Source of the DNA: Acidobacteriaceae bacterium
GTDB taxonomy: Bacteria > Acidobacteriota > Terriglobia > Terriglobales > Acidobacteriaceae
Length of the DNA stretch: 54,719 bases
Reading direction: 5' to 3'
Assembly (NCBI GenBank): GCA_003131585.1
Contig: PKVW01000016.1
Location: 43,183-97,901 of the forward strand
Shown here: piece after piece, positions 1 through 54,719 of the stretch
Position numbering within the stretch: the stretch's first letter is position 1
Layout of the letters: the number at the start of each line of letters is the position of its first letter
Translations under genes and position numbers: made by a program
Notes under the pieces: generated by a model
The model's input: the letters and a program-made list of their open reading frames with translations, nothing else
Told to the model about the DNA's origin: nothing
Database searches by the model: none

Positions 1-594
1 CTGGTCCTGCGTTCATAGTCCTCTCAAAGCTGCTTGGCCGGGTCTTCGATCCGGTGCAGGATTGTAAAATCTCACGATTTCAAGTTCCCCATTTGGTTGC
101 GGCAGGCTCTCACACGCTGGCGCACAGCCACTTTTCTTGCGGGGGCCTCTCCACTTGCTCGGTCACACCACTCAGTCACACCCGTCAATCGTCAAGTCTC
201 GCGAAGGCGTTCGGGGGGCATGGCCCAATCTCCATGCGGGATTGCGGGTTGGGCTGGACGCAATCGTAGACGCAATCGCGATCGACCGCTCTCTGGTGAA
301 ACAAACTCGTACTGGCGAAAAAACTCTAAATGTTTGCGTAGCTTTTATCCGTTATCCGTTATCGGAATCGGTCGCGCCGCCGGGAACGGCCTGGGGCGCG
401 GAAGGCCTACGCGGGAACGAGGCCAATGAGAACAACTTAATGGTACTCGCCCATGCGCGGACGCGCAAGTGCAAAGTGGGCGCGCTTTTGCACAGTAGGA
501 CATGACTGTCAGGGCTTCGGCTTCCAAGCTTCGGCTCAGGAACTCATCCGAGGCAGCGCTCCGCGGATGCGGAGCGCTGTTCGGTTTATAGCGC
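1..594. other. Left-edge region without a supportable gene
   Basis: I find no convincing gene in this stretch. The short open frames on both strands lack recognisable domains, overlap each other and have no good ribosome binding site. The only clear structure is the palindrome at 554-579 just beyond the stop codon of the S53 peptidase gene. The region may be the downstream flank of a gene lying outside the window. Confidence 0.5.
554..579. terminator. Perfect hairpin after the S53 peptidase gene
   Basis: An 11-bp perfect inverted repeat (554-564 with 569-579) encloses a GGAT loop, 16 bp beyond the stop codon of the minus-strand peptidase gene. No T-run follows on the minus strand, so it is a terminator-like or RNA-stabilising hairpin rather than a textbook intrinsic terminator. 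Confidence 0.5.
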
Positions 595-3432
595 TTAGTG
601 CGCCGTCACGGTGAGCGTGATCGTAAGCGAGTTGGTAACCGGGTTCGCGCCGCCGGTGGTGGCGCTAATTGTCACCGTGTACGTTCCGGGTGGCGTGCCG
701 GGATTGTTCTGGCTGCTATTGCTGCTGCCGCCGCAAGCGCCCATCCACAGTGTGGAGAAGCCGAGAACCACGATCAGGCTGAGCAGGCGCAGTCCGCGAG
801 TGCGCGATCCCGTCGCGAAAACAATTCCAAACACGCCGGGGAGCAGCAACGCGTAGAAGATGCGGCTGCCGCCGCCCAGCGACGGGCGCAGTAGTTGCGT
901 TATGGGCGCCGTGGTCGAGATGTTGAGCGTGACCGGGGTTACGTTGGTTGGCGAAGGTGGGCTGAAGTTGCATTGCGACTCAGACGGCAGTCCGGTGCAA
1001 CTATAGGTGAGCGGCAGGGCCGTGGTGGAGTTGTTGGTGAAGCCCGTCGTGCTATTGACAGTAATCACGACCGGAACAGTTCCGCCGGCAGACACGGGAA
1101 ACACGGTGGCGGTTGTCGTGAGGGTGAAGGTTTCGGTAGTCGCACTTACCGTAAGGCTGACGGATGTGCTGGTGTTCGCCGAATTGGTGGGGGTAATGGT
1201 AATCGTCTGCGGGCCGGAGGGCGCCATGTTGGCCAGCGTGGAGATCGTCAACACGGTGGTCGCGGCAGTTACGCCGTTGAACGTGACACTCGGCGGATTG
1301 AAGCTGCAGGTCGCGCCCGTGGGCAGACCCGTACAACTGCTGGGAGCAAAGTTCACAACTGTTCCGGTGGACCCGGTCACTGGCGAGATGGTCAGGGTGG
1401 CCGTGGCTGATTGTCCTGCGGGGAGCGGGGTAGGACTCAGGCTGCTGGCCGTGAGCTGAAAGTCCGGCGCGGTCGAGGCGGCCCACGCGAGCGCGAGCGC
1501 ATTGGCATCCACGGAACCAAGGCCGGTGACTTGATCGTAGCCGGCGCCGGCACTAAAGCCGAACTGCACTGTGCCGCTAGGGCAGTCCGTGGTTCCGCTG
1601 GTGCAAGGCACGATGTTGTTGCCGGTGGTCACATCGTGGAAAGCGGTGGGATTGCTGGCCGCTAAACTGTAGAGATTGTGATTGGCGTTGCCAAGGCCAG
1701 CGGTAGATTGAAATCCATTGGTAACCAGGTATTGATCGACTAGCGTCGCAATCGCGGCAAAAGCAGGGGCGGCGGCGGAGGTACCGCCGACCACGTCTAG
1801 ATTGGTGCTAGCGTCCCGGAAGCCATTGGTACAGGTTGCCACGATGGTGCCGCTCGGATCATCCTCGGAACAGAACAAATAACCGTCATGGTCGGCCGAC
1901 CCATTCAGTGCAAGATCGGGCACATCGCGTTTACCGTCGGCGGGCACGCCCGTGCCAGTTTGCCAAAGCGGTTTCGTAAAGAGCGTACTCGCCCCGCCGC
2001 CTGAAGCTGAAATGAATCCGTTCAGTGCGATGTCTTCCGCACTGTCGTTCCAGCCCATCTCGGGAATGTAGATAAGAGCCGAAGAGATGGCGTCGTTTCC
2101 CCCGGTCGTGCCGCTCCAGAAGGGGGGGTCGGAGGTGGCATTTCCGCCGCTCACGGCGGCCTGACCGTCCCCGAAGAACTCAGTCCCGCCCATGCCTGTC
2201 ACCTCTGGAATAGCGGCGGGAATGTCAACTGCGAAACCGTGAGTCGCGGAAGGGACATGAAAATCGCAGTCGGCGGCGCCGGAATCGCCTGAGGACGAGA
2301 CGACGGTCTGGCCCTGCGTGTTGGCTTGCTGTACCCATCCCTGCATCGTCTGGGCGAAGGCGAGGCCAATATTCGCCTCGCAGTTCCCATAGCTGTTGCT
2401 GATGACTGGGGCAAGGTTTTGGTCGATAGCGTATTGCAGGGCATTGAACGCCCCAAACGAGCGATTAGTACAGGACTCGCCGCTGGCCAAACCGGCGTAA
2501 ACCAGAATGACGCTCGCATTCTTAGCCACTGCGCCCGACCACTCCACGTCGAGATCGGATTCGCCTTCGTCTCCCGAACAGCGTGTCGACGTGCCAGTAC
2601 CGGGCTCGAGCAGCAGCGTGGGAACATTCGCCGGTAGGCCGGCTGCGCTGCGGAAATGGGCTACATCGGCCAGGTTGATGGAGCTTTGTCCCGTGAGCGC
2701 GATCTTCTGGCCGGCGCCGTCAATGCCTGCGGCATAAAGGGCCTGGACGTCGTAAATGGTGGCGAAGTCACCGGGCGCCAAAAAATGATTGCCGGAGATA
2801 TGAGAGGTGAAATACGGGTCGGCCCCGTCCGAGGACATCCTGCGAAGGTTCGCCCGCGGCTTGGGCTGGAAGTTGTGCAGATTCTGCACGGCCAGCGCAA
2901 TTCCTGATAGTGCGGCTGGAACCGAAGGCTCGGTGGCGTTCGCATAATGCATCTCGCCGCCAACCAAGTAGTTGTGAATTTCAGTATGGAAGACAACTTC
3001 GATCTGCGCGACCGTACCCTCAAAAAAGACTTGGTTGCGGCTGTTCGCGGTACGGGTGACGGTTAGACCTTGCGATTGCAGCCAGGAAACGACTTTATTG
3101 ATGTCGTTATGGCTCATTCCGAAGCGATCCGCGAACTGCGCCGGGGTGAGCCACTTGTGGTAATTCGGTGACGACGTGTCCTGCTGCTGGGCCAGCAGGT
3201 TATTCAGAGCGCTTTGCTGGGCCGCTGAGGGTTTGAACGCCAGAGAAACCCCGCTCATCAAGCGGTTGCTGTCGGCGCGGCCCTGGTCAAATTCGGCTTT
3301 GGCTAAGCCGTGAACGTTACCCCTAAGTGCAACCATCTGACCGCTGTTCAGTGGGCCCAGGATGCGGTCGGGCTGGGCGGCGAAGCATAGGGTTGAGGCT
3401 AGAAGTGGCAGAAGAAACTTCCAAAGGCGCAT
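595..3432 (-). CDS. Secreted S53 (sedolisin/kumamolisin) peptidase with Ig-like C-terminus
   Basis: A 945-residue secreted acid serine peptidase of the sedolisin family. A signal peptide covers about residues 1-19. Residues 30-190 match the pro-kumamolisin activation domain, which is cut off during maturation. The catalytic domain follows: ESDLD gives the Glu291/Asp295 pair, and the GGTSAAAP motif carries the nucleophile Ser552. Residues from about 660 are a Thr/Ser-rich Ig/BACON-like region, and near 860-900 there are hydrophobic stretches with a Cys in GACGGSS, a layout often seen in acidobacterial S53 enzymes. The role is probably extracellular protein degradation at low pH. The gene lies 159 bp downstream of fdhE on the same strand but has no functional link to it. 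Family assignment is secure; the substrate is unknown. Confidence 0.93.
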   Translation of the reverse strand: MRLWKFLLPLLASTLCFAAQPDRILGPLNSGQMVALRGNVHGLAKAEFDQGRADSNRLMSGVSLAFKPSAAQQSALNNLLAQQQDTSSPNYHKWLTPAQFADRFGMSHNDINKVVSWLQSQGLTVTRTANSRNQVFFEGTVAQIEVVFHTEIHNYLVGGEMHYANATEPSVPAALSGIALAVQNLHNFQPKPRANLRRMSSDGADPYFTSHISGNHFLAPGDFATIYDVQALYAAGIDGAGQKIALTGQSSINLADVAHFRSAAGLPANVPTLLLEPGTGTSTRCSGDEGESDLDVEWSGAVAKNASVILVYAGLASGESCTNRSFGAFNALQYAIDQNLAPVISNSYGNCEANIGLAFAQTMQGWVQQANTQGQTVVSSSGDSGAADCDFHVPSATHGFAVDIPAAIPEVTGMGGTEFFGDGQAAVSGGNATSDPPFWSGTTGGNDAISSALIYIPEMGWNDSAEDIALNGFISASGGGASTLFTKPLWQTGTGVPADGKRDVPDLALNGSADHDGYLFCSEDDPSGTIVATCTNGFRDASTNLDVVGGTSAAAPAFAAIATLVDQYLVTNGFQSTAGLGNANHNLYSLAASNPTAFHDVTTGNNIVPCTSGTTDCPSGTVQFGFSAGAGYDQVTGLGSVDANALALAWAASTAPDFQLTASSLSPTPLPAGQSATATLTISPVTGSTGTVVNFAPSSCTGLPTGATCSFNPPSVTFNGVTAATTVLTISTLANMAPSGPQTITITPTNSANTSTSVSLTVSATTETFTLTTTATVFPVSAGGTVPVVITVNSTTGFTNNSTTALPLTYSCTGLPSESQCNFSPPSPTNVTPVTLNISTTAPITQLLRPSLGGGSRIFYALLLPGVFGIVFATGSRTRGLRLLSLIVVLGFSTLWMGACGGSSNSSQNNPGTPPGTYTVTISATTGGANPVTNSLTITLTVTAH

Positions 3433-3591
3433 GAAATACTCCGTTTGCCGGCTGGGGTTGATTGCCGTGTTCCTTAGCTTATACGGATTTATGGCAGTGC
3501 GATCAAGTTCTATGGAAGGGCTTTATGGAACGAAGGTTGTATGGCGGTCCCAAAATACAAAGTCGCGCGGGACGGACGATTCCGATTTGGC

Positions 3592-4440
3592 TCACATTCC
3601 GAACAGGTTGGGATGGAGTTTGGCGTAACCGTGCTCTTGCGCCCAAAGGTCGAGCGGGACGGAAGCGAGTTCGTCGACCAGGGGGTCGGCGAGGCCGTTT
3701 TTGGTGAGGTCGATGGACTTGATGTAGGTCTGGCAGGTATCGCAGCACTCGACGCGAATGTAAGGGAAGCTGTCGGCGGTGTAGACCGGGAGCTTGGCAT
3801 GGTCTTCCTGCCCGCATCCGGGACAGACGATGCGGCGAAACTCCCATTCGGCGAGGCAGAAACCGCAGAGCAGGCTGCGGCGTCCGCCATCGCCCTGCTG
3901 GCGGAGAACGCCGAGCGCGGGTTTGCGATTGCAGAAGGGGCATAGGGAATGGGTGTAGCCGTCAAGTTGCATCGGGGCGCGGGAGCGGACGAATTCGGCG
4001 TAAGGCTGAAGAAAAGCTAGCGCGAGGAATTCCTGGGCGTCGACGGGCGCGTCGCCGTGGGCGGACCAGCATGCATTCAGCAGGTCAGACCAGGAACCGG
4101 AGGTCTCATTGCGCAGATCGTGCGCGACCTGGGCGAGGCGCGCTGGGCCCTTTTCTTCCACGAGGGAAAGAAACTGCGGGAAGCTGGCGACGAGTTCGGT
4201 CAAGTCCCGGTCATTTGCAGCTCCAGCATCTTGCTGGCCCGGTAGGGGACGGGACACCCGCGCTTCTTCTTGCAAGACAGCCGGCGAGACGCCGGCGCTA
4301 CCGCGCTCCAACCGCTGGTAGAGGCCTTCCTGGAAGCGGGCCGTGTGAATGTAGAAGCCGAGGATCTCCGCGGCGAAGGGATGCCGGGCGGCTAAGTGTT
4401 CCGCGCGCCGGATGCGCCGCTGCCATGCAGTGTTCGCCAC
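3592..4440 (-). CDS. fdhE: Formate dehydrogenase accessory protein FdhE
   Basis: About 282 residues, the usual FdhE size. FdhE is a cytoplasmic rubredoxin-like protein needed for maturation of respiratory formate dehydrogenase. The C-terminal half has the family's Cys pairs: CPFC, CGFC, CPGC and CDTC. I start at GTG 4440 because the frame upstream of it is antisense to the fdnG leader and is Pro/Arg/Ser-rich without homology; an earlier start is possible in principle. The gene is divergent from fdnG with a 178-bp shared control region, which fits its role. Oddity: residues about 47-66 (SAGVSPAVLQ and following) are encoded by a palindromic REP-like repeat inserted in frame at 4243-4302. The zinc-binding half is untouched, so the protein may still work. 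Confidence 0.9.
   Translation of the reverse strand: MANTAWQRRIRRAEHLAARHPFAAEILGFYIHTARFQEGLYQRLERGSAGVSPAVLQEEARVSRPLPGQQDAGAANDRDLTELVASFPQFLSLVEEKGPARLAQVAHDLRNETSGSWSDLLNACWSAHGDAPVDAQEFLALAFLQPYAEFVRSRAPMQLDGYTHSLCPFCNRKPALGVLRQQGDGGRRSLLCGFCLAEWEFRRIVCPGCGQEDHAKLPVYTADSFPYIRVECCDTCQTYIKSIDLTKNGLADPLVDELASVPLDLWAQEHGYAKLHPNLFGM
4243..4302. repeat. REP-like palindrome inserted in frame in fdhE
   Basis: About 60 bp with a perfect stem GCCGGCG / CGCCGGC (4280-4286 and 4290-4296, AGA loop). It is translated as SAGVSPAVLQ and following in FdhE. The same peptide is familiar from REP-type repeats in other bacterial genomes. It lies before the conserved Cys-rich half and keeps the frame open. 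Confidence 0.65.
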
Positions 4441-4559
4441 CGGGCGATTATGGGGCTTCGACGGGGCGCAAGCAAATGTGCCGGCGGCAGAACTTAACCG
4501 CTGAGGACACAGACGTCGCGGAGGAGAGCTTCCTCGGGCTTGCACCAGCGGGCTTTCCG

Positions 4560-4588
4560 TTGACTGCGATGAGCGGTGGGAATATAGT
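4560..4588 (+). promoter_or_regulatory. Sigma70-type promoter of fdnGHI
   Basis: TTGACT at 4560-4565 and TATAGT at 4583-4588 are separated by 17 bp, a near-consensus arrangement 30 bp before the fdnG start codon. The ribosome binding site GGAGG at 4607-4611 is 7 bp before ATG 4619. Confidence 0.6.
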
Positions 4589-4618
4589 TTCGGGAAGTTT
4601 GGGTCTGGAGGATGCGCA

Positions 4619-7600
4619 ATGGAACTCTCCCGCAGAACCTTCCTTCGAGGCGCGCTCGCTGGTGGAGCGGGTTTCTCTCTTCTGGGATTCGATCTGACTC
4701 CTGCGGTGGCGCAGCTTAAGGAACTCAAAATCGTCCGCGCCACGGAGACGCGATCGACTTGTCCGTATTGTTCCGTGAGCTGCGGCGTCCTCATTTACAC
4801 CATCGGCGATAAAGCCAAGAACGTGACGCCACAGGTGATTCACGTCGAGGGCGACCCGGACCATCCCATCAATCGCGGCACGCTTTGTCCGAAGGGGGCA
4901 TCGCTCGAGCAGGACATCCTCAATCCGCGGCGACTGCTGAAGCCGCAGGTGCGGCGGCCCGGCTCGGATCATTGGGAAGACATTGCCTGGACGCAAGCCC
5001 TCGACGAGATCGCGCACTGGGTGAAGAAGACGCGCGACGACACCTTCATCGAGAAAGACGCGCAGGGACATACGGTGAACCGCTGCGAAGGCATGGCATG
5101 GATCGGCGGCTGCACCGACACCAACGAGTTCAACTATCTCGTGGTGAAAACCATGCGCAGCCTGGGGCTCACTTATATAGAAAACCAGGCCAGGGTTTGA
5201 CACGGACCCACGGTCTCAAGTTTGGGACCAACATTTGGACGCGGGGCCATGACGAATGGCTGGATCGACATCAAGAACACCGACATGATGTTGATCATGG
5301 GCGGAAACCCCGCCGAGAATCATCCCTGCGGGTTCAAATGGGCCATCGAAGCCAAGCGAACCCGCAACGCGAAGATGATCGTGGTGGATCCGCGCTATAC
5401 GCGCACGGCTGCGACCTCGGATCTGTTCCTTCAGATTCGCGCGGGTTCGGATATTGCGTTTCTGGGTGGAATGCTTCGCTACGCGATCGAAAACAACCGC
5501 ATCGCGCACGACTATCTGGTTAACTACACCAACGCCGCCTTCATCGTAAAGGAAGGCTTCCAACTTCCTGAGGATGGACTGTACTCGGGCTTCGACCCGG
5601 CGACACAGACCTATGACAAGGCAACCTGGAATTATCAGGAAGGCGGAGACCTGAGCGGGGAGGCCGCCACCGCCGCGCCGGTGAGCGGACATTCGAGCGC
5701 CAGCCCGCTCCCGGCCCATACTCAGCCGGCCACGAACCAATCCGGGCCTGGCCTCACGGGGCAGGGCTATCAGGGCGCAAGCGGAGCCGGAGCGAAAACC
5801 GCGGAGCCCGCCAAGCCCGCGCCTACTCTGCCCTCAAACACAGCTTATGATCTGACGTTGCAGCATCCCCGCTGCGTATTCCAGTTGTTGAAACAACAGT
5901 ATTCGCGTTACACGCCGGAAATGGTCGAGCGCATCACCGGCATCCCGAAAGATCAGTTCCTAAAGGCTGCCGATCTGTTCACCTCCGTCCGCAAAGATGG
6001 CGACATGAAGCAAGTGGGCACCATCTTGTACGCGGTGGGGTGGACGCAACACAGCTTTGGCACGCAGATCATCCGCGCCGCGGCAATTTTGCAGTTGCTG
6101 CTGGGCAACATCGGGCGCGCCGGAGGCGGCATCAACGCGCTTCGCGGCCACTCGAACATTCAGGGCGCTACCGACATGGGCGGGGTGTTCGACATCTGGC
6201 CGGGTTACCTGAAGACGCCGAGTCCGGCCGACGTTGACCTGGCCACTTATTTGAAACGAACCACGCCAACTTCTTCCAAGCCGGCCCCGTGGGAGTCGTT
6301 TAACTACTGGTCGAACATGCCCAAGTTTACCGTCTCCTACTTGAAAGCCATGTACGGGGACGCAGCTACGAAAGAAAACGATTTCGGCTTCCATTACATG
6401 CCGAAGGTGGATCGCAATTATTCCTGGACCCAGATCTGGGACAACATGTATCGCGGGTCGGTGAAGGGGATGCTCGCCTTCGGCATGAACGGCGTTGCCA
6501 TTGGGCCGGACTCGCAGAAAAACATTGACGCGCTCAAGAAAGCCGACTGGCTCGTCGTCGGCGAGATTTATCCCGACGAGACCAGCGAATTCTGGAAGTC
6601 CCCGGGAATCACGGCCGAGGAAATGAAGACCATCAACACGACAGTCTATCGCCTGGCCTGCGCCGGCTTCGCCGAGAAAGACGGGTCGATGACCAACTCG
6701 GCGCGCTGGCTCCAGTGGAAAAACGTAGCCATCCCTCCTCCGGGCGAGGCTCGTCTGGATCAGGACATCGTCGCGCAAATCTTTCTCCGGGTGCGCGATC
6801 TCTACCAGAAAGAAGGCGGCAAGTATCCAGACCCGATCCTGAATCTCACCTGGGCTTACACGAACGCTCAGCATCCCGCTCTCGGCGATTTGGCCAAGGA
6901 GTTAAACGGCAACGCGCTCGCGGATCTCACCGACCCCAAGACCCAGGTAACTATCAAGCGCGGCCAGCAACTGCCGGGATTCGCCTGGTTGAAAGACGAC
7001 GGCACGACTTCCTGTGGGAACTGGCTCTATTCCGGATGCTGGACCGAGGCGGGAAACCAGCTCGCGCGTCGCGGCACCGACGATCCCTCCGGCCAAGGCA
7101 TCTATCAGAACTGGGCCTGGTCGTGGCCGGCGAATCGCCGCGTTATGTATAACCGCGCGTCCTGCGATTCCTCGGGCAAACCCTGGGATGCCACGCGAAA
7201 GCAGGTGTGGTGGAACGAGTCCACGCAACTCTGGGTGGGAAACGATGTGCCCGACTTTAAACCGGACTCCCACCCGAAGGACCACATGGGGCCGTTCATC
7301 ATGAATCCCGAAGGCATCGGGCGGATCTTTGGGCCTTTAGCCGCGTTGGCAGACGGTCCCTTCCCTGAGCACTACGAGCCGATCGAGAGTCCGGTGCAAA
7401 ACGCATTGCATCCGAATCAATCCAACAATCCCGTGGTTAAGAAGTTCACGACGGCGGCGGATAAGTACGCTACGCCTGGCGACGGGTTCAACATCATCTG
7501 CACCACCTACAGGCTTACTGAGCACTACCACTACTGGACCAAGAACAACCAGATGAACGTGCAACTCATTCCCGAGCCGTTCGTCGAGATTCCCGTCGAA

Positions 7601-7888
7601 TTGGCCGCGGAGCTGGGGATCAAGGGGAACGACAAAGTGAAAGTCACCAGCGCGCGGAGCTACTACGTCGCCAAGGCCTTCGTCACCAAACGCATCAAGC
7701 CGATGACCATCGACGGCAAGAAGATCTATCAGATCGGCATTCCGATCCACCAGGGTTATCGCGGCATTCAGGAAGACGCAGGCAGGAATGCGAGGACCAT
7801 TCTCAACCGCCTGACGCCGACCGTGGTAGATCCCAACGCATACACGCCCGAATTCAAGGGCTTTCTGGTGAAGCTGGAAAAGGCATAG
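4619..7888 (+). CDS. fdnG: Selenocysteine-containing formate dehydrogenase-N alpha subunit
   Basis: Molybdenum/tungsten bis-pterin catalytic subunit that oxidises formate to CO2 on the periplasmic side and passes electrons to FdnH. The gene is one reading frame interrupted by TGA at 5198-5200, which replaces the catalytic selenocysteine (residue 194) in the context NQARV-U-HGPT known from E. coli FdnG. The frame then runs to 7888, 1089 residues in all. The N-terminus has a Tat signal (SRRTFLRG), then the [4Fe-4S] ligands Cys48, Cys51, Cys55 and Cys90. The C-terminal molybdopterin-dinucleotide domain ends like E. coli FdnG. Oddity: residues about 343-405 are an extra Ala/Pro/Gly/Ser-rich low-complexity insert absent from the E. 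coli enzyme. Automatic annotation would split this gene in two at the TGA. A strong ribosome binding site supports the start. Confidence 0.96.
5198..5229 (+). promoter_or_regulatory. Selenocysteine TGA and SECIS-like hairpin in fdnG
   Basis: TGA 5198-5200 is followed after 11 nt by a 6-bp stem (GGTCTC at 5212-5217 with GGGACC at 5224-5229, one T-G pair). The loop is AAGTTT and contains a G-T pair of bases as in bacterial SECIS loops. In E. coli fdhF the apical stem also begins 11 nt after UGA, so the position fits SelB recognition. The hairpin is coding sequence. Confidence 0.8.
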
Positions 7889-7897
7889 CGAAAACGT

Positions 7898-8818
7898 ATG
7901 AGCCAGGCAACCTTAGGAATCCGCAGAATTTCTGGCCATGCTGGACCCGCGCCCGGCGAGGACGTGGAGCGGGCCGAGCAGGTCTGCAAACTGATCGACA
8001 CCACCACATGCATTGGCTGCAAAGCCTGTGAAGTAGCTTGCCTCGAGTGGAATGGGTATACGTTCACCGACACCGTGTTCGACAACAGCTACCAGACGAT
8101 GCCGGAGACGGCGTGGAATTACTGGAACCTGATCAAGTTCAACGAGCACGAGCGCGAAGACGGCAGCATTACGCTGCTGATGCGCAAAGACCAGTGCATG
8201 CACTGCGCCGATCCCGGCTGCCTGGCGGCCTGCCCCGCGGATGGCGCCATCGTTCAATATACGAACGGCATCGTGGATTTTCAGCAGGCGAATTGCATTG
8301 GCTGCGGCTATTGCGTCACCGGGTGCCCATTCGATATCCCCAAGTTCAATCCAGCGACCAAGAAGATGTTCAAGTGCACGCTTTGCGTCGACCGGGTGAG
8401 CGAGGGACTGGAACCGGCCTGCATCAAGTCGTGTCCCACCGGATGTTTGCACTTCGGAAGTAAAGATGACATGAAGGGCTTGGCGGAGACGCGCGCAACT
8501 CAGCTTCGCGAGAACTTCGGCTTCGCGAAAGCTGGAGTCTACGATCCCGCGGGCGTAGGCGGGACGGGCGTCATCTATGTCCTCCACGATGTGACCAATC
8601 CGGAGGCATATGGTGGATTGCCCAAGGATCCTCGTATTCCGCTCCTGGTCAGGCTGTGGAAGGGTCCCGTGAAATGGCTGGGAGGGTGGTCGATGTTTTT
8701 TGGCGTGCTCGGAGTAGCGATCCACTACCTGCGCTACGGGCCCAAGATTCCTCAAGATGGCCACGATAACCGAGATGACTCTGCCCCAGGGCATAGGGAC
8801 GAAGGCGTGAAGCCATGA
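7898..8818 (+). CDS. fdnH: Formate dehydrogenase-N iron-sulfur (beta) subunit
   Basis: 306 residues. It carries electrons from FdnG to the cytochrome b subunit through four [4Fe-4S] clusters. The four Cys clusters are visible: CIGCKACEVAC, CMHCADPGCLAAC, CIGCGYCVTGC and CTLC with the later CIKSC. A single membrane segment near residues 250-270 (KWLGGWSMFFGVLG) anchors it, as in E. coli FdnH. The gene starts 9 bp after fdnG and its end overlaps fdnI by 4 bp (ATGA), so the three are translated as one unit. Assignment is secure. Confidence 0.96.
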   Translation: MSQATLGIRRISGHAGPAPGEDVERAEQVCKLIDTTTCIGCKACEVACLEWNGYTFTDTVFDNSYQTMPETAWNYWNLIKFNEHEREDGSITLLMRKDQCMHCADPGCLAACPADGAIVQYTNGIVDFQQANCIGCGYCVTGCPFDIPKFNPATKKMFKCTLCVDRVSEGLEPACIKSCPTGCLHFGSKDDMKGLAETRATQLRENFGFAKAGVYDPAGVGGTGVIYVLHDVTNPEAYGGLPKDPRIPLLVRLWKGPVKWLGGWSMFFGVLGVAIHYLRYGPKIPQDGHDNRDDSAPGHRDEGVKP

Positions 8819-9483
8819 CGACTCAGGCGCTGTACGTCAAAGAATCCTCGGACGATCAGCTCGAACGCTACAGTTTTGCGGAGCGAATTTGGCATTGGTT
8901 GGGCGGGCTCTCCTACACTTACTGCATGTTGAGCGGGCTGGCGTTGTTCACGCCATACCTCTACTGGCTGGCGGCCGTGCTGGGAGGAGGCCCGACGGCC
9001 CGCTTCTGGCACCCTTGGGTTAGCCTTGTGTTTCTCGCCACGGTTCTGTGGATGTACGCCAAGTGGCTCGCCGATCTTCGCATCACGGATATAGACCACC
9101 GCTGGGTGGAGCACATCAACGACTACGTAACCAATCGTGACGAGAGTCTTCCTCCGCAGGGGCGATTCAACGCTGGACAGAAAGTGTTTTATTGGGTGAT
9201 GTTCTGGGCGGTCTTGGTGCTTCTGGTTTCGGGGATCGTGATGTGGTTTCCCGAGTGGTTTCGCCCGAATTTCCATTTCATCCTTCCCATTGCGGTTATA
9301 TTTCACGAAGCTGCGGCACTGATCTCCATTGGCGCCATCATCATTCATATTTACATGGGCGTTTTCATGGAGCCTAAATCGCTTCGAGCTATGATCCACG
9401 GACGCGTGTCTCGCGCCTGGGCGCGTGCTTATCATCGCCTCTGGTACGAGCGGGTCACGGAAGGGACATCCACGGAGAAGTAA
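8815..9483 (+). CDS. fdnI: Formate dehydrogenase-N cytochrome b556 (gamma) subunit
   Basis: 222 residues with four predicted membrane helices. It holds two haems b and reduces quinone at the cytoplasmic face. Candidate haem ligands are His in RIWHWLGG, His in FWHPWVS, and the two His in FHEAAAL and IIHIYMG, a pattern matching the FdnI family. It overlaps fdnH by the ATGA junction and closes the operon. There is a T-run near 9531-9537 but no convincing stem before it. Confidence 0.94.
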   Translation: MTTQALYVKESSDDQLERYSFAERIWHWLGGLSYTYCMLSGLALFTPYLYWLAAVLGGGPTARFWHPWVSLVFLATVLWMYAKWLADLRITDIDHRWVEHINDYVTNRDESLPPQGRFNAGQKVFYWVMFWAVLVLLVSGIVMWFPEWFRPNFHFILPIAVIFHEAAALISIGAIIIHIYMGVFMEPKSLRAMIHGRVSRAWARAYHRLWYERVTEGTSTEK

Positions 9484-9604
9484 TGGGCGCGATCGGCGTC
9501 GAAGGCAATCCAAAGCGGAAAGCCAGCCGATTTTTTTGCGCAATCGACTTACATCCGGGATTTCAGGATAGAATCTCAGGCTAGATACAACGCCGAGAGG
9601 ATTC

Positions 9605-10957
9605 ATGCGCTGGTTTGCCAACCCCTATGCCCCCATCGCCGTGGCGATGCTGCTTTCTTTGACGATGCTGCAGGCTGCTTCGCAGACTGCGCAGGTGGCG
9701 AACGTGCCCGCGTTGCCAGATATGGGCACGTCGAAGTTGACGGCGCCGCCGCCGCCGACGCCGTTTACCGACTTCCGCTACGAGAAGCCGGGAACGGTCC
9801 GCAAGATCACGGTGAACGATCTTCCGCAGCCGTATGCGACCGAATCGGCGGATAATGGCCCGGCACTCGTGGCGCGGCCGGAAAACGCGTGGCCGGTGGC
9901 GCTTCCCGGATTCAAGGTGGCGTTGTACGCCGCGGGGCTCGACAATCCCCGACTGCTGCGCACAGCTCCGAACGGCGATATTTTTCTGGCGGAAAGCGAC
10001 CCCGGCCGCATCCGGGTGTTTCGCGGGCTAACCGGCGACGGCAAGCCGGAGCAGTCAGCCATTTTCGCCAGCGGCCTGAAACATCCGTACGGCTTGGCGT
10101 TCTATCCTCCCGGACCTGAGCCGCAATGGCTGTACGTGGGCAGTACGGGTGAAGTGGTTCGCTTCCCTTATCACAACGGCGATCTGAAGGCGAGCGGCGT
10201 CCCGCAACATGTCGCGGATTTGCCCGCTGGAAGCGGGCACGGGACGCGGGCGGTAGAATTCTCGCCGGACGGCAAGAGATTGTTTGTCGCTGTAGGCTCC
10301 GGTTCGAACGTGGATGACCCCGACACGCACCCGAGAGAGAAAAACCGTGCGGATATTCTTGCCTGCAATCCCGAGCGGTGCGAGTTGAGTGTGTATGCCT
10401 ATGGCATTCGCAATGCCGGGGGCGGAATTGCGGTGAATCCGCAGACGGGCGAGTTGTGGTGCTCGGTGAATGAGCGCGACGCGCTGGGCGACAACCTGGT
10501 GCCTGACTACATCACGCACGTGCAGGAAGGCGGATTCTATGGCTGGCCGTGGTGGTATATCGGCGCGCATCAGGACCCGCGGCATAAGGGCAAGCATCCG
10601 GAGTTGAAAGACAAAGCGATCGTGCCGGATGTGTTGCTGCAGCCGCACAACGCGTCGCTGGGATTCGCCTTTTATCAAGGCCAGCAGTTCCCTGCCGAGT
10701 ACAAGGGCGACATTTTCGCGTCCGAGCACGGTTCCTGGAACAAAGCGGTGCGCGTGGGCTATGAAGTCATTCGCGTGCCGCTGCACCAGACCGGCCACGC
10801 CAGCGGCGATTATGAAGACTTCCTCACCGGCTTTGTGCTGCCACATGGCAATGTGTGGGGACGCCCGGTGGGCGTAACCGTGGCTCAGGATGGATCGATG
10901 CTGGTGAGCGACGACGGATCGAACTCGATCTGGCGAGTCAGCTACACGGGGAAGTGA
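9605..10957 (+). CDS. PQQ-dependent sugar (sorbosone/glucose-type) dehydrogenase
   Basis: 450 residues with an N-terminal signal or anchor segment (about residues 8-26) and a beta-propeller of the glucose/sorbosone dehydrogenase family. Typical propeller motifs are visible: LRTAPNGDIFLAE, LKHPYGLAFYP, SPDGKRLFVAVGS, GIRNAGGGIAVNP and ASEHGSWNK. It probably oxidises a sugar or aldose with PQQ in the periplasm; the substrate cannot be told from sequence. A ribosome binding site (GAGAGG) lies just before ATG 9605. It is separated from fdnI by 121 bp and seems independently expressed, although both feed electrons into respiration. Confidence 0.85.
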   Translation: MRWFANPYAPIAVAMLLSLTMLQAASQTAQVANVPALPDMGTSKLTAPPPPTPFTDFRYEKPGTVRKITVNDLPQPYATESADNGPALVARPENAWPVALPGFKVALYAAGLDNPRLLRTAPNGDIFLAESDPGRIRVFRGLTGDGKPEQSAIFASGLKHPYGLAFYPPGPEPQWLYVGSTGEVVRFPYHNGDLKASGVPQHVADLPAGSGHGTRAVEFSPDGKRLFVAVGSGSNVDDPDTHPREKNRADILACNPERCELSVYAYGIRNAGGGIAVNPQTGELWCSVNERDALGDNLVPDYITHVQEGGFYGWPWWYIGAHQDPRHKGKHPELKDKAIVPDVLLQPHNASLGFAFYQGQQFPAEYKGDIFASEHGSWNKAVRVGYEVIRVPLHQTGHASGDYEDFLTGFVLPHGNVWGRPVGVTVAQDGSMLVSDDGSNSIWRVSYTGK

Positions 10958-10996
10958 CAGGAAACTTCCCCGGAAGAGTATAGTTCGCGGATGAGA

Positions 10997-11071
10997 TGGT
11001 GGGCGCTATAGGATTCGAACCTATGACTTCCACCGTGTGAAGGTGACACTCTACCGCTGAGTTAAGCGCCC
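10997..11071 (-). tRNA. tRNA-Val(CAC)
   Basis: The minus strand folds into a full cloverleaf. The acceptor GGGCGCT pairs with AGCGCCC, the D-arm contains AGCGGTAGA, the anticodon loop TTCACAC gives anticodon CAC (valine, codon GUG), and the T-arm has GGTTCGAATCC. CCA is encoded at 10999-10997. It is a single-copy tRNA lying between convergent contexts. Confidence 0.93.
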
Positions 11072-11395
11072 AACCCTTTTCTATTCAAACATCAGTGCGT
11101 AGTTCCTGCAACCCCATCGGCACGGTGCGAGGCGCGCGGGCTGAGTCCGTTCAGTTCCCCAGATGCAGAGTTTGGATAGGGGAACGGGGCGTGGTAGCCT
11201 ATCGGCGGCAGGGCAGAGGCGGTTCGGGTCCGCTGGTTCCCCTGCCCAAAGTAACTCTCAATGCCGGACGAAACCAGGCCGCTTCGACCCGCTGTATCCC
11301 CCTCATCTGCGGGGACTTCCAAGGATTCGGAGGAACCGGAAGAAGAGCAACTTTCTCCCCACAACCGGGTTCGAACAAGTGTGAGCACTGCTGCC
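11072..11395. other. Spacer between tRNA-Val and the sigma-factor gene
   Basis: I see no independent gene here. The sigma-factor frame is open back to ATG 11261, but this part encodes a Pro/Glu/Ser-rich stretch unlike known sigma factors. The promoter of the sigma/anti-sigma operon and of the tRNA presumably lie here; I could not pick a convincing hexamer pair. Confidence 0.4.
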
Positions 11396-12043
11396 ATGGA
11401 CCGGGGCGTTCTGATGGCATCGTTGGGGCCGCGCCCGGCGGGCGGCATGCAGTCGGCAATGGCTGGCGGCGAGAGCTATACCGACGCCGAAGTCATGCTG
11501 CGGGTGAAAGCGGGGGACCAGTCCGCTTTCGACTTCCTGGTGCAGAAATATCGCAGGCCGCTGGTAAGTTTCATGTACCGGATGGCGCGCAACACGGCAG
11601 CGGCGGAGGATCTGGCGCAGGAAGTTTTTCTGCGGGTGTACCGCTCGCGCCAGACTTACGAAGCCAGCGCCAAGTTCACCACCTGGCTGTATCGCATTGC
11701 GACCAACCTGGCGGTCAATCATGCGCGGGACACTCGCAAGGAGCGGCCGGAGGTGATGGTCAGCCTGGACGAACCGGATGAGGAAACGGGCACGACCATG
11801 GATGTGGCCGACCATACGATTACGGCCGAAGAAGGTTTGGTGCGGCGGGAGCGCCTGGCGGCGATCCGGGGCAAAGTGGAGGCCCTGCCGGAACGGCAGA
11901 AGCTGGCGGTGATCATGCACAAGTACCAGCAGATGGAGTACAAGCAAATCGCCGAGGTATTGAAGTTGAGCGAGTCGGCGACGAAATCGTTGTTGTTCCG
12001 GGCCTATGAGACTTTGCGGGAGCAGTTAAAGGAATTTGTCTAG
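11396..12043 (+). CDS. ECF-family RNA polymerase sigma factor
   Basis: An extracytoplasmic-function sigma factor. Region 2 is recognisable from DQSAFDFLVQKY through AEDLAQEVFLRVYR and FTTWLYRIATNLAVNH. Region 4 follows with LPERQKLAVIMHKYQ, then YKQIAEVLKLSESATKSLLFRA as the helix-turn-helix. The start is uncertain: ATG at 11396, 11414, 11447 and 11459 are all in frame and none has a strong ribosome binding site; the frame also stays open back to 11261. It is followed after 58 bp by a zinc-type anti-sigma gene and a DUF3106 gene, a common regulatory trio, so it is probably held inactive at the membrane until a stress signal. Confidence 0.9.
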   Translation: MDRGVLMASLGPRPAGGMQSAMAGGESYTDAEVMLRVKAGDQSAFDFLVQKYRRPLVSFMYRMARNTAAAEDLAQEVFLRVYRSRQTYEASAKFTTWLYRIATNLAVNHARDTRKERPEVMVSLDEPDEETGTTMDVADHTITAEEGLVRRERLAAIRGKVEALPERQKLAVIMHKYQQMEYKQIAEVLKLSESATKSLLFRAYETLREQLKEFV

Positions 12044-12101
12044 GAAGCGGCATTTTCGTTTGGGCGAAGTATAGCGAAGAGAAACTGAGGGGAGCACGGT
12101 T

Positions 12102-12602
12102 ATGAGGTGCGATAAGATTCGTGAAATGATGCCGGACCTGGCGTCCGGCCTGATGGGCGCGTCGCCGGAGATCGGCGGACATCTGGCGGCCTGCGGCGCG
12201 TGCGCCGGAAAGCTGGAAGAGTTCCGGCGGACGATGGAGTTGCTGGAGGAATGGCAAGCTCCGGAGCCGTCGCCGTATTTTGATGTGCGTCTGCAGGCGC
12301 GTCTGCGGGAAGAGATCGCGAAACCGCAGGCCGGCTGGCTGGCGTGGTTCCGGCGTCCGGTGCTGGCGGCGGCGCTCACCGTGCTAATGGCGGTGGGCGT
12401 GGGCCTGTTCTTCACCAGGAGCGGCGGTATCTATAAGTCAGGGGATGATGAGATAGCGGTGGTTGAGTCTCAGGCACAATCGGCGGAGCCCGGCACAGCG
12501 GTAAGCGATCTGCAAGCTCTGGAGAAGAATCACGATCTGTATTCCGATTTCGATTTGCTGGATGACCTGGAAGTGCAGCACGATGTGGTGGCGAATCCGT
12601 AA
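12102..12602 (+). CDS. Membrane anti-sigma factor with zinc-finger motif
   Basis: 166 residues. The N-terminal cytoplasmic domain has His27, Cys31 and Cys34 in the HxxxCxxC pattern of zinc-containing anti-sigma factors. A single membrane helix (about residues 90-107, LAAALTVLMAVGVGLFF) is followed by a short acidic periplasmic tail. It most likely binds the ECF sigma factor encoded just upstream. A GAGGGG ribosome binding site precedes ATG 12102. Confidence 0.85.
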   Translation: MRCDKIREMMPDLASGLMGASPEIGGHLAACGACAGKLEEFRRTMELLEEWQAPEPSPYFDVRLQARLREEIAKPQAGWLAWFRRPVLAAALTVLMAVGVGLFFTRSGGIYKSGDDEIAVVESQAQSAEPGTAVSDLQALEKNHDLYSDFDLLDDLEVQHDVVANP

Positions 12603-12665
12603 GGGCGAAGGCGAAGCTTGAGTAGCTAGAACACGAAGAGTGGGACGAATCCAAGGGTGGGGAGA

Positions 12666-13283
12666 ATGCGGCGGGGGAATCTTATGACGAGATGGATGGC
12701 GACGGCTGTATTGGCCGTGGCGACCGTTGTGGCGTCTCTCTCTCCATGCCTGGCGCAGCGCAACAATTTCCGTTCCGCTCCGCAGAGTCAGAATCGGCAG
12801 CAGCCCCCTCGCCCGGGGCAAGGACATGCCGGCGACTGGCTGCGCCGGTACAAAGGCTTGTCTCCGGGCGAGCAAGAGCGCGCATTGCAGAGCGATCCGG
12901 GCTTCCGCCGCTTGTCTCCGGAGCGGCAGCGGCAGTTGCGGCAGCGGCTGCAACATTTCTCGGGGCTTCCGCCGCAGCAACAGCAGCGCGTGCTGAACCG
13001 TATGGAAACCTGGGAACACCTGACGCCAGAGCAGAAGCAGCAGGCGCGTCAGGTTCACGGTCAGTTGCAATACCTCCCGCCAGACCGGCGGCGCATGGTC
13101 ACGACTGCGGTGCGCGAGCTGAGCGCCATGCCCCCGGAGCAGCGGGAACGAATCATCAATTCCCAACGGTTCAAAGGCATGTTCTCACCCCAGGAGCGCG
13201 ACATTATGCGCGGAGCCGCGAGGTTGCCCCTCGCGCTCCCGGAGAACCGCCGGGGCGGAGAAGGATCTCCGCCGGAGGAGTGA
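12666..13283 (+). CDS. Secreted DUF3106 protein
   Basis: About 205 residues with a signal peptide ending near CLAQ, then a Gln/Arg-rich helical protein with repeated LxPxxQ or LSPEER-type motifs (LSPGEQERAL, LSPERQRQLR, LPPQQQQRVL, LTPEQKQQAR, MPPEQRERII). This is the DUF3106 pattern. Its function is unknown. It often sits with ECF sigma and anti-sigma genes, and here it is third in that operon, so a role in envelope stress sensing is a reasonable guess. ATG 12666 is chosen over GTG 12657 and ATG 12684; all are close. A heptamer array begins 2 bp after its stop codon. Confidence 0.75.
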   Translation: MRRGNLMTRWMATAVLAVATVVASLSPCLAQRNNFRSAPQSQNRQQPPRPGQGHAGDWLRRYKGLSPGEQERALQSDPGFRRLSPERQRQLRQRLQHFSGLPPQQQQRVLNRMETWEHLTPEQKQQARQVHGQLQYLPPDRRRMVTTAVRELSAMPPEQRERIINSQRFKGMFSPQERDIMRGAARLPLALPENRRGGEGSPPEE

Positions 13284-13285
13284 AG

Positions 13286-13320
13286 CAGTTCTCAGTTCTC
13301 AGTTCTCAGTTCTCAGTTTT
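13286..13320 (+). repeat. Heptamer array CAGTTCT x5 after the DUF3106 gene
   Basis: Four perfect CAGTTCT units (13286-13313) and one CAGTTTT unit. Read as AGTTCTC on the strand of the upstream gene, it starts 2 bp after that gene's stop codon. An inverted array of the same family lies at 22394-22421. Confidence 0.95.
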
Positions 13321-13383
13321 CAAGCCCTTGGTTCTGGAGCTTTGCCCGGGAAAGTTGCGATGGTTCGGGACGCCGAATGGCGT

Positions 13384-16300
13384 TCAGTGGAAATCGTGCG
13401 AGATGGTCTCCGCTTTCGTAACGAACAGTGGCAGTACGCGCTCCGCTTTGACTGAGATCACATTGTCCTGATTCTGCAGGATGCCTTCGATGGCCAGAAA
13501 CCGTTCTGAGGTCAGCAGCAGGCGGTTGCGGTGGAAAAGATCGGGTGCGACGATCGCGTTGGCCACTCCCGTTTCATCTTCCAGACTGACAAAAACAAAA
13601 CCTTTCGCGGTTCCCGGACGCTGGCGTGTGATTACGCAGCCTCCGATGCGAAGACGCTTGCCGCTGGGAAGGTCGCGGAGTTCGCTGGCCCGGCGAATGC
13701 CCATGGCGTTAAGCCAGTCGCGGCGGTAAGCCATGGGATGCGGTCCCACAGTGAGGCCGGTGCCGTGGAAATCTGCAACCAGGCGCTCTTCGTGGCTCAT
13801 GGGCTGGAGCGGGGAAGGCGAATCGGGCTCGGGCAAACTTTCCAGCAGCGGCCCGGAGCCGCGGATCGCGCGTTCGACCTGCCAGAGAGCGTCGCGGCGG
13901 TGAAGTTGCGAGTACCGAGTACCTGGTACCGAGTGCCGAGATTCCTCCGCTCCTCGCTTGCGCTCGGGGGTCGGAATGACAAGGGTTTTTTCTGTCGTTC
14001 GCGATAATTCCAGGGCTGGAATGACAACGGGTTTACTCGGTACTCGGTACTCGGTACTAGCTACTGAATTCAGTGCGCCGATTTCGGCCAGAGTGGTGAG
14101 TTCGTCCTTGCGCAGCTCTGGAACGCGGCGGGTCAGATCGTGAATGGATGCGAACGGAGCAAGCATGCGTTCGCGCACCAGCGCCTGAGCGGCCTCCTCG
14201 CGCAACCCACGAACGTATCGCAAGCCGAGGCGTAGCGCCGGAGCGAGTACCGAGTACCTAGTACCGAGTACCGAGTACTTAGATTCCTCCGCCCCTCGCG
14301 TGCGCTCGGGGGTCGGAATGACAAAGGTTTTACTGGGTACTGGGTACTCGGTACCCGGTACTGCCTCCAGCGTGCAGGGCCATTCCGACCTCATCACATC
14401 CACGGGCAGCATTTTCAATCCGTGGCGTTGCGCGTCTTTGACGATGGTGGCCGAAGAATAAAAACCCATCGGCTGGTTGTTGAGCAGGGCGGCCGTGAAC
14501 GCGGCGAGGTAATGGCATTTCAAATAAGCGCTGGCATACGCGATCAGCGCGAAGCTGGCGGCGTGCGATTCAGGGAATCCGTAGAGCGCGAAAGATGTGA
14601 TGGAAAGAATGATTTTTTCCTGGGCCTCGGGCAGGATTCCGTTGCGCGTCATGCCGGCGCGAAGTTTGGCTTCGATTTCTTTCATGCGCGCCTGCGATCG
14701 CTTGAAACCCATGGCACGGCGCAAATCTTCCGCTTCGCCGCCGGTGAAGTTGGCCGCGATCATGGCGAGACGCAACAGTTGCTCCTGGAAAAGTGGCACG
14801 CCCAGCGTGCGCTTGAGCACAGGTTCGAGCGAAGGATGCGGATACGTTACCTCCTCCCTTCCCTGGCGGCGCAAGAGAAAAGGATTCACCATCTGGCCGA
14901 CGATCGGCCCGGGCCGGATGATCGCGACCTGCACCACAATGTCATAGAAGCGTTTCGGGCGCAGGCGCGGCAGGCACGCCATTTGCGCCCGGCTTTCCAC
15001 CTGGAACATGCCCACGGTATCCGCCTGCTGTAGCGCGGAATAAACCGCGGGATCATCGGGCGGAAGATGCGCCAGATCGACTTCTTCGTCGTAGTGGTTG
15101 CGAATAAGTTCGATCGAATCCTTGAGCGCGGCCATCATTCCCAGGCCGAGCAGATCGACTTTGATGATGCCCATGTCGGCGCAATCTTCTTTGTCCCACT
15201 GCACCACCACGCGGCCCGGCATGGATGCGGGTTCGAGCGGAACGACCGAGTCGAGCTGTCCCTGGCAGATGACCATGCCGCCAGAGTGCTGTCCGAGATG
15301 GCGCGGCAAATCTTGCACGGCAAGGCACAGCTCGTAATACTTGCGCAGGCGCGGATGTTTGAGGTCGAGTCCGGCATCGCGGAAACGGCGGTCGAGCGCG
15401 TCGTTTTCGTCGCGGAATTCCCAGGTAGCGACGGCGGCAGAAATCTTGTTGAGCGTTCCCGGATCGAATCCCAGGGCCTTGCCCATTTCACGCGCCGCCA
15501 TGCGGTTGCGATAGGTGATGACATTCGCGGTCATGGCTGCGCCACGCTCGCCATAACGACGGTAGACATACTGGATGACTTTTTCGCGCTCGCCGCCGCT
15601 GGGCAGGTCGAGATCGATGTCGGGCCATTCGCCGCGCTCTTCGGAAAGAAAGCGTTCAAAGAGAAGCTCCATGCCGACGGGATCGACGGCCGTGATGCCC
15701 AGCGAATAACAGACGGCGCTGTTGGCGGCCGACCCGCGTCCTTGCGCCAGAATATTTTGTTCGCGGCAGAAGCGGACCAGATCCCAGACGATAAGAAAGT
15801 AGCCGGCAAGATTGAGCTTTTCGATCAGCCCTAGCTCGCGCTCAATCTGGCGACGGGCGCGGGTTTGCATGTCGGTCGTAGCGCGGCTATAGCGCTGCCG
15901 AAACCCTTCCCACGTGCGTTCGCGCAGGAAGGAATTCATGGTCTCGCCTTCGGGAACGGGGTAGCGGGGGAACTGGTAGCCGAGATCGTTGAGCGTGAAT
16001 TCAAGGCGTGAAGAAAGGTCGAGTGTGTTGGTGACGGCTTCGGGAAGGTCGGCGAAGAGTTGCCGCATCTCGTGCGGTGATTTCAAATACCGCTCGGAGT
16101 TGCGCGCCAGCAGCCGGCCAGCGGTAGAAAGTGTGCGGTGATGGCGGATGGCGGTGAATGCGTCGCAAAGTTCGCGATCTTTCGCTGCGGCGTAGCAAAT
16201 GCCGTTGGTGGCTAGCAGCGGAAGATTAAGCGAACGGGCAATTGCGACGGCAGCGCGGTTGCGAGTTTCTTCTTCCCGATGGAAATGGCGCTGCAATTCG

Positions 16301-16932
16301 ATGTACACATTGCCGCGGCCAAAAATTCCAATGAGTTGCTCAATCTGGCGCCGGGCTTCTTCAATGCCGCCCTGCTGTAAGGCGGCGGCCAGCGGCCCGT
16401 CCGCGCCACCGGTCAGGCAGATCAGGCCGTGGGCGTGCTCTTCCAGTTCTTCTTCGCGGACCGCGCCTTCGCCTTTTTTCGCGCGCAACTTCATCTCGGT
16501 GATCATTCGGCAAAGGTTCTGATAGCCCGCGCGGGAGGAAACAAGGAGAGGAAGACGGAATGGTTTGTTATCTCGAGGTTTGTTATCCCGAAAAGCTTTG
16601 TCATTCCGAGCGAAGCGAGGAATCTCTATTCCCTGCACAAATTGCCGGGTATAGGGATCCTTCGACTCCGCAGGTGCTTCACTTCGTGAAGCACCTGCTC
16701 CGCTCAGGATGACAGGGGCAAAGGACGAGCAGGAAATCTCCGTGCCGATGTGCGCCTTGATCCCAAGCTTCTTCGCCGCCAGGTGAAAGCGCGGCGCACC
16801 ATACACGCCGTCGGTATCGAGCAAGGCCGCGGCGGGCATTTTGAGCCGAGCGCAGGCTGACATCAACTCCTCAGGCAAGGAAGATCCTTCAAGGAAGCTG
16901 AAAGCGGAGCGGGCGTGAAGCTCGATGTACAT
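13384..16932 (-). CDS. dnaE2: Error-prone DNA polymerase III alpha subunit DnaE2
   Basis: C-family translesion polymerase, the catalytic member of the ImuA-ImuB-DnaE2 mutasome that copies damaged DNA during SOS mutagenesis. Length is 1182 residues, against roughly 1040-1080 for the family. The PHP domain is N-terminal (HARSAFSFLEG; DTDGVYGAPRFH). The polymerase palm contains PDIDLDLPSG, and an OB-fold region lies near the C-terminus. I start at ATG 16932, where homology begins. The excess length is explained by three in-frame insertions of palindromic repeats, about residues 72-125, 859-896 and 958-1008. The frame has no stop codon and the active site lies outside the insertions, so the protein may be functional. 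It is the last gene of the imuA-imuB-dnaE2 operon. Confidence 0.93.
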   Translation of the reverse strand: MYIELHARSAFSFLEGSSLPEELMSACARLKMPAAALLDTDGVYGAPRFHLAAKKLGIKAHIGTEISCSSFAPVILSGAGASRSEAPAESKDPYTRQFVQGIEIPRFARNDKAFRDNKPRDNKPFRLPLLVSSRAGYQNLCRMITEMKLRAKKGEGAVREEELEEHAHGLICLTGGADGPLAAALQQGGIEEARRQIEQLIGIFGRGNVYIELQRHFHREEETRNRAAVAIARSLNLPLLATNGICYAAAKDRELCDAFTAIRHHRTLSTAGRLLARNSERYLKSPHEMRQLFADLPEAVTNTLDLSSRLEFTLNDLGYQFPRYPVPEGETMNSFLRERTWEGFRQRYSRATTDMQTRARRQIERELGLIEKLNLAGYFLIVWDLVRFCREQNILAQGRGSAANSAVCYSLGITAVDPVGMELLFERFLSEERGEWPDIDLDLPSGGEREKVIQYVYRRYGERGAAMTANVITYRNRMAAREMGKALGFDPGTLNKISAAVATWEFRDENDALDRRFRDAGLDLKHPRLRKYYELCLAVQDLPRHLGQHSGGMVICQGQLDSVVPLEPASMPGRVVVQWDKEDCADMGIIKVDLLGLGMMAALKDSIELIRNHYDEEVDLAHLPPDDPAVYSALQQADTVGMFQVESRAQMACLPRLRPKRFYDIVVQVAIIRPGPIVGQMVNPFLLRRQGREEVTYPHPSLEPVLKRTLGVPLFQEQLLRLAMIAANFTGGEAEDLRRAMGFKRSQARMKEIEAKLRAGMTRNGILPEAQEKIILSITSFALYGFPESHAASFALIAYASAYLKCHYLAAFTAALLNNQPMGFYSSATIVKDAQRHGLKMLPVDVMRSEWPCTLEAVPGTEYPVPSKTFVIPTPERTRGAEESKYSVLGTRYSVLAPALRLGLRYVRGLREEAAQALVRERMLAPFASIHDLTRRVPELRKDELTTLAEIGALNSVASTEYRVPSKPVVIPALELSRTTEKTLVIPTPERKRGAEESRHSVPGTRYSQLHRRDALWQVERAIRGSGPLLESLPEPDSPSPLQPMSHEERLVADFHGTGLTVGPHPMAYRRDWLNAMGIRRASELRDLPSGKRLRIGGCVITRQRPGTAKGFVFVSLEDETGVANAIVAPDLFHRNRLLLTSERFLAIEGILQNQDNVISVKAERVLPLFVTKAETISHDFH
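13910..14061. repeat. Composite palindrome A inside dnaE2
   Basis: Left heptamer array of four units (GAGTACC, GAGTACC, TGGTACC, GAGTGCC; 13910-13937) and a right inverted array (TACTCGG x3, TACTAGC; 14034-14061) enclose about 96 bp. The enclosed core starts ATTCCTCCGC and holds a GTCGGAATGACAA segment found again in copy B. It is translated in frame near the C-terminus of DnaE2. Confidence 0.9.
14245..14358. repeat. Composite palindrome B inside dnaE2
   Basis: Five left units of the GAGTACC family (14245-14279) face four inverted units (TACTGGG, TACTGGG, TACTCGG, TACCCGG; 14331-14358). The 51-bp core is nearly identical to the start of the core in copy A, about 200 bp away. It is in frame and free of stops. 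Confidence 0.9.
16562..16720. repeat. Composite repeat C inside dnaE2
   Basis: A 15-bp tandem duplication (16562-16576 and 16577-16591) is followed by a core with GTCATTCCGAG and GAGGAATCT, the inverse relative of the cores in copies A and B. Then comes a perfect 12-bp stem (16671-16682 with 16686-16697, TTC loop) within a TCCTTCGACTCCG...CTCAGGATGACA element. It is translated in frame inside the PHP domain as GIEIPRFARND and a doubled RDNKP. Confidence 0.88.
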
Positions 16933-17008
16933 TGAGAGATTGAGTGATTGAGAGATTGAGTCATTGCAACCCAATCGCTCAATGACTCAATCACTCAATG
17001 ACTCAATT
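16931..17008. repeat. Octamer inverted repeat filling the imuB-dnaE2 gap
   Basis: Left arm ATTGAGAG, ATTGAGTG, ATTGAGAG, ATTGAGTC (16931-16962) faces right arm AATCGCTC, AATGACTC, AATCACTC, AATGACTC (16973-17004). They form an imperfect stem of roughly 36 bp that occupies nearly all of the 79-bp gap. Its left end includes the first two bases of the dnaE2 start codon, so dnaE2 has no Shine-Dalgarno sequence other than repeat DNA. Confidence 0.93.
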
Positions 17009-17011
17009 TCT

Positions 17012-18685
17012 TCAGTCATAACTTCCTTCCACGAACCAGCTTCCGCCGAGCAGATCGTGCACGAGCCGGCAGAGAACGGCACTGTCTGCATTTTGCAAGA
17101 CGATGTCCCACTCATCGCGCGCCCAGGCTTCCCGCTCCCACCAGTCGCCCGAACTGCGCCACGGGCCGGCTTTCCAGAGCACGCTGCCCTGCATTTCTTT
17201 CTTCTTCGAGCACACCACGCGCACCAGTTCCCCGTTCTCCAAAGTCACAATGGCCCTCAGCGGCGGACGGAACATGCGAAGTGCGGCAACGGCGGATTTT
17301 TCTTCTACCGAAGCTTTTTGACGGTTCGTTTCTGAAATCGCCCCGGGCACGAAGCGCCTCATGCGGAAACCTTCGGCACGGTACGTGTCCAGCAACTCCA
17401 ACGAGCCCACGCGGGCTTCGCCGACCAGTCCGGCAATGCGCGCCAGAGTAAGTTCCAGTTTTTCCGGTTCCGGCGACGGAGGCAGAAACAGGCCACCTTG
17501 GGCGGATCGCGGCCGCGCCGGTTCCGCGGCGAGATGAATTTTGATGATGGGAGGGCCCGGCGGATGCGCATTCAAATCCAGTTGCAGCAGCTTGAGGAAA
17601 AGTTTGGGGTCTAGCATGGGAAGTGGAAGACGAAGAGTGCGACAGAATTTACTTTGGCGGCCGGAAACAAAATGCTGAGCCGGCAATTGAGATTGGGCCG
17701 CGCTATGCAATGCGTCGCTCTCGCTGGAAATCCCGGCGGTTTCGCAAAGTGGATTCGTTCCTGCCAGATTCTGCAGTTCCAGAGTAAGCCGCAATTCCTG
17801 CGTGGTCAGCGCGCGCGAGGCCAAACGGGCACAGATCTGCTCGAGCAGGCGGTGCAGCAGGAAAGCTAGAGGCTCCAGCAGCACGATGGGATATTCCAAC
17901 TCGACTGCTTCTTCAAATACCGCCGGCGCTTCCACCGGGATCAGCGTGCGAGAAGCCCCGCCCCGCGCTAGTTGCTGCCAGCGCAAGCCTTCCTGTCCCA
18001 GGCGTTCGCTCAGAGCAACTTCCGGCAGCGCGGCCAGAGCGCGCAGATGGCGAATTCCCCAGCGCTCGAGAGTTGCGAGCAGACGGGCGGATTCTTTTTT
18101 CCGCTCGTCTTCTTTCTTTTTTCCTTCACGCTCCATACCTTCCCACCGGTCGGCAAACAAAACTTCCACCGGCAGAGATTCCAGAGACTCACCTTCTTTC
18201 CCGGGTGGAATCATGGTCACACCGGAAAAGCCGCGGGCGGCGAGCGCGGCGGCATCGGGATTCGAAGCCACAGCAACATTGGCTTCAAGTCCCAGGCTGG
18301 TAGCGCGTCGAGATATGGCGCGAGCCATTTCCGGCAGCGTGCCGAAAAGAGATTCCATGCCGGCCAAGTCAAGAATCGCCGTGTCGGCTGCGGCATCTTC
18401 CACGCACGGCGAAAATGACTGCGCGCAATCCAGCAGAGCGGCATGCGCCACGGATTCCTGCAATGGAGAACGCGGACGCAGCGTCAACTCCGTACACAGT
18501 TCTGCCTGGGCTTTCGTCATGCCTGGCGTGATGCCCATGCGGCCTGCGCTCTCATTCACGAAAAAAACTTTTTCCAGCGGGGACTTGCCATCAAAAATAG
18601 CCACGACCCGCGCGCGCAACTCCGGCTCAGCACGAAACACCGCCGCCACAGGAAAATTCGGCACGAAGATGCAGGCAAAAGGCAT
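17012..18685 (-). CDS. imuB: ImuB, Y-family polymerase-like mutasome protein
   Basis: 557 residues. It resembles DinB/Pol IV but acts as the hub that links DnaE2, ImuA and the sliding clamp, not as a polymerase. The Y-family fold is visible (MPFACIFVPNFPVAAVF; GRMGITPGMTKAQAEL; ILDLAGMESLFG). The N-terminal metal-binding acid of DinB (HVDMDAFF-type) is replaced by FVPNFP, and the SxDE motif is not preserved, as expected for catalytically inactive ImuB. Residues about 185-200 hold a very basic and acidic linker (REGKKKEDERKKES). It lies between imuA and dnaE2 on the same strand, with gaps of 69 and 79 bp that both consist of the same octamer repeat. Confidence 0.9.
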   Translation of the reverse strand: MPFACIFVPNFPVAAVFRAEPELRARVVAIFDGKSPLEKVFFVNESAGRMGITPGMTKAQAELCTELTLRPRSPLQESVAHAALLDCAQSFSPCVEDAAADTAILDLAGMESLFGTLPEMARAISRRATSLGLEANVAVASNPDAAALAARGFSGVTMIPPGKEGESLESLPVEVLFADRWEGMEREGKKKEDERKKESARLLATLERWGIRHLRALAALPEVALSERLGQEGLRWQQLARGGASRTLIPVEAPAVFEEAVELEYPIVLLEPLAFLLHRLLEQICARLASRALTTQELRLTLELQNLAGTNPLCETAGISSESDALHSAAQSQLPAQHFVSGRQSKFCRTLRLPLPMLDPKLFLKLLQLDLNAHPPGPPIIKIHLAAEPARPRSAQGGLFLPPSPEPEKLELTLARIAGLVGEARVGSLELLDTYRAEGFRMRRFVPGAISETNRQKASVEEKSAVAALRMFRPPLRAIVTLENGELVRVVCSKKKEMQGSVLWKAGPWRSSGDWWEREAWARDEWDIVLQNADSAVLCRLVHDLLGGSWFVEGSYD

Positions 18686-18691
18686 GACGAC

Positions 18692-18751
18692 ATTGACTCA
18701 TTGAGAGATTGAGCCATTGAATCAATGATTCAATCTCTCAATGACTCAATT
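18692..18751. repeat. Octamer inverted repeat filling the imuA-imuB gap
   Basis: Left units ATTGACTC, ATTGAGAG, ATTGAGCC, ATTGAATC (18692-18723) overlap the apex of the right units AATGATTC, AATCTCTC, AATGACTC (18724-18747). This 60-bp palindrome fills nearly all of the 69-bp gap and belongs to the same family as the element at 16931-17008. Confidence 0.93.
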
Positions 18752-18754
18752 CCT

Positions 18755-19723
18755 TCATCCCGCCCAGGCGGTCTTGCTGGCGAAGGTGATTCCGGAGGAA
18801 CGAACCGGCTTACGCTTCAGCCGGGATTGCACTAACTCCGCGGTGATTTCCAGGTCGGTCAGTAATTGCGCGTGGGCGGGCGCCGGGAATCGAGAATCCG
18901 CGGGCTGTTTCATCCCATGTTCTTGCGTCCCTAGCTGTATTAATAAAGAGGAGCAGCTTCCGGCGATGGACTGCCGCTCAACTGCGAGCAACACAGTGGG
19001 CGTATGTTCCACGGCACGGCGGAAACGGAACCACGTGGTCAGCGGAATGCGGCATACTGCTTGTGGCGGCAGATCGCCAAGATCCAGGGCGATCAATCCG
19101 AAGCCTCCGCTTTCGAGCAGCAGGTCCGCCGCGCGCAGAAGTTGTTCCAAGCGATGCTCGTCATGGTACGGTTCCGATTTCACATTTTGTTTCTTCTCCG
19201 TGCCGGAGTCTGCACTGTACACAGCCGAAAAGTGCCTCTGCTGTGAATTTCCTCCGCAGCGCACCCACAGCAACCGGTTTAACTCGACTCCTGCTGCGGC
19301 GACAGACAGCGGATCGAGAGCATCGCTGGCGTCCACGACCACGCAGAATTCCCCGCGCCGGGTGGCAGCGGCCATTGCGGCCAGCAGCACAGTGGTACGG
19401 CCGGAAGAGGCTGGACCGAAAATTTCAGTCAGGCAACCGCGTGGCAAACCTCCGGTAAGCGCATCCATCGCGGCAATGCCGCTGGATACCATCTGTGGCG
19501 AAGAACGCACCGCCAGCCGCGAAGCCGAGGTAACACCGGCGAGTCTCGCATCTTGGGAAAAGACGCCGGAAAAAATTGCGGGGACAACTCGCTGGGGCGG
19601 CCGCCCCTCGGAAAAAAGCTCCGCCCCGGAAGGCTGTGCGCATACTTCGGCAACCTCTTCTTCCATTTCAAAAACAAAAGGGCTGCCCTGGGCCGCCGAA
19701 GTGGAAACCACTGCGGAAGACAT
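18755..19723 (-). CDS. imuA: ImuA, RecA-like mutasome protein
   Basis: 322 residues with a RecA/SulA-type P-loop domain: the Walker A-like GPASSGRTT near residue 100, then FCVVVDASDALDP and LIALDLGDLPP as strand motifs. ImuA joins ImuB in the DnaE2-dependent mutasome. First gene of the minus-strand operon. The start codon follows a GAGGAA ribosome binding site with good spacing, and a promoter lies further upstream. The N-terminal 70 residues are poorly conserved in appearance. Confidence 0.85.
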   Translation of the reverse strand: MSSAVVSTSAAQGSPFVFEMEEEVAEVCAQPSGAELFSEGRPPQRVVPAIFSGVFSQDARLAGVTSASRLAVRSSPQMVSSGIAAMDALTGGLPRGCLTEIFGPASSGRTTVLLAAMAAATRRGEFCVVVDASDALDPLSVAAAGVELNRLLWVRCGGNSQQRHFSAVYSADSGTEKKQNVKSEPYHDEHRLEQLLRAADLLLESGGFGLIALDLGDLPPQAVCRIPLTTWFRFRRAVEHTPTVLLAVERQSIAGSCSSLLIQLGTQEHGMKQPADSRFPAPAHAQLLTDLEITAELVQSRLKRKPVRSSGITFASKTAWAG

Positions 19724-19804
19724 AGATTCCTCGGAAAATTTCAGTGAACGCCGGAGTTGAGTTAAAAGCCCCGGAGGTATTTCGCTTTTTATTCGCCTTT
19801 AAGA

Positions 19805-19833
19805 ATTCTGCGCCTGGCAGCGGAGATTGTCAA
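19805..19833 (-). promoter_or_regulatory. Likely promoter of imuA-imuB-dnaE2
   Basis: On the minus strand TTGACA (19833-19828) and CAGAAT (19810-19805) are 17 bp apart, about 80 bp upstream of the imuA start. I did not find a LexA box of the classic CTG-N10-CAG or GAAC-N4-GTTC type over it, so SOS control is assumed from the family, not seen. Confidence 0.5.
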
Positions 19834-19871
19834 GCTGAAATGGAAGGATCTTTCATTTCCCCGGCGCGTTG

Positions 19872-19906
19872 AGAAAAAAGAGACGGACCAGCCCTAGAGC
19901 TGGCCC
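19872..19906 (-). terminator. Intrinsic terminator of the M13 peptidase gene
   Basis: On the minus strand an 8-bp stem (19906-19899 with 19892-19885, loop TCTAGG) is followed by a T-rich tract including six Ts. It lies 47 bp beyond the peptidase stop codon. On the plus strand it is also followed by a short T-rich run, so it could work both ways. Confidence 0.7.
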
Positions 19907-19952
19907 ATTTCTTTTACGAAATCGATCATTGGCAAAGATAATTCGGTCCTGC

Positions 19953-22085
19953 TCACCACACCCGGCAAGCGTTCGCCCGGACCATCTTCTGGCCAGCCTT
20001 GCAACCAAAAGCCTGGGCAAACTCGGGCATATTGGAAACCACGTTGTCGATGCGGAAGATGGGCAGCGAGTGCGGATTAGTGGTAACCACCAGACGCGCA
20101 ACCTCCGGACGTACGCTCGAGCACCACGAGTAGGCGTAGGAGAGGAAGAAGCGCTGACGATAAGTCCAGCCGTCCGGACCTTTGTCGTCGAGCGCTTTGC
20201 CTTGCTTCTTGAGCTCGGCATCGAGCGCAGACAATGCCAGATGGATGCCGCCATTGTCGGCCGTGTCCTCACCCTGGGTGAGCAAGCCATTTTGCTTGAC
20301 CCCGGGGCCGGCATCGGGAACCTCCTGCGTGTACTCGTCAGAGATGCACTTGCCGCGTTCGTCATATTGCTTGGCGTCCTCGGCAGTCCACCAGTCGCGC
20401 AGATTGCCGTGCGCGTCGAACTTGCGCCCTTGATCGTCGAAGCCGTGAGTTAGTTCGTGACCGATGACCATGCCGATGGCGCCGTAGTTTACGGAATCAT
20501 CCATGCTCTTTTCGAAGAACGGCGGCTGCAGAATGCCGGCGGGAAAATTGATGGTATTCAATTGCGGATCGTAGTACGCATTGATGGTGGGCGGCGTCAT
20601 CGTCCACTCGCTGCGATCCACGGGCTGGCCGACTTTGGCGACCCAGCGCTCGAATTCGAACGACGAAGCCTGTCCCACATTGGCGAGGTAGCTGTCACGC
20701 GTCACCTTGACTTTGGAATAATCGCGCCAGTGCGAGGGATAGCCGATCTTGTCTTCGATTCCCTTCAGTTTGACGATGGCCTGTTCCTTCGTAGCGGGCG
20801 TCATCCAGTTCACGCCTTCGATGTCGGCCTGCAAAGACCGCTCGATGGCATGCACCATTTCGAGAGTGCGCGCCTGGCTCTCGGGCGGAAAAGCGCTGTC
20901 CACGTATGCCTGGCCGAGCGCCTCACCCAGGTCGCGATCGGCAGCCCGAGTGCAGCGCCGCCAGCGCGGAAGCTGCTGCTCCTGGCCCGCCAGGGTGCGC
21001 GCAAAGAAGTCGAAATTCTCATCGGCCACCGCTTTGGCCAAGTAGGGCGAGGCCTGGTGAATCGCCTGCCATCGCATGTAGGTCTTCCAATGCTCGAGCG
21101 GATGCTCCGCCAGAAGTTTTTCCTCCGCGCGGAAGAAATCGGGCGAGGTGACGATATAGTGGTCGCTGGCCGGGGCTTTCACCGCTTTCAGGTAAACATC
21201 CCACTCGATGGAGGGCGTCAGTTCGCGGATCTGGGCCAGACTCATTTTGTTATTGATGTTCTTCGGATCGCGGCGCTTGATGTTGTCCATCTGCGCCCTG
21301 GCCATGGCGGTTTCCAGTTCAATCACGGTTTCCGCGTCGGCGCTGGCTTGCGCCTCCGCTTCCCCCGTCAGCACGAACATCTTCCGCACGTGCGCGCGGT
21401 ATTTCTTGAGAGTCTCCACCGACTTCTCGTCGGTTTTGATGTAGTAGTCGCGACTGGGCAGGCTTAAGCCACCCTGATCGATCTGCGCCACCACTTTGGA
21501 GGCGTCATCATAGTCCTGCTGTCCGGTGAAGCCGAAAAACGGAGCATTCGTCTGATTATCGGACTGCTCCCAGGCGCCGGGAAACAGGTGATGGAGATGG
21601 GCGATTTCGAGCGTGAGTTCTTGCTTGGACTTGAGGGCGGCAATGCGATCCAGCTCCGGTTGCAGAGGCTTCAGCGCGGCCGCTTCAATGCCGCTTTCGT
21701 CCATGCAAGCAGCCCAGTAATCGCCGATCTTCTGCTGCGCGGCGCTGCGCTTGGAATCGTTCTGGCCGCTCGCTTCCAGGGTCTCGCGCAGCACGGTTTC
21801 GTTCCACAGATCCAGGCCGCTTCCGGTGCTCCAGAAAACTTGGTCGGGCGGAATCGGGTTGGCTGTGAGCCACTTATTGCAGGCGTACTTGTAGAAGTCA
21901 TCGCAAGGGCTGAGTGTTTTATCGATCAGATTTGGATCGAAGTGTTCGAGCTCGGGAGCCGGTTTTGTTTCCGCCGCGGTTCCGGCAGATGCGCCGGGAG
22001 TCGAGTTAAGCGTCGCATTTTGCCCAAGCACAGCCAGGGGCAAGGTCAGAAACAGAAGATGTACGATGATTCTAGGAATAGACAT
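19953..22085 (-). CDS. Secreted M13-family (neprilysin/PepO-like) zinc metallopeptidase
   Basis: 710 residues with a signal peptide (about residues 1-21, ending near VLG-Q). The zinc site HELTH is near residue 542 in the family context VIGHELTHGFDDQG. A downstream ADNGG segment carries the third-ligand region (ENxxD-like in the family). The protein ends in CRVW, the usual M13 terminus. It probably cleaves peptides outside the cytoplasm. An AAAGAGG ribosome binding site supports ATG 22085. It lies downstream of the phoU-like gene, with a 340-bp repeat-bearing spacer, and has its own terminator. Confidence 0.93.
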   Translation of the reverse strand: MSIPRIIVHLLFLTLPLAVLGQNATLNSTPGASAGTAAETKPAPELEHFDPNLIDKTLSPCDDFYKYACNKWLTANPIPPDQVFWSTGSGLDLWNETVLRETLEASGQNDSKRSAAQQKIGDYWAACMDESGIEAAALKPLQPELDRIAALKSKQELTLEIAHLHHLFPGAWEQSDNQTNAPFFGFTGQQDYDDASKVVAQIDQGGLSLPSRDYYIKTDEKSVETLKKYRAHVRKMFVLTGEAEAQASADAETVIELETAMARAQMDNIKRRDPKNINNKMSLAQIRELTPSIEWDVYLKAVKAPASDHYIVTSPDFFRAEEKLLAEHPLEHWKTYMRWQAIHQASPYLAKAVADENFDFFARTLAGQEQQLPRWRRCTRAADRDLGEALGQAYVDSAFPPESQARTLEMVHAIERSLQADIEGVNWMTPATKEQAIVKLKGIEDKIGYPSHWRDYSKVKVTRDSYLANVGQASSFEFERWVAKVGQPVDRSEWTMTPPTINAYYDPQLNTINFPAGILQPPFFEKSMDDSVNYGAIGMVIGHELTHGFDDQGRKFDAHGNLRDWWTAEDAKQYDERGKCISDEYTQEVPDAGPGVKQNGLLTQGEDTADNGGIHLALSALDAELKKQGKALDDKGPDGWTYRQRFFLSYAYSWCSSVRPEVARLVVTTNPHSLPIFRIDNVVSNMPEFAQAFGCKAGQKMVRANACRVW

Positions 22086-22208
22086 GGAACCTCTTTCTGG
22101 GAGCGGGTCGAGATCGGAGCGGAATGCAATGGCTTCTTGAAGGTACGCACATGGGAAGACGCGGGTTCCGCGCGGCGAACAGACGAAGCGGATACTCCGG
22201 CCTGTTTG

Positions 22209-22253
22209 CCGTAGATCAGCATACCGTAGATCACAATACCGTAGACCAACATA
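22209..22253. repeat. 15-bp tandem repeat x3
   Basis: CCGTAGATCAGCATA, CCGTAGATCACAATA and CCGTAGACCAACATA are head-to-tail copies upstream of the M13 peptidase gene. A degenerate fourth copy may follow. Confidence 0.93.
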
Positions 22254-22393
22254 CTACAGACGGGCAGGAGGCAGGATGGTGAGCGGTTAATCCCCACAGC
22301 CGCCAGCCAGGAGAAAATGTGGTGCAGCGAATGCTACTTCGGCGTTTCGAAACGATAGCCGAGTTTCTTGGGGACGAAGATTCGCTTTCTGCG

Positions 22394-22421
22394 GGAACTG
22401 AGAACTAAGAACTGAGAACTC
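22394..22421 (-). repeat. Heptamer array of the CAGTTCT family after the phoU-like gene
   Basis: GGAACTG, AGAACTA, AGAACTG, AGAACTC. On the minus strand it reads AGTTCTC, AGTTCTT, AGTTCTC, starting 4 bp after the stop codon of the phoU-like gene. It is the inverse of the array at 13286-13320. Confidence 0.93.
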
Positions 22422-22425
22422 CTTC

Positions 22426-23187
22426 TTACGTTGCCGCCCGCTTCTTGGGCGCGTGCCGCAGGCTGCGGCCCTCGATGAGGCTGTAGAGATCTTCCGCGAG
22501 ATTGGTGGTATGGTCTCCGGCGCGCTCCAAAGCCTGCGCCATGAGGAGCACATCGAAGCTCGAGGCGTTGCTGTGCGACGCGTGTTCGGTGAGGTGCTTC
22601 TGGAACAGCGCATGACAAACCCGGTCGATATCCTTGTCCATTTGCAGGACCTTGCGGGCACACTCCAGATCGAGATCGACGAATCCGCGATAAACCAAAT
22701 CCAGCATCTCGCGCAGGATTGCCGACATTTCCACCAATTGGCGCACATCGGAAGCCGCCATCCTCGCCGTCCGGGACTGCACCCGCATGGCCACACTCAT
22801 CATTAGATCGCCGATTCGCTCCAGGTCGGTGGTGCACTTCAGGCTGGTCAGCAACTGGCGGGCTCGTGCCTCGTTCACACGCGTGATGGCCGCCGGCAAG
22901 CGCTCATCGATGTAGCGCTCGATGATGTCGAGTTCCTGTTCGCACTCCTTGATGGCCAGGAAAGCCATGCGCGAAGAGTGGGTGAGCAGGTCGCGCACAT
23001 TGAAAGCGGCGTCGCGGGCGATGAGGAAGGCCTTGAGCGCCGTGCGCGCCAGATCGTCAAGCGATGCCGCGCCTTTCCGAGCCGATTTCTTGCCGCCTTC
23101 CGGAGTCTGACCGGGCGTCGCCTCGGCGGTCTCGGCTGCACCGGGCTCTTCAATTGCGGTCCGCGATGTTGCGGCTTTGCGGGGCAT
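22426..23187 (-). CDS. PhoU-like phosphate regulator
   Basis: 253 residues. After a low-complexity, Ala/Thr/Lys-rich N-terminus of about 45 residues come two PhoU helical repeats. The first has IKECEQELDIIERYIDERLP and LLTSLKCTTDLERIGDLMMS. The second has ILREMLDLVYRGFVDLD and MAQALERAGDHTTNLAEDL. PhoU proteins link the Pst phosphate transporter to the PhoR kinase and control phosphate uptake. No pst or pho genes are in the window, so this may be a stand-alone copy. ATG 23187 is chosen because the frame upstream adds only 17 unlikely residues. The C-terminus is very basic (HAPKKRAAT). Confidence 0.85.
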   Translation of the reverse strand: MPRKAATSRTAIEEPGAAETAEATPGQTPEGGKKSARKGAASLDDLARTALKAFLIARDAAFNVRDLLTHSSRMAFLAIKECEQELDIIERYIDERLPAAITRVNEARARQLLTSLKCTTDLERIGDLMMSVAMRVQSRTARMAASDVRQLVEMSAILREMLDLVYRGFVDLDLECARKVLQMDKDIDRVCHALFQKHLTEHASHSNASSFDVLLMAQALERAGDHTTNLAEDLYSLIEGRSLRHAPKKRAAT

Positions 23188-23515
23188 GTTGCATACAGGC
23201 AATCGCGACCGGATCGCCTCTAATTCAGAATATCTCACTACTGCCTCAGCAGGCAGTCTACGTGAGAAATGTGAAAGGACCGTTAATGCCCGGTTGCGGA
23301 ACGCCGTGGGCGCCGTCTACAGTGTGAGATTGTTGCACTCGGCATATCATCGCGGGCAGACCGCCAGCGAGATGCGTGCCGGCGGAAATACGCCAGCCTA
23401 TACGGACTTCACCCACGCCGTACGCCAGGATCTAATTGAATAGGACCTGATTGAATAAAACCTGATCGAATTAGGCGCCGATCGACTGGGCTGATCGAAT
23501 ACGAAAGGCACATCC
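23188..23515. other. Divergent spacer between phoU-like and methyltransferase-like genes
   Basis: 328 bp with no gene that I can support. It must carry two divergent promoters. A 15-bp triplicate repeat lies at 23428-23472, about 45 bp before the plus-strand start codon. Confidence 0.5.
23428..23472. repeat. 15-bp tandem repeat x3
   Basis: GGATCTAATTGAATA, GGACCTGATTGAATA and AAACCTGATCGAATT, followed by two looser relatives with the core CTGATCGAAT near 23490. The unit differs from the one at 22209-22253 but has the same length and copy number. Confidence 0.9.
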
Positions 23516-23941
23516 ATGGAAGGCCGACACCTCTACGTCTTTACTGCCGTGCAAACCGTCGCTGCTGCCGCGATTCTCTGGTTCGTGTTTTCCATCTCCG
23601 GCCCCTGGGACTTGCAGCGCGTCGTGGGCGCAGCCTTGGTGGTAGCGGGGGTTGGTGGGATTGCGGTCGCACGCTACCAACTGGGCAGCTCCTTCGCCCT
23701 CAGGGCCGAGGCCCACCAGTTAGTGACACACGGAATCTATTCGAAAATACGCAATCCAATCTATGTGTTCGGAGCGGTCATGCTTGCCGGATTTGCGCTG
23801 GTCCTGCACCGGCCCATCTTATGGCTGCTTCTCCTGGCCATCGTTATCATGCAGACGCTGCGCGCCCGCCGCGAGGCCCACGTTCTCGAAGCCGCGTTCG
23901 GCGACGCCTACCGCGAGTATCGCCGCCAAACCTGGTTCTGA
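23516..23941 (+). CDS. Isoprenylcysteine/phospholipid methyltransferase-like membrane protein
   Basis: 141 residues with about four membrane segments. The C-terminal half has the signature of the ICMT/PEMT fold: LVTHGIYSKIRNPIYVFG, followed after a hydrophobic segment by REAHVLEAAFGDAYREYRRQ. Such enzymes use S-adenosylmethionine to methylate lipids or prenylated or other small acceptors at the membrane. The substrate is unknown. It is shorter than eukaryotic ICMT but normal for bacterial relatives. Confidence 0.8.
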   Translation: MEGRHLYVFTAVQTVAAAAILWFVFSISGPWDLQRVVGAALVVAGVGGIAVARYQLGSSFALRAEAHQLVTHGIYSKIRNPIYVFGAVMLAGFALVLHRPILWLLLLAIVIMQTLRARREAHVLEAAFGDAYREYRRQTWF

Positions 23942-23995
23942 CGCCGGAACTGAACTCCGAAGTTTAACGACCGAATGTGGGGTAATATCTCTGGA

Positions 23996-25033
23996 ATGAA
24001 GAAAGTGTCCGCCTTTGTCCTTCTGGTGCTTTGCGCCGCGATCCTCCTGAGCGCGGACGAGCCCAAGTTTCCCTCGATGCCCGCCGCGGTTTCGAGCAAC
24101 GCGGTCGCCAGCCTCAAAGGCGGCTTCGAACTGTTTTCCATGATGGGAGTCGGTCCCCGGAAAACTTGGGATGACGTTACGAACCAGGTCTACATCATGA
24201 CCCTGGCTCACGCGAAGTGGCATGAAGGCCACCCGGTGCCCGGAGTTGCCGGCCGTTTGGGCGCTTCGGCCGCTGGAGCCAAAGGGCAAATCGTTCTCAT
24301 GGGTGGGTATGTTGTGGACGCCCAGGGCGGCGAGATCACGGTTCCGGATGTGAACGTTTATGTCGAGGAACGTCGCTGGTATCGTGGAAAAGACATTCCC
24401 GTCGGCGTGGACCGCGCCGTCGTGGGCGTGAACCGTGATCGCTTCGTCTATCTGATCGGCGGCCGGTCGCCGAATGGCCCGGTGAACAGCGTACAAGTCT
24501 ACGACGTCGAAAAAGACTCCTGGAGCCAGGCTACGCCTTTCCCCGGCACGCCCGTCTTCGGCCTGGCCGGCGGCGTGGCCGACGAAACCATCGTGGTTGT
24601 GGATGGCGCCAAAGCAGGCCCGGCGGGCGGTCCGCGCTACGTGGCCTCCGATGAGTGCTGGCTGGGCAAGATCGATCGCAAAGATCCAGACAAGATTGAA
24701 TGGAGCAAGTTGCCGGCTCATCCCGGCCCGGCACGCTTCGCTATCGCTGGCGGCGGCTCCGACCGGGATCGCAAGGTTTTCTTTTCCGGCGGTACCGCCA
24801 CTCCTCATGACTTCAAAGGGATCGCCTATGACGGCCAGCCCGCGGAAGGGTCCACGGTCACTTTTGCCTACGATCTGCATGGCCGCCGGTGGGAGACACT
24901 CAGCGAGACCACGTACGATCCCCGGGCGGACAGCCGCGGCATTCTGGTCACGCCCCTCGGCCCCGTGGTTCTGGGCGGGATGGCCAAGAATCAAGCCGTG
25001 ACCGCGCGGGTGACGCTGTTGCCGAAGAAATGA
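23996..25033 (+). CDS. Secreted kelch-repeat protein
   Basis: 345 residues with a signal peptide (MKKVSAFVLLVLCAAILLSA). The mature part shows kelch-like blades such as DRFVYLIGGRSPNGPVNSVQ followed by YDVEKDSWSQATPFP, so it is probably a beta-propeller. No catalytic motif is visible. I start at ATG 23996, 21 bp inside the longest frame, because the signal peptide begins there. It lies 54 bp after the methyltransferase-like gene and may share its transcript. Confidence 0.8.
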   Translation: MKKVSAFVLLVLCAAILLSADEPKFPSMPAAVSSNAVASLKGGFELFSMMGVGPRKTWDDVTNQVYIMTLAHAKWHEGHPVPGVAGRLGASAAGAKGQIVLMGGYVVDAQGGEITVPDVNVYVEERRWYRGKDIPVGVDRAVVGVNRDRFVYLIGGRSPNGPVNSVQVYDVEKDSWSQATPFPGTPVFGLAGGVADETIVVVDGAKAGPAGGPRYVASDECWLGKIDRKDPDKIEWSKLPAHPGPARFAIAGGGSDRDRKVFFSGGTATPHDFKGIAYDGQPAEGSTVTFAYDLHGRRWETLSETTYDPRADSRGILVTPLGPVVLGGMAKNQAVTARVTLLPKK

Positions 25034-25333
25034 GTGGTGCCACATGCTTCGAGAATAGCTTGCTCGCATTTGTCGGACTCCGTGGCTTCGCGATACAATC
25101 CCTCAGATTCGTGATTGTTTATTCGTGATTGTTGATTCGTGATGGTTCATTGCATGTGGGTTCCTGCACTTCCGTTGACGATTCGCGCCAGGGAAACGAC
25201 AATGTTTAATCCTCGTTAGTGCGCCATCCTCCAGAGTCCGCAAAGTCGGACATCTCGTTCTGTCTCTGGTAATTCGCTCGGCGTATTCGCCCGGTTTTTC
25301 CTGGCGAAAGCGTGGAAACCTCGCGGGTATTTT
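25034..25333. other. Spacer with GATTCGTGATTGTT repeats
   Basis: 300 bp without a gene. At about 25102-25146 three near-copies of a 13-15-bp unit (GATTCGTGATTGTTT, ATTCGTGATTGTT, GATTCGTGATGGTTC) are in tandem. The promoter of the MATE gene is presumably further right; I could not identify it. Confidence 0.55.
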
Positions 25334-26749
25334 ATGGAAGCCATGGCCTCCGCTGCGGACCAGCAGCATACATTATGGGCCTCACTGGTGGAAGCCGTTC
25401 GCGGCTCGCACCAGGACTACACCACCGGCAGCCTGAACCGCGCCATCTTGCTGCTGGCCGTACCCATGGTGCTGGAGATGGTGCTGGAATCGCTGTTCGC
25501 GGTGGTGGACGTCTTCTGGGTGGGACGGTTGGGCGCGAACGCGGTAGCAACTGTAGGGCTCACGGAGTCGATGCTGAGCCTGGTGTTTTCCGTGGCCATG
25601 GGGTTGAGCTTGTCGACCACCGCCATGGTGGCGCAGCGCATCGGAGAAAAGGATCATGAAGGCGCTGCGATCACGGGCGTGCAAGCGATCGCTCTCGGCC
25701 TGATGGTGTCCCTCGCCATCGGAGTGCCTTGCTTTTTGTTGGCGCCGAACCTGCTGCGTTGGATGGGCGCTACACCCGATATCGTCGCGACCGGCAGCGG
25801 CTACACCAGGATTTGCCTGGGCGGAAGTTTTGCCGTGGTCCTGCTCTTTCTCAACAACGCCATCTTCCGCGGGGCTGGAGATGCGGCCATCGCCATGCGC
25901 CTGCTCTGGGTGTCGAATATCATCAACCTGGTGCTTGATCCCTGCCTGATCTTCGGCTGGGGACCGTTTCCGCGCCTCGGGGTGACGGGCGCGGCCTTGG
26001 CCACGCTCATCGGGCGCAGCATCGGCGTTCTCTATCAGTTCTATCGCCTCATGCGCGGGACGGAGCGTCTTCGCATCCTCAAGAGCCAGATTCGCCTGAA
26101 CTGGGGTGTTCTTCTGCGACTCGTACGCGTTTCGTTGACCGGCATCCTGCAGTTCGCCATCGCACACACCAGTTGGATCGGCCTGGTCCGCATCGTGAGC
26201 ATCTTCGGCGCGCCTGCCATCGCTGGATATACGATTGCCATCCGCGTGGTCATCTTCGTGATCCTGCCCTCGTGGGGCATGAGCAATGCGGCGGCGACTC
26301 TCGTGGGGCAGAACCTGGGCGCCGGACATCCCGAACGCGCCGAGAAAGCGGTGTGGCGAACCGGGCTCTACAACATGATTTTCCTCGGCACGATCGGGGT
26401 TATCTTTATATTCTTTGCCGAACCAATCATCCGGCTGTTCACGCAAGATCCAGCCGTGGTGCCGTTGGGAGCGGCGTGCCTGCGCATCGTAAGCTACGGC
26501 AACATTGGATATGCCTACTTCATGGTGATGATGCAGGCTTTCAATGGCGCTGGCGACACGATTACTCCCACCATCGTGAATTTCTTCGGTTTCTGGCTGT
26601 TCGAGATACCGTTGGCCTATTGGCTCGCGATCCCCATGCACATGCATTCGAACGGAGCTTTCTTCGCCATTGCCATCGCCGAGAGCGCAATGGCGGCCGT
26701 CAGCGCGGTCTTGTTCAAGCAGGGGAAGTGGAAGAGGCAGAAGATCTAG
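25334..26749 (+). CDS. MATE-family efflux transporter
   Basis: 471 residues with twelve predicted membrane helices in two homologous halves. MATE signatures include the N-terminal LLLAVPMVLEMVLESLFAVV with VDVFWVGRLGANAVATVGL, and the second-half GMSNAAATLVGQNLGAGHPERA. Such carriers export cationic drugs or metabolites using a sodium or proton gradient. It shares a short convergent junction with the SpoIIE-type phosphatase gene. The start ATG 25334 has no strong ribosome binding site, but later starts would remove the first helix region. Confidence 0.92.
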   Translation: MEAMASAADQQHTLWASLVEAVRGSHQDYTTGSLNRAILLLAVPMVLEMVLESLFAVVDVFWVGRLGANAVATVGLTESMLSLVFSVAMGLSLSTTAMVAQRIGEKDHEGAAITGVQAIALGLMVSLAIGVPCFLLAPNLLRWMGATPDIVATGSGYTRICLGGSFAVVLLFLNNAIFRGAGDAAIAMRLLWVSNIINLVLDPCLIFGWGPFPRLGVTGAALATLIGRSIGVLYQFYRLMRGTERLRILKSQIRLNWGVLLRLVRVSLTGILQFAIAHTSWIGLVRIVSIFGAPAIAGYTIAIRVVIFVILPSWGMSNAAATLVGQNLGAGHPERAEKAVWRTGLYNMIFLGTIGVIFIFFAEPIIRLFTQDPAVVPLGAACLRIVSYGNIGYAYFMVMMQAFNGAGDTITPTIVNFFGFWLFEIPLAYWLAIPMHMHSNGAFFAIAIAESAMAAVSAVLFKQGKWKRQKI

Positions 26750-26812
26750 TTTCAACAATTCTCTGCATCCGAAAATGAAGTCAGGCATCGCCGCATTGAC
26801 CGCTGACCACTC

Positions 26813-29071
26813 CTACCGCGCCCGGGCCAGCACCAGCGTAATGTCATCGGGCTGCTCGTTGTCGCCGATCCAGTCGTCCACCGCGGAAGTGACCGTCTGG
26901 CTGATTTGCACCAGCGGCAGCCGACGGTTCGTGCGCACGAGGTCAATCAGCCGTTCCTCGCCAAATTCGCCGAAGTCGTTTTCCGGCTCGGTGACGCCGT
27001 CGCTGTAGGCCAGAAAGATTTCGCCGGGATGCATCTCCACCGAGCCCTCGTCGTACGTCATGTTATCGAATAGCCCGATCACCGTTCCGCCGGCTTCCAG
27101 TCGCCGCACAGCACCATCTTCGCCAATCAGGAGGGGCGGCAAGTGTCCCCCGTTGCTGTAAGTCAGCCGGTGGGATCGCCCGTCGTAGATTCCCAGGAAC
27201 AGCGTGGCGTACTTTTCCGGCGGAGTGCTCTCGTAGAGCTGATGGTTGAGCAAGCCAAGCAACGCTCCGGGAGAAACCTCGATGCCCTCGGGCCACGCCG
27301 CCATGATCCTGCCCGCGCCGGCCACCGCGCCCACCGCCGCCGGCTCCCGCATCTGCGGCAAACTCTCCACGCTGTAGGCGCGCACCGCGGAGTGAATGGT
27401 CGCCATCAGCAGCGCGGCCGAGATCCCTTTCCCGCTGATATCGCCAACGGCCAAAATCAGTTTGTGGGAACTTGCCGTGAGGAAGTCATAGTAGTCGCCG
27501 CTCACCGTACGCGCCGGGCGGCAGAAGCCATGTACTTCGAGCGACTCCAGTTCCGAAACCTGCCGAGGAAACAGTTGCGCCTGCACTTCTTGCGCGATGG
27601 CGAGTTCGCCCTCCAACCGCTGCTTTTCTTTCTGCTCGAGAATCAGTTTCTCGATGGACTCTGTCATCGAGTTGAACGACAGCGAGAGTTGCGCCAACTG
27701 GTCTTCGGACTTGACCGGAATACGATGGCTGAAGTCACCTCGATCCACATGCTTGGTAGCATCATAGAGCTGCGCCACCGCGCCCGTCACGGTGCGGGTC
27801 ATGCGCGTCCCGATGATCAGCGCAACCAACTCAATCACGGCGAAGAAGATGAGTATCGCCAACAGGATGTATTCCACCCCTCGCGCGATATCTCCCAGTG
27901 CCGCAAACAAGTGGCTGTAGAGCACAGAAGGCCGGGTCAGCACTCTCACCGCGGCGCCGGCCCGCGCCGAATCACCAGTTTTCCAGTCCACAACCGGAAG
28001 CGGAGTGGCAAACGTGATCTCACGGTCCATCATGCCCGCAGGCGCGGCGAGCGAACCCACGGTGAACGTCGGACGGAAAACCTGTTGATCACCTTGCGGG
28101 CTGGAATTTGGCTTTCTCCCGTCCACACCGCCTCCGCCCTTACTCTTCCTAGGTTCATCAAAAAGACGGGTTCTAAAGCCACTCTCTTTTGCATCGCTCG
28201 CTTTTGCCGCATTCGGGTTCTGATAATTCCCTTGCGAGTCGGGCGTGATCCCCGCTGCATAGAGCGTGATTTCGCCCAAGTTCGCGGCGATGTCGGCGAG
28301 CAGATCTTTGTCCAGCGGTTCGCTGGTTATGACCGTCAGTTTTTCCGATTCCACAACAAACACCGAGGCCACTCGCAAGTACAACTCGTCGTTGTCGCGA
28401 ACAATCTGACTGAATGGCTGCCCTTCGCGAATCGCTTTGGCATACTCGCCCTGGTCTTTGTTGAAGAAATCGGGAAAAGCTATCAACTGCGGACTCGGAG
28501 TCCCGCTAAGCGGCAAGACCCTCGTCCCATGCCAGGCGCTGACTCTTCGCCTTCCCCAAGCTCGCTCGCGCTTTCGCAATCCTACCAACGATTCCGCCGT
28601 TGGGGTTTCGCCTTTTTCGATGCGTGCCGCGAGTTCGTTGCTAACCGCTGCGTTCACCGCCTGCATGCTGCGCAACTGCGAGTTAATCTCCGAAGTGACC
28701 ACGAAGCTCGCAAACTGCCCGGCGAAAAGGTAGATGGTGACGAGCGCCATCGTGACCAGAAGTGCCGCCGGGATCACTCCGATGAAAACGTAAGTAACGA
28801 TGAGCCGGTTGCGCAGGCGCCACAGAAGTTTTCGCTTCAGCCAGCGGAAAGCGAGAATGGAAAAGAGCACCGCCGCATCGAAAACGAGAAATTTGACCCA
28901 TCCCCCAAGGCTATCGCCGGCCGTGGGCGCAACCAGTTTCAGCAGCATTTGCAGGATGAACAGTCCCACCGCCAAGCCCAGCGAATAGCAGGCTCCGCGC
29001 GCGATCCATCCCTGCGGCCACATACCGGCCGTCAGCATCCGCGCGCGCAGCTTCCAATAGAACTGCTTCAT
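26813..29071 (-). CDS. Membrane HAMP-SpoIIE (PP2C-type) phosphatase
   Basis: 752 residues. N-terminal membrane segments (about residues 25-45, 60-75 and 90-120) precede an extracytoplasmic sensor region of about 270 residues. A further helix and a HAMP domain follow (TRTVTGAVAQLYDATKHVDRG). A coiled linker (EQKEKQRLEGELAIAQEVQA) leads to the SpoIIE/RsbU phosphatase domain with GDYYDF, VGDISGKGISAALLMA and FLAYSDGVTEPEN. Such proteins dephosphorylate anti-sigma antagonists in partner-switching pathways. No kinase or antagonist partner is adjacent. A conserved-looking 66-residue gene lies 18 bp upstream on the same strand and is probably co-transcribed. Confidence 0.9.
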   Translation of the reverse strand: MKQFYWKLRARMLTAGMWPQGWIARGACYSLGLAVGLFILQMLLKLVAPTAGDSLGGWVKFLVFDAAVLFSILAFRWLKRKLLWRLRNRLIVTYVFIGVIPAALLVTMALVTIYLFAGQFASFVVTSEINSQLRSMQAVNAAVSNELAARIEKGETPTAESLVGLRKRERAWGRRRVSAWHGTRVLPLSGTPSPQLIAFPDFFNKDQGEYAKAIREGQPFSQIVRDNDELYLRVASVFVVESEKLTVITSEPLDKDLLADIAANLGEITLYAAGITPDSQGNYQNPNAAKASDAKESGFRTRLFDEPRKSKGGGGVDGRKPNSSPQGDQQVFRPTFTVGSLAAPAGMMDREITFATPLPVVDWKTGDSARAGAAVRVLTRPSVLYSHLFAALGDIARGVEYILLAILIFFAVIELVALIIGTRMTRTVTGAVAQLYDATKHVDRGDFSHRIPVKSEDQLAQLSLSFNSMTESIEKLILEQKEKQRLEGELAIAQEVQAQLFPRQVSELESLEVHGFCRPARTVSGDYYDFLTASSHKLILAVGDISGKGISAALLMATIHSAVRAYSVESLPQMREPAAVGAVAGAGRIMAAWPEGIEVSPGALLGLLNHQLYESTPPEKYATLFLGIYDGRSHRLTYSNGGHLPPLLIGEDGAVRRLEAGGTVIGLFDNMTYDEGSVEMHPGEIFLAYSDGVTEPENDFGEFGEERLIDLVRTNRRLPLVQISQTVTSAVDDWIGDNEQPDDITLVLARAR

Positions 29072-29089
29072 GGTTTCGATTCGCTGGAG

Positions 29090-29290
29090 CTAAATCTCCG
29101 GATACAGATCGAAGAACGCTTCCAGGCTGGTGCGCAACTGCTTTTCGATCTCTTCCTTGCTGCGTTCGAGCACGTGCATGGCGACGTGTGCCTCATGTCC
29201 GTTGGTAAGTTTCACCGGAGCCTGACCCACTTCCGCCACATCTTCGGAGGGCAGCAGCCGCATGCCGTAAATTAGCGTCAGATTTGCCAT
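29090..29290 (-). CDS. Small hypothetical protein upstream of the SpoIIE phosphatase
   Basis: 66 residues with a balanced composition: a beta-like N-terminus (NLTLIYGMRLL), then KLTNGHEAHVAMHVLER and a C-terminal helix (SKEEIEKQLRTSLEAFFDL). I do not recognise the family. The 18-bp spacing to the phosphatase gene and the promoter-like TAGAAT just before ATG 29290 support it as a real gene and the first of that operon. Confidence 0.6.
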   Translation of the reverse strand: MANLTLIYGMRLLPSEDVAEVGQAPVKLTNGHEAHVAMHVLERSKEEIEKQLRTSLEAFFDLYPEI

Positions 29291-29296
29291 GCCTGA

Positions 29297-29378
29297 ATTC
29301 TAACCGTCTTCGCATCCCTGGCGGAATCCTTAATGCGTTCTCCGCAGTTTAAGGTTTTTCGCCGTCATCATTTAGAAT
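29297..29378. promoter_or_regulatory. Mirrored divergent -10 elements, leaderless-type starts
   Basis: TTAGAATTC followed by A/T and G occurs on both strands as an inverted pair. The minus-strand TAGAAT (29302-29297) ends 7 bp before ATG 29290; the plus-strand TAGAAT (29373-29378) ends 7 bp before GTG 29385. If these are -10 boxes, transcription would begin at or next to both start codons, giving leaderless mRNAs. I see no good -35 hexamers. Confidence 0.45.
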
Positions 29379-29384
29379 TCTGCC

Positions 29385-30140
29385 GTGCGCCCAAAACTCA
29401 TTCCGATCCTGGCTGTTTTTCTGGTAACGCTTCCCGCCGTATCTCAGCAGGCTGCCGACGCCCCCTCGACCCAGCCGCAGGTGAAAGTCAATGTTCTGAA
29501 TGTGTGCGCGCCGTCCGCGGAGGAGCAGAAGGAAATCGCTGCCGCCCTGGCGCGAGTCCCCAAGCAGCCGCTGTTCGGTCCCGATTTCGAAATCTCCCAC
29601 GGCCGCTCCACGCTGACCGACGCTCCGAACTTCCTTCAACCCGGACAAAGCACGCACATAGCGGGCGAGCCCTCGGTCGCCCGCTATGTTCGCATGCGTC
29701 GCGAATTTGCCGTGCAAGCCTTGTTCTCCAGCGTGCAGTACTCCTTCAGCAATGACGGAGAGAACATGATCGAGACTCTGGTGCTGCATGTGCGCGATCC
29801 CAAAGACTTGATTCAGGTGTCGATGGAAGACAGCGCTTCGGCGATCGGCAGCGCCGAAACCATGGTCGCCGCCAACACTCCCGCCAGCCGCATCCGGCTC
29901 GAACGCTTCGGAAAGTCGTCGATCGCGCTGGCCCGCTGCGCTGGCTCGGAAAACGGGACTCCGCCCGATCAGAGCGCCTACGAACCGCTATTCCGCAGCG
30001 CCTCCGCAGTGCTCGCCAACTATCGCAGCCTGCTCGGAGTCCGGCGCATCGTGCCCGCGGAGCTGGCCCAGATTCCCACTGCCGGACCCAAAGCAACCGC
30101 AACGCCGAAATCCGCCAAGCCTGCCGCCGACAAGAAATGA
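29385..30140 (+). CDS. Secreted hypothetical protein
   Basis: 251 residues from a GTG start. A signal peptide (PKLIPILAVFLVTLPAVSQQ) is followed by a domain of unknown function with NVCAPSAEEQKEIAAALARVP and RYVRMRREFAVQALFSSVQYSFS, and a short Ala/Pro/Lys-rich tail. I do not recognise a known family. The reading frame, signal peptide and codon use make it a convincing gene. It is divergent from the phosphatase operon through the mirrored promoter region and ends 134 bp before the thioredoxin reductase-like gene. Confidence 0.7.
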   Translation: MRPKLIPILAVFLVTLPAVSQQAADAPSTQPQVKVNVLNVCAPSAEEQKEIAAALARVPKQPLFGPDFEISHGRSTLTDAPNFLQPGQSTHIAGEPSVARYVRMRREFAVQALFSSVQYSFSNDGENMIETLVLHVRDPKDLIQVSMEDSASAIGSAETMVAANTPASRIRLERFGKSSIALARCAGSENGTPPDQSAYEPLFRSASAVLANYRSLLGVRRIVPAELAQIPTAGPKATATPKSAKPAADKK

Positions 30141-30274
30141 CTGAGAAACCCTCTGTGTACCACGGTGTCCCGGGCGGTTAAGTGCTGGTACTTGCTCTTA
30201 AGATGACAACTTGCATCGACTTGCATCGAAAATCTGAAATCCGCAATCTAACGGCTAACACTTAGAACAAAATC

Positions 30275-31207
30275 ATGAGCGAAACTCGCAACGTCGTCAT
30301 TATCGGTTCCGGCTGCGCCGGACACACCGCCGCCCTCTACACGGCGCGCGCCAATCTGAAACCTCTTGTGGTCGAAGGCCACGAGCCCGGCGGCCAGCTC
30401 TCCCTCACGACCCTGGTGGAAAATTTCCCCGGCTTCCCCGAAGGAATCATGGGACCGCAACTGGTCGAGAACATGCGCAAGCAGGCGGAACGTTTCGGCG
30501 CCGAATACCGCATGGAGCATCTCACCAGCGCCGACCTCAGCCAGCGGCCGTTCCTGCTTCATCTCGGCAAGCATCAAGTGCACGCGAAAGCGCTCATCAT
30601 CGCCAGCGGCGCGTCCGCCCGATGGCTGGGTCTGCCCAACGAGCAGAAGCTCATCGGCCACGGTGTATCGTCTTGCGCCACCTGCGACGGCTTCTTCTTT
30701 TCGGGAAAAGAAATTGTGGTGATCGGCGGCGGCGATTCCGCCATGGAGGAAGCCTTGTTCCTCACTCGCTTTGCCACGAAGGTAACGCTCATTCACCGCC
30801 GCGAAAGCTTTCGCGCTTCCAAGATCATGCTGGATCGCGCCCAGCGCCATGAGAAGATTCAGTTCCTTACCGACACTGTCGTCGAAGATGTCTATGATCC
30901 CGCCAAGCAGGAAGTCAGCGGCCTGAAGCTGCGCAACCTGAAGACCGGCCAAGTCTGGGATTTCCCCACCAGCGCGCTGTTTCTCGGCATCGGTCACGAG
31001 CCCAACGCGAAGATGTTCGCCGGCCAGCTGGACACTGACGCCGACGGCTATCTCAAGACGCACAACTACGTGCTGACCCGCGTCCACGGCGTATTCGCTT
31101 GCGGCGATGTGCAGGACCGGCGTTATCGCCAGGCCATCACCGCCGCCGGAACCGGCTGCATGGCTGCCGTCGAGGTCGAGAAGTTCCTGGAAGAGCACGG
31201 CGACTGA
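30275..31207 (+). CDS. trxB: Thioredoxin reductase (NAD(P)H-dependent flavoprotein)
   Basis: 310 residues. The FAD-binding motif GSGCAGHTAALYTARA is N-terminal, the redox-active CATC is near residue 135 (SCATCDGFFF), and the NAD(P)H-binding GGGDSAMEEA and HRRESFRAS follow. The C-terminal FAD motif GVFACGDVQD is present. It reduces thioredoxin or a thioredoxin-like partner in the cytoplasm. The first glycine motif has Cys where GxGxxG/A is usual (GSGCAGHTAA), a change tolerated in this family. The upstream 134 bp contain a short tandem repeat of ACTTGCATCG. Confidence 0.92.
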   Translation: MSETRNVVIIGSGCAGHTAALYTARANLKPLVVEGHEPGGQLSLTTLVENFPGFPEGIMGPQLVENMRKQAERFGAEYRMEHLTSADLSQRPFLLHLGKHQVHAKALIIASGASARWLGLPNEQKLIGHGVSSCATCDGFFFSGKEIVVIGGGDSAMEEALFLTRFATKVTLIHRRESFRASKIMLDRAQRHEKIQFLTDTVVEDVYDPAKQEVSGLKLRNLKTGQVWDFPTSALFLGIGHEPNAKMFAGQLDTDADGYLKTHNYVLTRVHGVFACGDVQDRRYRQAITAAGTGCMAAVEVEKFLEEHGD

Positions 31208-31345
31208 ACGGTCGGCAAACCGCGCCCAGCGGTCGACCAGCGCCGCCAGCCCCTCTCTGCCGAAAATCGCCTCGTGCATTACCGAAGTAATCTACGAAGC
31301 AGATGAGATCTCCCTTATTCTTTGCATGGGCGAATCAAGAACCTT

Positions 31346-31684
31346 ATGGGGCACCGTCGAGCAGTTGCGCTGGCATTGCTTGTTCTCGCGCCAATGCTGA
31401 CGTTCGCTCCTCGTCCTGCTTCCGCCCAGGAACACTCCGAAAGCATCCGCAAAGTTGTAGCCAAAGTGACTCCGCAATATCCCAGCCTCGCCCGTTCCAT
31501 GAACATCCAGGGCAGCGTAAAAGCGGACGTGTTGGTTGCGCCCAATGGTACGGTAAAATTGATAGAAGTGAAGGGCGGACATCCGCTGCTCGCTCAGGCT
31601 GCCCAGAACGCATTGCACGAGTGGAAATGGGAACCCGCGCCTCGCGAAACGCACGAAACCGTTGAACTGAGATTCACTCATTAG
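31346..31684 (+). CDS. Small TonB C-terminal-domain protein
   Basis: 112 residues with a signal peptide (about residues 1-27, ending near ASA-Q). The remainder is one TonB C-terminal fold: VTPQYPSLARSMNIQGSVK, VLVAPNGTVKLIEVKGG and ALHEWKWEPAP. There is no Pro-rich spacer or ExbB/D partner, so it is probably not a true energy transducer. Its job in the envelope is unknown. ATG 31346 is chosen over TTG 31322 because the signal peptide starts there. Confidence 0.8.
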   Translation: MGHRRAVALALLVLAPMLTFAPRPASAQEHSESIRKVVAKVTPQYPSLARSMNIQGSVKADVLVAPNGTVKLIEVKGGHPLLAQAAQNALHEWKWEPAPRETHETVELRFTH

Positions 31685-31831
31685 CCTCCGCCATCCAAAC
31701 TTCCGCCTTGCGTTTCGACCGTTCTAAGCGGCGTCCCGGCTGCGGCGCGACCCTGTTGTGATACAACTTTCTGTGCTCCTCATGCTCATCCACCAACGGG
31801 TCTCGGCGGCAGATGATTTTCCAGGTGCGGC

Positions 31832-32758
31832 ATGTTAAGAGGTTTCTTCGTCCACCTTTCCGAAAACCCATCTTTGCGCAACTTTGCCGAGCGCTCCTCG
31901 CTCGGCCGCCGCGTCTCCAATCGCTTCGTTGCCGGTACGGAGATTGCCGACGCCGTCCGCGCCACCCAAGCCATCAACCGCGCCGGCATGAGCGTGACCA
32001 TCGACAACCTCGGCGAAAATGTCACTAACCCAGACGAGGCCCGCCACAGCGCCCAGGTCTATCATCGAATTCTCGACGCCATCGCCGCCAACCAACTCGA
32101 CGCCAATATCAGCCTCAAGCTCACCCATATGGGGCTGGATGTGGACGAGAAACTGGCCCGCGATATCGTCAGCGGCCTGGTCGCCAAGGCCGCATCCCTG
32201 AACCCTCCCGGCTTTGTGCGGGTCGACATGGAGGGCTCGCCCTACACCCAGCGCACGCTCGATTTCGTCCACGCACTCCACCGCATGCCCGCAAACGCCC
32301 TCTCCGTGGGCACGGTGATCCAGGCGTACATGAAACGTTCCGAGAGCGACGTCGAAAAACTACTGGAGGAGCGTATTCGCATCCGGCTTTGCAAAGGCGC
32401 TTACAAAGAATCTGCGGAGATCGCCTTCGCCGCCAAGTCCGACGTCGATGCCAACTACGTCAAGCTGATGAAGGTTCTGATGAAAAGCGGCATCTACCAC
32501 GGACTGGCCACGCACGACGAGAAGATCATTCAGCAAGCCGAGGCATTCGCCACTCGCGAAAAGATTTCCGCAGACTCGTTCGAGTTCCAAATGCTCTACG
32601 GCATCCGCCGCGACCTGCAGCAGGGTCTGGTGCGCAAGGGCTGGCGCGTCCGCATCTACATTCCCTTTGGCCGCGAGTGGTATCCCTACTTCATGAGGCG
32701 GCTGGGCGAGCGCCCGGCCAACGTCTGGTTCATCGCGCGCAACCTGTTGCGGTCCTGA
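31832..32758 (+). CDS. Proline dehydrogenase (monofunctional)
   Basis: 308 residues, the size of monofunctional bacterial PRODH. It oxidises proline to pyrroline-5-carboxylate with FAD and passes electrons to quinone. Diagnostic motifs are NISLKLTHMGLD, VRVDMEGS, IRLCKGAYKE and, near the C-terminus, GREWYPYFMRRLGERPAN. No pyrroline-5-carboxylate dehydrogenase is adjacent. An inverted heptamer array begins 17 bp after its stop codon, in the convergent junction with the ggt gene. Confidence 0.93.
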   Translation: MLRGFFVHLSENPSLRNFAERSSLGRRVSNRFVAGTEIADAVRATQAINRAGMSVTIDNLGENVTNPDEARHSAQVYHRILDAIAANQLDANISLKLTHMGLDVDEKLARDIVSGLVAKAASLNPPGFVRVDMEGSPYTQRTLDFVHALHRMPANALSVGTVIQAYMKRSESDVEKLLEERIRIRLCKGAYKESAEIAFAAKSDVDANYVKLMKVLMKSGIYHGLATHDEKIIQQAEAFATREKISADSFEFQMLYGIRRDLQQGLVRKGWRVRIYIPFGREWYPYFMRRLGERPANVWFIARNLLRS

Positions 32759-32775
32759 ATCAGGGGCTAGCGATG

Positions 32776-32850
32776 GGTGATCAGTGATTGGCGATCAGTG
32801 GCCAGTAAGATTGGAAGCGGCGTTCGGCTGACCACTGACCACCGATCACT
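32776..32850. repeat. Inverted heptamer pair in the PRODH/ggt junction
   Basis: Left units GGTGATC, AGTGATT, GGCGATC, AGTGGCC (32776-32803) face right units GACCACT, GACCACC, GATCACT (32830-32850). The right array includes the stop codon of the minus-strand ggt gene. Both arrays read AGYNNYN on the strand of the gene they end. Confidence 0.92.
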
Positions 32851-34504
32851 GTTCTGGCACGGCAGCGCCATCGGCGCGCGCGTCCGACGCCCCGTAATTC
32901 ACCTTCGCCTTCGAGTCATGCAGCACTGCCTGCCCGCGACCCATGGCGGTGGAGTATTCGTGCCGCACATCGAGTCGATGCCCCATCGCCGAAAGCTTTT
33001 GCCGCACTTCCGGCGCAACTCGCGACTCGATCACGATGTTGCACACGCGCTCGGGACTGACCGTGAAACGCGCGTTCTCCAGCGCCTCCTGAATATTCAT
33101 GCCGTAATCAACCACGTTGGAAACGAATTGCGCGTGGGCCAGCGGCTGGTTCGCGCCTCCCATGATTCCGAAACCAACGTGTTGCTCGCCACGCTCCATG
33201 AAAGCCGGAATGATGGTGTGGAACGGCCGCTTGCGCGGGGCCAGGGCATTCGGAGACGCAGCATCGAGCGAAAACAGCGCGCCGCGATCTTGCAAAACGA
33301 AGCCCATGCCGCGCACCACCACACCCGATCCGAACGCCTCATAATTGCTCTGAATCAATGAGACGATGTTGCCCTCGCGATCGACAACCGAAAGGTAAGT
33401 CGTGTCGCTGGTGGGCGGCGTGCCGGCAGCGACCTCGCAATTGGCTTTGCCGGGATCGATCAGCTTCGCGCGCCGGCGGGCGTACTCCTTCGAAAGCATC
33501 CCCGTCACCGGGATCTTCGCGAAACGGGGATCGGCGTTGTAACGCCCCAGATCGGCGTAAGCCAGCTTCATGGCTTCGATCTTCTTATGCAGCTCCGCGA
33601 CACTGAGCGGCCCATCGGGCGATGCCGGAGTAGTCTCCATAATGTTCAGCATCTCCAGCGCCGCCATGCCTTGTCCATTGGGCGGGAGCTCGTAGACGGT
33701 CCAGTCGCGATAGGTGGTTGAAATCGGCTCGACCCATTCCGGCGAGAACTCGGCCAGATCTTCCGCCGACATCGTCCCGCCCAGGCTCTGCGACGTGCTC
33801 AGAATCGCGCGCGAAATCTCACCCTTATAGAACGCATCCGCTCCATTCTGCGCCACCAGCCGCAAGGCTTTCGCCAGATCGTGATTCTGGAATACTTGTC
33901 CTACCACCGGGGGCTTGCCGCCAGGCAGATAAACCCGCCGAGCTTCCGCATCGTACGCAAGCGTCTCGGCCGCGTCTTTCCAATACGACGCAATGACCTC
34001 CGGAACGGGATAGCCATCGTCGGCATAGGCAATCGCCGGCTGGAAAAGATCTTTCCATGCCATCCGCCCAAAGCGTTCATGCAGCGCATGCCAACCCGCC
34101 ACCGCGCCCGGCACAGTGACCGAGTCAATGCCCTCCGCAGGCATTGCGGTCGCATCTTTCGCCTTCACGTGCGCGATGGTCAACGCGCGCGGCGCCCATC
34201 CGCTGGCGTTCAGGCCATACAGCTTGCCGGTTTTTGCTTCCCAGTAAATCGCAAACAGGTCGCCACCCATGCCGTTCATCATGGGTTCGGTCACGCCCAG
34301 GACGGCATTCGCGGCAATCGCCGCATCCACGGCAGAGCCTCCCCGCGCCAGAATCTGCGCCCCCGCCACCGAAGCCTGCACATGGCTGGTGGCCACAATG
34401 CCATAGCGCGTGATGACCATGGAGCGCGCGTTGGATCGATCCCGTGCGGACATGGAGGATGCGAGCAGCAGCACAACGGCTGCAATCCGAATAGACATGT
34501 TCAT
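32846..34504 (-). CDS. ggt: Gamma-glutamyltranspeptidase family protein
   Basis: 552 residues with a signal peptide (about residues 1-20). GGT proteins are made as a proenzyme that cleaves itself before a catalytic threonine. The motif SDTTYLSVVDREGN places that residue near position 367. Flanking motifs EPMMNGMGGDLFAIY, PPNGQGMAALEMLN and FGIMGGANQPLAH are typical. It cleaves gamma-glutamyl bonds, for instance in glutathione, in the periplasm. It is 34 bp downstream of the kinase gene on the same strand, so the two are probably one transcript. Confidence 0.92.
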   Translation of the reverse strand: MNMSIRIAAVVLLLASSMSARDRSNARSMVITRYGIVATSHVQASVAGAQILARGGSAVDAAIAANAVLGVTEPMMNGMGGDLFAIYWEAKTGKLYGLNASGWAPRALTIAHVKAKDATAMPAEGIDSVTVPGAVAGWHALHERFGRMAWKDLFQPAIAYADDGYPVPEVIASYWKDAAETLAYDAEARRVYLPGGKPPVVGQVFQNHDLAKALRLVAQNGADAFYKGEISRAILSTSQSLGGTMSAEDLAEFSPEWVEPISTTYRDWTVYELPPNGQGMAALEMLNIMETTPASPDGPLSVAELHKKIEAMKLAYADLGRYNADPRFAKIPVTGMLSKEYARRRAKLIDPGKANCEVAAGTPPTSDTTYLSVVDREGNIVSLIQSNYEAFGSGVVVRGMGFVLQDRGALFSLDAASPNALAPRKRPFHTIIPAFMERGEQHVGFGIMGGANQPLAHAQFVSNVVDYGMNIQEALENARFTVSPERVCNIVIESRVAPEVRQKLSAMGHRLDVRHEYSTAMGRGQAVLHDSKAKVNYGASDARADGAAVPEQ

Positions 34505-34538
34505 GCTACACCTGAGTGAGTATTGAGATAAGTACAGG

Positions 34539-37238
34539 CTACTTCTTCAGCCTCGCCGCAAAGTTCGTGACCACGGTGACGGACTGGCTCACCTGCTGCG
34601 AAACCATATTCAGAAGAATTTTCTTGCTATCGGGCGAGACGTCGTAGACCGCAGCCCCTTGGCTGGCCGGATTGGTGGCGAGCGCCTGCCCCGCGCCAAA
34701 TTGCAGCGCACCGTTGCTTTCCTTCACGGGCACCGCGAACACGGTACGGGTGACGGTGTTGAAGTAGTAAAGTTCCTTGCCATCCCGGCTCCAGTGAGGC
34801 GAAAGTCCGTCGCCCGTCGAGACTTGCCATTTTCCCTGCCCGCCGCGAAAGGCCACTACATAGATCTGCCCGGAACCGGATTCATTCGACGTATAAGCGA
34901 GCCAGTGGCCGTCCGGAGAGAGAGAAGCCATGCCGCTCGACGAATTTGCCGCGTGCGGTACGATAAGCCAGGGTTTGCGCTCGCCTTCCAGCGGCAAACC
35001 CCAGACCTCCCAGTTGCTGCCGGAAGGGCCGCGCGAATACAGCAGGTACTTGCCGTCCGGGGACCAATCGCTGGCCAGCGTGACTTGGTCATCCGTGAGC
35101 AGGAGTTCTTCCGCGCCGCTGCCGTCGGAGGGCTTGCGAAATAGGTTGGAGCGACCGTTGAGATCGGCCGTGTAGGCGATCCACTTGCCGTCCGGGGACC
35201 AGACCGGAGAAGAATTCGACACTGGGCCAAACGTAAGCCGCGTTTTGACGCCGCGAGCCATATCCAGCACCCAGATGTCGTTCGTGCCCGTGTCAATCTG
35301 CAGAGCAATGCGGTCTCCTTGCGGGGATAACCGCGCCGTCTGCAGGTTGGTGAGCTTGTCCGCCACCGTGCCAATCTGCTTTCCGTTGCGATCCATCCAC
35401 ACCAGTTGCCAATCGGCGGTGCCGCCGCTGCCGAAAATCAGCAGCCCGTTGTTGGAAGCGGAGGCATCCATGTGCCAGGTGCTGATGTCGTCCACCACTC
35501 CGTTGGCCAGGTTCTGCGCCTCTCCGCTAACCATTCCGCCCGCCGGATCGAACGCTTGTCCCATCAACTGATCGCCACGCGCGAACAGAAGAAAACCGCT
35601 GCCATACACCGCATTGGATTGCGAACGAAACAGCGGCCGGCTTTCGCGGCCATCGAGCGATGCGTAGTACAAACTGTCATTCGCCGATTTGGCGGTATCG
35701 TGGTTGATGGCCAGATAGAGGAAATGCTTGCCATCGGGAAGAAAGAACGGCCAGCGATGCGACGTGTGCTGCGCCGGATCGAGCTTGGTGACGGGAACCG
35801 GAGTTCCACCGGTGGCGCTGACCCGCACCAGGGGCGCTTCAGTACTCGGAGTGAACACGATCACGCCACCTTGCCCCCAAGCGCCTCCGCGGCCGAATGG
35901 GGCGTCGGCGATGGCCAGGGCTGAGCCGCCATTCAGATCAATCGTTTTCAGCTTGCTGTCGGCAAAAAATCCCAGCGAGCGGCCGTCGGGTGACCAGAAG
36001 GGAAAAATGGCGCCCTCGGTTCCGGGCAACGCATGCGCCTCCAGCAAATTCATGGGACGAACCCAAATTACGGTCTTGCCATCGGCGCCCGCGGCGGTAA
36101 ATGCGATCGATGCCCCGTCTGGCGACAACACCGGTGATCCGGCAAAATCGCCGGTCAGACTGAACGCGGTCTTCGCGGGAGCGTCGATGACAGTTCGAGT
36201 CGACGCCGCCGTCTGAGTGGGACGATTGAGAAAAACGACAGCCACCACGCAGAGCGCGATCGCCATGACAACGGCCACCGCCCAACCCAGCAGCTCGCGA
36301 ATACGGGACCGTGCAGGCGGCGCTACTGCAACCGCGGGAGTCGACCGATCCGCCGCGATCCATTGCAGTTCCAGCCTGATGTCATGCGCTGTCTGATACC
36401 GCTCTTCCGGATTCTTCTGCAGGCAGGTGGTTACAACATGCTCAAAGGCGGGCGGAGTCTGAGGCTTGACCGTGCTGATCGGTTGCGGATCGCTCTCCAG
36501 AATTGACGACGCCAGCGATATTTGACTCTTCCCCGAAAACGGCCGCTTTCCCACCACCATCTCGTAAAGCACCGCCCCAAACGCAAAAATATCGGACCGC
36601 GCGTCTGCTTCTTTTCCTTCGATCTGCTCGGGCGACATGTACTGAATGGTGCCTATGATGCTGCCCGCTGTGGTCAGCGGGCTTAACGGACTGGGGCCGC
36701 TCAACGTGGCCGCCGCGGTGAACGAAGGTGCCGACCCTGACCCCGTCGCCGTCGTCTGCAGGCCTAGTGGTTTGGCCAGTCCAAAGTCCATCAGCTTCGC
36801 GCCGCCCGCTGTCAGCATGACGTTCCCTGGCTTCAGGTCACGATGGACAATGCCACTGCGATGTGCCACCGCCAGCGCTTCAGCGACGGCAATGCCAATC
36901 TTGAAGACCTCGGCCAGCGGCATCGCGCCCTTACGCAGCCGTTCTGCCAGAGTTTCACCTTCCAGGAACTCCATCACCAGATAATCGGTGCCATTCTGCG
37001 AGCCGATGTCATAAAGCTGGCAGATGTGGGGATGGTTCAGGGAAGAGATTGCCCTCCCCTCGCGCTCCATGCGCTGTTTCAGTTCTGGTGAAGAAGAAAG
37101 ATGAGAAGCAAGGACTTTGATCGCCACGGTGCGATCCAGGCGGGTGTCGCGGGCACGGTAAACTTCTCCCATGCCGCCTGCGCCCAGCGGAGACTGTATT
37201 TCGTAAGGACCGAGTTTTGTGCCGGCGGTAAGAGCCAT
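34539..37238 (-). CDS. Ser/Thr protein kinase with TolB-like beta-propeller
   Basis: 899 residues. A PknB-type kinase domain occupies about residues 1-275 with the Gly-rich loop LGAGGMGEVYRA, the catalytic loop HRDLKPGNV, DFGLAK, and GTIQYMSPEQ. A single membrane helix lies near residue 315-335. The C-terminal 550 residues form WD40/TolB-like repeats (SPDGKWIAYTADLNG, SPDGKYLLYSR, SPDGHWLAYTSNESG), presumably a sensor outside the cytoplasm. Such kinases are abundant in Acidobacteriota; the signal and target are unknown. The start codon lies directly beside the decayed pyrE fragment. Confidence 0.92.
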   Translation of the reverse strand: MALTAGTKLGPYEIQSPLGAGGMGEVYRARDTRLDRTVAIKVLASHLSSSPELKQRMEREGRAISSLNHPHICQLYDIGSQNGTDYLVMEFLEGETLAERLRKGAMPLAEVFKIGIAVAEALAVAHRSGIVHRDLKPGNVMLTAGGAKLMDFGLAKPLGLQTTATGSGSAPSFTAAATLSGPSPLSPLTTAGSIIGTIQYMSPEQIEGKEADARSDIFAFGAVLYEMVVGKRPFSGKSQISLASSILESDPQPISTVKPQTPPAFEHVVTTCLQKNPEERYQTAHDIRLELQWIAADRSTPAVAVAPPARSRIRELLGWAVAVVMAIALCVVAVVFLNRPTQTAASTRTVIDAPAKTAFSLTGDFAGSPVLSPDGASIAFTAAGADGKTVIWVRPMNLLEAHALPGTEGAIFPFWSPDGRSLGFFADSKLKTIDLNGGSALAIADAPFGRGGAWGQGGVIVFTPSTEAPLVRVSATGGTPVPVTKLDPAQHTSHRWPFFLPDGKHFLYLAINHDTAKSANDSLYYASLDGRESRPLFRSQSNAVYGSGFLLFARGDQLMGQAFDPAGGMVSGEAQNLANGVVDDISTWHMDASASNNGLLIFGSGGTADWQLVWMDRNGKQIGTVADKLTNLQTARLSPQGDRIALQIDTGTNDIWVLDMARGVKTRLTFGPVSNSSPVWSPDGKWIAYTADLNGRSNLFRKPSDGSGAEELLLTDDQVTLASDWSPDGKYLLYSRGPSGSNWEVWGLPLEGERKPWLIVPHAANSSSGMASLSPDGHWLAYTSNESGSGQIYVVAFRGGQGKWQVSTGDGLSPHWSRDGKELYYFNTVTRTVFAVPVKESNGALQFGAGQALATNPASQGAAVYDVSPDSKKILLNMVSQQVSQSVTVVTNFAARLKK

Positions 37239-37271
37239 CGGTGTCGCGCAATTATAGCCCCAACAAAGCCA

Positions 37272-37550
37272 TCAAGACCGCATCCGGCCACCTTGGATGA
37301 ATGGCTGTCCCTCCGCATCTGGCCCCAGGAGATCCACCAGCGGAATCCCGCGAGCGCACAACGGACATTCCAATGGCGTCCAGATTTCATTGGGGAGAGA
37401 CGCAATCGACTCCAGGGCGAGCTTCTTGTCCGCCGCGAACTTTGCCGCGGATTGCCCCAGCACGGTGAGCGCGCCAATGGCCACCGGTTCGGCGCCGCAG
37501 GCCTTTGGATCACGTCGTTGACGATGGCCACGCGCTTGCCGCGATTCGAC
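37272..37550 (-). pseudogene. pyrE: 3' remnant of pyrE (orotate phosphoribosyltransferase)
   Basis: On the minus strand NRGKRVAIVNDVI is the PRPP-binding motif of OPRTase. A frame change follows, where the AGSAVRGT-type segment is missing. It then continues as KACGAEPVAIGALTVLGQ and LPNEIWTPLECPLCARGIPL, the C-terminal pattern of PyrE. The frame break and missing N-terminus show that it is not functional. The matching N-terminal fragment lies at 39129-39303 on the same strand. Confidence 0.75.
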
Positions 37551-37579
37551 TTGACACAGACGCGCTATCGGCAGACAAT
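37551..37579 (+). promoter_or_regulatory. Possible promoter of the phosphoesterase gene
   Basis: TTGACA (37551-37556) and GACAAT (37574-37579) are 17 bp apart, at the boundary between the pyrE remnant and the phosphoesterase segment, about 100 bp before the start codon. Confidence 0.45.
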
Positions 37580-37681
37580 GTTAAGCGACTCTGCCCCTCC
37601 AGACGCAACTCATTCGCGTTGGGAAGGGAGCCCCCGTCTGTTTTGATCCTGTCCCATAGCATTTGGCTGAGGAGGACTACC

Positions 37682-39127
37682 ATGAGACTTGCCTCCAGAT
37701 TGCTGTTGTTTCTTGTGGGATTGACGGCGCTTACAGCCCGAGCCCAGATCTCAAACTTTAAGCATGTCGTGATCATCGTCCAGGAAAACCGCACCCCGGA
37801 CAATCTTTTTCAGGGACTGTGCGCCGCTCCCTATGGAGCATGTGCCGTACCTCCCACTGCCGGCGCGCCTTACAACATTCAAACCTCGAATTGGCTGACG
37901 AAGGGGGGCACGATTCAGCCCTCGCCTATAGCCTTGACCAACCCTTACGATCTCGGCCATTCTTACCAGTCGTTCTACGCCATGTGCGACATGGTCGCCG
38001 GCAACCCTCCAACCTGCCAGATGGATGGCGCGTCCGGCATTAATTGCATTCCGAACGCGGGCACCACTTGTCCTCCTAACCCCCAGTTCAACTTTGTCGA
38101 CAATTCCACGGGGATTCTGAACCCTTATCTCACTCTCGCGACCCAGTACGGCTGGGCAAACTACATGTTTCAAACCAATCAGGGAGCGAGCTTCCCAGCC
38201 CATCAATTTATTTTTGGCGGGACTTCGGCACCCAGTGCCGTGGACGACGCCAATGCCGTTTTCGCAGGGGCCAACACCTTTCCCCAACACGCCGGAGCAG
38301 GCTGTCTTGGGAACGGGACGGTCGTCGCGCTTATTTCTCCAAATCCAACTCCGCCGCCTTACGGCGTCGAACATTCCTCGGTTTCCCCCTGTTTTGAACA
38401 TCAGACCATGGCGGACCTCGTGACCGACTGGAGGTACTATGCGGCAGGCGCAAGTTCTCCCTTCACCGCTCCGAACGCAATTAACCACATCTGTTTGCCG
38501 AGCGGAGGAGTGTGCACGGGCTGGGGCAGGCACGTCAATGCTAAGAATCCGGCGCAGGTATTGACCGACATGGGCAACTGCCATTCCCCCGACCTGGTTT
38601 GGGTTACTCCGGCGGCGATGAATTCCGATCACCCTGGGAGTAACGATGGTGGCGGACCCTCGTGGGTGGCTTCCGTTGTCAATGCAATCGGCAATAGCAC
38701 CTGCACTGACAAAGTGAACAACCAGACTCTTACTTATTGGCAGGACACGGCAATCTTCATCACATGGGACGATTGGGGAGGCTGGTACGACCACGAACCG
38801 CCGACCATCCTGGCTGGTATACAAGGCGACTATCAGTACGGATTTCGTGTTCCCATGATTGTGGTTTCCGCTTACACCAACCCTGGCTACGTAGATAACA
38901 GCCGGTACGATTTTGGCAGCATTCTGCGCTTCATCGAACACAACTTTGCCAATCTCGGCCTCACAGAAGGAGAACTCGGTTTTGCGGATAGCCGTGCCAC
39001 GAGCGACTTCACCGCGTTTTTCCAGCTGAATCAAGCGCCGCGGCAGTTCTCAGCGATCCCCGCTCCCAAGAGTGCCGACTTTTTCATCCATGACCCCAGG
39101 CCGCAGGAGCCGCCCGACAACGATTAG
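37682..39127 (+). CDS. Secreted phosphoesterase (phospholipase C / acid phosphatase family)
   Basis: 481 residues with a signal peptide (MRLASRLLLFLVGLTALTARA). It belongs to the phosphoesterase family of phospholipase C and AcpA. The N-terminal FKHVVIIVQENRTPDNLF holds the metal-binding and nucleophile region; later motifs include DWGGWYDHEPP and YGFRVPMIVVSAYT. It probably hydrolyses phospholipid or phosphomonoester bonds outside the cell. A perfect AGGAGG ribosome binding site before ATG 37682 fixes the start. It lies on the strand opposite to two pyrE fragments and fits between them, so it appears to have been inserted there. Confidence 0.9.
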   Translation: MRLASRLLLFLVGLTALTARAQISNFKHVVIIVQENRTPDNLFQGLCAAPYGACAVPPTAGAPYNIQTSNWLTKGGTIQPSPIALTNPYDLGHSYQSFYAMCDMVAGNPPTCQMDGASGINCIPNAGTTCPPNPQFNFVDNSTGILNPYLTLATQYGWANYMFQTNQGASFPAHQFIFGGTSAPSAVDDANAVFAGANTFPQHAGAGCLGNGTVVALISPNPTPPPYGVEHSSVSPCFEHQTMADLVTDWRYYAAGASSPFTAPNAINHICLPSGGVCTGWGRHVNAKNPAQVLTDMGNCHSPDLVWVTPAAMNSDHPGSNDGGGPSWVASVVNAIGNSTCTDKVNNQTLTYWQDTAIFITWDDWGGWYDHEPPTILAGIQGDYQYGFRVPMIVVSAYTNPGYVDNSRYDFGSILRFIEHNFANLGLTEGELGFADSRATSDFTAFFQLNQAPRQFSAIPAPKSADFFIHDPRPQEPPDND

Positions 39128-39128
39128 A

Positions 39129-39303
39129 ATGAACCGGGACGGTCGGCGATCTGTACGGCCAGACGCCGAATCGGTTCTGGCGCAGACACAACAACTCCAG
39201 GTCAAGCCACAGGTCGCCATGGTGGCCTGACTCCAGAAGGAAATGCCCTTCCGCGCCGGCAAAAGGGCGGGCAACATCGTCCTGCATTTCTTTGTGGTTC
39301 ATG
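39129..39303 (-). pseudogene. pyrE: 5' remnant of pyrE (orotate phosphoribosyltransferase)
   Basis: From ATG 39303 on the minus strand the frame gives MNHKEMQDDVARPFAG and then GHFLLESGHHGDLWLDLELL, the conserved N-terminus of bacterial PyrE. About 50 residues in, a +1 frame change is needed to continue as IRRLAVQIADRPGSF. The match then stops exactly where the phosphoesterase gene ends. The middle and C-terminal parts are missing here; part of the C-terminus is at 37272-37550. Confidence 0.75.
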
Positions 39304-39399
39304 TTCCCTGCCGGCCTAGACCTAAACACCCAAGCCTTTGATGCTGGATTATAGGACCGTCGATAACCTATCATCCGGGTTGTCAAGAAGGAGCCCCCG

Positions 39400-40734
39400 G
39401 TGAAAGCATCCGCATTCTGCCTGGTTCTCTGTACTATCGTCGCCGTGTCGGTCACGTTCGCCCCGGCGCAGCCCGCGTCCGCCGCTGAAACACCAAGCTC
39501 GGCACAATCCCAAACAGCTCAGCAACCCCAGCAACTTAAAGTCACAGAATACAGTCTGCCTCCGGAGAAGCTGGCCAAGGCCGAGGCGCTCTACCAGACA
39601 CGCACCGTGCTCTATCTCTTCGGCATGGTCTTCGGAATTGTGGTTCTATGGGTGCTGCTCAAGCTGCGCGTGGCGCCGGTATTCCGCGATCTCGCCGAGC
39701 GCGCCGGCAAGAACAGCTTTGTGCAAGCGCTCGTCTTCGTGCCTCTGCTGACAATTCTGATCGCCGTAATTTCGCTGCCCATCGATATCTACGAGCAGCA
39801 CATCTCGCGAGCCTACGGGCTCTCCGTGCAGGGCTGGGGCTCATGGGCGGGCGACTGGTGCAAGGCCGAGGGAGTCTCGCTCGTGATCACCGTGTTGGCG
39901 GTCTTCGGGCTATTCCGCATCATCCGCAAGAGCCCGCAGCGCTGGTGGTTTTACTTCTGGTTGCTGACCCTGCCTTTCCTGGTCCTCCTGATCTTTGTAG
40001 CGCCCGTCATCCTCGATCCCATGTTCAACAAGTTCGAGCCGCTGGAGAAGACGCAGCCGCTGCTGGTCGGCGAAATCGAAAAGGTGACCCACCGTGGCGG
40101 CCTCGAGATTCCCCGCGACCGGATGTTCGAGATGGAGGCCAGCGAAAAAGTCACAACTTACAACGCCTACGTCACCGGACTCGGCGCCACCAAGCGGGTG
40201 GTCGTCTGGGACAACACCTCGCGCGACATGACTGTGCCCGAAACTCTCTTCGTCTTCGGACATGAGATGGGCCACTACGTTTTGAACCATATCTACAAAG
40301 GACTGGCATTCTTCGCGGCAATGATGTTGCTCGGCTTTTGGCTGGCGCGCAGGATCGTGCTCGCGATGCTGGCGCGATGGGGGCAGGCGTGGCACATCCG
40401 CGGCATCAACGACCTGGCGGCGCTACCCGTGCTGCTGCTGGCGCTCTCGCTGCTCACCCTGATCGCCGAGCCGATTGGCAACGCCTTCAGCCGCCACCAG
40501 GAACACCAGGCCGATCTGTACGGCCTGGAGGTAACGCATGGCTTATTCCCTCACAACGGCGAAGTCGCAGCCTCGGCCTTCCAAAAGCTGGGGGAGAAGA
40601 GCTACGCCTATCCCACGCCGAACCCGATGCTCGTCTTCTGGTCCTACAGCCATCCGTCCATTCCAGACCGAATCCGTTTCTCGCTCCGCTACGACCCGTG
40701 GCACACACCCGCAGGACCGAAGTACGTCAAGTAG
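39400..40734 (+). CDS. M48-family membrane metallopeptidase (Ste24/CAAX-protease-like)
   Basis: 444 residues from GTG 39400, supported by AAGGAG upstream. A signal or first membrane segment is followed by several helices and a Ste24-type peptidase domain. The zinc motif is HEMGHYVLNH near residue 290, and the third ligand region has HQEHQADLYGLE. N-terminal MFNKFEPL and YNAYVTGLGATKRVV are typical of the family. Bacterial relatives probably degrade or process membrane proteins. A second M48 member, htpX, lies at 49.2 kb. Confidence 0.9.
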   Translation: MKASAFCLVLCTIVAVSVTFAPAQPASAAETPSSAQSQTAQQPQQLKVTEYSLPPEKLAKAEALYQTRTVLYLFGMVFGIVVLWVLLKLRVAPVFRDLAERAGKNSFVQALVFVPLLTILIAVISLPIDIYEQHISRAYGLSVQGWGSWAGDWCKAEGVSLVITVLAVFGLFRIIRKSPQRWWFYFWLLTLPFLVLLIFVAPVILDPMFNKFEPLEKTQPLLVGEIEKVTHRGGLEIPRDRMFEMEASEKVTTYNAYVTGLGATKRVVVWDNTSRDMTVPETLFVFGHEMGHYVLNHIYKGLAFFAAMMLLGFWLARRIVLAMLARWGQAWHIRGINDLAALPVLLLALSLLTLIAEPIGNAFSRHQEHQADLYGLEVTHGLFPHNGEVAASAFQKLGEKSYAYPTPNPMLVFWSYSHPSIPDRIRFSLRYDPWHTPAGPKYVK

Positions 40735-40856
40735 CGCACGCGAGGCTGGGTGTAGAATGCCGTCTGCGGCGAACCAGGAAACCGTTCAGGAATGGAACAA
40801 CCGACCGCCCCTTGAACTGCCGAATCGCTCCTCGGCGCACCCTCCAAGGACATGCA

Positions 40857-41573
40857 TTGATACAATCATGCAGGATGTTTTCTCAGCACCAGGAAGCGAA
40901 GCACTTGCAAAGAATCTTTTCTTCCATCGACGTGCGCACCCGAAGTTTCGTGGAGTTTGGATTCGGCCCCTTCCAGAACAACACCCTGGACTTTGCTTTG
41001 AAGTATAGAGCCTCGGGGCTGTATATGGACGGCTCTGCGAAGTCTTGTTTGATCGCTAAATTGTTCTGGGCCTTTGTACCCTTGAAAGTTCGGGTGAAGC
41101 GAGCCTGGATCGACAAAGCCAATGTGGATTCTCTCATCTCGGAAGAATGCAACGGAGAAATTGATCTGCTCTCTGTGGACGTCGATGGCAACGATTACTG
41201 GCTGTGGCAGGCCATACGATGCATTTCGCCCAGAGTTATTGTGGTCGAATACAATGCCAGTTTTGGGCCGGAGCGCGCCGTAACCGTTCCCTACGATCCT
41301 CTCTTTGAACGCCACGAGAAACACCCATCCGGGTTTTATCACGGAATGTCGCTACAGGCTGCCGCCAAGCTGGGACACTCGAAGGGCTACTCCCTCGTGC
41401 AATGCGACGAGGCCGGTGTGAATGCTTTCTTTGTGCGGAACGATGAAGTCGACGGCCTTCCGACGCTTGATCCGCGGCAAGCTTATATTCCGCATTCGGA
41501 AAGATTGTCGCGTGGCTATAGTCAGGAAGTTCAGGAAGGGGTTGTCTATTCCCTGCCCGTCGTTGACGTCTGA
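40857..41573 (+). CDS. FkbM-like SAM-dependent methyltransferase family protein
   Basis: About 238 residues. The N-terminal part has FVEFGFGPFQNNTLDF in place of the usual glycine-rich SAM motif (variant), then LYMDGS, and IDLLSVDVDGNDYWLWQAI, the FkbM-type DVDGxD core. RVIVVEYNASFGP follows. The target is unknown, probably a sugar or cell-surface glycan. The start is uncertain: TTG 40857 has AAGGA at 6-bp spacing, while ATG 40875 lacks a usable ribosome binding site. The longer frame upstream overlaps the M48 gene and is not credible. Confidence 0.7.
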   Translation: MIQSCRMFSQHQEAKHLQRIFSSIDVRTRSFVEFGFGPFQNNTLDFALKYRASGLYMDGSAKSCLIAKLFWAFVPLKVRVKRAWIDKANVDSLISEECNGEIDLLSVDVDGNDYWLWQAIRCISPRVIVVEYNASFGPERAVTVPYDPLFERHEKHPSGFYHGMSLQAAAKLGHSKGYSLVQCDEAGVNAFFVRNDEVDGLPTLDPRQAYIPHSERLSRGYSQEVQEGVVYSLPVVDV

Positions 41574-41631
41574 CGAGCAAAAATCCGCTTCTCGCGGCTC
41601 GTCGAGCCGTTGTCCGACCGGAATTACGGTT

Positions 41632-41706
41632 TGGTAGCGCTAACGGGAATCGAACCCGTGTTTGAAGATTGAGAATCTTCCGTCCTAACCCCTAGACGAT
41701 AGCGCC
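41632..41706 (-). tRNA. tRNA-Glu(CTC)
   Basis: On the minus strand the acceptor GGCGCTA pairs with TAGCGCT. The D-arm has TCTAGGGGTTAGGA and the anticodon stem GAAGA/TCTTC holds the loop TTCTCAA, so the anticodon is CTC (glutamate, codon GAG). The T-arm has GGGTTCGATTCCC. CCA is encoded at 41634-41632. Confidence 0.94.
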
Positions 41707-41915
41707 ATACCGGAGAGCTTCGATTATAGCAAAGCCAGCGGCGCCGATTTCTTCGAGAACGGCCGGTTTCCACAGCCTCCAGAGGTTTATACTAACGTTA
41801 ACTCTGTCCCCAAAATTCCAATTGCTCTCTTAAGTATTGCGGGGCAAGGTGTATGTGGTTCGCTGAAGAACTCAATTCATTCCTAAGTCTTGGTATATGC
41901 AAGGAGTATCTCAAT

Positions 41916-42299
41916 ATGGCACGAGCAAAATCTATCTCAGGCGGCAAGGCTAATCGTACAAATACAAATACGAATACAAATACAAATACGAATACCAATA
42001 ATGAGCAAACCGGTACGGGCAATCCGTCCACCCTGCCCGATGTGAAAGCAGCCGCGGCGGAAACTGCGCCGGCCGCCATCACGCCGGAACCCAATATCGC
42101 GCCACTACCCCTGAAGTTCAAAGTCAGAAAGACCGAGGTCGGAAAAAACGTTATTCCCATCAAACTGGAAGATGAGATCCGGCGCCGCGCTTACGAACTT
42201 TACCAGCAGCGCGGGTCCGCATCCGGCAGCGAAGCCCAGGATTGGCTGACCGCGGGACGTGAAGTGCGGCAGCGTTACCACCAGCAGCAGAGCGCTTAG
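41916..42299 (+). CDS. DUF2934 protein with Thr-Asn repeat tail
   Basis: 127 residues. The C-terminal 40 residues match DUF2934: EDEIRRRAYELYQQRG and EAQDWLTAGREVR. This short domain of unknown function is frequent in Acidobacteriota. The N-terminal part holds a (TN)n stretch encoded by a 6-bp repeat at 41957-41999 (ACA/ACG-AAT codons). AAGGAG nine bases before ATG 41916 fixes the start. A hairpin follows the gene. Confidence 0.8.
   Translation: MARAKSISGGKANRTNTNTNTNTNTNTNNEQTGTGNPSTLPDVKAAAAETAPAAITPEPNIAPLPLKFKVRKTEVGKNVIPIKLEDEIRRRAYELYQQRGSASGSEAQDWLTAGREVRQRYHQQQSA
41957..41999 (+). repeat. Hexamer repeat coding for (TN)7
   Basis: Seven copies of ACRAAT-type codon pairs (ACA AAT or ACG AAT) in frame in the DUF2934 gene. 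The last unit is ACCAAT. It is likely to vary in copy number between strains. Confidence 0.9.
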
Positions 42300-42323
42300 C
42301 AGCGTCCAGCCCTTATCGAGAAA

Positions 42324-42364
42324 GACGAGGCGGCCGAACCTCGGTCAAACATCGGCCGCTCGTC
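42324..42364 (+). terminator. Hairpin after the DUF2934 gene
   Basis: GACGAGGCGGCCGA (42324-42337) pairs with TCGGCCGCTCGTC (42352-42364), with one bulged base, about 25 bp after the stop codon. No long T-run follows, so it may end or stabilise the transcript rather than being a classic terminator. Confidence 0.5.
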
Positions 42365-42424
42365 TTCCGCCTCGCGGTTGCCTCGCAGGGCCATTTCTGA
42401 AAAAATAGGCCGGGGTTCCCCCAC

Positions 42425-44617
42425 ATGGCGGAAATTGGTAGCTTCGCACTGCTTCTCGCTTTGGCGCTGAGCGTGTACTCGTTCCTCGCTGGGATCATCG
42501 CGCTGGCTTTCCAGAACCAGGTTTCCCAGAATCAGGTTTCTCAGAACCAGGTTTCTCAGAAAGTCGCCCGGCAAGCCGTGCAACCGGGAAGTCACCCTGC
42601 TCGCCGCGCCGGCTTCGCTGCTTCCTCCCACGAGAATTCGCTGGCCGCCCTCCTCCGCCAAGGTTCGGAGCGTATTGGCGAAACCGCTCGCCGCGCCGGC
42701 ATCGCCACCTTCGCCGCAGTGGTTCTCGCTGCGGTGATCCTCGTCGTTTGCGCCTTCCGCGACGACTTCTCCATCGCATACATCCTCCACCACAGCAACC
42801 GCGATTTGCCCGGTCCTTATAAGTTCGCCGTGCTGTGGTCGGGCCAGGAAGGTTCGCTGCTGTTCTGGTCGCTGCTGCTCGCCGCCTATGGATTCGTGTT
42901 GCGCTTGCGCTACAAGACCGACCCGCGGCTGTTCGCTTACGCTTCTGTGGTTCTGGCCGGGGTGCAGATCTTCTTCTTGTCTCTGCTGAATTTCGCGGCG
43001 CATCCTTTCGCCATCGTGCAGGGCACAATTCCCGCCGACGGCAACGGCCTGAACCCGCTGCTGCAGTATCCCGAGATGGTGATTCACCCGCCCATGCTCT
43101 ATCTCGGCTATGTCGGGTTCACCGTGCCCTTCGCCTTCGCGTTGGGCGCGCTGATCATGAAGTATCCCGGCGAGAAGTGGATTCACATCACCCGCCGCTG
43201 GACCATGGTCACCTGGGCCTTCCTCACCTGCGGAGTCTTTCTCGGCGCGCACTGGGCCTACTCCGTGCTGGGCTGGGGCGGCTACTGGGGATGGGATCCC
43301 GTCGAGAACGCTTCGCTCATGCCCTGGCTCACCGGCACCGCCTTCCTGCACTCGGTGATGATGCAGGAAAAGCGCGGCATGCTGAAGATGTGGAACATGT
43401 GGCTGGTCTTCGCCACCTTCTGGCTGGCCATCCTCGGAACCTTCCTCACCCGCAGCGGGATCATCAGTTCCGTACACGCCTTCGCCCAATCGTCCATCGG
43501 CGACTGGTTCGCCTGGTTTCTCGGAATCACCCTGGCCGTATTCGTGTTTTTCTTCTTCAAGAACAAGTCTCACCTGGTCAGCGAGCATAAGCTCGAATCG
43601 CTGGTATCGCGCGAGTCCAGCTTCCTGTTCAATAATCTGCTTTTCGTTCTCCTCTGCTTCACCGTGCTCTGGGGAACCTGGTTTCCGAAAATCTCCGAAC
43701 TGGTGCAAGGCAATAAGGTCACGGTCGGAGCGCCATTTTACAACCGCGTCGCCATCCCCGTCGCCCTACTTCTCTTAATCCTCACCGCCATCGGCCCGCT
43801 GCTGGCCTGGCGCAAGACCTCGATCGAGAGCCTGAAGCGCAACTTTCTGTGGCCGGTCATAGGCGCGATCGCAATCGCGGTCGTCCTGATGATTACGCCG
43901 CAAAGCTGGGGATCGGCCTTCGGCCTCAAACCCTGGCGGGACATTTCTTACTTCTATTCGCTGATGGCTATCGCGCTCGCAGTGCTGGTGACCCTCACCG
44001 TGGCCAGCGAGTTCTACCGCGGCGGTCGCGTCATCTCCAAACACACCGGCCAGGGCATGTTCGCCTCCATGGTGCAACTGACCCACCGCAACACCCGCCG
44101 CTACGGCGGATACATCGTCCACTTCGGCGTCGTGGTGGTGATCATCGGCTTCGCCGGCGCCGCTTTCAATCAGGACAAAGAGCAGGAGATGGGATACGGC
44201 GACAAGATGACCATCGGCAGCTACACGTTGGTCTGCCGCTCCTACACGCAGGACGACAATCCCAACTATGGCAGCGAATGGGCAGTCGTCGATGTCTACA
44301 AGGGCGGCAAGAAGATTGACACCATGACACCCGTACGCGAGTTCTACAAGGCCAGCCGCCAGGCCTCAACCAAGCCGGATATTCGATCCACTTTCAAAGA
44401 GGACCTTTACCTTGTCTACGAAGGACAGAACGAGAAGGGTCAGCCCGTCATCAAAGCGCATCTGAATGCGCTGGTGACGTGGATCTGGATGGGCGTGTGG
44501 ATCATCCTTGGCGGAACCGTTCTGGCCCTGGTTCCGAATGCTCCTGCGCCGGTTCGCATCCCCGCGCCCGCGCGGCTGGAGCGCGCGCACGCCGCTCCCG
44601 TGACGACAGGAGACTGA
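42425..44617 (+). CDS. ccmF: Cytochrome c haem lyase subunit CcmF
   Basis: 730 residues with many membrane helices. The tryptophan-rich WWD region WGGYWGWDPVENASLMPW, plus HSVMMQEKRGMLKMWN, are diagnostic of CcmF, which attaches haem to apocytochrome c. The first helix is followed by an unusual insert: QNQVS three times, encoded by a 15-bp tandem repeat (42512-42556), then an Arg/Ala/Ser-rich stretch to residue about 90. The rest matches the family in length. It leads the ccmF-ccmH-ccmI-like operon. No ccmE or ccmG is present in the window. Confidence 0.94.
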   Translation: MAEIGSFALLLALALSVYSFLAGIIALAFQNQVSQNQVSQNQVSQKVARQAVQPGSHPARRAGFAASSHENSLAALLRQGSERIGETARRAGIATFAAVVLAAVILVVCAFRDDFSIAYILHHSNRDLPGPYKFAVLWSGQEGSLLFWSLLLAAYGFVLRLRYKTDPRLFAYASVVLAGVQIFFLSLLNFAAHPFAIVQGTIPADGNGLNPLLQYPEMVIHPPMLYLGYVGFTVPFAFALGALIMKYPGEKWIHITRRWTMVTWAFLTCGVFLGAHWAYSVLGWGGYWGWDPVENASLMPWLTGTAFLHSVMMQEKRGMLKMWNMWLVFATFWLAILGTFLTRSGIISSVHAFAQSSIGDWFAWFLGITLAVFVFFFFKNKSHLVSEHKLESLVSRESSFLFNNLLFVLLCFTVLWGTWFPKISELVQGNKVTVGAPFYNRVAIPVALLLLILTAIGPLLAWRKTSIESLKRNFLWPVIGAIAIAVVLMITPQSWGSAFGLKPWRDISYFYSLMAIALAVLVTLTVASEFYRGGRVISKHTGQGMFASMVQLTHRNTRRYGGYIVHFGVVVVIIGFAGAAFNQDKEQEMGYGDKMTIGSYTLVCRSYTQDDNPNYGSEWAVVDVYKGGKKIDTMTPVREFYKASRQASTKPDIRSTFKEDLYLVYEGQNEKGQPVIKAHLNALVTWIWMGVWIILGGTVLALVPNAPAPVRIPAPARLERAHAAPVTTGD
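42512..42556 (+). repeat. 15-bp tandem repeat x3 within ccmF
   Basis: CAGAACCAGGTTTCC, CAGAATCAGGTTTCT, CAGAACCAGGTTTCT; each unit is five codons (QNQVS). It has the same unit length and copy number as the intergenic repeats at 22209 and 23428. Confidence 0.95.
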
Positions 44618-44666
44618 TCGTGTTGGCTACAGGAGACTGATCTTATGGCTACAGAAGACTGATCTT
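44606..44666 (+). repeat. 22-23-bp tandem repeat over the ccmF stop codon
   Basis: Three copies beginning ACAGGAGACTGATC (44606, 44629, 44651; the last has ACAGAAGACTGATC). The first copy contains the final codons and TGA of ccmF. Each copy includes GGAGA or GAAGA, so it duplicates a ribosome-binding-like motif. Confidence 0.85.
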
Positions 44667-44682
44667 AAAGATGTGGATGTGG

Positions 44683-44704
44683 GGACAGCCGCCCTCGGCT
44701 GTCC
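44683..44704. repeat. GGACAGCCG palindrome
   Basis: GGACAGCCG (44683-44691) and CGGCTGTCC (44696-44704) form a 9-bp stem with a 4-nt loop between ccmF and ccmH. It is followed by a weaker GCCGGGCGCAGCCCGGC hairpin. Confidence 0.75.
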
Positions 44705-44752
44705 GCCGGGCGCAGCCCGGCAGCATTGATCGCAGCATTGGTGAGATGTTCT

Positions 44753-45271
44753 ATGCGAAGCTGGATGACAAACTCGAATCCGAAAAAGAGGCCAGTCAAG
44801 CCGCCACGCAAGGCCGCGCAGACCATCCTGCTGTGCGCCGCCATCTTCGCTCTGCTTGGCGCCGGAGATCCCGCCACACGCTTCACCGAACTCGGTCATC
44901 AACTGATGTGCGTCTGCGGCTGCAACCAGATTCTTCTGGAATGCAATCACATCGGTTGCCCCGATTCCGACGGCATGCGCAACGAACTCATGGCATCGCT
45001 CACTCGCGGAGATAACGACAGCCTGGTCGAGCAGGGCTTCGTCCAGAAATACGGACCAACCGTTCTGGCTGCTCCCACGAATGCAGGTTTCGACCGCGCC
45101 GCCTGGATCATGCCCTTCGCGGCGCTGATCTTCGGCTTTGGCTTGGTTGTGCTTGTAATTCGCTCATGGAAGAACCGGCCGGCTCCTGCCATCGCCCATG
45201 GCCTGCGTCCCGTGCGCGGCGCCGAACTCGAACAGTTCCGCGACCAGGCTCGCAACGAGACCGATCTATGA
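44753..45271 (+). CDS. ccmH: CcmH-type cytochrome c maturation protein
   Basis: About 172 residues. An N-terminal membrane segment (TILLCAAIFALLGAG) precedes the redox domain LMCVCGCNQILLECNHIGC. This differs from the classical LRCxxCQ motif of CcmH and is a Cys-rich variant. A second membrane helix (IMPFAALIFGFGLVVLVI) follows. The role is reduction or handling of the apocytochrome CxxCH cysteines for CcmF. It starts at ATG 44753 (TTG 44726 is also in frame). Its stop overlaps the next start (ATGA). Confidence 0.88.
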   Translation: MRSWMTNSNPKKRPVKPPRKAAQTILLCAAIFALLGAGDPATRFTELGHQLMCVCGCNQILLECNHIGCPDSDGMRNELMASLTRGDNDSLVEQGFVQKYGPTVLAAPTNAGFDRAAWIMPFAALIFGFGLVVLVIRSWKNRPAPAIAHGLRPVRGAELEQFRDQARNETDL

Positions 45272-45567
45272 TCTGGCTTATCTGCTGCGGGATGCTCGCG
45301 GTGGCGTCGCTCTTTTATGTTTTCTATCTGCCCGGAAAACTCTTTCTCGGTCCGGAGAAGACCCGCGCCGGTTATTTGCGCGAACGCAAAGATGCCGTCT
45401 ACGAAAACCTGCGCGATCTCAACTTCGAGTACAAAGCGGGCAAGGTCCCCGATGTCGACTATCGCTCGCTGAAGTCTTCCTTGCAAGACGAGGCCGCCAC
45501 CATCCTGGGCGAGATTGCCCGCCTGGAAGCCAAAGCCGCCGCTGCGCCCAGAAGGGCACAGGAATGA
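45268..45567 (+). CDS. CcmI-like small membrane protein
   Basis: 99 residues: one N-terminal membrane helix (MIWLICCGMLAVASLFYVFYL), then YLRERKDAVYENLRDLNFEYKAG and SLKSSLQDEAATILGEIARLE, a charged helical tail. This layout resembles the N-terminal part of CcmI, which presents apocytochromes. The start codon overlaps the ccmH stop as ATGA, which fixes the start and supports a joint role. The family assignment is weaker than for its neighbours. Confidence 0.7.
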   Translation: MIWLICCGMLAVASLFYVFYLPGKLFLGPEKTRAGYLRERKDAVYENLRDLNFEYKAGKVPDVDYRSLKSSLQDEAATILGEIARLEAKAAAAPRRAQE

Positions 45568-45647
45568 GCATATCCCTCCAAAGCGTCCAAGTGTGCGCGG
45601 ACGGAGCTAGATTGGGGCATGAAAAGTGGACCCGAGGACGCCCAACT

Positions 45648-45735
45648 AGCCGCGAAGCGGCGGAAGAATGCAGCCCACGGCGCAAGCCGTGGGTAGGAAG
45701 TGGGGAAGGAACAAGCCCCAGCGGGGCGAAGGAGT
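45648..45735. repeat. Three-hairpin composite repeat
   Basis: Hairpins CCGC-GAA-GCGG, CCCACGGC-GCAA-GCCGTGGG (45674-45693) and GCCCC-AGC-GGGGC (45715-45727) lie in a row and end with GAAGGAG. The element occupies most of the spacer between the ccm operon and the next gene and looks like a dispersed repeat of Acidobacteriota. Confidence 0.75.
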
Positions 45736-45768
45736 AGTTATGACACAGACTCCGGAGGGACGGTTGCA

Positions 45769-47157
45769 ATGCCATGGAATGCCGAAAGGACCGGTAATTT
45801 GAAACGTCTGCCCGCCATCGTTCTCAAGAAAACCACGCCCATCGCGCTGTCCATTCTTCTTCTCACCTCCTTCGTCGCCGCCCAGACTCTCACCGGCACG
45901 GTCCAGAACTCCACGACCGGCAAGCCCGCCGCCGGAGACGAGGTCGTCCTGCTCAAGCTGGCGCAGGGTATGGAAGAAGCCGGCCGCACCAAAACCGACG
46001 CCAGGGGCCAGTTCAGTTTCAAGCTGGACGACGCGCAGTCCCCGCACCTGGTCCGCGCCATCCATCAGGACGTCACTTACCACCGCATGGCGCCTCCCGG
46101 AAGCACATCCGTGGAACTCGAAGTTTATGACGTGGGGAAAAAGATCGACGGTATCGCAGTGGTCGCCGACATCATTCGCGTTCAGGTGGAGCAGGGACAA
46201 CTCGAGGTGATGCGCGCCTTCGCCGTGCAGAACACTTCCAAACCGCCGCGCACCCAAATGAATGAGCGCAACCTTGAGTTTTACGTTCCCGACGGCGCCA
46301 GAGTGATCGATGGCTCGGCCATGACCGCCGGCGGCCAGCCCATCACGTCCGCTCCCGTGCCCGAGGGCGAGAAGAACCGCTATTCGTTCCTCTTCCCGCT
46401 GCGCCCCGGACTCACGCAGTTCCAGGTGGCCTACCAGCTTCCTTACTCGGGAAGCGCCAATCTTGATCCCAAATTGATTTATCCGTTGGAGCACTTCGTC
46501 GCCATTCTGCCCAAGACGATGCAATTCACCGCCGCCGCTGCCGCGGGTTTCAAGCCGATGAACGACCCCAACCAGCCCGACTCGATCGTGCAGGTCGCTT
46601 CCAACACCAGGCCCGGCCAGAATCTTGCCTTCAAGGTTTCCGGCGAGGGAACGCTCGAAGCCCGCCAGGAAGGCGAGGGCTCTCAAGGCTCGAGCGCTGG
46701 CGCTCAAGGTCCGAACGAAAGCCCCCAGCCGAAGGCTCTGCCCGGCGGCGGATTGGGCCCGCCCATCGACGCTCCCGACCCGCTGCAGAAATACCGCTGG
46801 TGGATTCTAGGAGGCTTCGCCGCGGTGTTGGTCATTGGCGGCATTTACGTGGCGTCCCGGCAACAATCGGCGGCGCGCACGCGCACTGCCCGGCAGAAGA
46901 CTGGTGCTTCCCTGCGAGCGGGCATGCAAGAAGAAGATGACTACGAACCGGCTGAGATTCTGACGACGCACACCGTACGGCCCGCCGCGGCCGCGCGTCC
47001 CACCTCCATGTTGCTCGAAGGATTGAAAGAAGAACTCTTCCAACTCGAAGTCGAACGCCGGCAAGGCCAAATCTCGCAAGCGGAATACGAGAAGGCCAAG
47101 TCCGCTCTCGATCAAACGCTCGACCGCGCCCTGAAGCGCGAGGCGCAGAAGGCGTGA
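45769..47157 (+). CDS. Secreted carboxypeptidase-regulatory-like domain protein with membrane anchor
   Basis: About 462 residues from ATG 45769. A signal segment (IALSILLLTSFVAAQ) is followed by a CarboxypepD-regulatory-like fold (LTGTVQNSTTGKPAAGDEVVLL; TDARGQFSFKLD), a beta-rich middle, a Gly/Pro/Ser linker, a membrane helix (WWILGGFAAVLVIGGIYVA) and a cytoplasmic tail ending in a coiled-coil-like ELFQLEVERRQGQISQAEYEKAKSAL region (shown in parts: ELFQLEVERRQ, QAEYEKAKSAL). The last segment resembles the tail of the CcmI-like neighbour. It follows the ccm operon, so a link with cytochrome biogenesis is possible but unproven. Confidence 0.7.
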   Translation: MPWNAERTGNLKRLPAIVLKKTTPIALSILLLTSFVAAQTLTGTVQNSTTGKPAAGDEVVLLKLAQGMEEAGRTKTDARGQFSFKLDDAQSPHLVRAIHQDVTYHRMAPPGSTSVELEVYDVGKKIDGIAVVADIIRVQVEQGQLEVMRAFAVQNTSKPPRTQMNERNLEFYVPDGARVIDGSAMTAGGQPITSAPVPEGEKNRYSFLFPLRPGLTQFQVAYQLPYSGSANLDPKLIYPLEHFVAILPKTMQFTAAAAAGFKPMNDPNQPDSIVQVASNTRPGQNLAFKVSGEGTLEARQEGEGSQGSSAGAQGPNESPQPKALPGGGLGPPIDAPDPLQKYRWWILGGFAAVLVIGGIYVASRQQSAARTRTARQKTGASLRAGMQEEDDYEPAEILTTHTVRPAAAARPTSMLLEGLKEELFQLEVERRQGQISQAEYEKAKSALDQTLDRALKREAQKA

Positions 47158-47373
47158 GGGCTCTGAGCGAACTAGATCTGAACTTCAGAAATGGCCCCCC
47201 TCCCAGGGAAAGTAGCGCCGTCAGGAATTAGCGCAAGTACCTCGGTAACTTGCTGGTCCGAGGCACTGCCCCGCAACATCGTTCCATTGGAGTGCAGAGT
47301 ACATCGGTGGCGTTCCCAGCAGCCGGTATTCGTCCGGGGTTGGTCACGTCTTTGGTGACTAAGGAGAGAAAAC

Positions 47374-47904
47374 ATGAACAAGACTTTGCTTGTGGGATTT
47401 GTTTTTGTATCGCTGGGAGCCTTCGCGCAATCCAGCGCTAATCAAGGCCAGACGCCGAACGCAAAGACGGCGACCGCACCGCAGGATGCCGCTTCCGGCC
47501 AGACCTCTGGAAAGCGCATGCACAAGCCGGTTGCAATGCAACAGGACGCGGGTGTGAGTGGTCAGGCCACTGCGAAGGGCGGCAAGACGGCCAGCGATGA
47601 CTGGACCGCAGGGGCCGCAGCCAAAACCAACGGCTCGAACAACGGACAGGCCAGCACGCGCGTTGCCACGGGAGATGTAAATGGCGACGGCAGGGCTGAC
47701 CTGACGGCAACCAAGAGTTCCGGGGGCGCCACAACCGGAAGTGCTACAACCGGAAGTGCTACAACGAAGACGGCGGCGACGGCCAGCAACCCCAGTGCTA
47801 AGAGCCCGAACGATGCAGCATCGGGCCAAGCCAGCGGGAAGCGACAGTACAGGCCGGTGACGGTCCGCAAAGAAGTGGACGCGGCCTCGCCGAAATTAAA
47901 ATAA
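47374..47904 (+). CDS. Secreted low-complexity protein with a calcium-binding-like motif
   Basis: 176 residues with a signal peptide (MNKTLLVGFVFVSLGAFAQ). The mature part is rich in Ala, Thr, Ser, Gly and Lys. It has two similar repeats, DAASGQTSGKRMHKPV and DAASGQASGKRQYRPV, and GDVNGDGRADLT, a DxNxDGxxD calcium-binding or FG-GAP-like motif. The Thr-rich part contains a 15-bp tandem duplication (47731-47760). A strong AAGGAG ribosome binding site precedes ATG 47374. No function can be assigned. Confidence 0.65.
   Translation: MNKTLLVGFVFVSLGAFAQSSANQGQTPNAKTATAPQDAASGQTSGKRMHKPVAMQQDAGVSGQATAKGGKTASDDWTAGAAAKTNGSNNGQASTRVATGDVNGDGRADLTATKSSGGATTGSATTGSATTKTAATASNPSAKSPNDAASGQASGKRQYRPVTVRKEVDAASPKLK
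47731..47760 (+). repeat. 15-bp perfect tandem duplication within a CDS
   Basis: ACAACCGGAAGTGCT occurs twice, perfectly, followed by a partial third copy (ACAAC). It encodes TTGSA repeats. Confidence 0.93.
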
Positions 47905-48223
47905 CGACCACGGGCGCTGGCCCACGTTGGCGCTACCACCACCGAGCCTGCCCCTAAGAAGACCCATTTCTCGCATCCTGTGCGAGAAGTGGGACTCTAC
48001 TCTTTCTGTCATCCTGAGGCCCGCGTCCTTTGCGGGCCGACGAGCCTGCCCTGAGCCTGTCGAAGGGATCTATGCAATTCTGCGGGGGATCACAGATGTC
48101 CTGCGCTCCGCTTAGGAAGACGGTGCCATAGGAAAGCATAGGGACTCGCCGTGCATTCTTTGGACGTGGCCTCATGGCCCGTCGTGCCCAACTCCAACCC
48201 GGCAAAATGCTGTTTAATGTCCT
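47905..48223. other. Repeat-filled spacer
   Basis: 319 bp with no gene. It holds a 13-bp stem with one mismatch (47963-47975 with 47981-47993) and a dispersed-type repeat at 48008-48071. The latter runs from TCATCCTGAG to GTCGAAGGGATC, with an inner stem GGCCCGC (48018-48024) and GCGGGCC (48032-48038). Its ends match the TCCTTCGA/CAGGATGACA ends of the repeat inside dnaE2. Confidence 0.7.
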
Positions 48224-48652
48224 ATGGCCTTCACTTGGTTCATCCTCCTGCTCACCATCGTGGGGACGGCTTTCCTCCTGTTGTTGTTCCACCGCAGGTT
48301 TTTGGGGCATGTGCTCCACGAGCGCATTCCTGACCGGCCGCGGCGGCGGCTCTTCGTGGCTTCGGTGAGTTTCTTTCTGACCTTCGCCGGAGTCCGCGGG
48401 GTGGTCTATTGCATCGTCCATCAAATTCCGCCGTTTCATTTCATCGAGATGGGCGGCCGTCATATTCATCACCTCGTGATCGGGATCATCATTCTGCTGC
48501 TCGTCGGCTACGGTTGGCTCGCTGAAGTTGGCACCGGAGCGGACGACTCGTCGATTCTTCTCAGCCGCCTGATGTCGATCCTTTACGGCGTGGGCGCGGC
48601 GCTTACGCTGGACGAATTCGCCCTCTGGCTGAACCTGCGGGACGTCTACTGA
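48224..48652 (+). CDS. Integral membrane protein, probably cut short by an in-frame TGA
   Basis: 142 residues to the first stop. Four membrane segments are visible, with HxxH motifs (FIEMGGRHIHHLVIG) and a conserved-looking end, GVGAALTLDEFALWLNLRDVY. I recognise this as a conserved hypothetical membrane family in which DVY is usually followed by W and an EGR-SID segment. Here the codon after DVY is TGA (48650-48652) where TGG is expected. The same frame continues as SREGRASIDAIILFGALL to TAG 48763. So the gene probably has a nonsense mutation that removes the last helix. Confidence 0.6.
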   Translation: MAFTWFILLLTIVGTAFLLLLFHRRFLGHVLHERIPDRPRRRLFVASVSFFLTFAGVRGVVYCIVHQIPPFHFIEMGGRHIHHLVIGIIILLLVGYGWLAEVGTGADDSSILLSRLMSILYGVGAALTLDEFALWLNLRDVY

Positions 48653-48763
48653 TCGCGCGAGGGACGAGCCAGCATCGACGCCATCATTCTCTTCGGCGCA
48701 CTGCTCGCCGCGAGTGCCTGGGGCGCTCCGCTGTTTCAATCACGCCGAAAAACAAAAAGCTAG
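48653..48763 (+). pseudogene. Detached C-terminal coding tail of the preceding membrane protein
   Basis: 36 codons in the same frame after TGA 48650-48652 encode SREGRASIDA and a hydrophobic helix (IILFGALLAASAWGAPLF), then a basic end (SRRKTKS). This looks like the missing last membrane helix of the family. It has no start codon of its own. Confidence 0.5.
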
Positions 48764-49236
48764 TACGGCTCGTGTGGAGCGGACACTCGTGTCCGCTGAC
48801 TTTGATTTTGTTCCGCCCCTTCTGTTTCGCCAACGACAACGCGGAAAATACCACCCTCAGTCTTCCTTTTAGACGCGAACCGGGAAGGGCATAGCTTTAG
48901 CCGTGAATGGTGAAAGATTTGCAGCTCCGTTCCGACATTCACACCCGCGTTGTGACATCTAACCTTGCGTGCGATCCGCAATCAGTTCATCATTCCAAGG
49001 CGGAGGCGGAGAATCTAATTGGACCAGACATCGGGCTAAGTCCCTTGAACGCAGGATTTTGCCCGCAAGTTATTGATTCCAAGAGATTATTTCGCGTTTC
49101 CCCGCTAACATCATGATTCCAATAGACCGAGGGGGAGGGGGTATAACCTCGCCACCAGCATTTTCCCGAAACGGACCGAATTGCATCGCTCCACGCCGCG
49201 TAACATCCAACTAAGATAGTTCGAGCCAAACCTATT
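48764..49236. other. Long spacer before htpX
   Basis: 473 bp without a supportable gene. It contains the perfect palindrome at 48778-48797 and an imperfect GGGCATAGC...TAGCCGTG element near 48890. The htpX promoter should lie near the right end; no convincing hexamer pair was found. Confidence 0.5.
48778..48797. terminator. AGCGGACAC palindrome
   Basis: AGCGGACAC (48778-48786) and GTGTCCGCT (48789-48797) form a stem 15 bp after the extended frame of the membrane protein. The following GACTTTGATTTTG is T-rich, so it may act as a terminator. Confidence 0.5.
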
Positions 49237-50097
49237 ATGGGAAACACATTCAAGACTGCGTTTCTGCTGACCGCACTCACGCTGCTGCTGATGTTCTTTG
49301 GGCGCTACTTTGGCGGGCAGAATGGGATGATGCTGGCGCTGGCGTTTGCCGCCGTGATGAACTTCGTCTCCTACTTCTTCTCCGACAAGATTGCGCTGGC
49401 CATGTACCGGGCGCAGCCGGCGACGCGCGAGCAACTGCCGCGCGCTTACGAGATTGTGGAGCGGCTGACGCAGAAAATTGGGCTGCCCATGCCGAAGATT
49501 TATGTGATCCCGACCGAGTCGCCGAACGCGTTTGCCACAGGCCGCAATCCGAAGCACGCCTCGGTGGCCGTAACCCATGGAATCCTCGGGCTGCTCACCG
49601 ACGAAGAGCTGGAAGGCGTGTTGGCGCACGAACTGGGGCATGTGAATAACCGTGACATCCTGATCAGTTCGGTGGCGGCGACCATTGCGGGCGCGATCAC
49701 CATGCTGGCCAGCATGGGGCGCTTTGCCATGATCTTCGGCGGCATGGGAGGGGGCGGCCGCGATCGCCGCGGCGGAGGCCTCTCCGCGCTGTTCATGCTG
49801 ATTGTGGCGCCGATCGCGGCGGGGCTGATTCAGATGGCGGTGTCGCGCTCGCGGGAATATCAGGCGGACGCTACCGGCGCGCACTTTACAGGGAATCCTT
49901 ACGCACTGGCGAGCGCTTTGCAGAAGCTTGACGCCTACTCGCGGCGCGTGCCGATGCAGGCCACACCTTCGACGGCGCATTTGTTCATCATCCAACCGCT
50001 GCTGGGGACGAACTTCGGGAATCTGTTTTCGACGCATCCGCCGATTGCCAAGAGGATCGAGCGCCTGACGGGACGGCCGGCGGAGTTTACGCAGTGA
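49237..50097 (+). CDS. htpX: Membrane zinc metallopeptidase HtpX
   Basis: 286 residues. Two N-terminal helices, then the M48B zinc site [10 protein letters not shown] near residue 130, two more helices around a Gly-rich stretch, and the third-ligand region [12 protein letters not shown]. The end shows [18 protein letters not shown], as in HtpX. HtpX removes misfolded membrane proteins under envelope stress and works with FtsH in other bacteria. It has its own long upstream region. An inverted heptamer pair begins 4 bp after its stop codon. Confidence 0.94.
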
Positions 50098-50101
50098 AAC
50101 C

Positions 50102-50204
50102 GCTTCCAGCCTCTAGCTGCTAGCTCGAACAACTGCAAGGTCTGTTTGTACTCGCGTTCTGAATTCGTGGCGGAGCCAGAAGCGAGTAGCTGGAAGCCAG
50201 AAGC
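50102..50204. repeat. Inverted heptamer pair between htpX and moxR
   Basis: Left units GCTTCCA, GCCTCTA, GCTGCTA, GCTCGAA (50102-50129) face right units CAGAAGC, GAGTAGC, TGGAAGC, CAGAAGC (50177-50204). The core is 47 bp. It is the same family as the pair at 51769-51934. Confidence 0.92.
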
Positions 50205-50257
50205 CTTGTGACATCGGTAACTCCGCCGCGTACGTGCCCGATAGTAAAATCACAAAA

Positions 50258-51217
50258 ATGTCCCCTGAGATAGCGATCGCCGTATCCCACAAGGCCGCCG
50301 AACTGGAAAAAGCGCTGCGCCGCGTGATCCGCGGCAAAGACGATGTGGTGCGGCTCGCGCTGGTCAGCATCTTTGCCCGTGGACATTTGCTGATTGAAGG
50401 CGTCCCAGGAGTCGGCAAAACCACGCTGGGACAGGCGCTTGCCCGCGCCATCGATTGCACGTTTCAGCGGGTGCAGTTCACCAGCGACATGCTGCCTTCC
50501 GATGTTTTGGGGATCTCCGTTTATTCCGCGATGGAGCAGGAGTTTGAGTTCAAACGCGGCCCGGTGTTCACCAACGTTTTGCTGGCCGACGAAATCAATC
50601 GCACCACGCCGAAGACGCAATCCGCGCTGCTTGAAGCGATGAATGAAGGCCAGGTCACGGTGGACGCGCATTCCTACGAACTGCCGCAGCCGTTTCTGGT
50701 GATCGCCACGCAGAATCCGGTGGAGCATCACGGGACTTATCCTTTGCCCGAGTCACAACTTGACCGCTTCTTGATGCGGGTGCGCATGGGCTATCCCGAG
50801 GCCGCGGCCGAGCGCGAGATTGTGCGCTCCGAGGCCGGTGCGGCGCACTTGCAGGATTTACGGCCCGTACTTTCCGGCGCTGACGTGCTGGAGATGCAAG
50901 AGGCGGTCAAGCGCATTCGCGTGGATGAATCGCTGGTGAGCTATGCGCTTGAAATCGTTCGCCGGACGCGCGAGTCGGAGTATTTGTCGCTCGGGGTTTC
51001 TCCTCGCGGCGCGCAGGCGCTCTATCGCGCTGCACAAGCAATGGCTTTTCTCGATGGCCGCAGCTTCTGCACTCCGGAAGATTTCAAGCCGCTAGCGGTG
51101 CCGGTCTTCGCTCACCGCGTGGTGGTCAACGGAAGTTATGCCTCGACGCTGAAGAAGTCAGAGCAGGCCGATCAGGTGCTTCGCGAGATTGTGGAGAACG
51201 TGGCAGTGCCGGTGTAG
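50258..51217 (+). CDS. MoxR-family AAA+ ATPase
   Basis: 319 residues. Walker A GVPGVGKTTLGQALA, Walker B VLLADEINR, the MoxR-specific TPKTQSALLEAMNEGQVT, and sensor-1 FLVIATQNPVEHHGTYPLPESQLDRF are all present. MoxR proteins act as chaperones for maturation of partner proteins, usually encoded nearby as DUF58 and VWA proteins. Here the next gene is a DUF4149 protein instead. ATG 50258 is used; GTG 50234 is possible. A heptamer array starts 4 bp after the stop. Confidence 0.92.
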   Translation: MSPEIAIAVSHKAAELEKALRRVIRGKDDVVRLALVSIFARGHLLIEGVPGVGKTTLGQALARAIDCTFQRVQFTSDMLPSDVLGISVYSAMEQEFEFKRGPVFTNVLLADEINRTTPKTQSALLEAMNEGQVTVDAHSYELPQPFLVIATQNPVEHHGTYPLPESQLDRFLMRVRMGYPEAAAEREIVRSEAGAAHLQDLRPVLSGADVLEMQEAVKRIRVDESLVSYALEIVRRTRESEYLSLGVSPRGAQALYRAAQAMAFLDGRSFCTPEDFKPLAVPVFAHRVVVNGSYASTLKKSEQADQVLREIVENVAVPV

Positions 51218-51221
51218 AAGC

Positions 51222-51249
51222 AGTGGTCAGTTGTCAGTGGTCAGTTGCC
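51222..51249 (+). repeat. Heptamer array after moxR
   Basis: AGTGGTC, AGTTGTC, AGTGGTC, AGTTGCC (51222-51249). It reads AGYNNYN on the moxR strand, 4 bp after the stop codon. No inverted mate was seen before the next gene. The unit family is that of 32776-32850. Confidence 0.93.
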
Positions 51250-51302
51250 AGTTCTTCCGACCTGCGCGATCTCAAGAGGCATGAGGATATAATTCTCGCG
51301 TC

Positions 51303-51776
51303 ATGTCTCTCCTTCGCTTTCTCATGCTGCTTTCGCTCGTCGTTTGGATCGGCGGGCTGATCTTTTTTGCTTTCGTGCTTGCGCCTACGGCTTTTTCTGT
51401 TTTGCCTACGACTCATCTGGCCGGCAACGTGGTTGGCCGCGCGCTGAGTAAGCTGCACTGGATCGCGATCGTTTCCGGAATCGTCTTCCTGATCAGTTCG
51501 ATGCTCTACAGCCGTTTTACCGACGGCACGGCGCATGTCTTCGCGGCGCGGCATGTGCTTCTCTGCCTCATGCTCGCGCTCACGCTGATCTCGCAGTTCG
51601 GAATCATTCCGCGCATGGACGTTTTGCGGGCATCGCTGGGCGAAGTGAGCTCCGTACCGATCGACAATCCCGCCCGCATCCAGTTCGATGCGTTGCATGC
51701 TTGGTCGACGCGCGTGGAAGGCGCGGTGTTGCTGCTGGGGTTGGTGGTTGTGTATCTGACCGCGCGCAGCTTCTAG
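51303..51776 (+). CDS. DUF4149-type integral membrane protein
   Basis: 157 residues with four membrane helices. The first holds LMLLSLVVWIGGLIFFAFVLAPTAF (family core VWIGGLIFF). It resembles DUF4149/TMEM205-type proteins of unknown function. It ends with RSF and the stop TAG is itself part of a heptamer array (GCTTCTA). It lies 85 bp after moxR and may be co-transcribed. Confidence 0.75.
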   Translation: MSLLRFLMLLSLVVWIGGLIFFAFVLAPTAFSVLPTTHLAGNVVGRALSKLHWIAIVSGIVFLISSMLYSRFTDGTAHVFAARHVLLCLMLALTLISQFGIIPRMDVLRASLGEVSSVPIDNPARIQFDALHAWSTRVEGAVLLLGLVVVYLTARSF

Positions 51777-51934
51777 CTGCTAGCTTCTAGCCAAACCTTC
51801 CTGCGTCCCGGTTGGGCAATATCCGCTTCATCGTTTATCCTGAAGTGTTGTCTTACCCGTCGCTGAAGCCACAGTGCGTATTGAGTCTGAGTTCGCCCTA
51901 GAGTTGCATCAGCTAAGAGCTAGGAGCTAGAAGC
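51769..51934. repeat. Inverted heptamer pair between DUF4149 gene and ychF
   Basis: Left units GCTTCTA, GCTGCTA, GCTTCTA (51769-51789) include the DUF4149 stop codon. Right units TAAGAGC, TAGGAGC, TAGAAGC (51914-51934) are inverted and end 7 bp before the ychF start codon. Their GGAGC may serve as its ribosome binding site. The core is 124 bp. Confidence 0.92.
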
Positions 51935-51941
51935 TTTCCCT

Positions 51942-53027
51942 ATGAAAACCGGCATCATTGGCCTGCCTCAGGTGGGCAAGACATCGCTGTTTCGGATCCT
52001 GACCAAAGCGCATCTTTCGGACCAGGCGCGGGCCAACCCGCGCGAGGCGCACGTCGGCGTGGCCAAAGTCCCGGATGAGCGCCTGGATCGGCTGGCCGCG
52101 CTTTACAATCCGAAGAAACTTACTCACACTTCGGTTGAGTACGTCGACGTTGGCGCCATCGGCCAGGAAGCGCTGAAAGACACTGGCTACGCCGCTCATT
52201 TGCGCACCGTGGACGCGCTTGCCCACGTGGTCCGGGTATTTGACGATCCTTCGGTTCCGCACGCTGGCGAAATCGATCCGCTGCGCGACATCAAGAATGT
52301 GGAATTCGATCTGCTGGTCAGCGATCTCGGACAAATCGAAAAGCGGCTGGAGCGGCTGGAAAAAGATCTCAAGAAGATGAAAACGCCGGAGCTCGAAAAA
52401 GAATTTGAGCTGCTGAAGCGCGCCAAGGTGCAGGTGGAGTCCGACAAACCTTTGCGCGAGATGGAGATGACTGCCGAGGACAAGAAGCGCATCAAGGGCT
52501 TCATGTTCCTGAGCGAGAAACCGATTTTCTACGTGCTCAACATCGGCGAGTCGACCGAACTGGGCAAGGAACTGGAAGAAGCGGTGAGCAAGTACAAGCT
52601 CACCGAAATCGCCGCGCGGCCGAACGCCGCGGCCACCGCGATCTGCGGCAAAGTCGAAGCCGAACTGGCCGAGATGAGCGATGCGGACGCCGCCGAATTC
52701 CTCTCCAGCTACGGACTCACCGAGAGCGGCCTGGTGCGGCTGATTCGCACAACTTACAAACTGCTGGGCCTGATTTCATTCTTCACCGCTGGCGAAGATG
52801 AGTGCCGCGCCTGGCAGATTCCGGCGAACTCGCGGGCGCAGGAAGGCGCAGGAGCGATTCACTCCGACCTGGAAAAACATTTTATCCGCGCCGAAACGAT
52901 CCGATGGGATCAATTGCTCGAAGCCGGCTCGGAAGCGAACGCCCGCGCCAGAGGCACGCTGCGGCTCGAGGGGAAAGACTACATCGTGAAGGATGGCGAT
53001 GTGATGCACATCAGACACAGCGGTTAG
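51942..53027 (+). CDS. ychF: YchF/Obg-like nucleotide-binding protein (divergent)
   Basis: 361 residues. The P-loop GLPQVGKTSLF, the YchF-type NIGES in place of the GTPase NKxD motif (ATP preference in the family), and the C-terminal DUF933/TGS-like domain (LISFFTAGEDECRAW, LEGKDYIVKDGDVMH) identify it. YchF proteins bind ribosomes and influence translation and stress response. Oddity: the switch region that is normally DIAGL followed by a Gly-rich segment reads DVGAIGQEALKD, so this is a divergent member and catalysis is uncertain. The stop codon forms part of a heptamer array. Confidence 0.85.
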   Translation: MKTGIIGLPQVGKTSLFRILTKAHLSDQARANPREAHVGVAKVPDERLDRLAALYNPKKLTHTSVEYVDVGAIGQEALKDTGYAAHLRTVDALAHVVRVFDDPSVPHAGEIDPLRDIKNVEFDLLVSDLGQIEKRLERLEKDLKKMKTPELEKEFELLKRAKVQVESDKPLREMEMTAEDKKRIKGFMFLSEKPIFYVLNIGESTELGKELEEAVSKYKLTEIAARPNAAATAICGKVEAELAEMSDADAAEFLSSYGLTESGLVRLIRTTYKLLGLISFFTAGEDECRAWQIPANSRAQEGAGAIHSDLEKHFIRAETIRWDQLLEAGSEANARARGTLRLEGKDYIVKDGDVMHIRHSG

Positions 53028-53052
53028 TCCTGAGTCTCGAGTCCCGAGTATT
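53025..53052 (+). repeat. Left heptamer array after ychF
   Basis: TAGTCCT, GAGTCTC, GAGTCCC, GAGTATT (53025-53052). The first unit contains the ychF stop codon. Its inverted mate is at 53593-53627. Confidence 0.9.
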
Positions 53053-53172
53053 CCTTTTATGGCGTCGACCGGGGCCGCAAGGTCCAAGTTTGGATGTTCC
53101 ATTTCGGGACCTAAAACCGAATTGCAGGTTCTAATTGGCCCACTCGTTTATCAGTGCCTGTAAGCTGAACTG

Positions 53173-53550
53173 GTGGCCCGACACTACAAAGACCTGATTG
53201 CATGGCAAAAATCAATGGACCTGGTATCTGCACCCTACGATGCGACTGAATCATTCCCCAAACGTGAAACATACAGTTTGACCGATCAGATGCGCCGGGC
53301 AGCCGTCTCCGTCCCAAGCAATATCGCAGAGGGGCAAGCCCACTACACTGATCGCGAGTTTCGCTATTTCCTTCGCCGCTCGCGAGGATCACTCGCAGAA
53401 CTTGAAACCCAGGTAATGATCGCACGGCAAAGAAACTATCTTTCCGAATCCCAGGCCGCGGAACTTTTGAAGCGATCTGACGAAGTAAACCGCATCCTAA
53501 GCGGTCTGATCAACTCACTCGGACAACAAATTCCATTATCGGCGATTTGA
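53173..53550 (+). CDS. Four-helix-bundle protein (23S rRNA intervening-sequence type)
   Basis: 125 residues from GTG 53173. It shows the signature of the family first seen in 23S rRNA intervening sequences: YKDLIAWQKSMDLV, LTDQMRRAAVSVPSNIAEG and YFLRRSRGSLAELETQVMIA. Structural homologues form four-helix bundles, but their function is unknown. Here the gene is not inside an rRNA operon; it stands alone, bracketed by inverted heptamer arrays (53025-53052 and 53593-53627). That arrangement suggests it was carried in on a small repeat-bounded cassette. Confidence 0.85.
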   Translation: MARHYKDLIAWQKSMDLVSAPYDATESFPKRETYSLTDQMRRAAVSVPSNIAEGQAHYTDREFRYFLRRSRGSLAELETQVMIARQRNYLSESQAAELLKRSDEVNRILSGLINSLGQQIPLSAI

Positions 53551-53592
53551 CTGCATTCCTCTGTAGTCGATACCTTTACTTCGGGATTCGAC

Positions 53593-53627
53593 GACTCGGG
53601 ACTCGCGACTCGGGACTCTCAACTCGA
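53593..53627 (-). repeat. Right heptamer array before the ZIP gene
   Basis: GACTCGG, GACTCGC, GACTCGG, GACTCTC, AACTCGA (53593-53627). The inverse orientation matches the left array at 53025-53052. The last base is the first base of the ZIP start codon. Confidence 0.9.
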
Positions 53628-54358
53628 TGCACGCTATCGCCACCAGCATCCTGCTCGGCCTCACCGCTGCCGCGGCCAACGTCTTTGGCGGGGCGATCAT
53701 CGTGCAGCGGAGCTGGGAGCGGCGCTATCTCCGCTACTTTGTCGCGTTGGGCGCGGGATTCATGCTGGCCACCGCGCTGGTCGAGATGGTTCCGGAAAGC
53801 CTGGAGCTGCGGGGCAGAGGCGCGGCTTTTCTGATCCTGCTGGGCTACCTGCTCATCCATTTTTTCGAGCACACCGTCACGCCGCACTTCCACTTCGGCG
53901 AGGAGACGCACAAAGACGAGTTCATGCATCCGCGCAAGGGATACTCGGTATTGCTCGGGCTGATCATCCACGCGTTTTTTGACGGCATCGCCATCGCTTC
54001 CGGATTTCTGGTTTCGAACGCTCTGGGCTGGATCATCTTTTTCGCCATCTTCCTGCACAAGATTCCCGAAGGCTTCACCGTGAGCTCGGTCATGCTGGCC
54101 AGCGGACGCAGCCGCGGCACGGCGTGGGGCGCGTCCGTGATCTTAGGCGGGGCAACGCTGGCGGGCGTCCTGACCATGGCGCTTTTCCGGCAACACGTGG
54201 ACGCGGGACTGCCGCTCGCAGCAGGTGTCACGATCTACGTGGCGGCCTCGGATTTAGTTCCGGAGGTAAACAAAGAACCGGGAGCCAAGATGGCCCTGCT
54301 GGTCTTCGTTGGGGCGGGGATTGTGTTTCTGCTGGATGCTTTGTTCCACGCGCACTGA
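53627..54358 (+). CDS. ZIP-family metal transporter
   Basis: 243 residues with seven to eight membrane helices. A His-rich loop (HFFEHTVTPHFHFGEETH) lies between helices 3 and 4. The metal-binding helices are visible as HAFFDGIAIASGF and HKIPEGFTVSSVM, the ZIP signatures. It likely imports zinc or another divalent metal. The start codon touches the preceding heptamer array, and no Shine-Dalgarno sequence is seen there. It is convergent with the damaged AbrB-type gene, with a 9-bp gap. Confidence 0.9.
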   Translation: MHAIATSILLGLTAAAANVFGGAIIVQRSWERRYLRYFVALGAGFMLATALVEMVPESLELRGRGAAFLILLGYLLIHFFEHTVTPHFHFGEETHKDEFMHPRKGYSVLLGLIIHAFFDGIAIASGFLVSNALGWIIFFAIFLHKIPEGFTVSSVMLASGRSRGTAWGASVILGGATLAGVLTMALFRQHVDAGLPLAAGVTIYVAASDLVPEVNKEPGAKMALLVFVGAGIVFLLDALFHAH

Positions 54359-54367
54359 GCCGGATAC

Positions 54368-54598
54368 TTATCGCAAACCGGAATCCTTCTCCCGCTCGAT
54401 TCGGCCAGGAAACCCGCGCCCGGCCAGTATGCCCTTCATACCATCAATGAATAAATCGTTCAGCGGCTGAAGCAAGAGACGACCTTTCTCCTCCAGAAAC
54501 GCCAAGCGAGTTCCCTCGTCGATCTGGAACCTGCGGCGGATCTCTACCGGGATCACGACGCGGCCTTTCGCCTTGACAGTCGCCTACGAAGTCGCCAT
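54368..54598 (-). pseudogene. AbrB/SpoVT-type DNA-binding protein with a stop near its start
   Basis: The frame encodes a swapped-hairpin AbrB domain: VKAKGRVVIPVEIRRRFQI and DEGTRLAFLEEKGRLLLQPL. From the natural ATG 54598 the frame reads MATS and then TAG (54586-54584). A repeated GCGACT on either side suggests that a short duplication put in the stop. Translation could still begin at GTG 54556, but this would lose the first beta strand. Such proteins are usually antitoxins with a PIN toxin downstream; none follows here. Confidence 0.6.
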
Positions 54599-54682
54599 GG
54601 TTACATCTTGCGCTGTCGGTTCGTCGTCTGGAGCTGGGCGCCGTCCGCTGCAGCGGACTCGGTTCCTGCAGGATTCTGCTTT

Positions 54683-54702
54683 CCCCGCACTTACGTGCGG
54701 GG
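54683..54702. repeat. CCCCGCAC palindrome at the window end
   Basis: CCCCGCAC (54683-54690) and GTGCGGGG (54695-54702) form a perfect 8-bp stem with a TTAC loop. It appears to be part of a dispersed repeat that continues past the window end; CGTCCGCTGCAGCGGAC a little upstream is another palindrome. Confidence 0.6.
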
Positions 54703-54719
54703 CTAATGAATGCCGTCGC

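Follow-up and report, generated by a model that had tools for sequence, protein, structure and literature searches.

How does a conserved polymerase gene come to carry long palindromic repeats within its reading frame, and does it acquire them once or repeatedly? The question is raised by the dnaE2 gene of an Acidobacteriaceae bacterium, which we analysed within a 54,719-nt stretch of contig PKVW01000016.1 (hereafter, the window). The original prediction, made from the letters of the window, had described two copies of one composite palindrome in frame near the C-terminus of the encoded protein. We find inserts in frame at the same three sites of DnaE2 in related species, with turnover of their contents, a stop-free frame, predicted disorder of the encoded segments and repeats like those elsewhere in the genome. 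Repeated invasion and replacement of repeats at permissive DnaE2 loops, filtered by translation, is the explanation that we consider likely.

Three palindromic inserts in one polymerase gene

The host gene encodes an error-prone DNA polymerase. Its protein scores 1210 bits against the NCBIfam profile of that family (cut-off 939) and the gene lies in an imuA–imuB–dnaE2 cassette (Table 1), both of which place it in DnaE2/ImuC. An AlphaFold model of the protein (41 sequences, mean pLDDT 77.5) agrees with DnaE structures, the best match being 7pu7_A (E 1.6e-57).

Table 1 Coordinates of the imu cassette and of the dnaE2 inserts in the window
Feature	Position	Strand	Remarks
dnaE2 (ImuC), error-prone DNA polymerase III alpha	13384..16974	minus	one open frame, 1196 codons from TTG
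Start of conserved reading in dnaE2			MYIELHARSAFSF
Copy A, site 3 insert	13903..14067	minus	55 residues, flanked by GALN / HRRDALW
Copy A, low-coordinate arm	13909..13940	plus	7-bp array (CGAGTAC)n
Copy A, REP-like core	13940..13980	minus	GTCATTCCGACCCCCGAGCGCAAGCGAGGAGCGGAGGAATC on gene strand
Copy A, second, decayed REP-like half	13981..14033	minus	not in B; sequence inspection
Copy A, inverted arm	14034..14065	plus	7-bp array (TACTCGG)n
Copy B, site 2 insert	14236..14364	minus	43 residues, flanked by CTLE / LRLGLRYV
Copy B, low-coordinate arm	14244..14278	plus	7-bp array (CGAGTAC)n
Copy B, REP-like core	14282..14322	minus	
Copy B, inverted arm	14331..14363	plus	7-bp array (TACTGGG)n
Site 1 insert, PHP domain	16555..16734	minus	60 residues; in-frame palindromic element and 15-bp tandem repeat
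imuB-like Y-family gene, upstream of dnaE2	17012..18685	minus	Pfam IMS, E 5.4e-17
imuA-like RecA-fold gene	18755..19492	minus	Pfam RecA, E 7.6e-17

The two copies described originally, A and B, do share one design of 7-bp array, core and inverted array. They are 87% identical over their first 86 nt (13904-13989 and 14246-14331) and have the core ATTCCTCCGC...GGGGGTCGGAATGACAA in common; their boundaries, with the arms re-mapped here, had been placed correctly to within a few bases, and both lie inside the single open frame, as claimed. Copy A is ~40 nt larger than B by virtue of the decayed REP half, which includes GGAATGACAA (14018-14027). When folded as single strands, A reaches -70.5 kcal/mol and B -64.1 kcal/mol (z -7.6 and -7.5, respectively), values equalled by none of 200 dinucleotide shuffles in either case. 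A third palindromic insert, at site 1 in the PHP domain, had been overlooked; its palindrome ends in GTCATCCTGA and TCGGAATGAC (GTCAT/ATGAC). Compared with outgroup DnaE2, copy A adds ~48 residues to the corresponding loop of L087, and the site 1 insert is ~50 residues longer than the outgroup loop. The extra length of the protein is thus due to all three inserts jointly: A and B are in-frame insertions, as proposed, and do not account for the whole excess.

Occupancy of the three loops among relatives

A protein search of 61 genomes (that of the window, another 36 from its genus and 24 from elsewhere) gave matches in 59. This first search supplied dnaE2 loci for 30 genomes, 28 of them among the 37 genus genomes searched, including that of the window, and a second scan supplied 80 named loci, several from genomes already sampled, for a total of 110 loci. 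Within the 37 genus genomes, the protein search returned no match in G009 and only the other DnaE in G015 and G024.

All three loops are filled almost throughout the genus. Site 1 holds at least 14 residues in 24 of 25 assessable loci (range 14-60; the remaining locus has 10), and sites 2 and 3 are filled in all 25 assessable loci, with 16-116 and 27-70 residues, respectively. The site 2 filling of L063 (~57 residues by eye) stands outside the 74 fillings counted below for stops and is included in the identity, permutation and parsimony sets. The fillings belong to several unrelated families, including 7-bp-armed palindromes with REP cores, 8-bp-armed palindromes built of GAGACACG units, GTCAT REP palindromes and others, and different fillings adjoin identical conserved flanking residues.

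Alignment confirms that the segments are absent from most outgroup DnaE2s. In L087 and L089 the loops at these sites have 5-8 residues, so the inserted residues are not conserved protein sequence shared with orthologues. Among the 80 named loci, the modal loop lengths at sites 1, 2 and 3 are 9, 10-11 and 6-7, as aligned and with 2-3 anchor residues included; site 2 of many outgroups was measured in this way. At least 20 residues are present at two or three sites in 23 of the 80 named loci (seven of these being genomes already sampled, with identical fillings), at one site in 31 and at none in 26. A conserved 27-residue site 1, unrelated in sequence to the genus fillings, occurs in 20 of the 80. 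These 20 loci (in the range L120-L167) include many Acidobacteriaceae, and their common segment of ~25 residues, AVSSFGxRLTPPAWLPHQ..., is a separate, fixed insertion into the same loop.

Ten further stretches from nine genus genomes yielded 13 extra fillings in eight genomes, the stretch from G026 starting after site 3. Site 1 of G033 (L269) is short (~11 residues), and G003 has, along with a filled dnaE2, a second DnaE2 (L272, contig C79) that is 58% identical to that of the window and has short loops at all three sites; filling of the loops is therefore not universal. The genome that houses this second copy, which may be native or a contaminant, is a same-genus draft. Further afield, the distant DnaE2 of a Blastocatellia MAG (L130, JACCVY010000223.1) also has its three loops filled by long, repeat-like segments; their sequence (KSKVQSQ..., VSGAGCQVPGEE...) is unrelated, and they look convergent with those of the genus.

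The shortest complete dnaE2 frame measures 1100 and the longest 1252. A second DnaE, 33-36% identical and probably the replicative enzyme of the genus genomes, is represented by 25 same-genus rows longer than 1000 aa, of which 20 measure 1161-1177 and the other five 1011, 1046, 1183, 1208 and 1255, the two shortest perhaps being truncated by contig ends. ImuB was also considered as a length control and set aside, as many of its frames are cut at locus ends.

Turnover of the fillings between species

Evidence for replacement comes from two close relatives. L062 and L085 are ~91% identical at the nucleotide level over the aligned core and have their fillings at sites 2 and 3 in common (92% and 86% identity), whereas site 1 is occupied by a REP palindrome in one and by an 8-bp-armed palindrome in the other. 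Around site 1, identity in 60-column blocks is at least 88% before the insert and at least 83% after it. Homologous import of a diverged allele could also bring about such swaps; in this pair, the drop in identity is limited to the insert, leaving aside scaffold gaps of 2 and 41 N that all lie outside the sites.

In 14 pairs the core is 86-88% identical. Among their 41 site comparisons, 31 are no more alike than the best of 150 shuffled alignments (mean identity 0.40, maximum 0.58); the remaining ten, at 0.59-0.82, indicate that a relationship persists between some fillings. With 30 rows, including two outgroups, placed on a core tree, parsimony requires a minimum of 10, 13 and 13 changes of element type at sites 1, 2 and 3, respectively, with types assigned coarsely from crude peptide keywords and many falling under 'other'. 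Inserts within a genome are more alike than inserts from different genomes (permutation p 0.003-0.004, whichever two sites are compared). The REP core of G014 is oppositely oriented at sites 2 and 3, and both fillings are open.

These observations bear on another history, in which each site received one ancestral insertion that was afterwards changed only by slippage, point mutation and conversion between sites, with no later invasion. Genus-wide occupancy, with loops seldom short, is what one would expect if the insertions were older than the genus, and the similarity between sites within a genome is compatible with conversion. The same alternative was considered for Rickettsia, by authors who compared a hotspot with a common origin and favoured the latter (PMC3767692). 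Here, however, close relatives hold unrelated families at one site, a core has opposite orientations at sites 2 and 3 of one genome, at least 10-13 changes of type are needed at each site, and a Blastocatellia MAG has unrelated fillings in the same loops. We therefore regard a single ancestral insertion per site as unlikely. More broadly, the question posed for Rickettsia palindromic elements (RPEs), namely hotspot or diverged ancestral insertion, becomes testable with close pairs such as L062 and L085.

Related repeats elsewhere in the genome

Similar repeats are dispersed through the genome of the window, as sampled in 455 kb (400 kb plus the window). Two-unit matches to the 7-mer, with at most one mismatch, number 44 in this genome compared with three for the reversed pattern. 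In the 455 kb, tandem repeats of period 7 account for 27 TRF rows, as against none in one shuffle, and no other period outside the multiples of three is as common (0, 7 and 6 rows for periods 5, 8 and 10; 31 and 41 for periods 12 and 15, which are multiples of three). The genome thus has the period-7 enrichment that characterizes the heptamer SSR/STRR class. Of 22 period-7 arrays in the sample, 15 are intergenic and seven overlap predicted genes. Of these seven, dnaE2 holds three; the remainder are no more than 20 codons from one end of a gene.

The arrays also have the polar placement at gene edges that characterizes this class. All nine classifiable edge arrays, which are intergenic, contain AGT or ACT and lie within 20 bp of a gene edge, present the AGT strand to the left of the gap and the ACT strand to the right; three more edge arrays lack both triplets and were left unclassed for polarity. 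Within dnaE2, the outer 36 nt of the fillings follow the same rule at sites 2 and 3 (50 fillings over both sites), with AGT/ACT counts of 75/2 on the left and 6/35 on the right at site 2 and of 61/1 and 4/63 at site 3. At site 1 this polarity is absent from the outer 36 nt (10/13 left, 8/5 right). Over all 255 gaps of at least 60 bp in the 455 kb, polarity is weak (103/80 left, 66/95 right, with approximate gene starts), and the signal resides in the arrays.

Several gaps of this genome (L046, L021, L024, L053 and L055) are bounded by inward-facing inverted heptamer arrays, some of which start at a stop codon and finish just before the next gene, with spacers that differ among gaps. The 455 kb contains nine REP ends (GTCATTYCGA and variants), of which dnaE2 accounts for four, in three elements. 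Genomes of the genus also hold a REP-like family, GTCATTCCGA...GAGGAATC, with fixed ends and diverse palindromic middles, of which G064 has 58 copies with exact ends.

A RAYT transposase was examined as a candidate mover and is rejected on present data. The genome has 14 Y1_Tnp matches; REP ends were found near none of 12 Y1_Tnp loci, and a 7-mer array near one of the 12, so the association with Y1_Tnp that marks REPs and REPINs moved by RAYTs is not seen at these loci.

Is dnaE2 a preferred target?

The gene does hold more than its share of these repeats. Across 41 genomes, dnaE2 houses no fewer than 17 of the 104 exact GAGTACC pairs and 6 of the 18 exact ACACGGAG pairs, far exceeding its share of the genome. 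The 104 include seven places in G061-G064, genomes in which dnaE2 was not located. Reversed-pattern controls gave two places for GAGTACC and nine for ACACGGAG, so the ACACGGAG count has a real background. We set aside active targeting of dnaE2 as the cause. GAGTACC and ACACGGAG are stop-free on both strands, whereas CAGTTCT, the complement of which holds TGA, occurs at 742 places, and none of the 134 in the seven genomes listed in full is in dnaE2. The excess is accordingly read as the survival of harmless units in permissive loops.

Other genes are affected as well. MnmG accounts for 6 of the 104 GAGTACC pairs, and an alignment of 30 loci reveals repeat-derived variable loops in this protein. 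FolC has inserts in two species at roughly one point. The MnmG proteins of the genus (L204:985-2907, L207:938-3013, L220-L249) have at least three hypervariable loops, which are filled by peptides resembling heptamer or REP sequence, such as VPSTEYRVPSATENSVLGTRSSV. The FolC insert (L010:876-2273; L219:850-2244) is heptamer-coded in the genome of the window and is a partly different repeat in G007.

The inserts might instead be kept for a function, with mRNA hairpins or loop peptides tuning the amount or activity of a mutagenic polymerase. The very stable hairpins of A and B and the excess of GAGTACC and ACACGGAG pairs in dnaE2 would suit this idea, and the part of Di Nocera et al. (PMC3733652) drawn on here includes the speculation that REPs in repair polymerases promote hypermutability. 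Yet no site conserves either sequence or family, a folate gene (FolC) and a tRNA-modification gene (MnmG) are likewise affected, and the absence of CAGTTCT from dnaE2 in the seven genomes listed in full fits a stop-codon filter better than targeting. Retention for function has, in our judgement, a slim chance of being correct.

We give similarly little credence to another possibility, in which the three DnaE2 loops and the similar MnmG loops would be active exchange sites where array-armed palindromes, whatever their sequence, are swapped by dedicated or polymerase-driven template switching. If this were true, DnaE2 or ImuB would perhaps copy the palindromes, making the gene of a mutagenic polymerase a main carrier of the elements that it writes.

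Reading frame, predicted fold and selection

Translation appears to be the filter that the fillings pass. None of the 74 genus fillings (3433 codons) has an in-frame stop, whereas stops occur in 47 and 66 of the 74 when the other two sense frames are read, and in 63, 47 and 62 when the antisense frames are. The dnaE2 frame is undivided in 110 of 110 loci, each with just one, and seven of these loci end at contig ends, and 12 of the 13 later fillings are open and in frame. G034 (L270) loses the frame where its site 3 filling ends on the right, and in G022 (L267) the break falls within the polymerase core, at none of the three sites; both are fragmented MAGs.

In the AlphaFold model, the only internal stretches of more than seven residues with pLDDT below 50 are 87-134, 876-908 and 977-1021, which all fall within the inserts at sites 1, 2 (B) and 3 (A), respectively. 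Sites 1 and 2 link adjacent strands, the low-pLDDT stretch of site 2 lying between strands 868-872 and 911-915, and site 3 links two helices. Outside the inserts, core divergence in the nearest gap-free pairs is ~0.05, 0.02 and 0.29-0.30 at the first, second and third codon positions. Near species differ in the core mostly by third-position substitutions, so purifying selection acts on the polymerase.

Two remaining explanations fare poorly. Excision of the segments from RNA or protein as an intron, an intein or by ribosomal bypass, leaving a DnaE2 of normal length, would suit strong hairpins with edges at fixed codons; it should, however, relax the constraint on frame and stops, of which the 74 fillings have none in frame, and we saw no edge sequence common to all fillings and no intein domain by Pfam, making this reading barely credible. 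An assembly artefact or a decayed gene, which draft status of most of the genomes, contigs terminated by repeats (for example, L080) and the frame breaks of G034 and G022 might suggest, is almost certainly not the answer, given sites filled in nearly all 28 same-genus loci, an undivided frame in each of the 110 loci and core substitutions mainly at third positions.

A model of repeated invasion

In the model of repeated invasion and replacement, short palindromic repeats such as those between genes of the same genome would have entered DnaE2 at three loops that are exposed and tolerate disorder. Copies causing a frameshift or adding a stop would mostly be purged, given the purifying selection on the polymerase, and surviving copies would be translated, presumably at little cost, as disordered loop peptides. 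Occupied loops could then be overwritten again and again by other repeats, often with the recurrent design in which a 7- or 8-bp unit forms an array that is followed by a spacer, with or without a REP core, and by the inverted array. As a consequence of such overwriting, related species would come to have unrelated fillings at identical places. Dispersed palindromes would most likely move by template switching or by gene conversion with one another while DNA is replicated or repaired, a route that we favor because no RAYT gene flanked by these repeats was found. Palindromes with tandem arms may be natural spots for slippage and template switching, and could grow, invert or exchange in this way.

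There are several implications. First, in this one genus, the results indicate that short selfish or by-product repeats can refill the same loops of conserved proteins repeatedly, with frame and predicted fold surviving. Second, they link three things that have been described separately, namely REP cores, polar 7-bp arrays at gene edges and in-frame palindromes.

Relation to known repeats

The kind of element is already known, as RPEs occur in frame and REPs have been found inside DnaE2 and within larger palindromes (PMC3767692, PMC3733652). RPEs are palindromes of ~100-150 bp that sit in frame within numerous genes, that of DNA polymerase III alpha among them, and in Rickettsia japonica and its relatives this gene is one of the loci occupied by different RPE groups in different species (PMC3767692). 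With outer arm ends 157 bp apart in A and 120 bp apart in B, the inserts have the size and palindromic character of RPEs, and like them occupy genes whose orthologues are without the insert; RPE peptides are further described as lying in solvent-exposed areas, and an ATGAC motif is reported (PMC3767692). The differences, measured against the same sections, are that the arms here are tandem arrays of 7 or 8 bp, that the host is acidobacterial and that three loops of DnaE2 are filled at once by clearly unrelated families. The resemblance to RPEs suggested originally is thus supported as to behavior: the inserts work like an RPE and are not filed as one, their host not being Rickettsia.

GTAG and CGTC REPs have been reported inside replication and repair genes, with DnaE2 named among them (Di Nocera et al. 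2013, PMC3733652). In the text of that paper used here, recB of two Xanthomonas carries different REPs at approximately the same site, REP dimers are nested in larger palindromes, and TGTC variants of the CGTC tag are known. The superfamily is recognized by an unpaired CGTC, with TGTC and CCTC variants allowed, and AT in the first two stem positions. By eye, the core ends of A and B have TGTC followed by AT; the single stem of 8-9 bp with a loop of 4-5 nt is not seen in these two cores, which extend for ~37 nt beyond the tag and whose stem is interrupted. Those parts of PMC3733652 describe no tandem-array arms, and the same-site insertion reported there concerns one gene in two species, as compared with three sites in most of 28 loci here. 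Because REPs in DnaE2 have been published, the claim that the element seems new fails for REP insertion in this gene and applies at most to the heptamer-armed design and to the turnover at three loops. A literature search by title and abstract opening, of incomplete coverage, returned no match for heptamer-armed palindromes in acidobacterial genes, nor for the 7- or 8-bp-armed design inside genes together with genus-wide exchange at three fixed loops.

Tandem 7-bp repeats have precedents of their own. Those of Xanthomonas and Nostoc are chiefly intergenic and G-rich (GGGNATC; Rehm et al. 2015, PMC4692102), and, in the passages of that paper drawn on, obey the same orientation rule, with the sense strand right after a stop codon and the antisense right before the next gene. 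By contrast, the units here are GAGTACC, CAGTTCT and others, and some are inside conserved genes. The TAACTGA repeats of Beggiatoaceae are mostly intergenic 7-bp direct repeats, with a few that lie in ORFs and are open in a single orientation (MacGregor 2015, PMC4679880); they differ from the present arrays in being direct, with one indirect case reported in the excerpts used, and in that their in-gene sets are mainly at protein ends.

Arrays also lie around the cassette of the window. Tandem 8-bp arrays (ATTGAGAG, CATTGACT) occupy 16930-17007, at the start of dnaE2, and 18691-18750, between imuB and imuA. A (CAGTTCT)5 array at 13286-13322 lies 2 bp past the upstream gene and just beyond the 3' end of dnaE2, and in G014 similar arrays are likewise placed just outside the gene.
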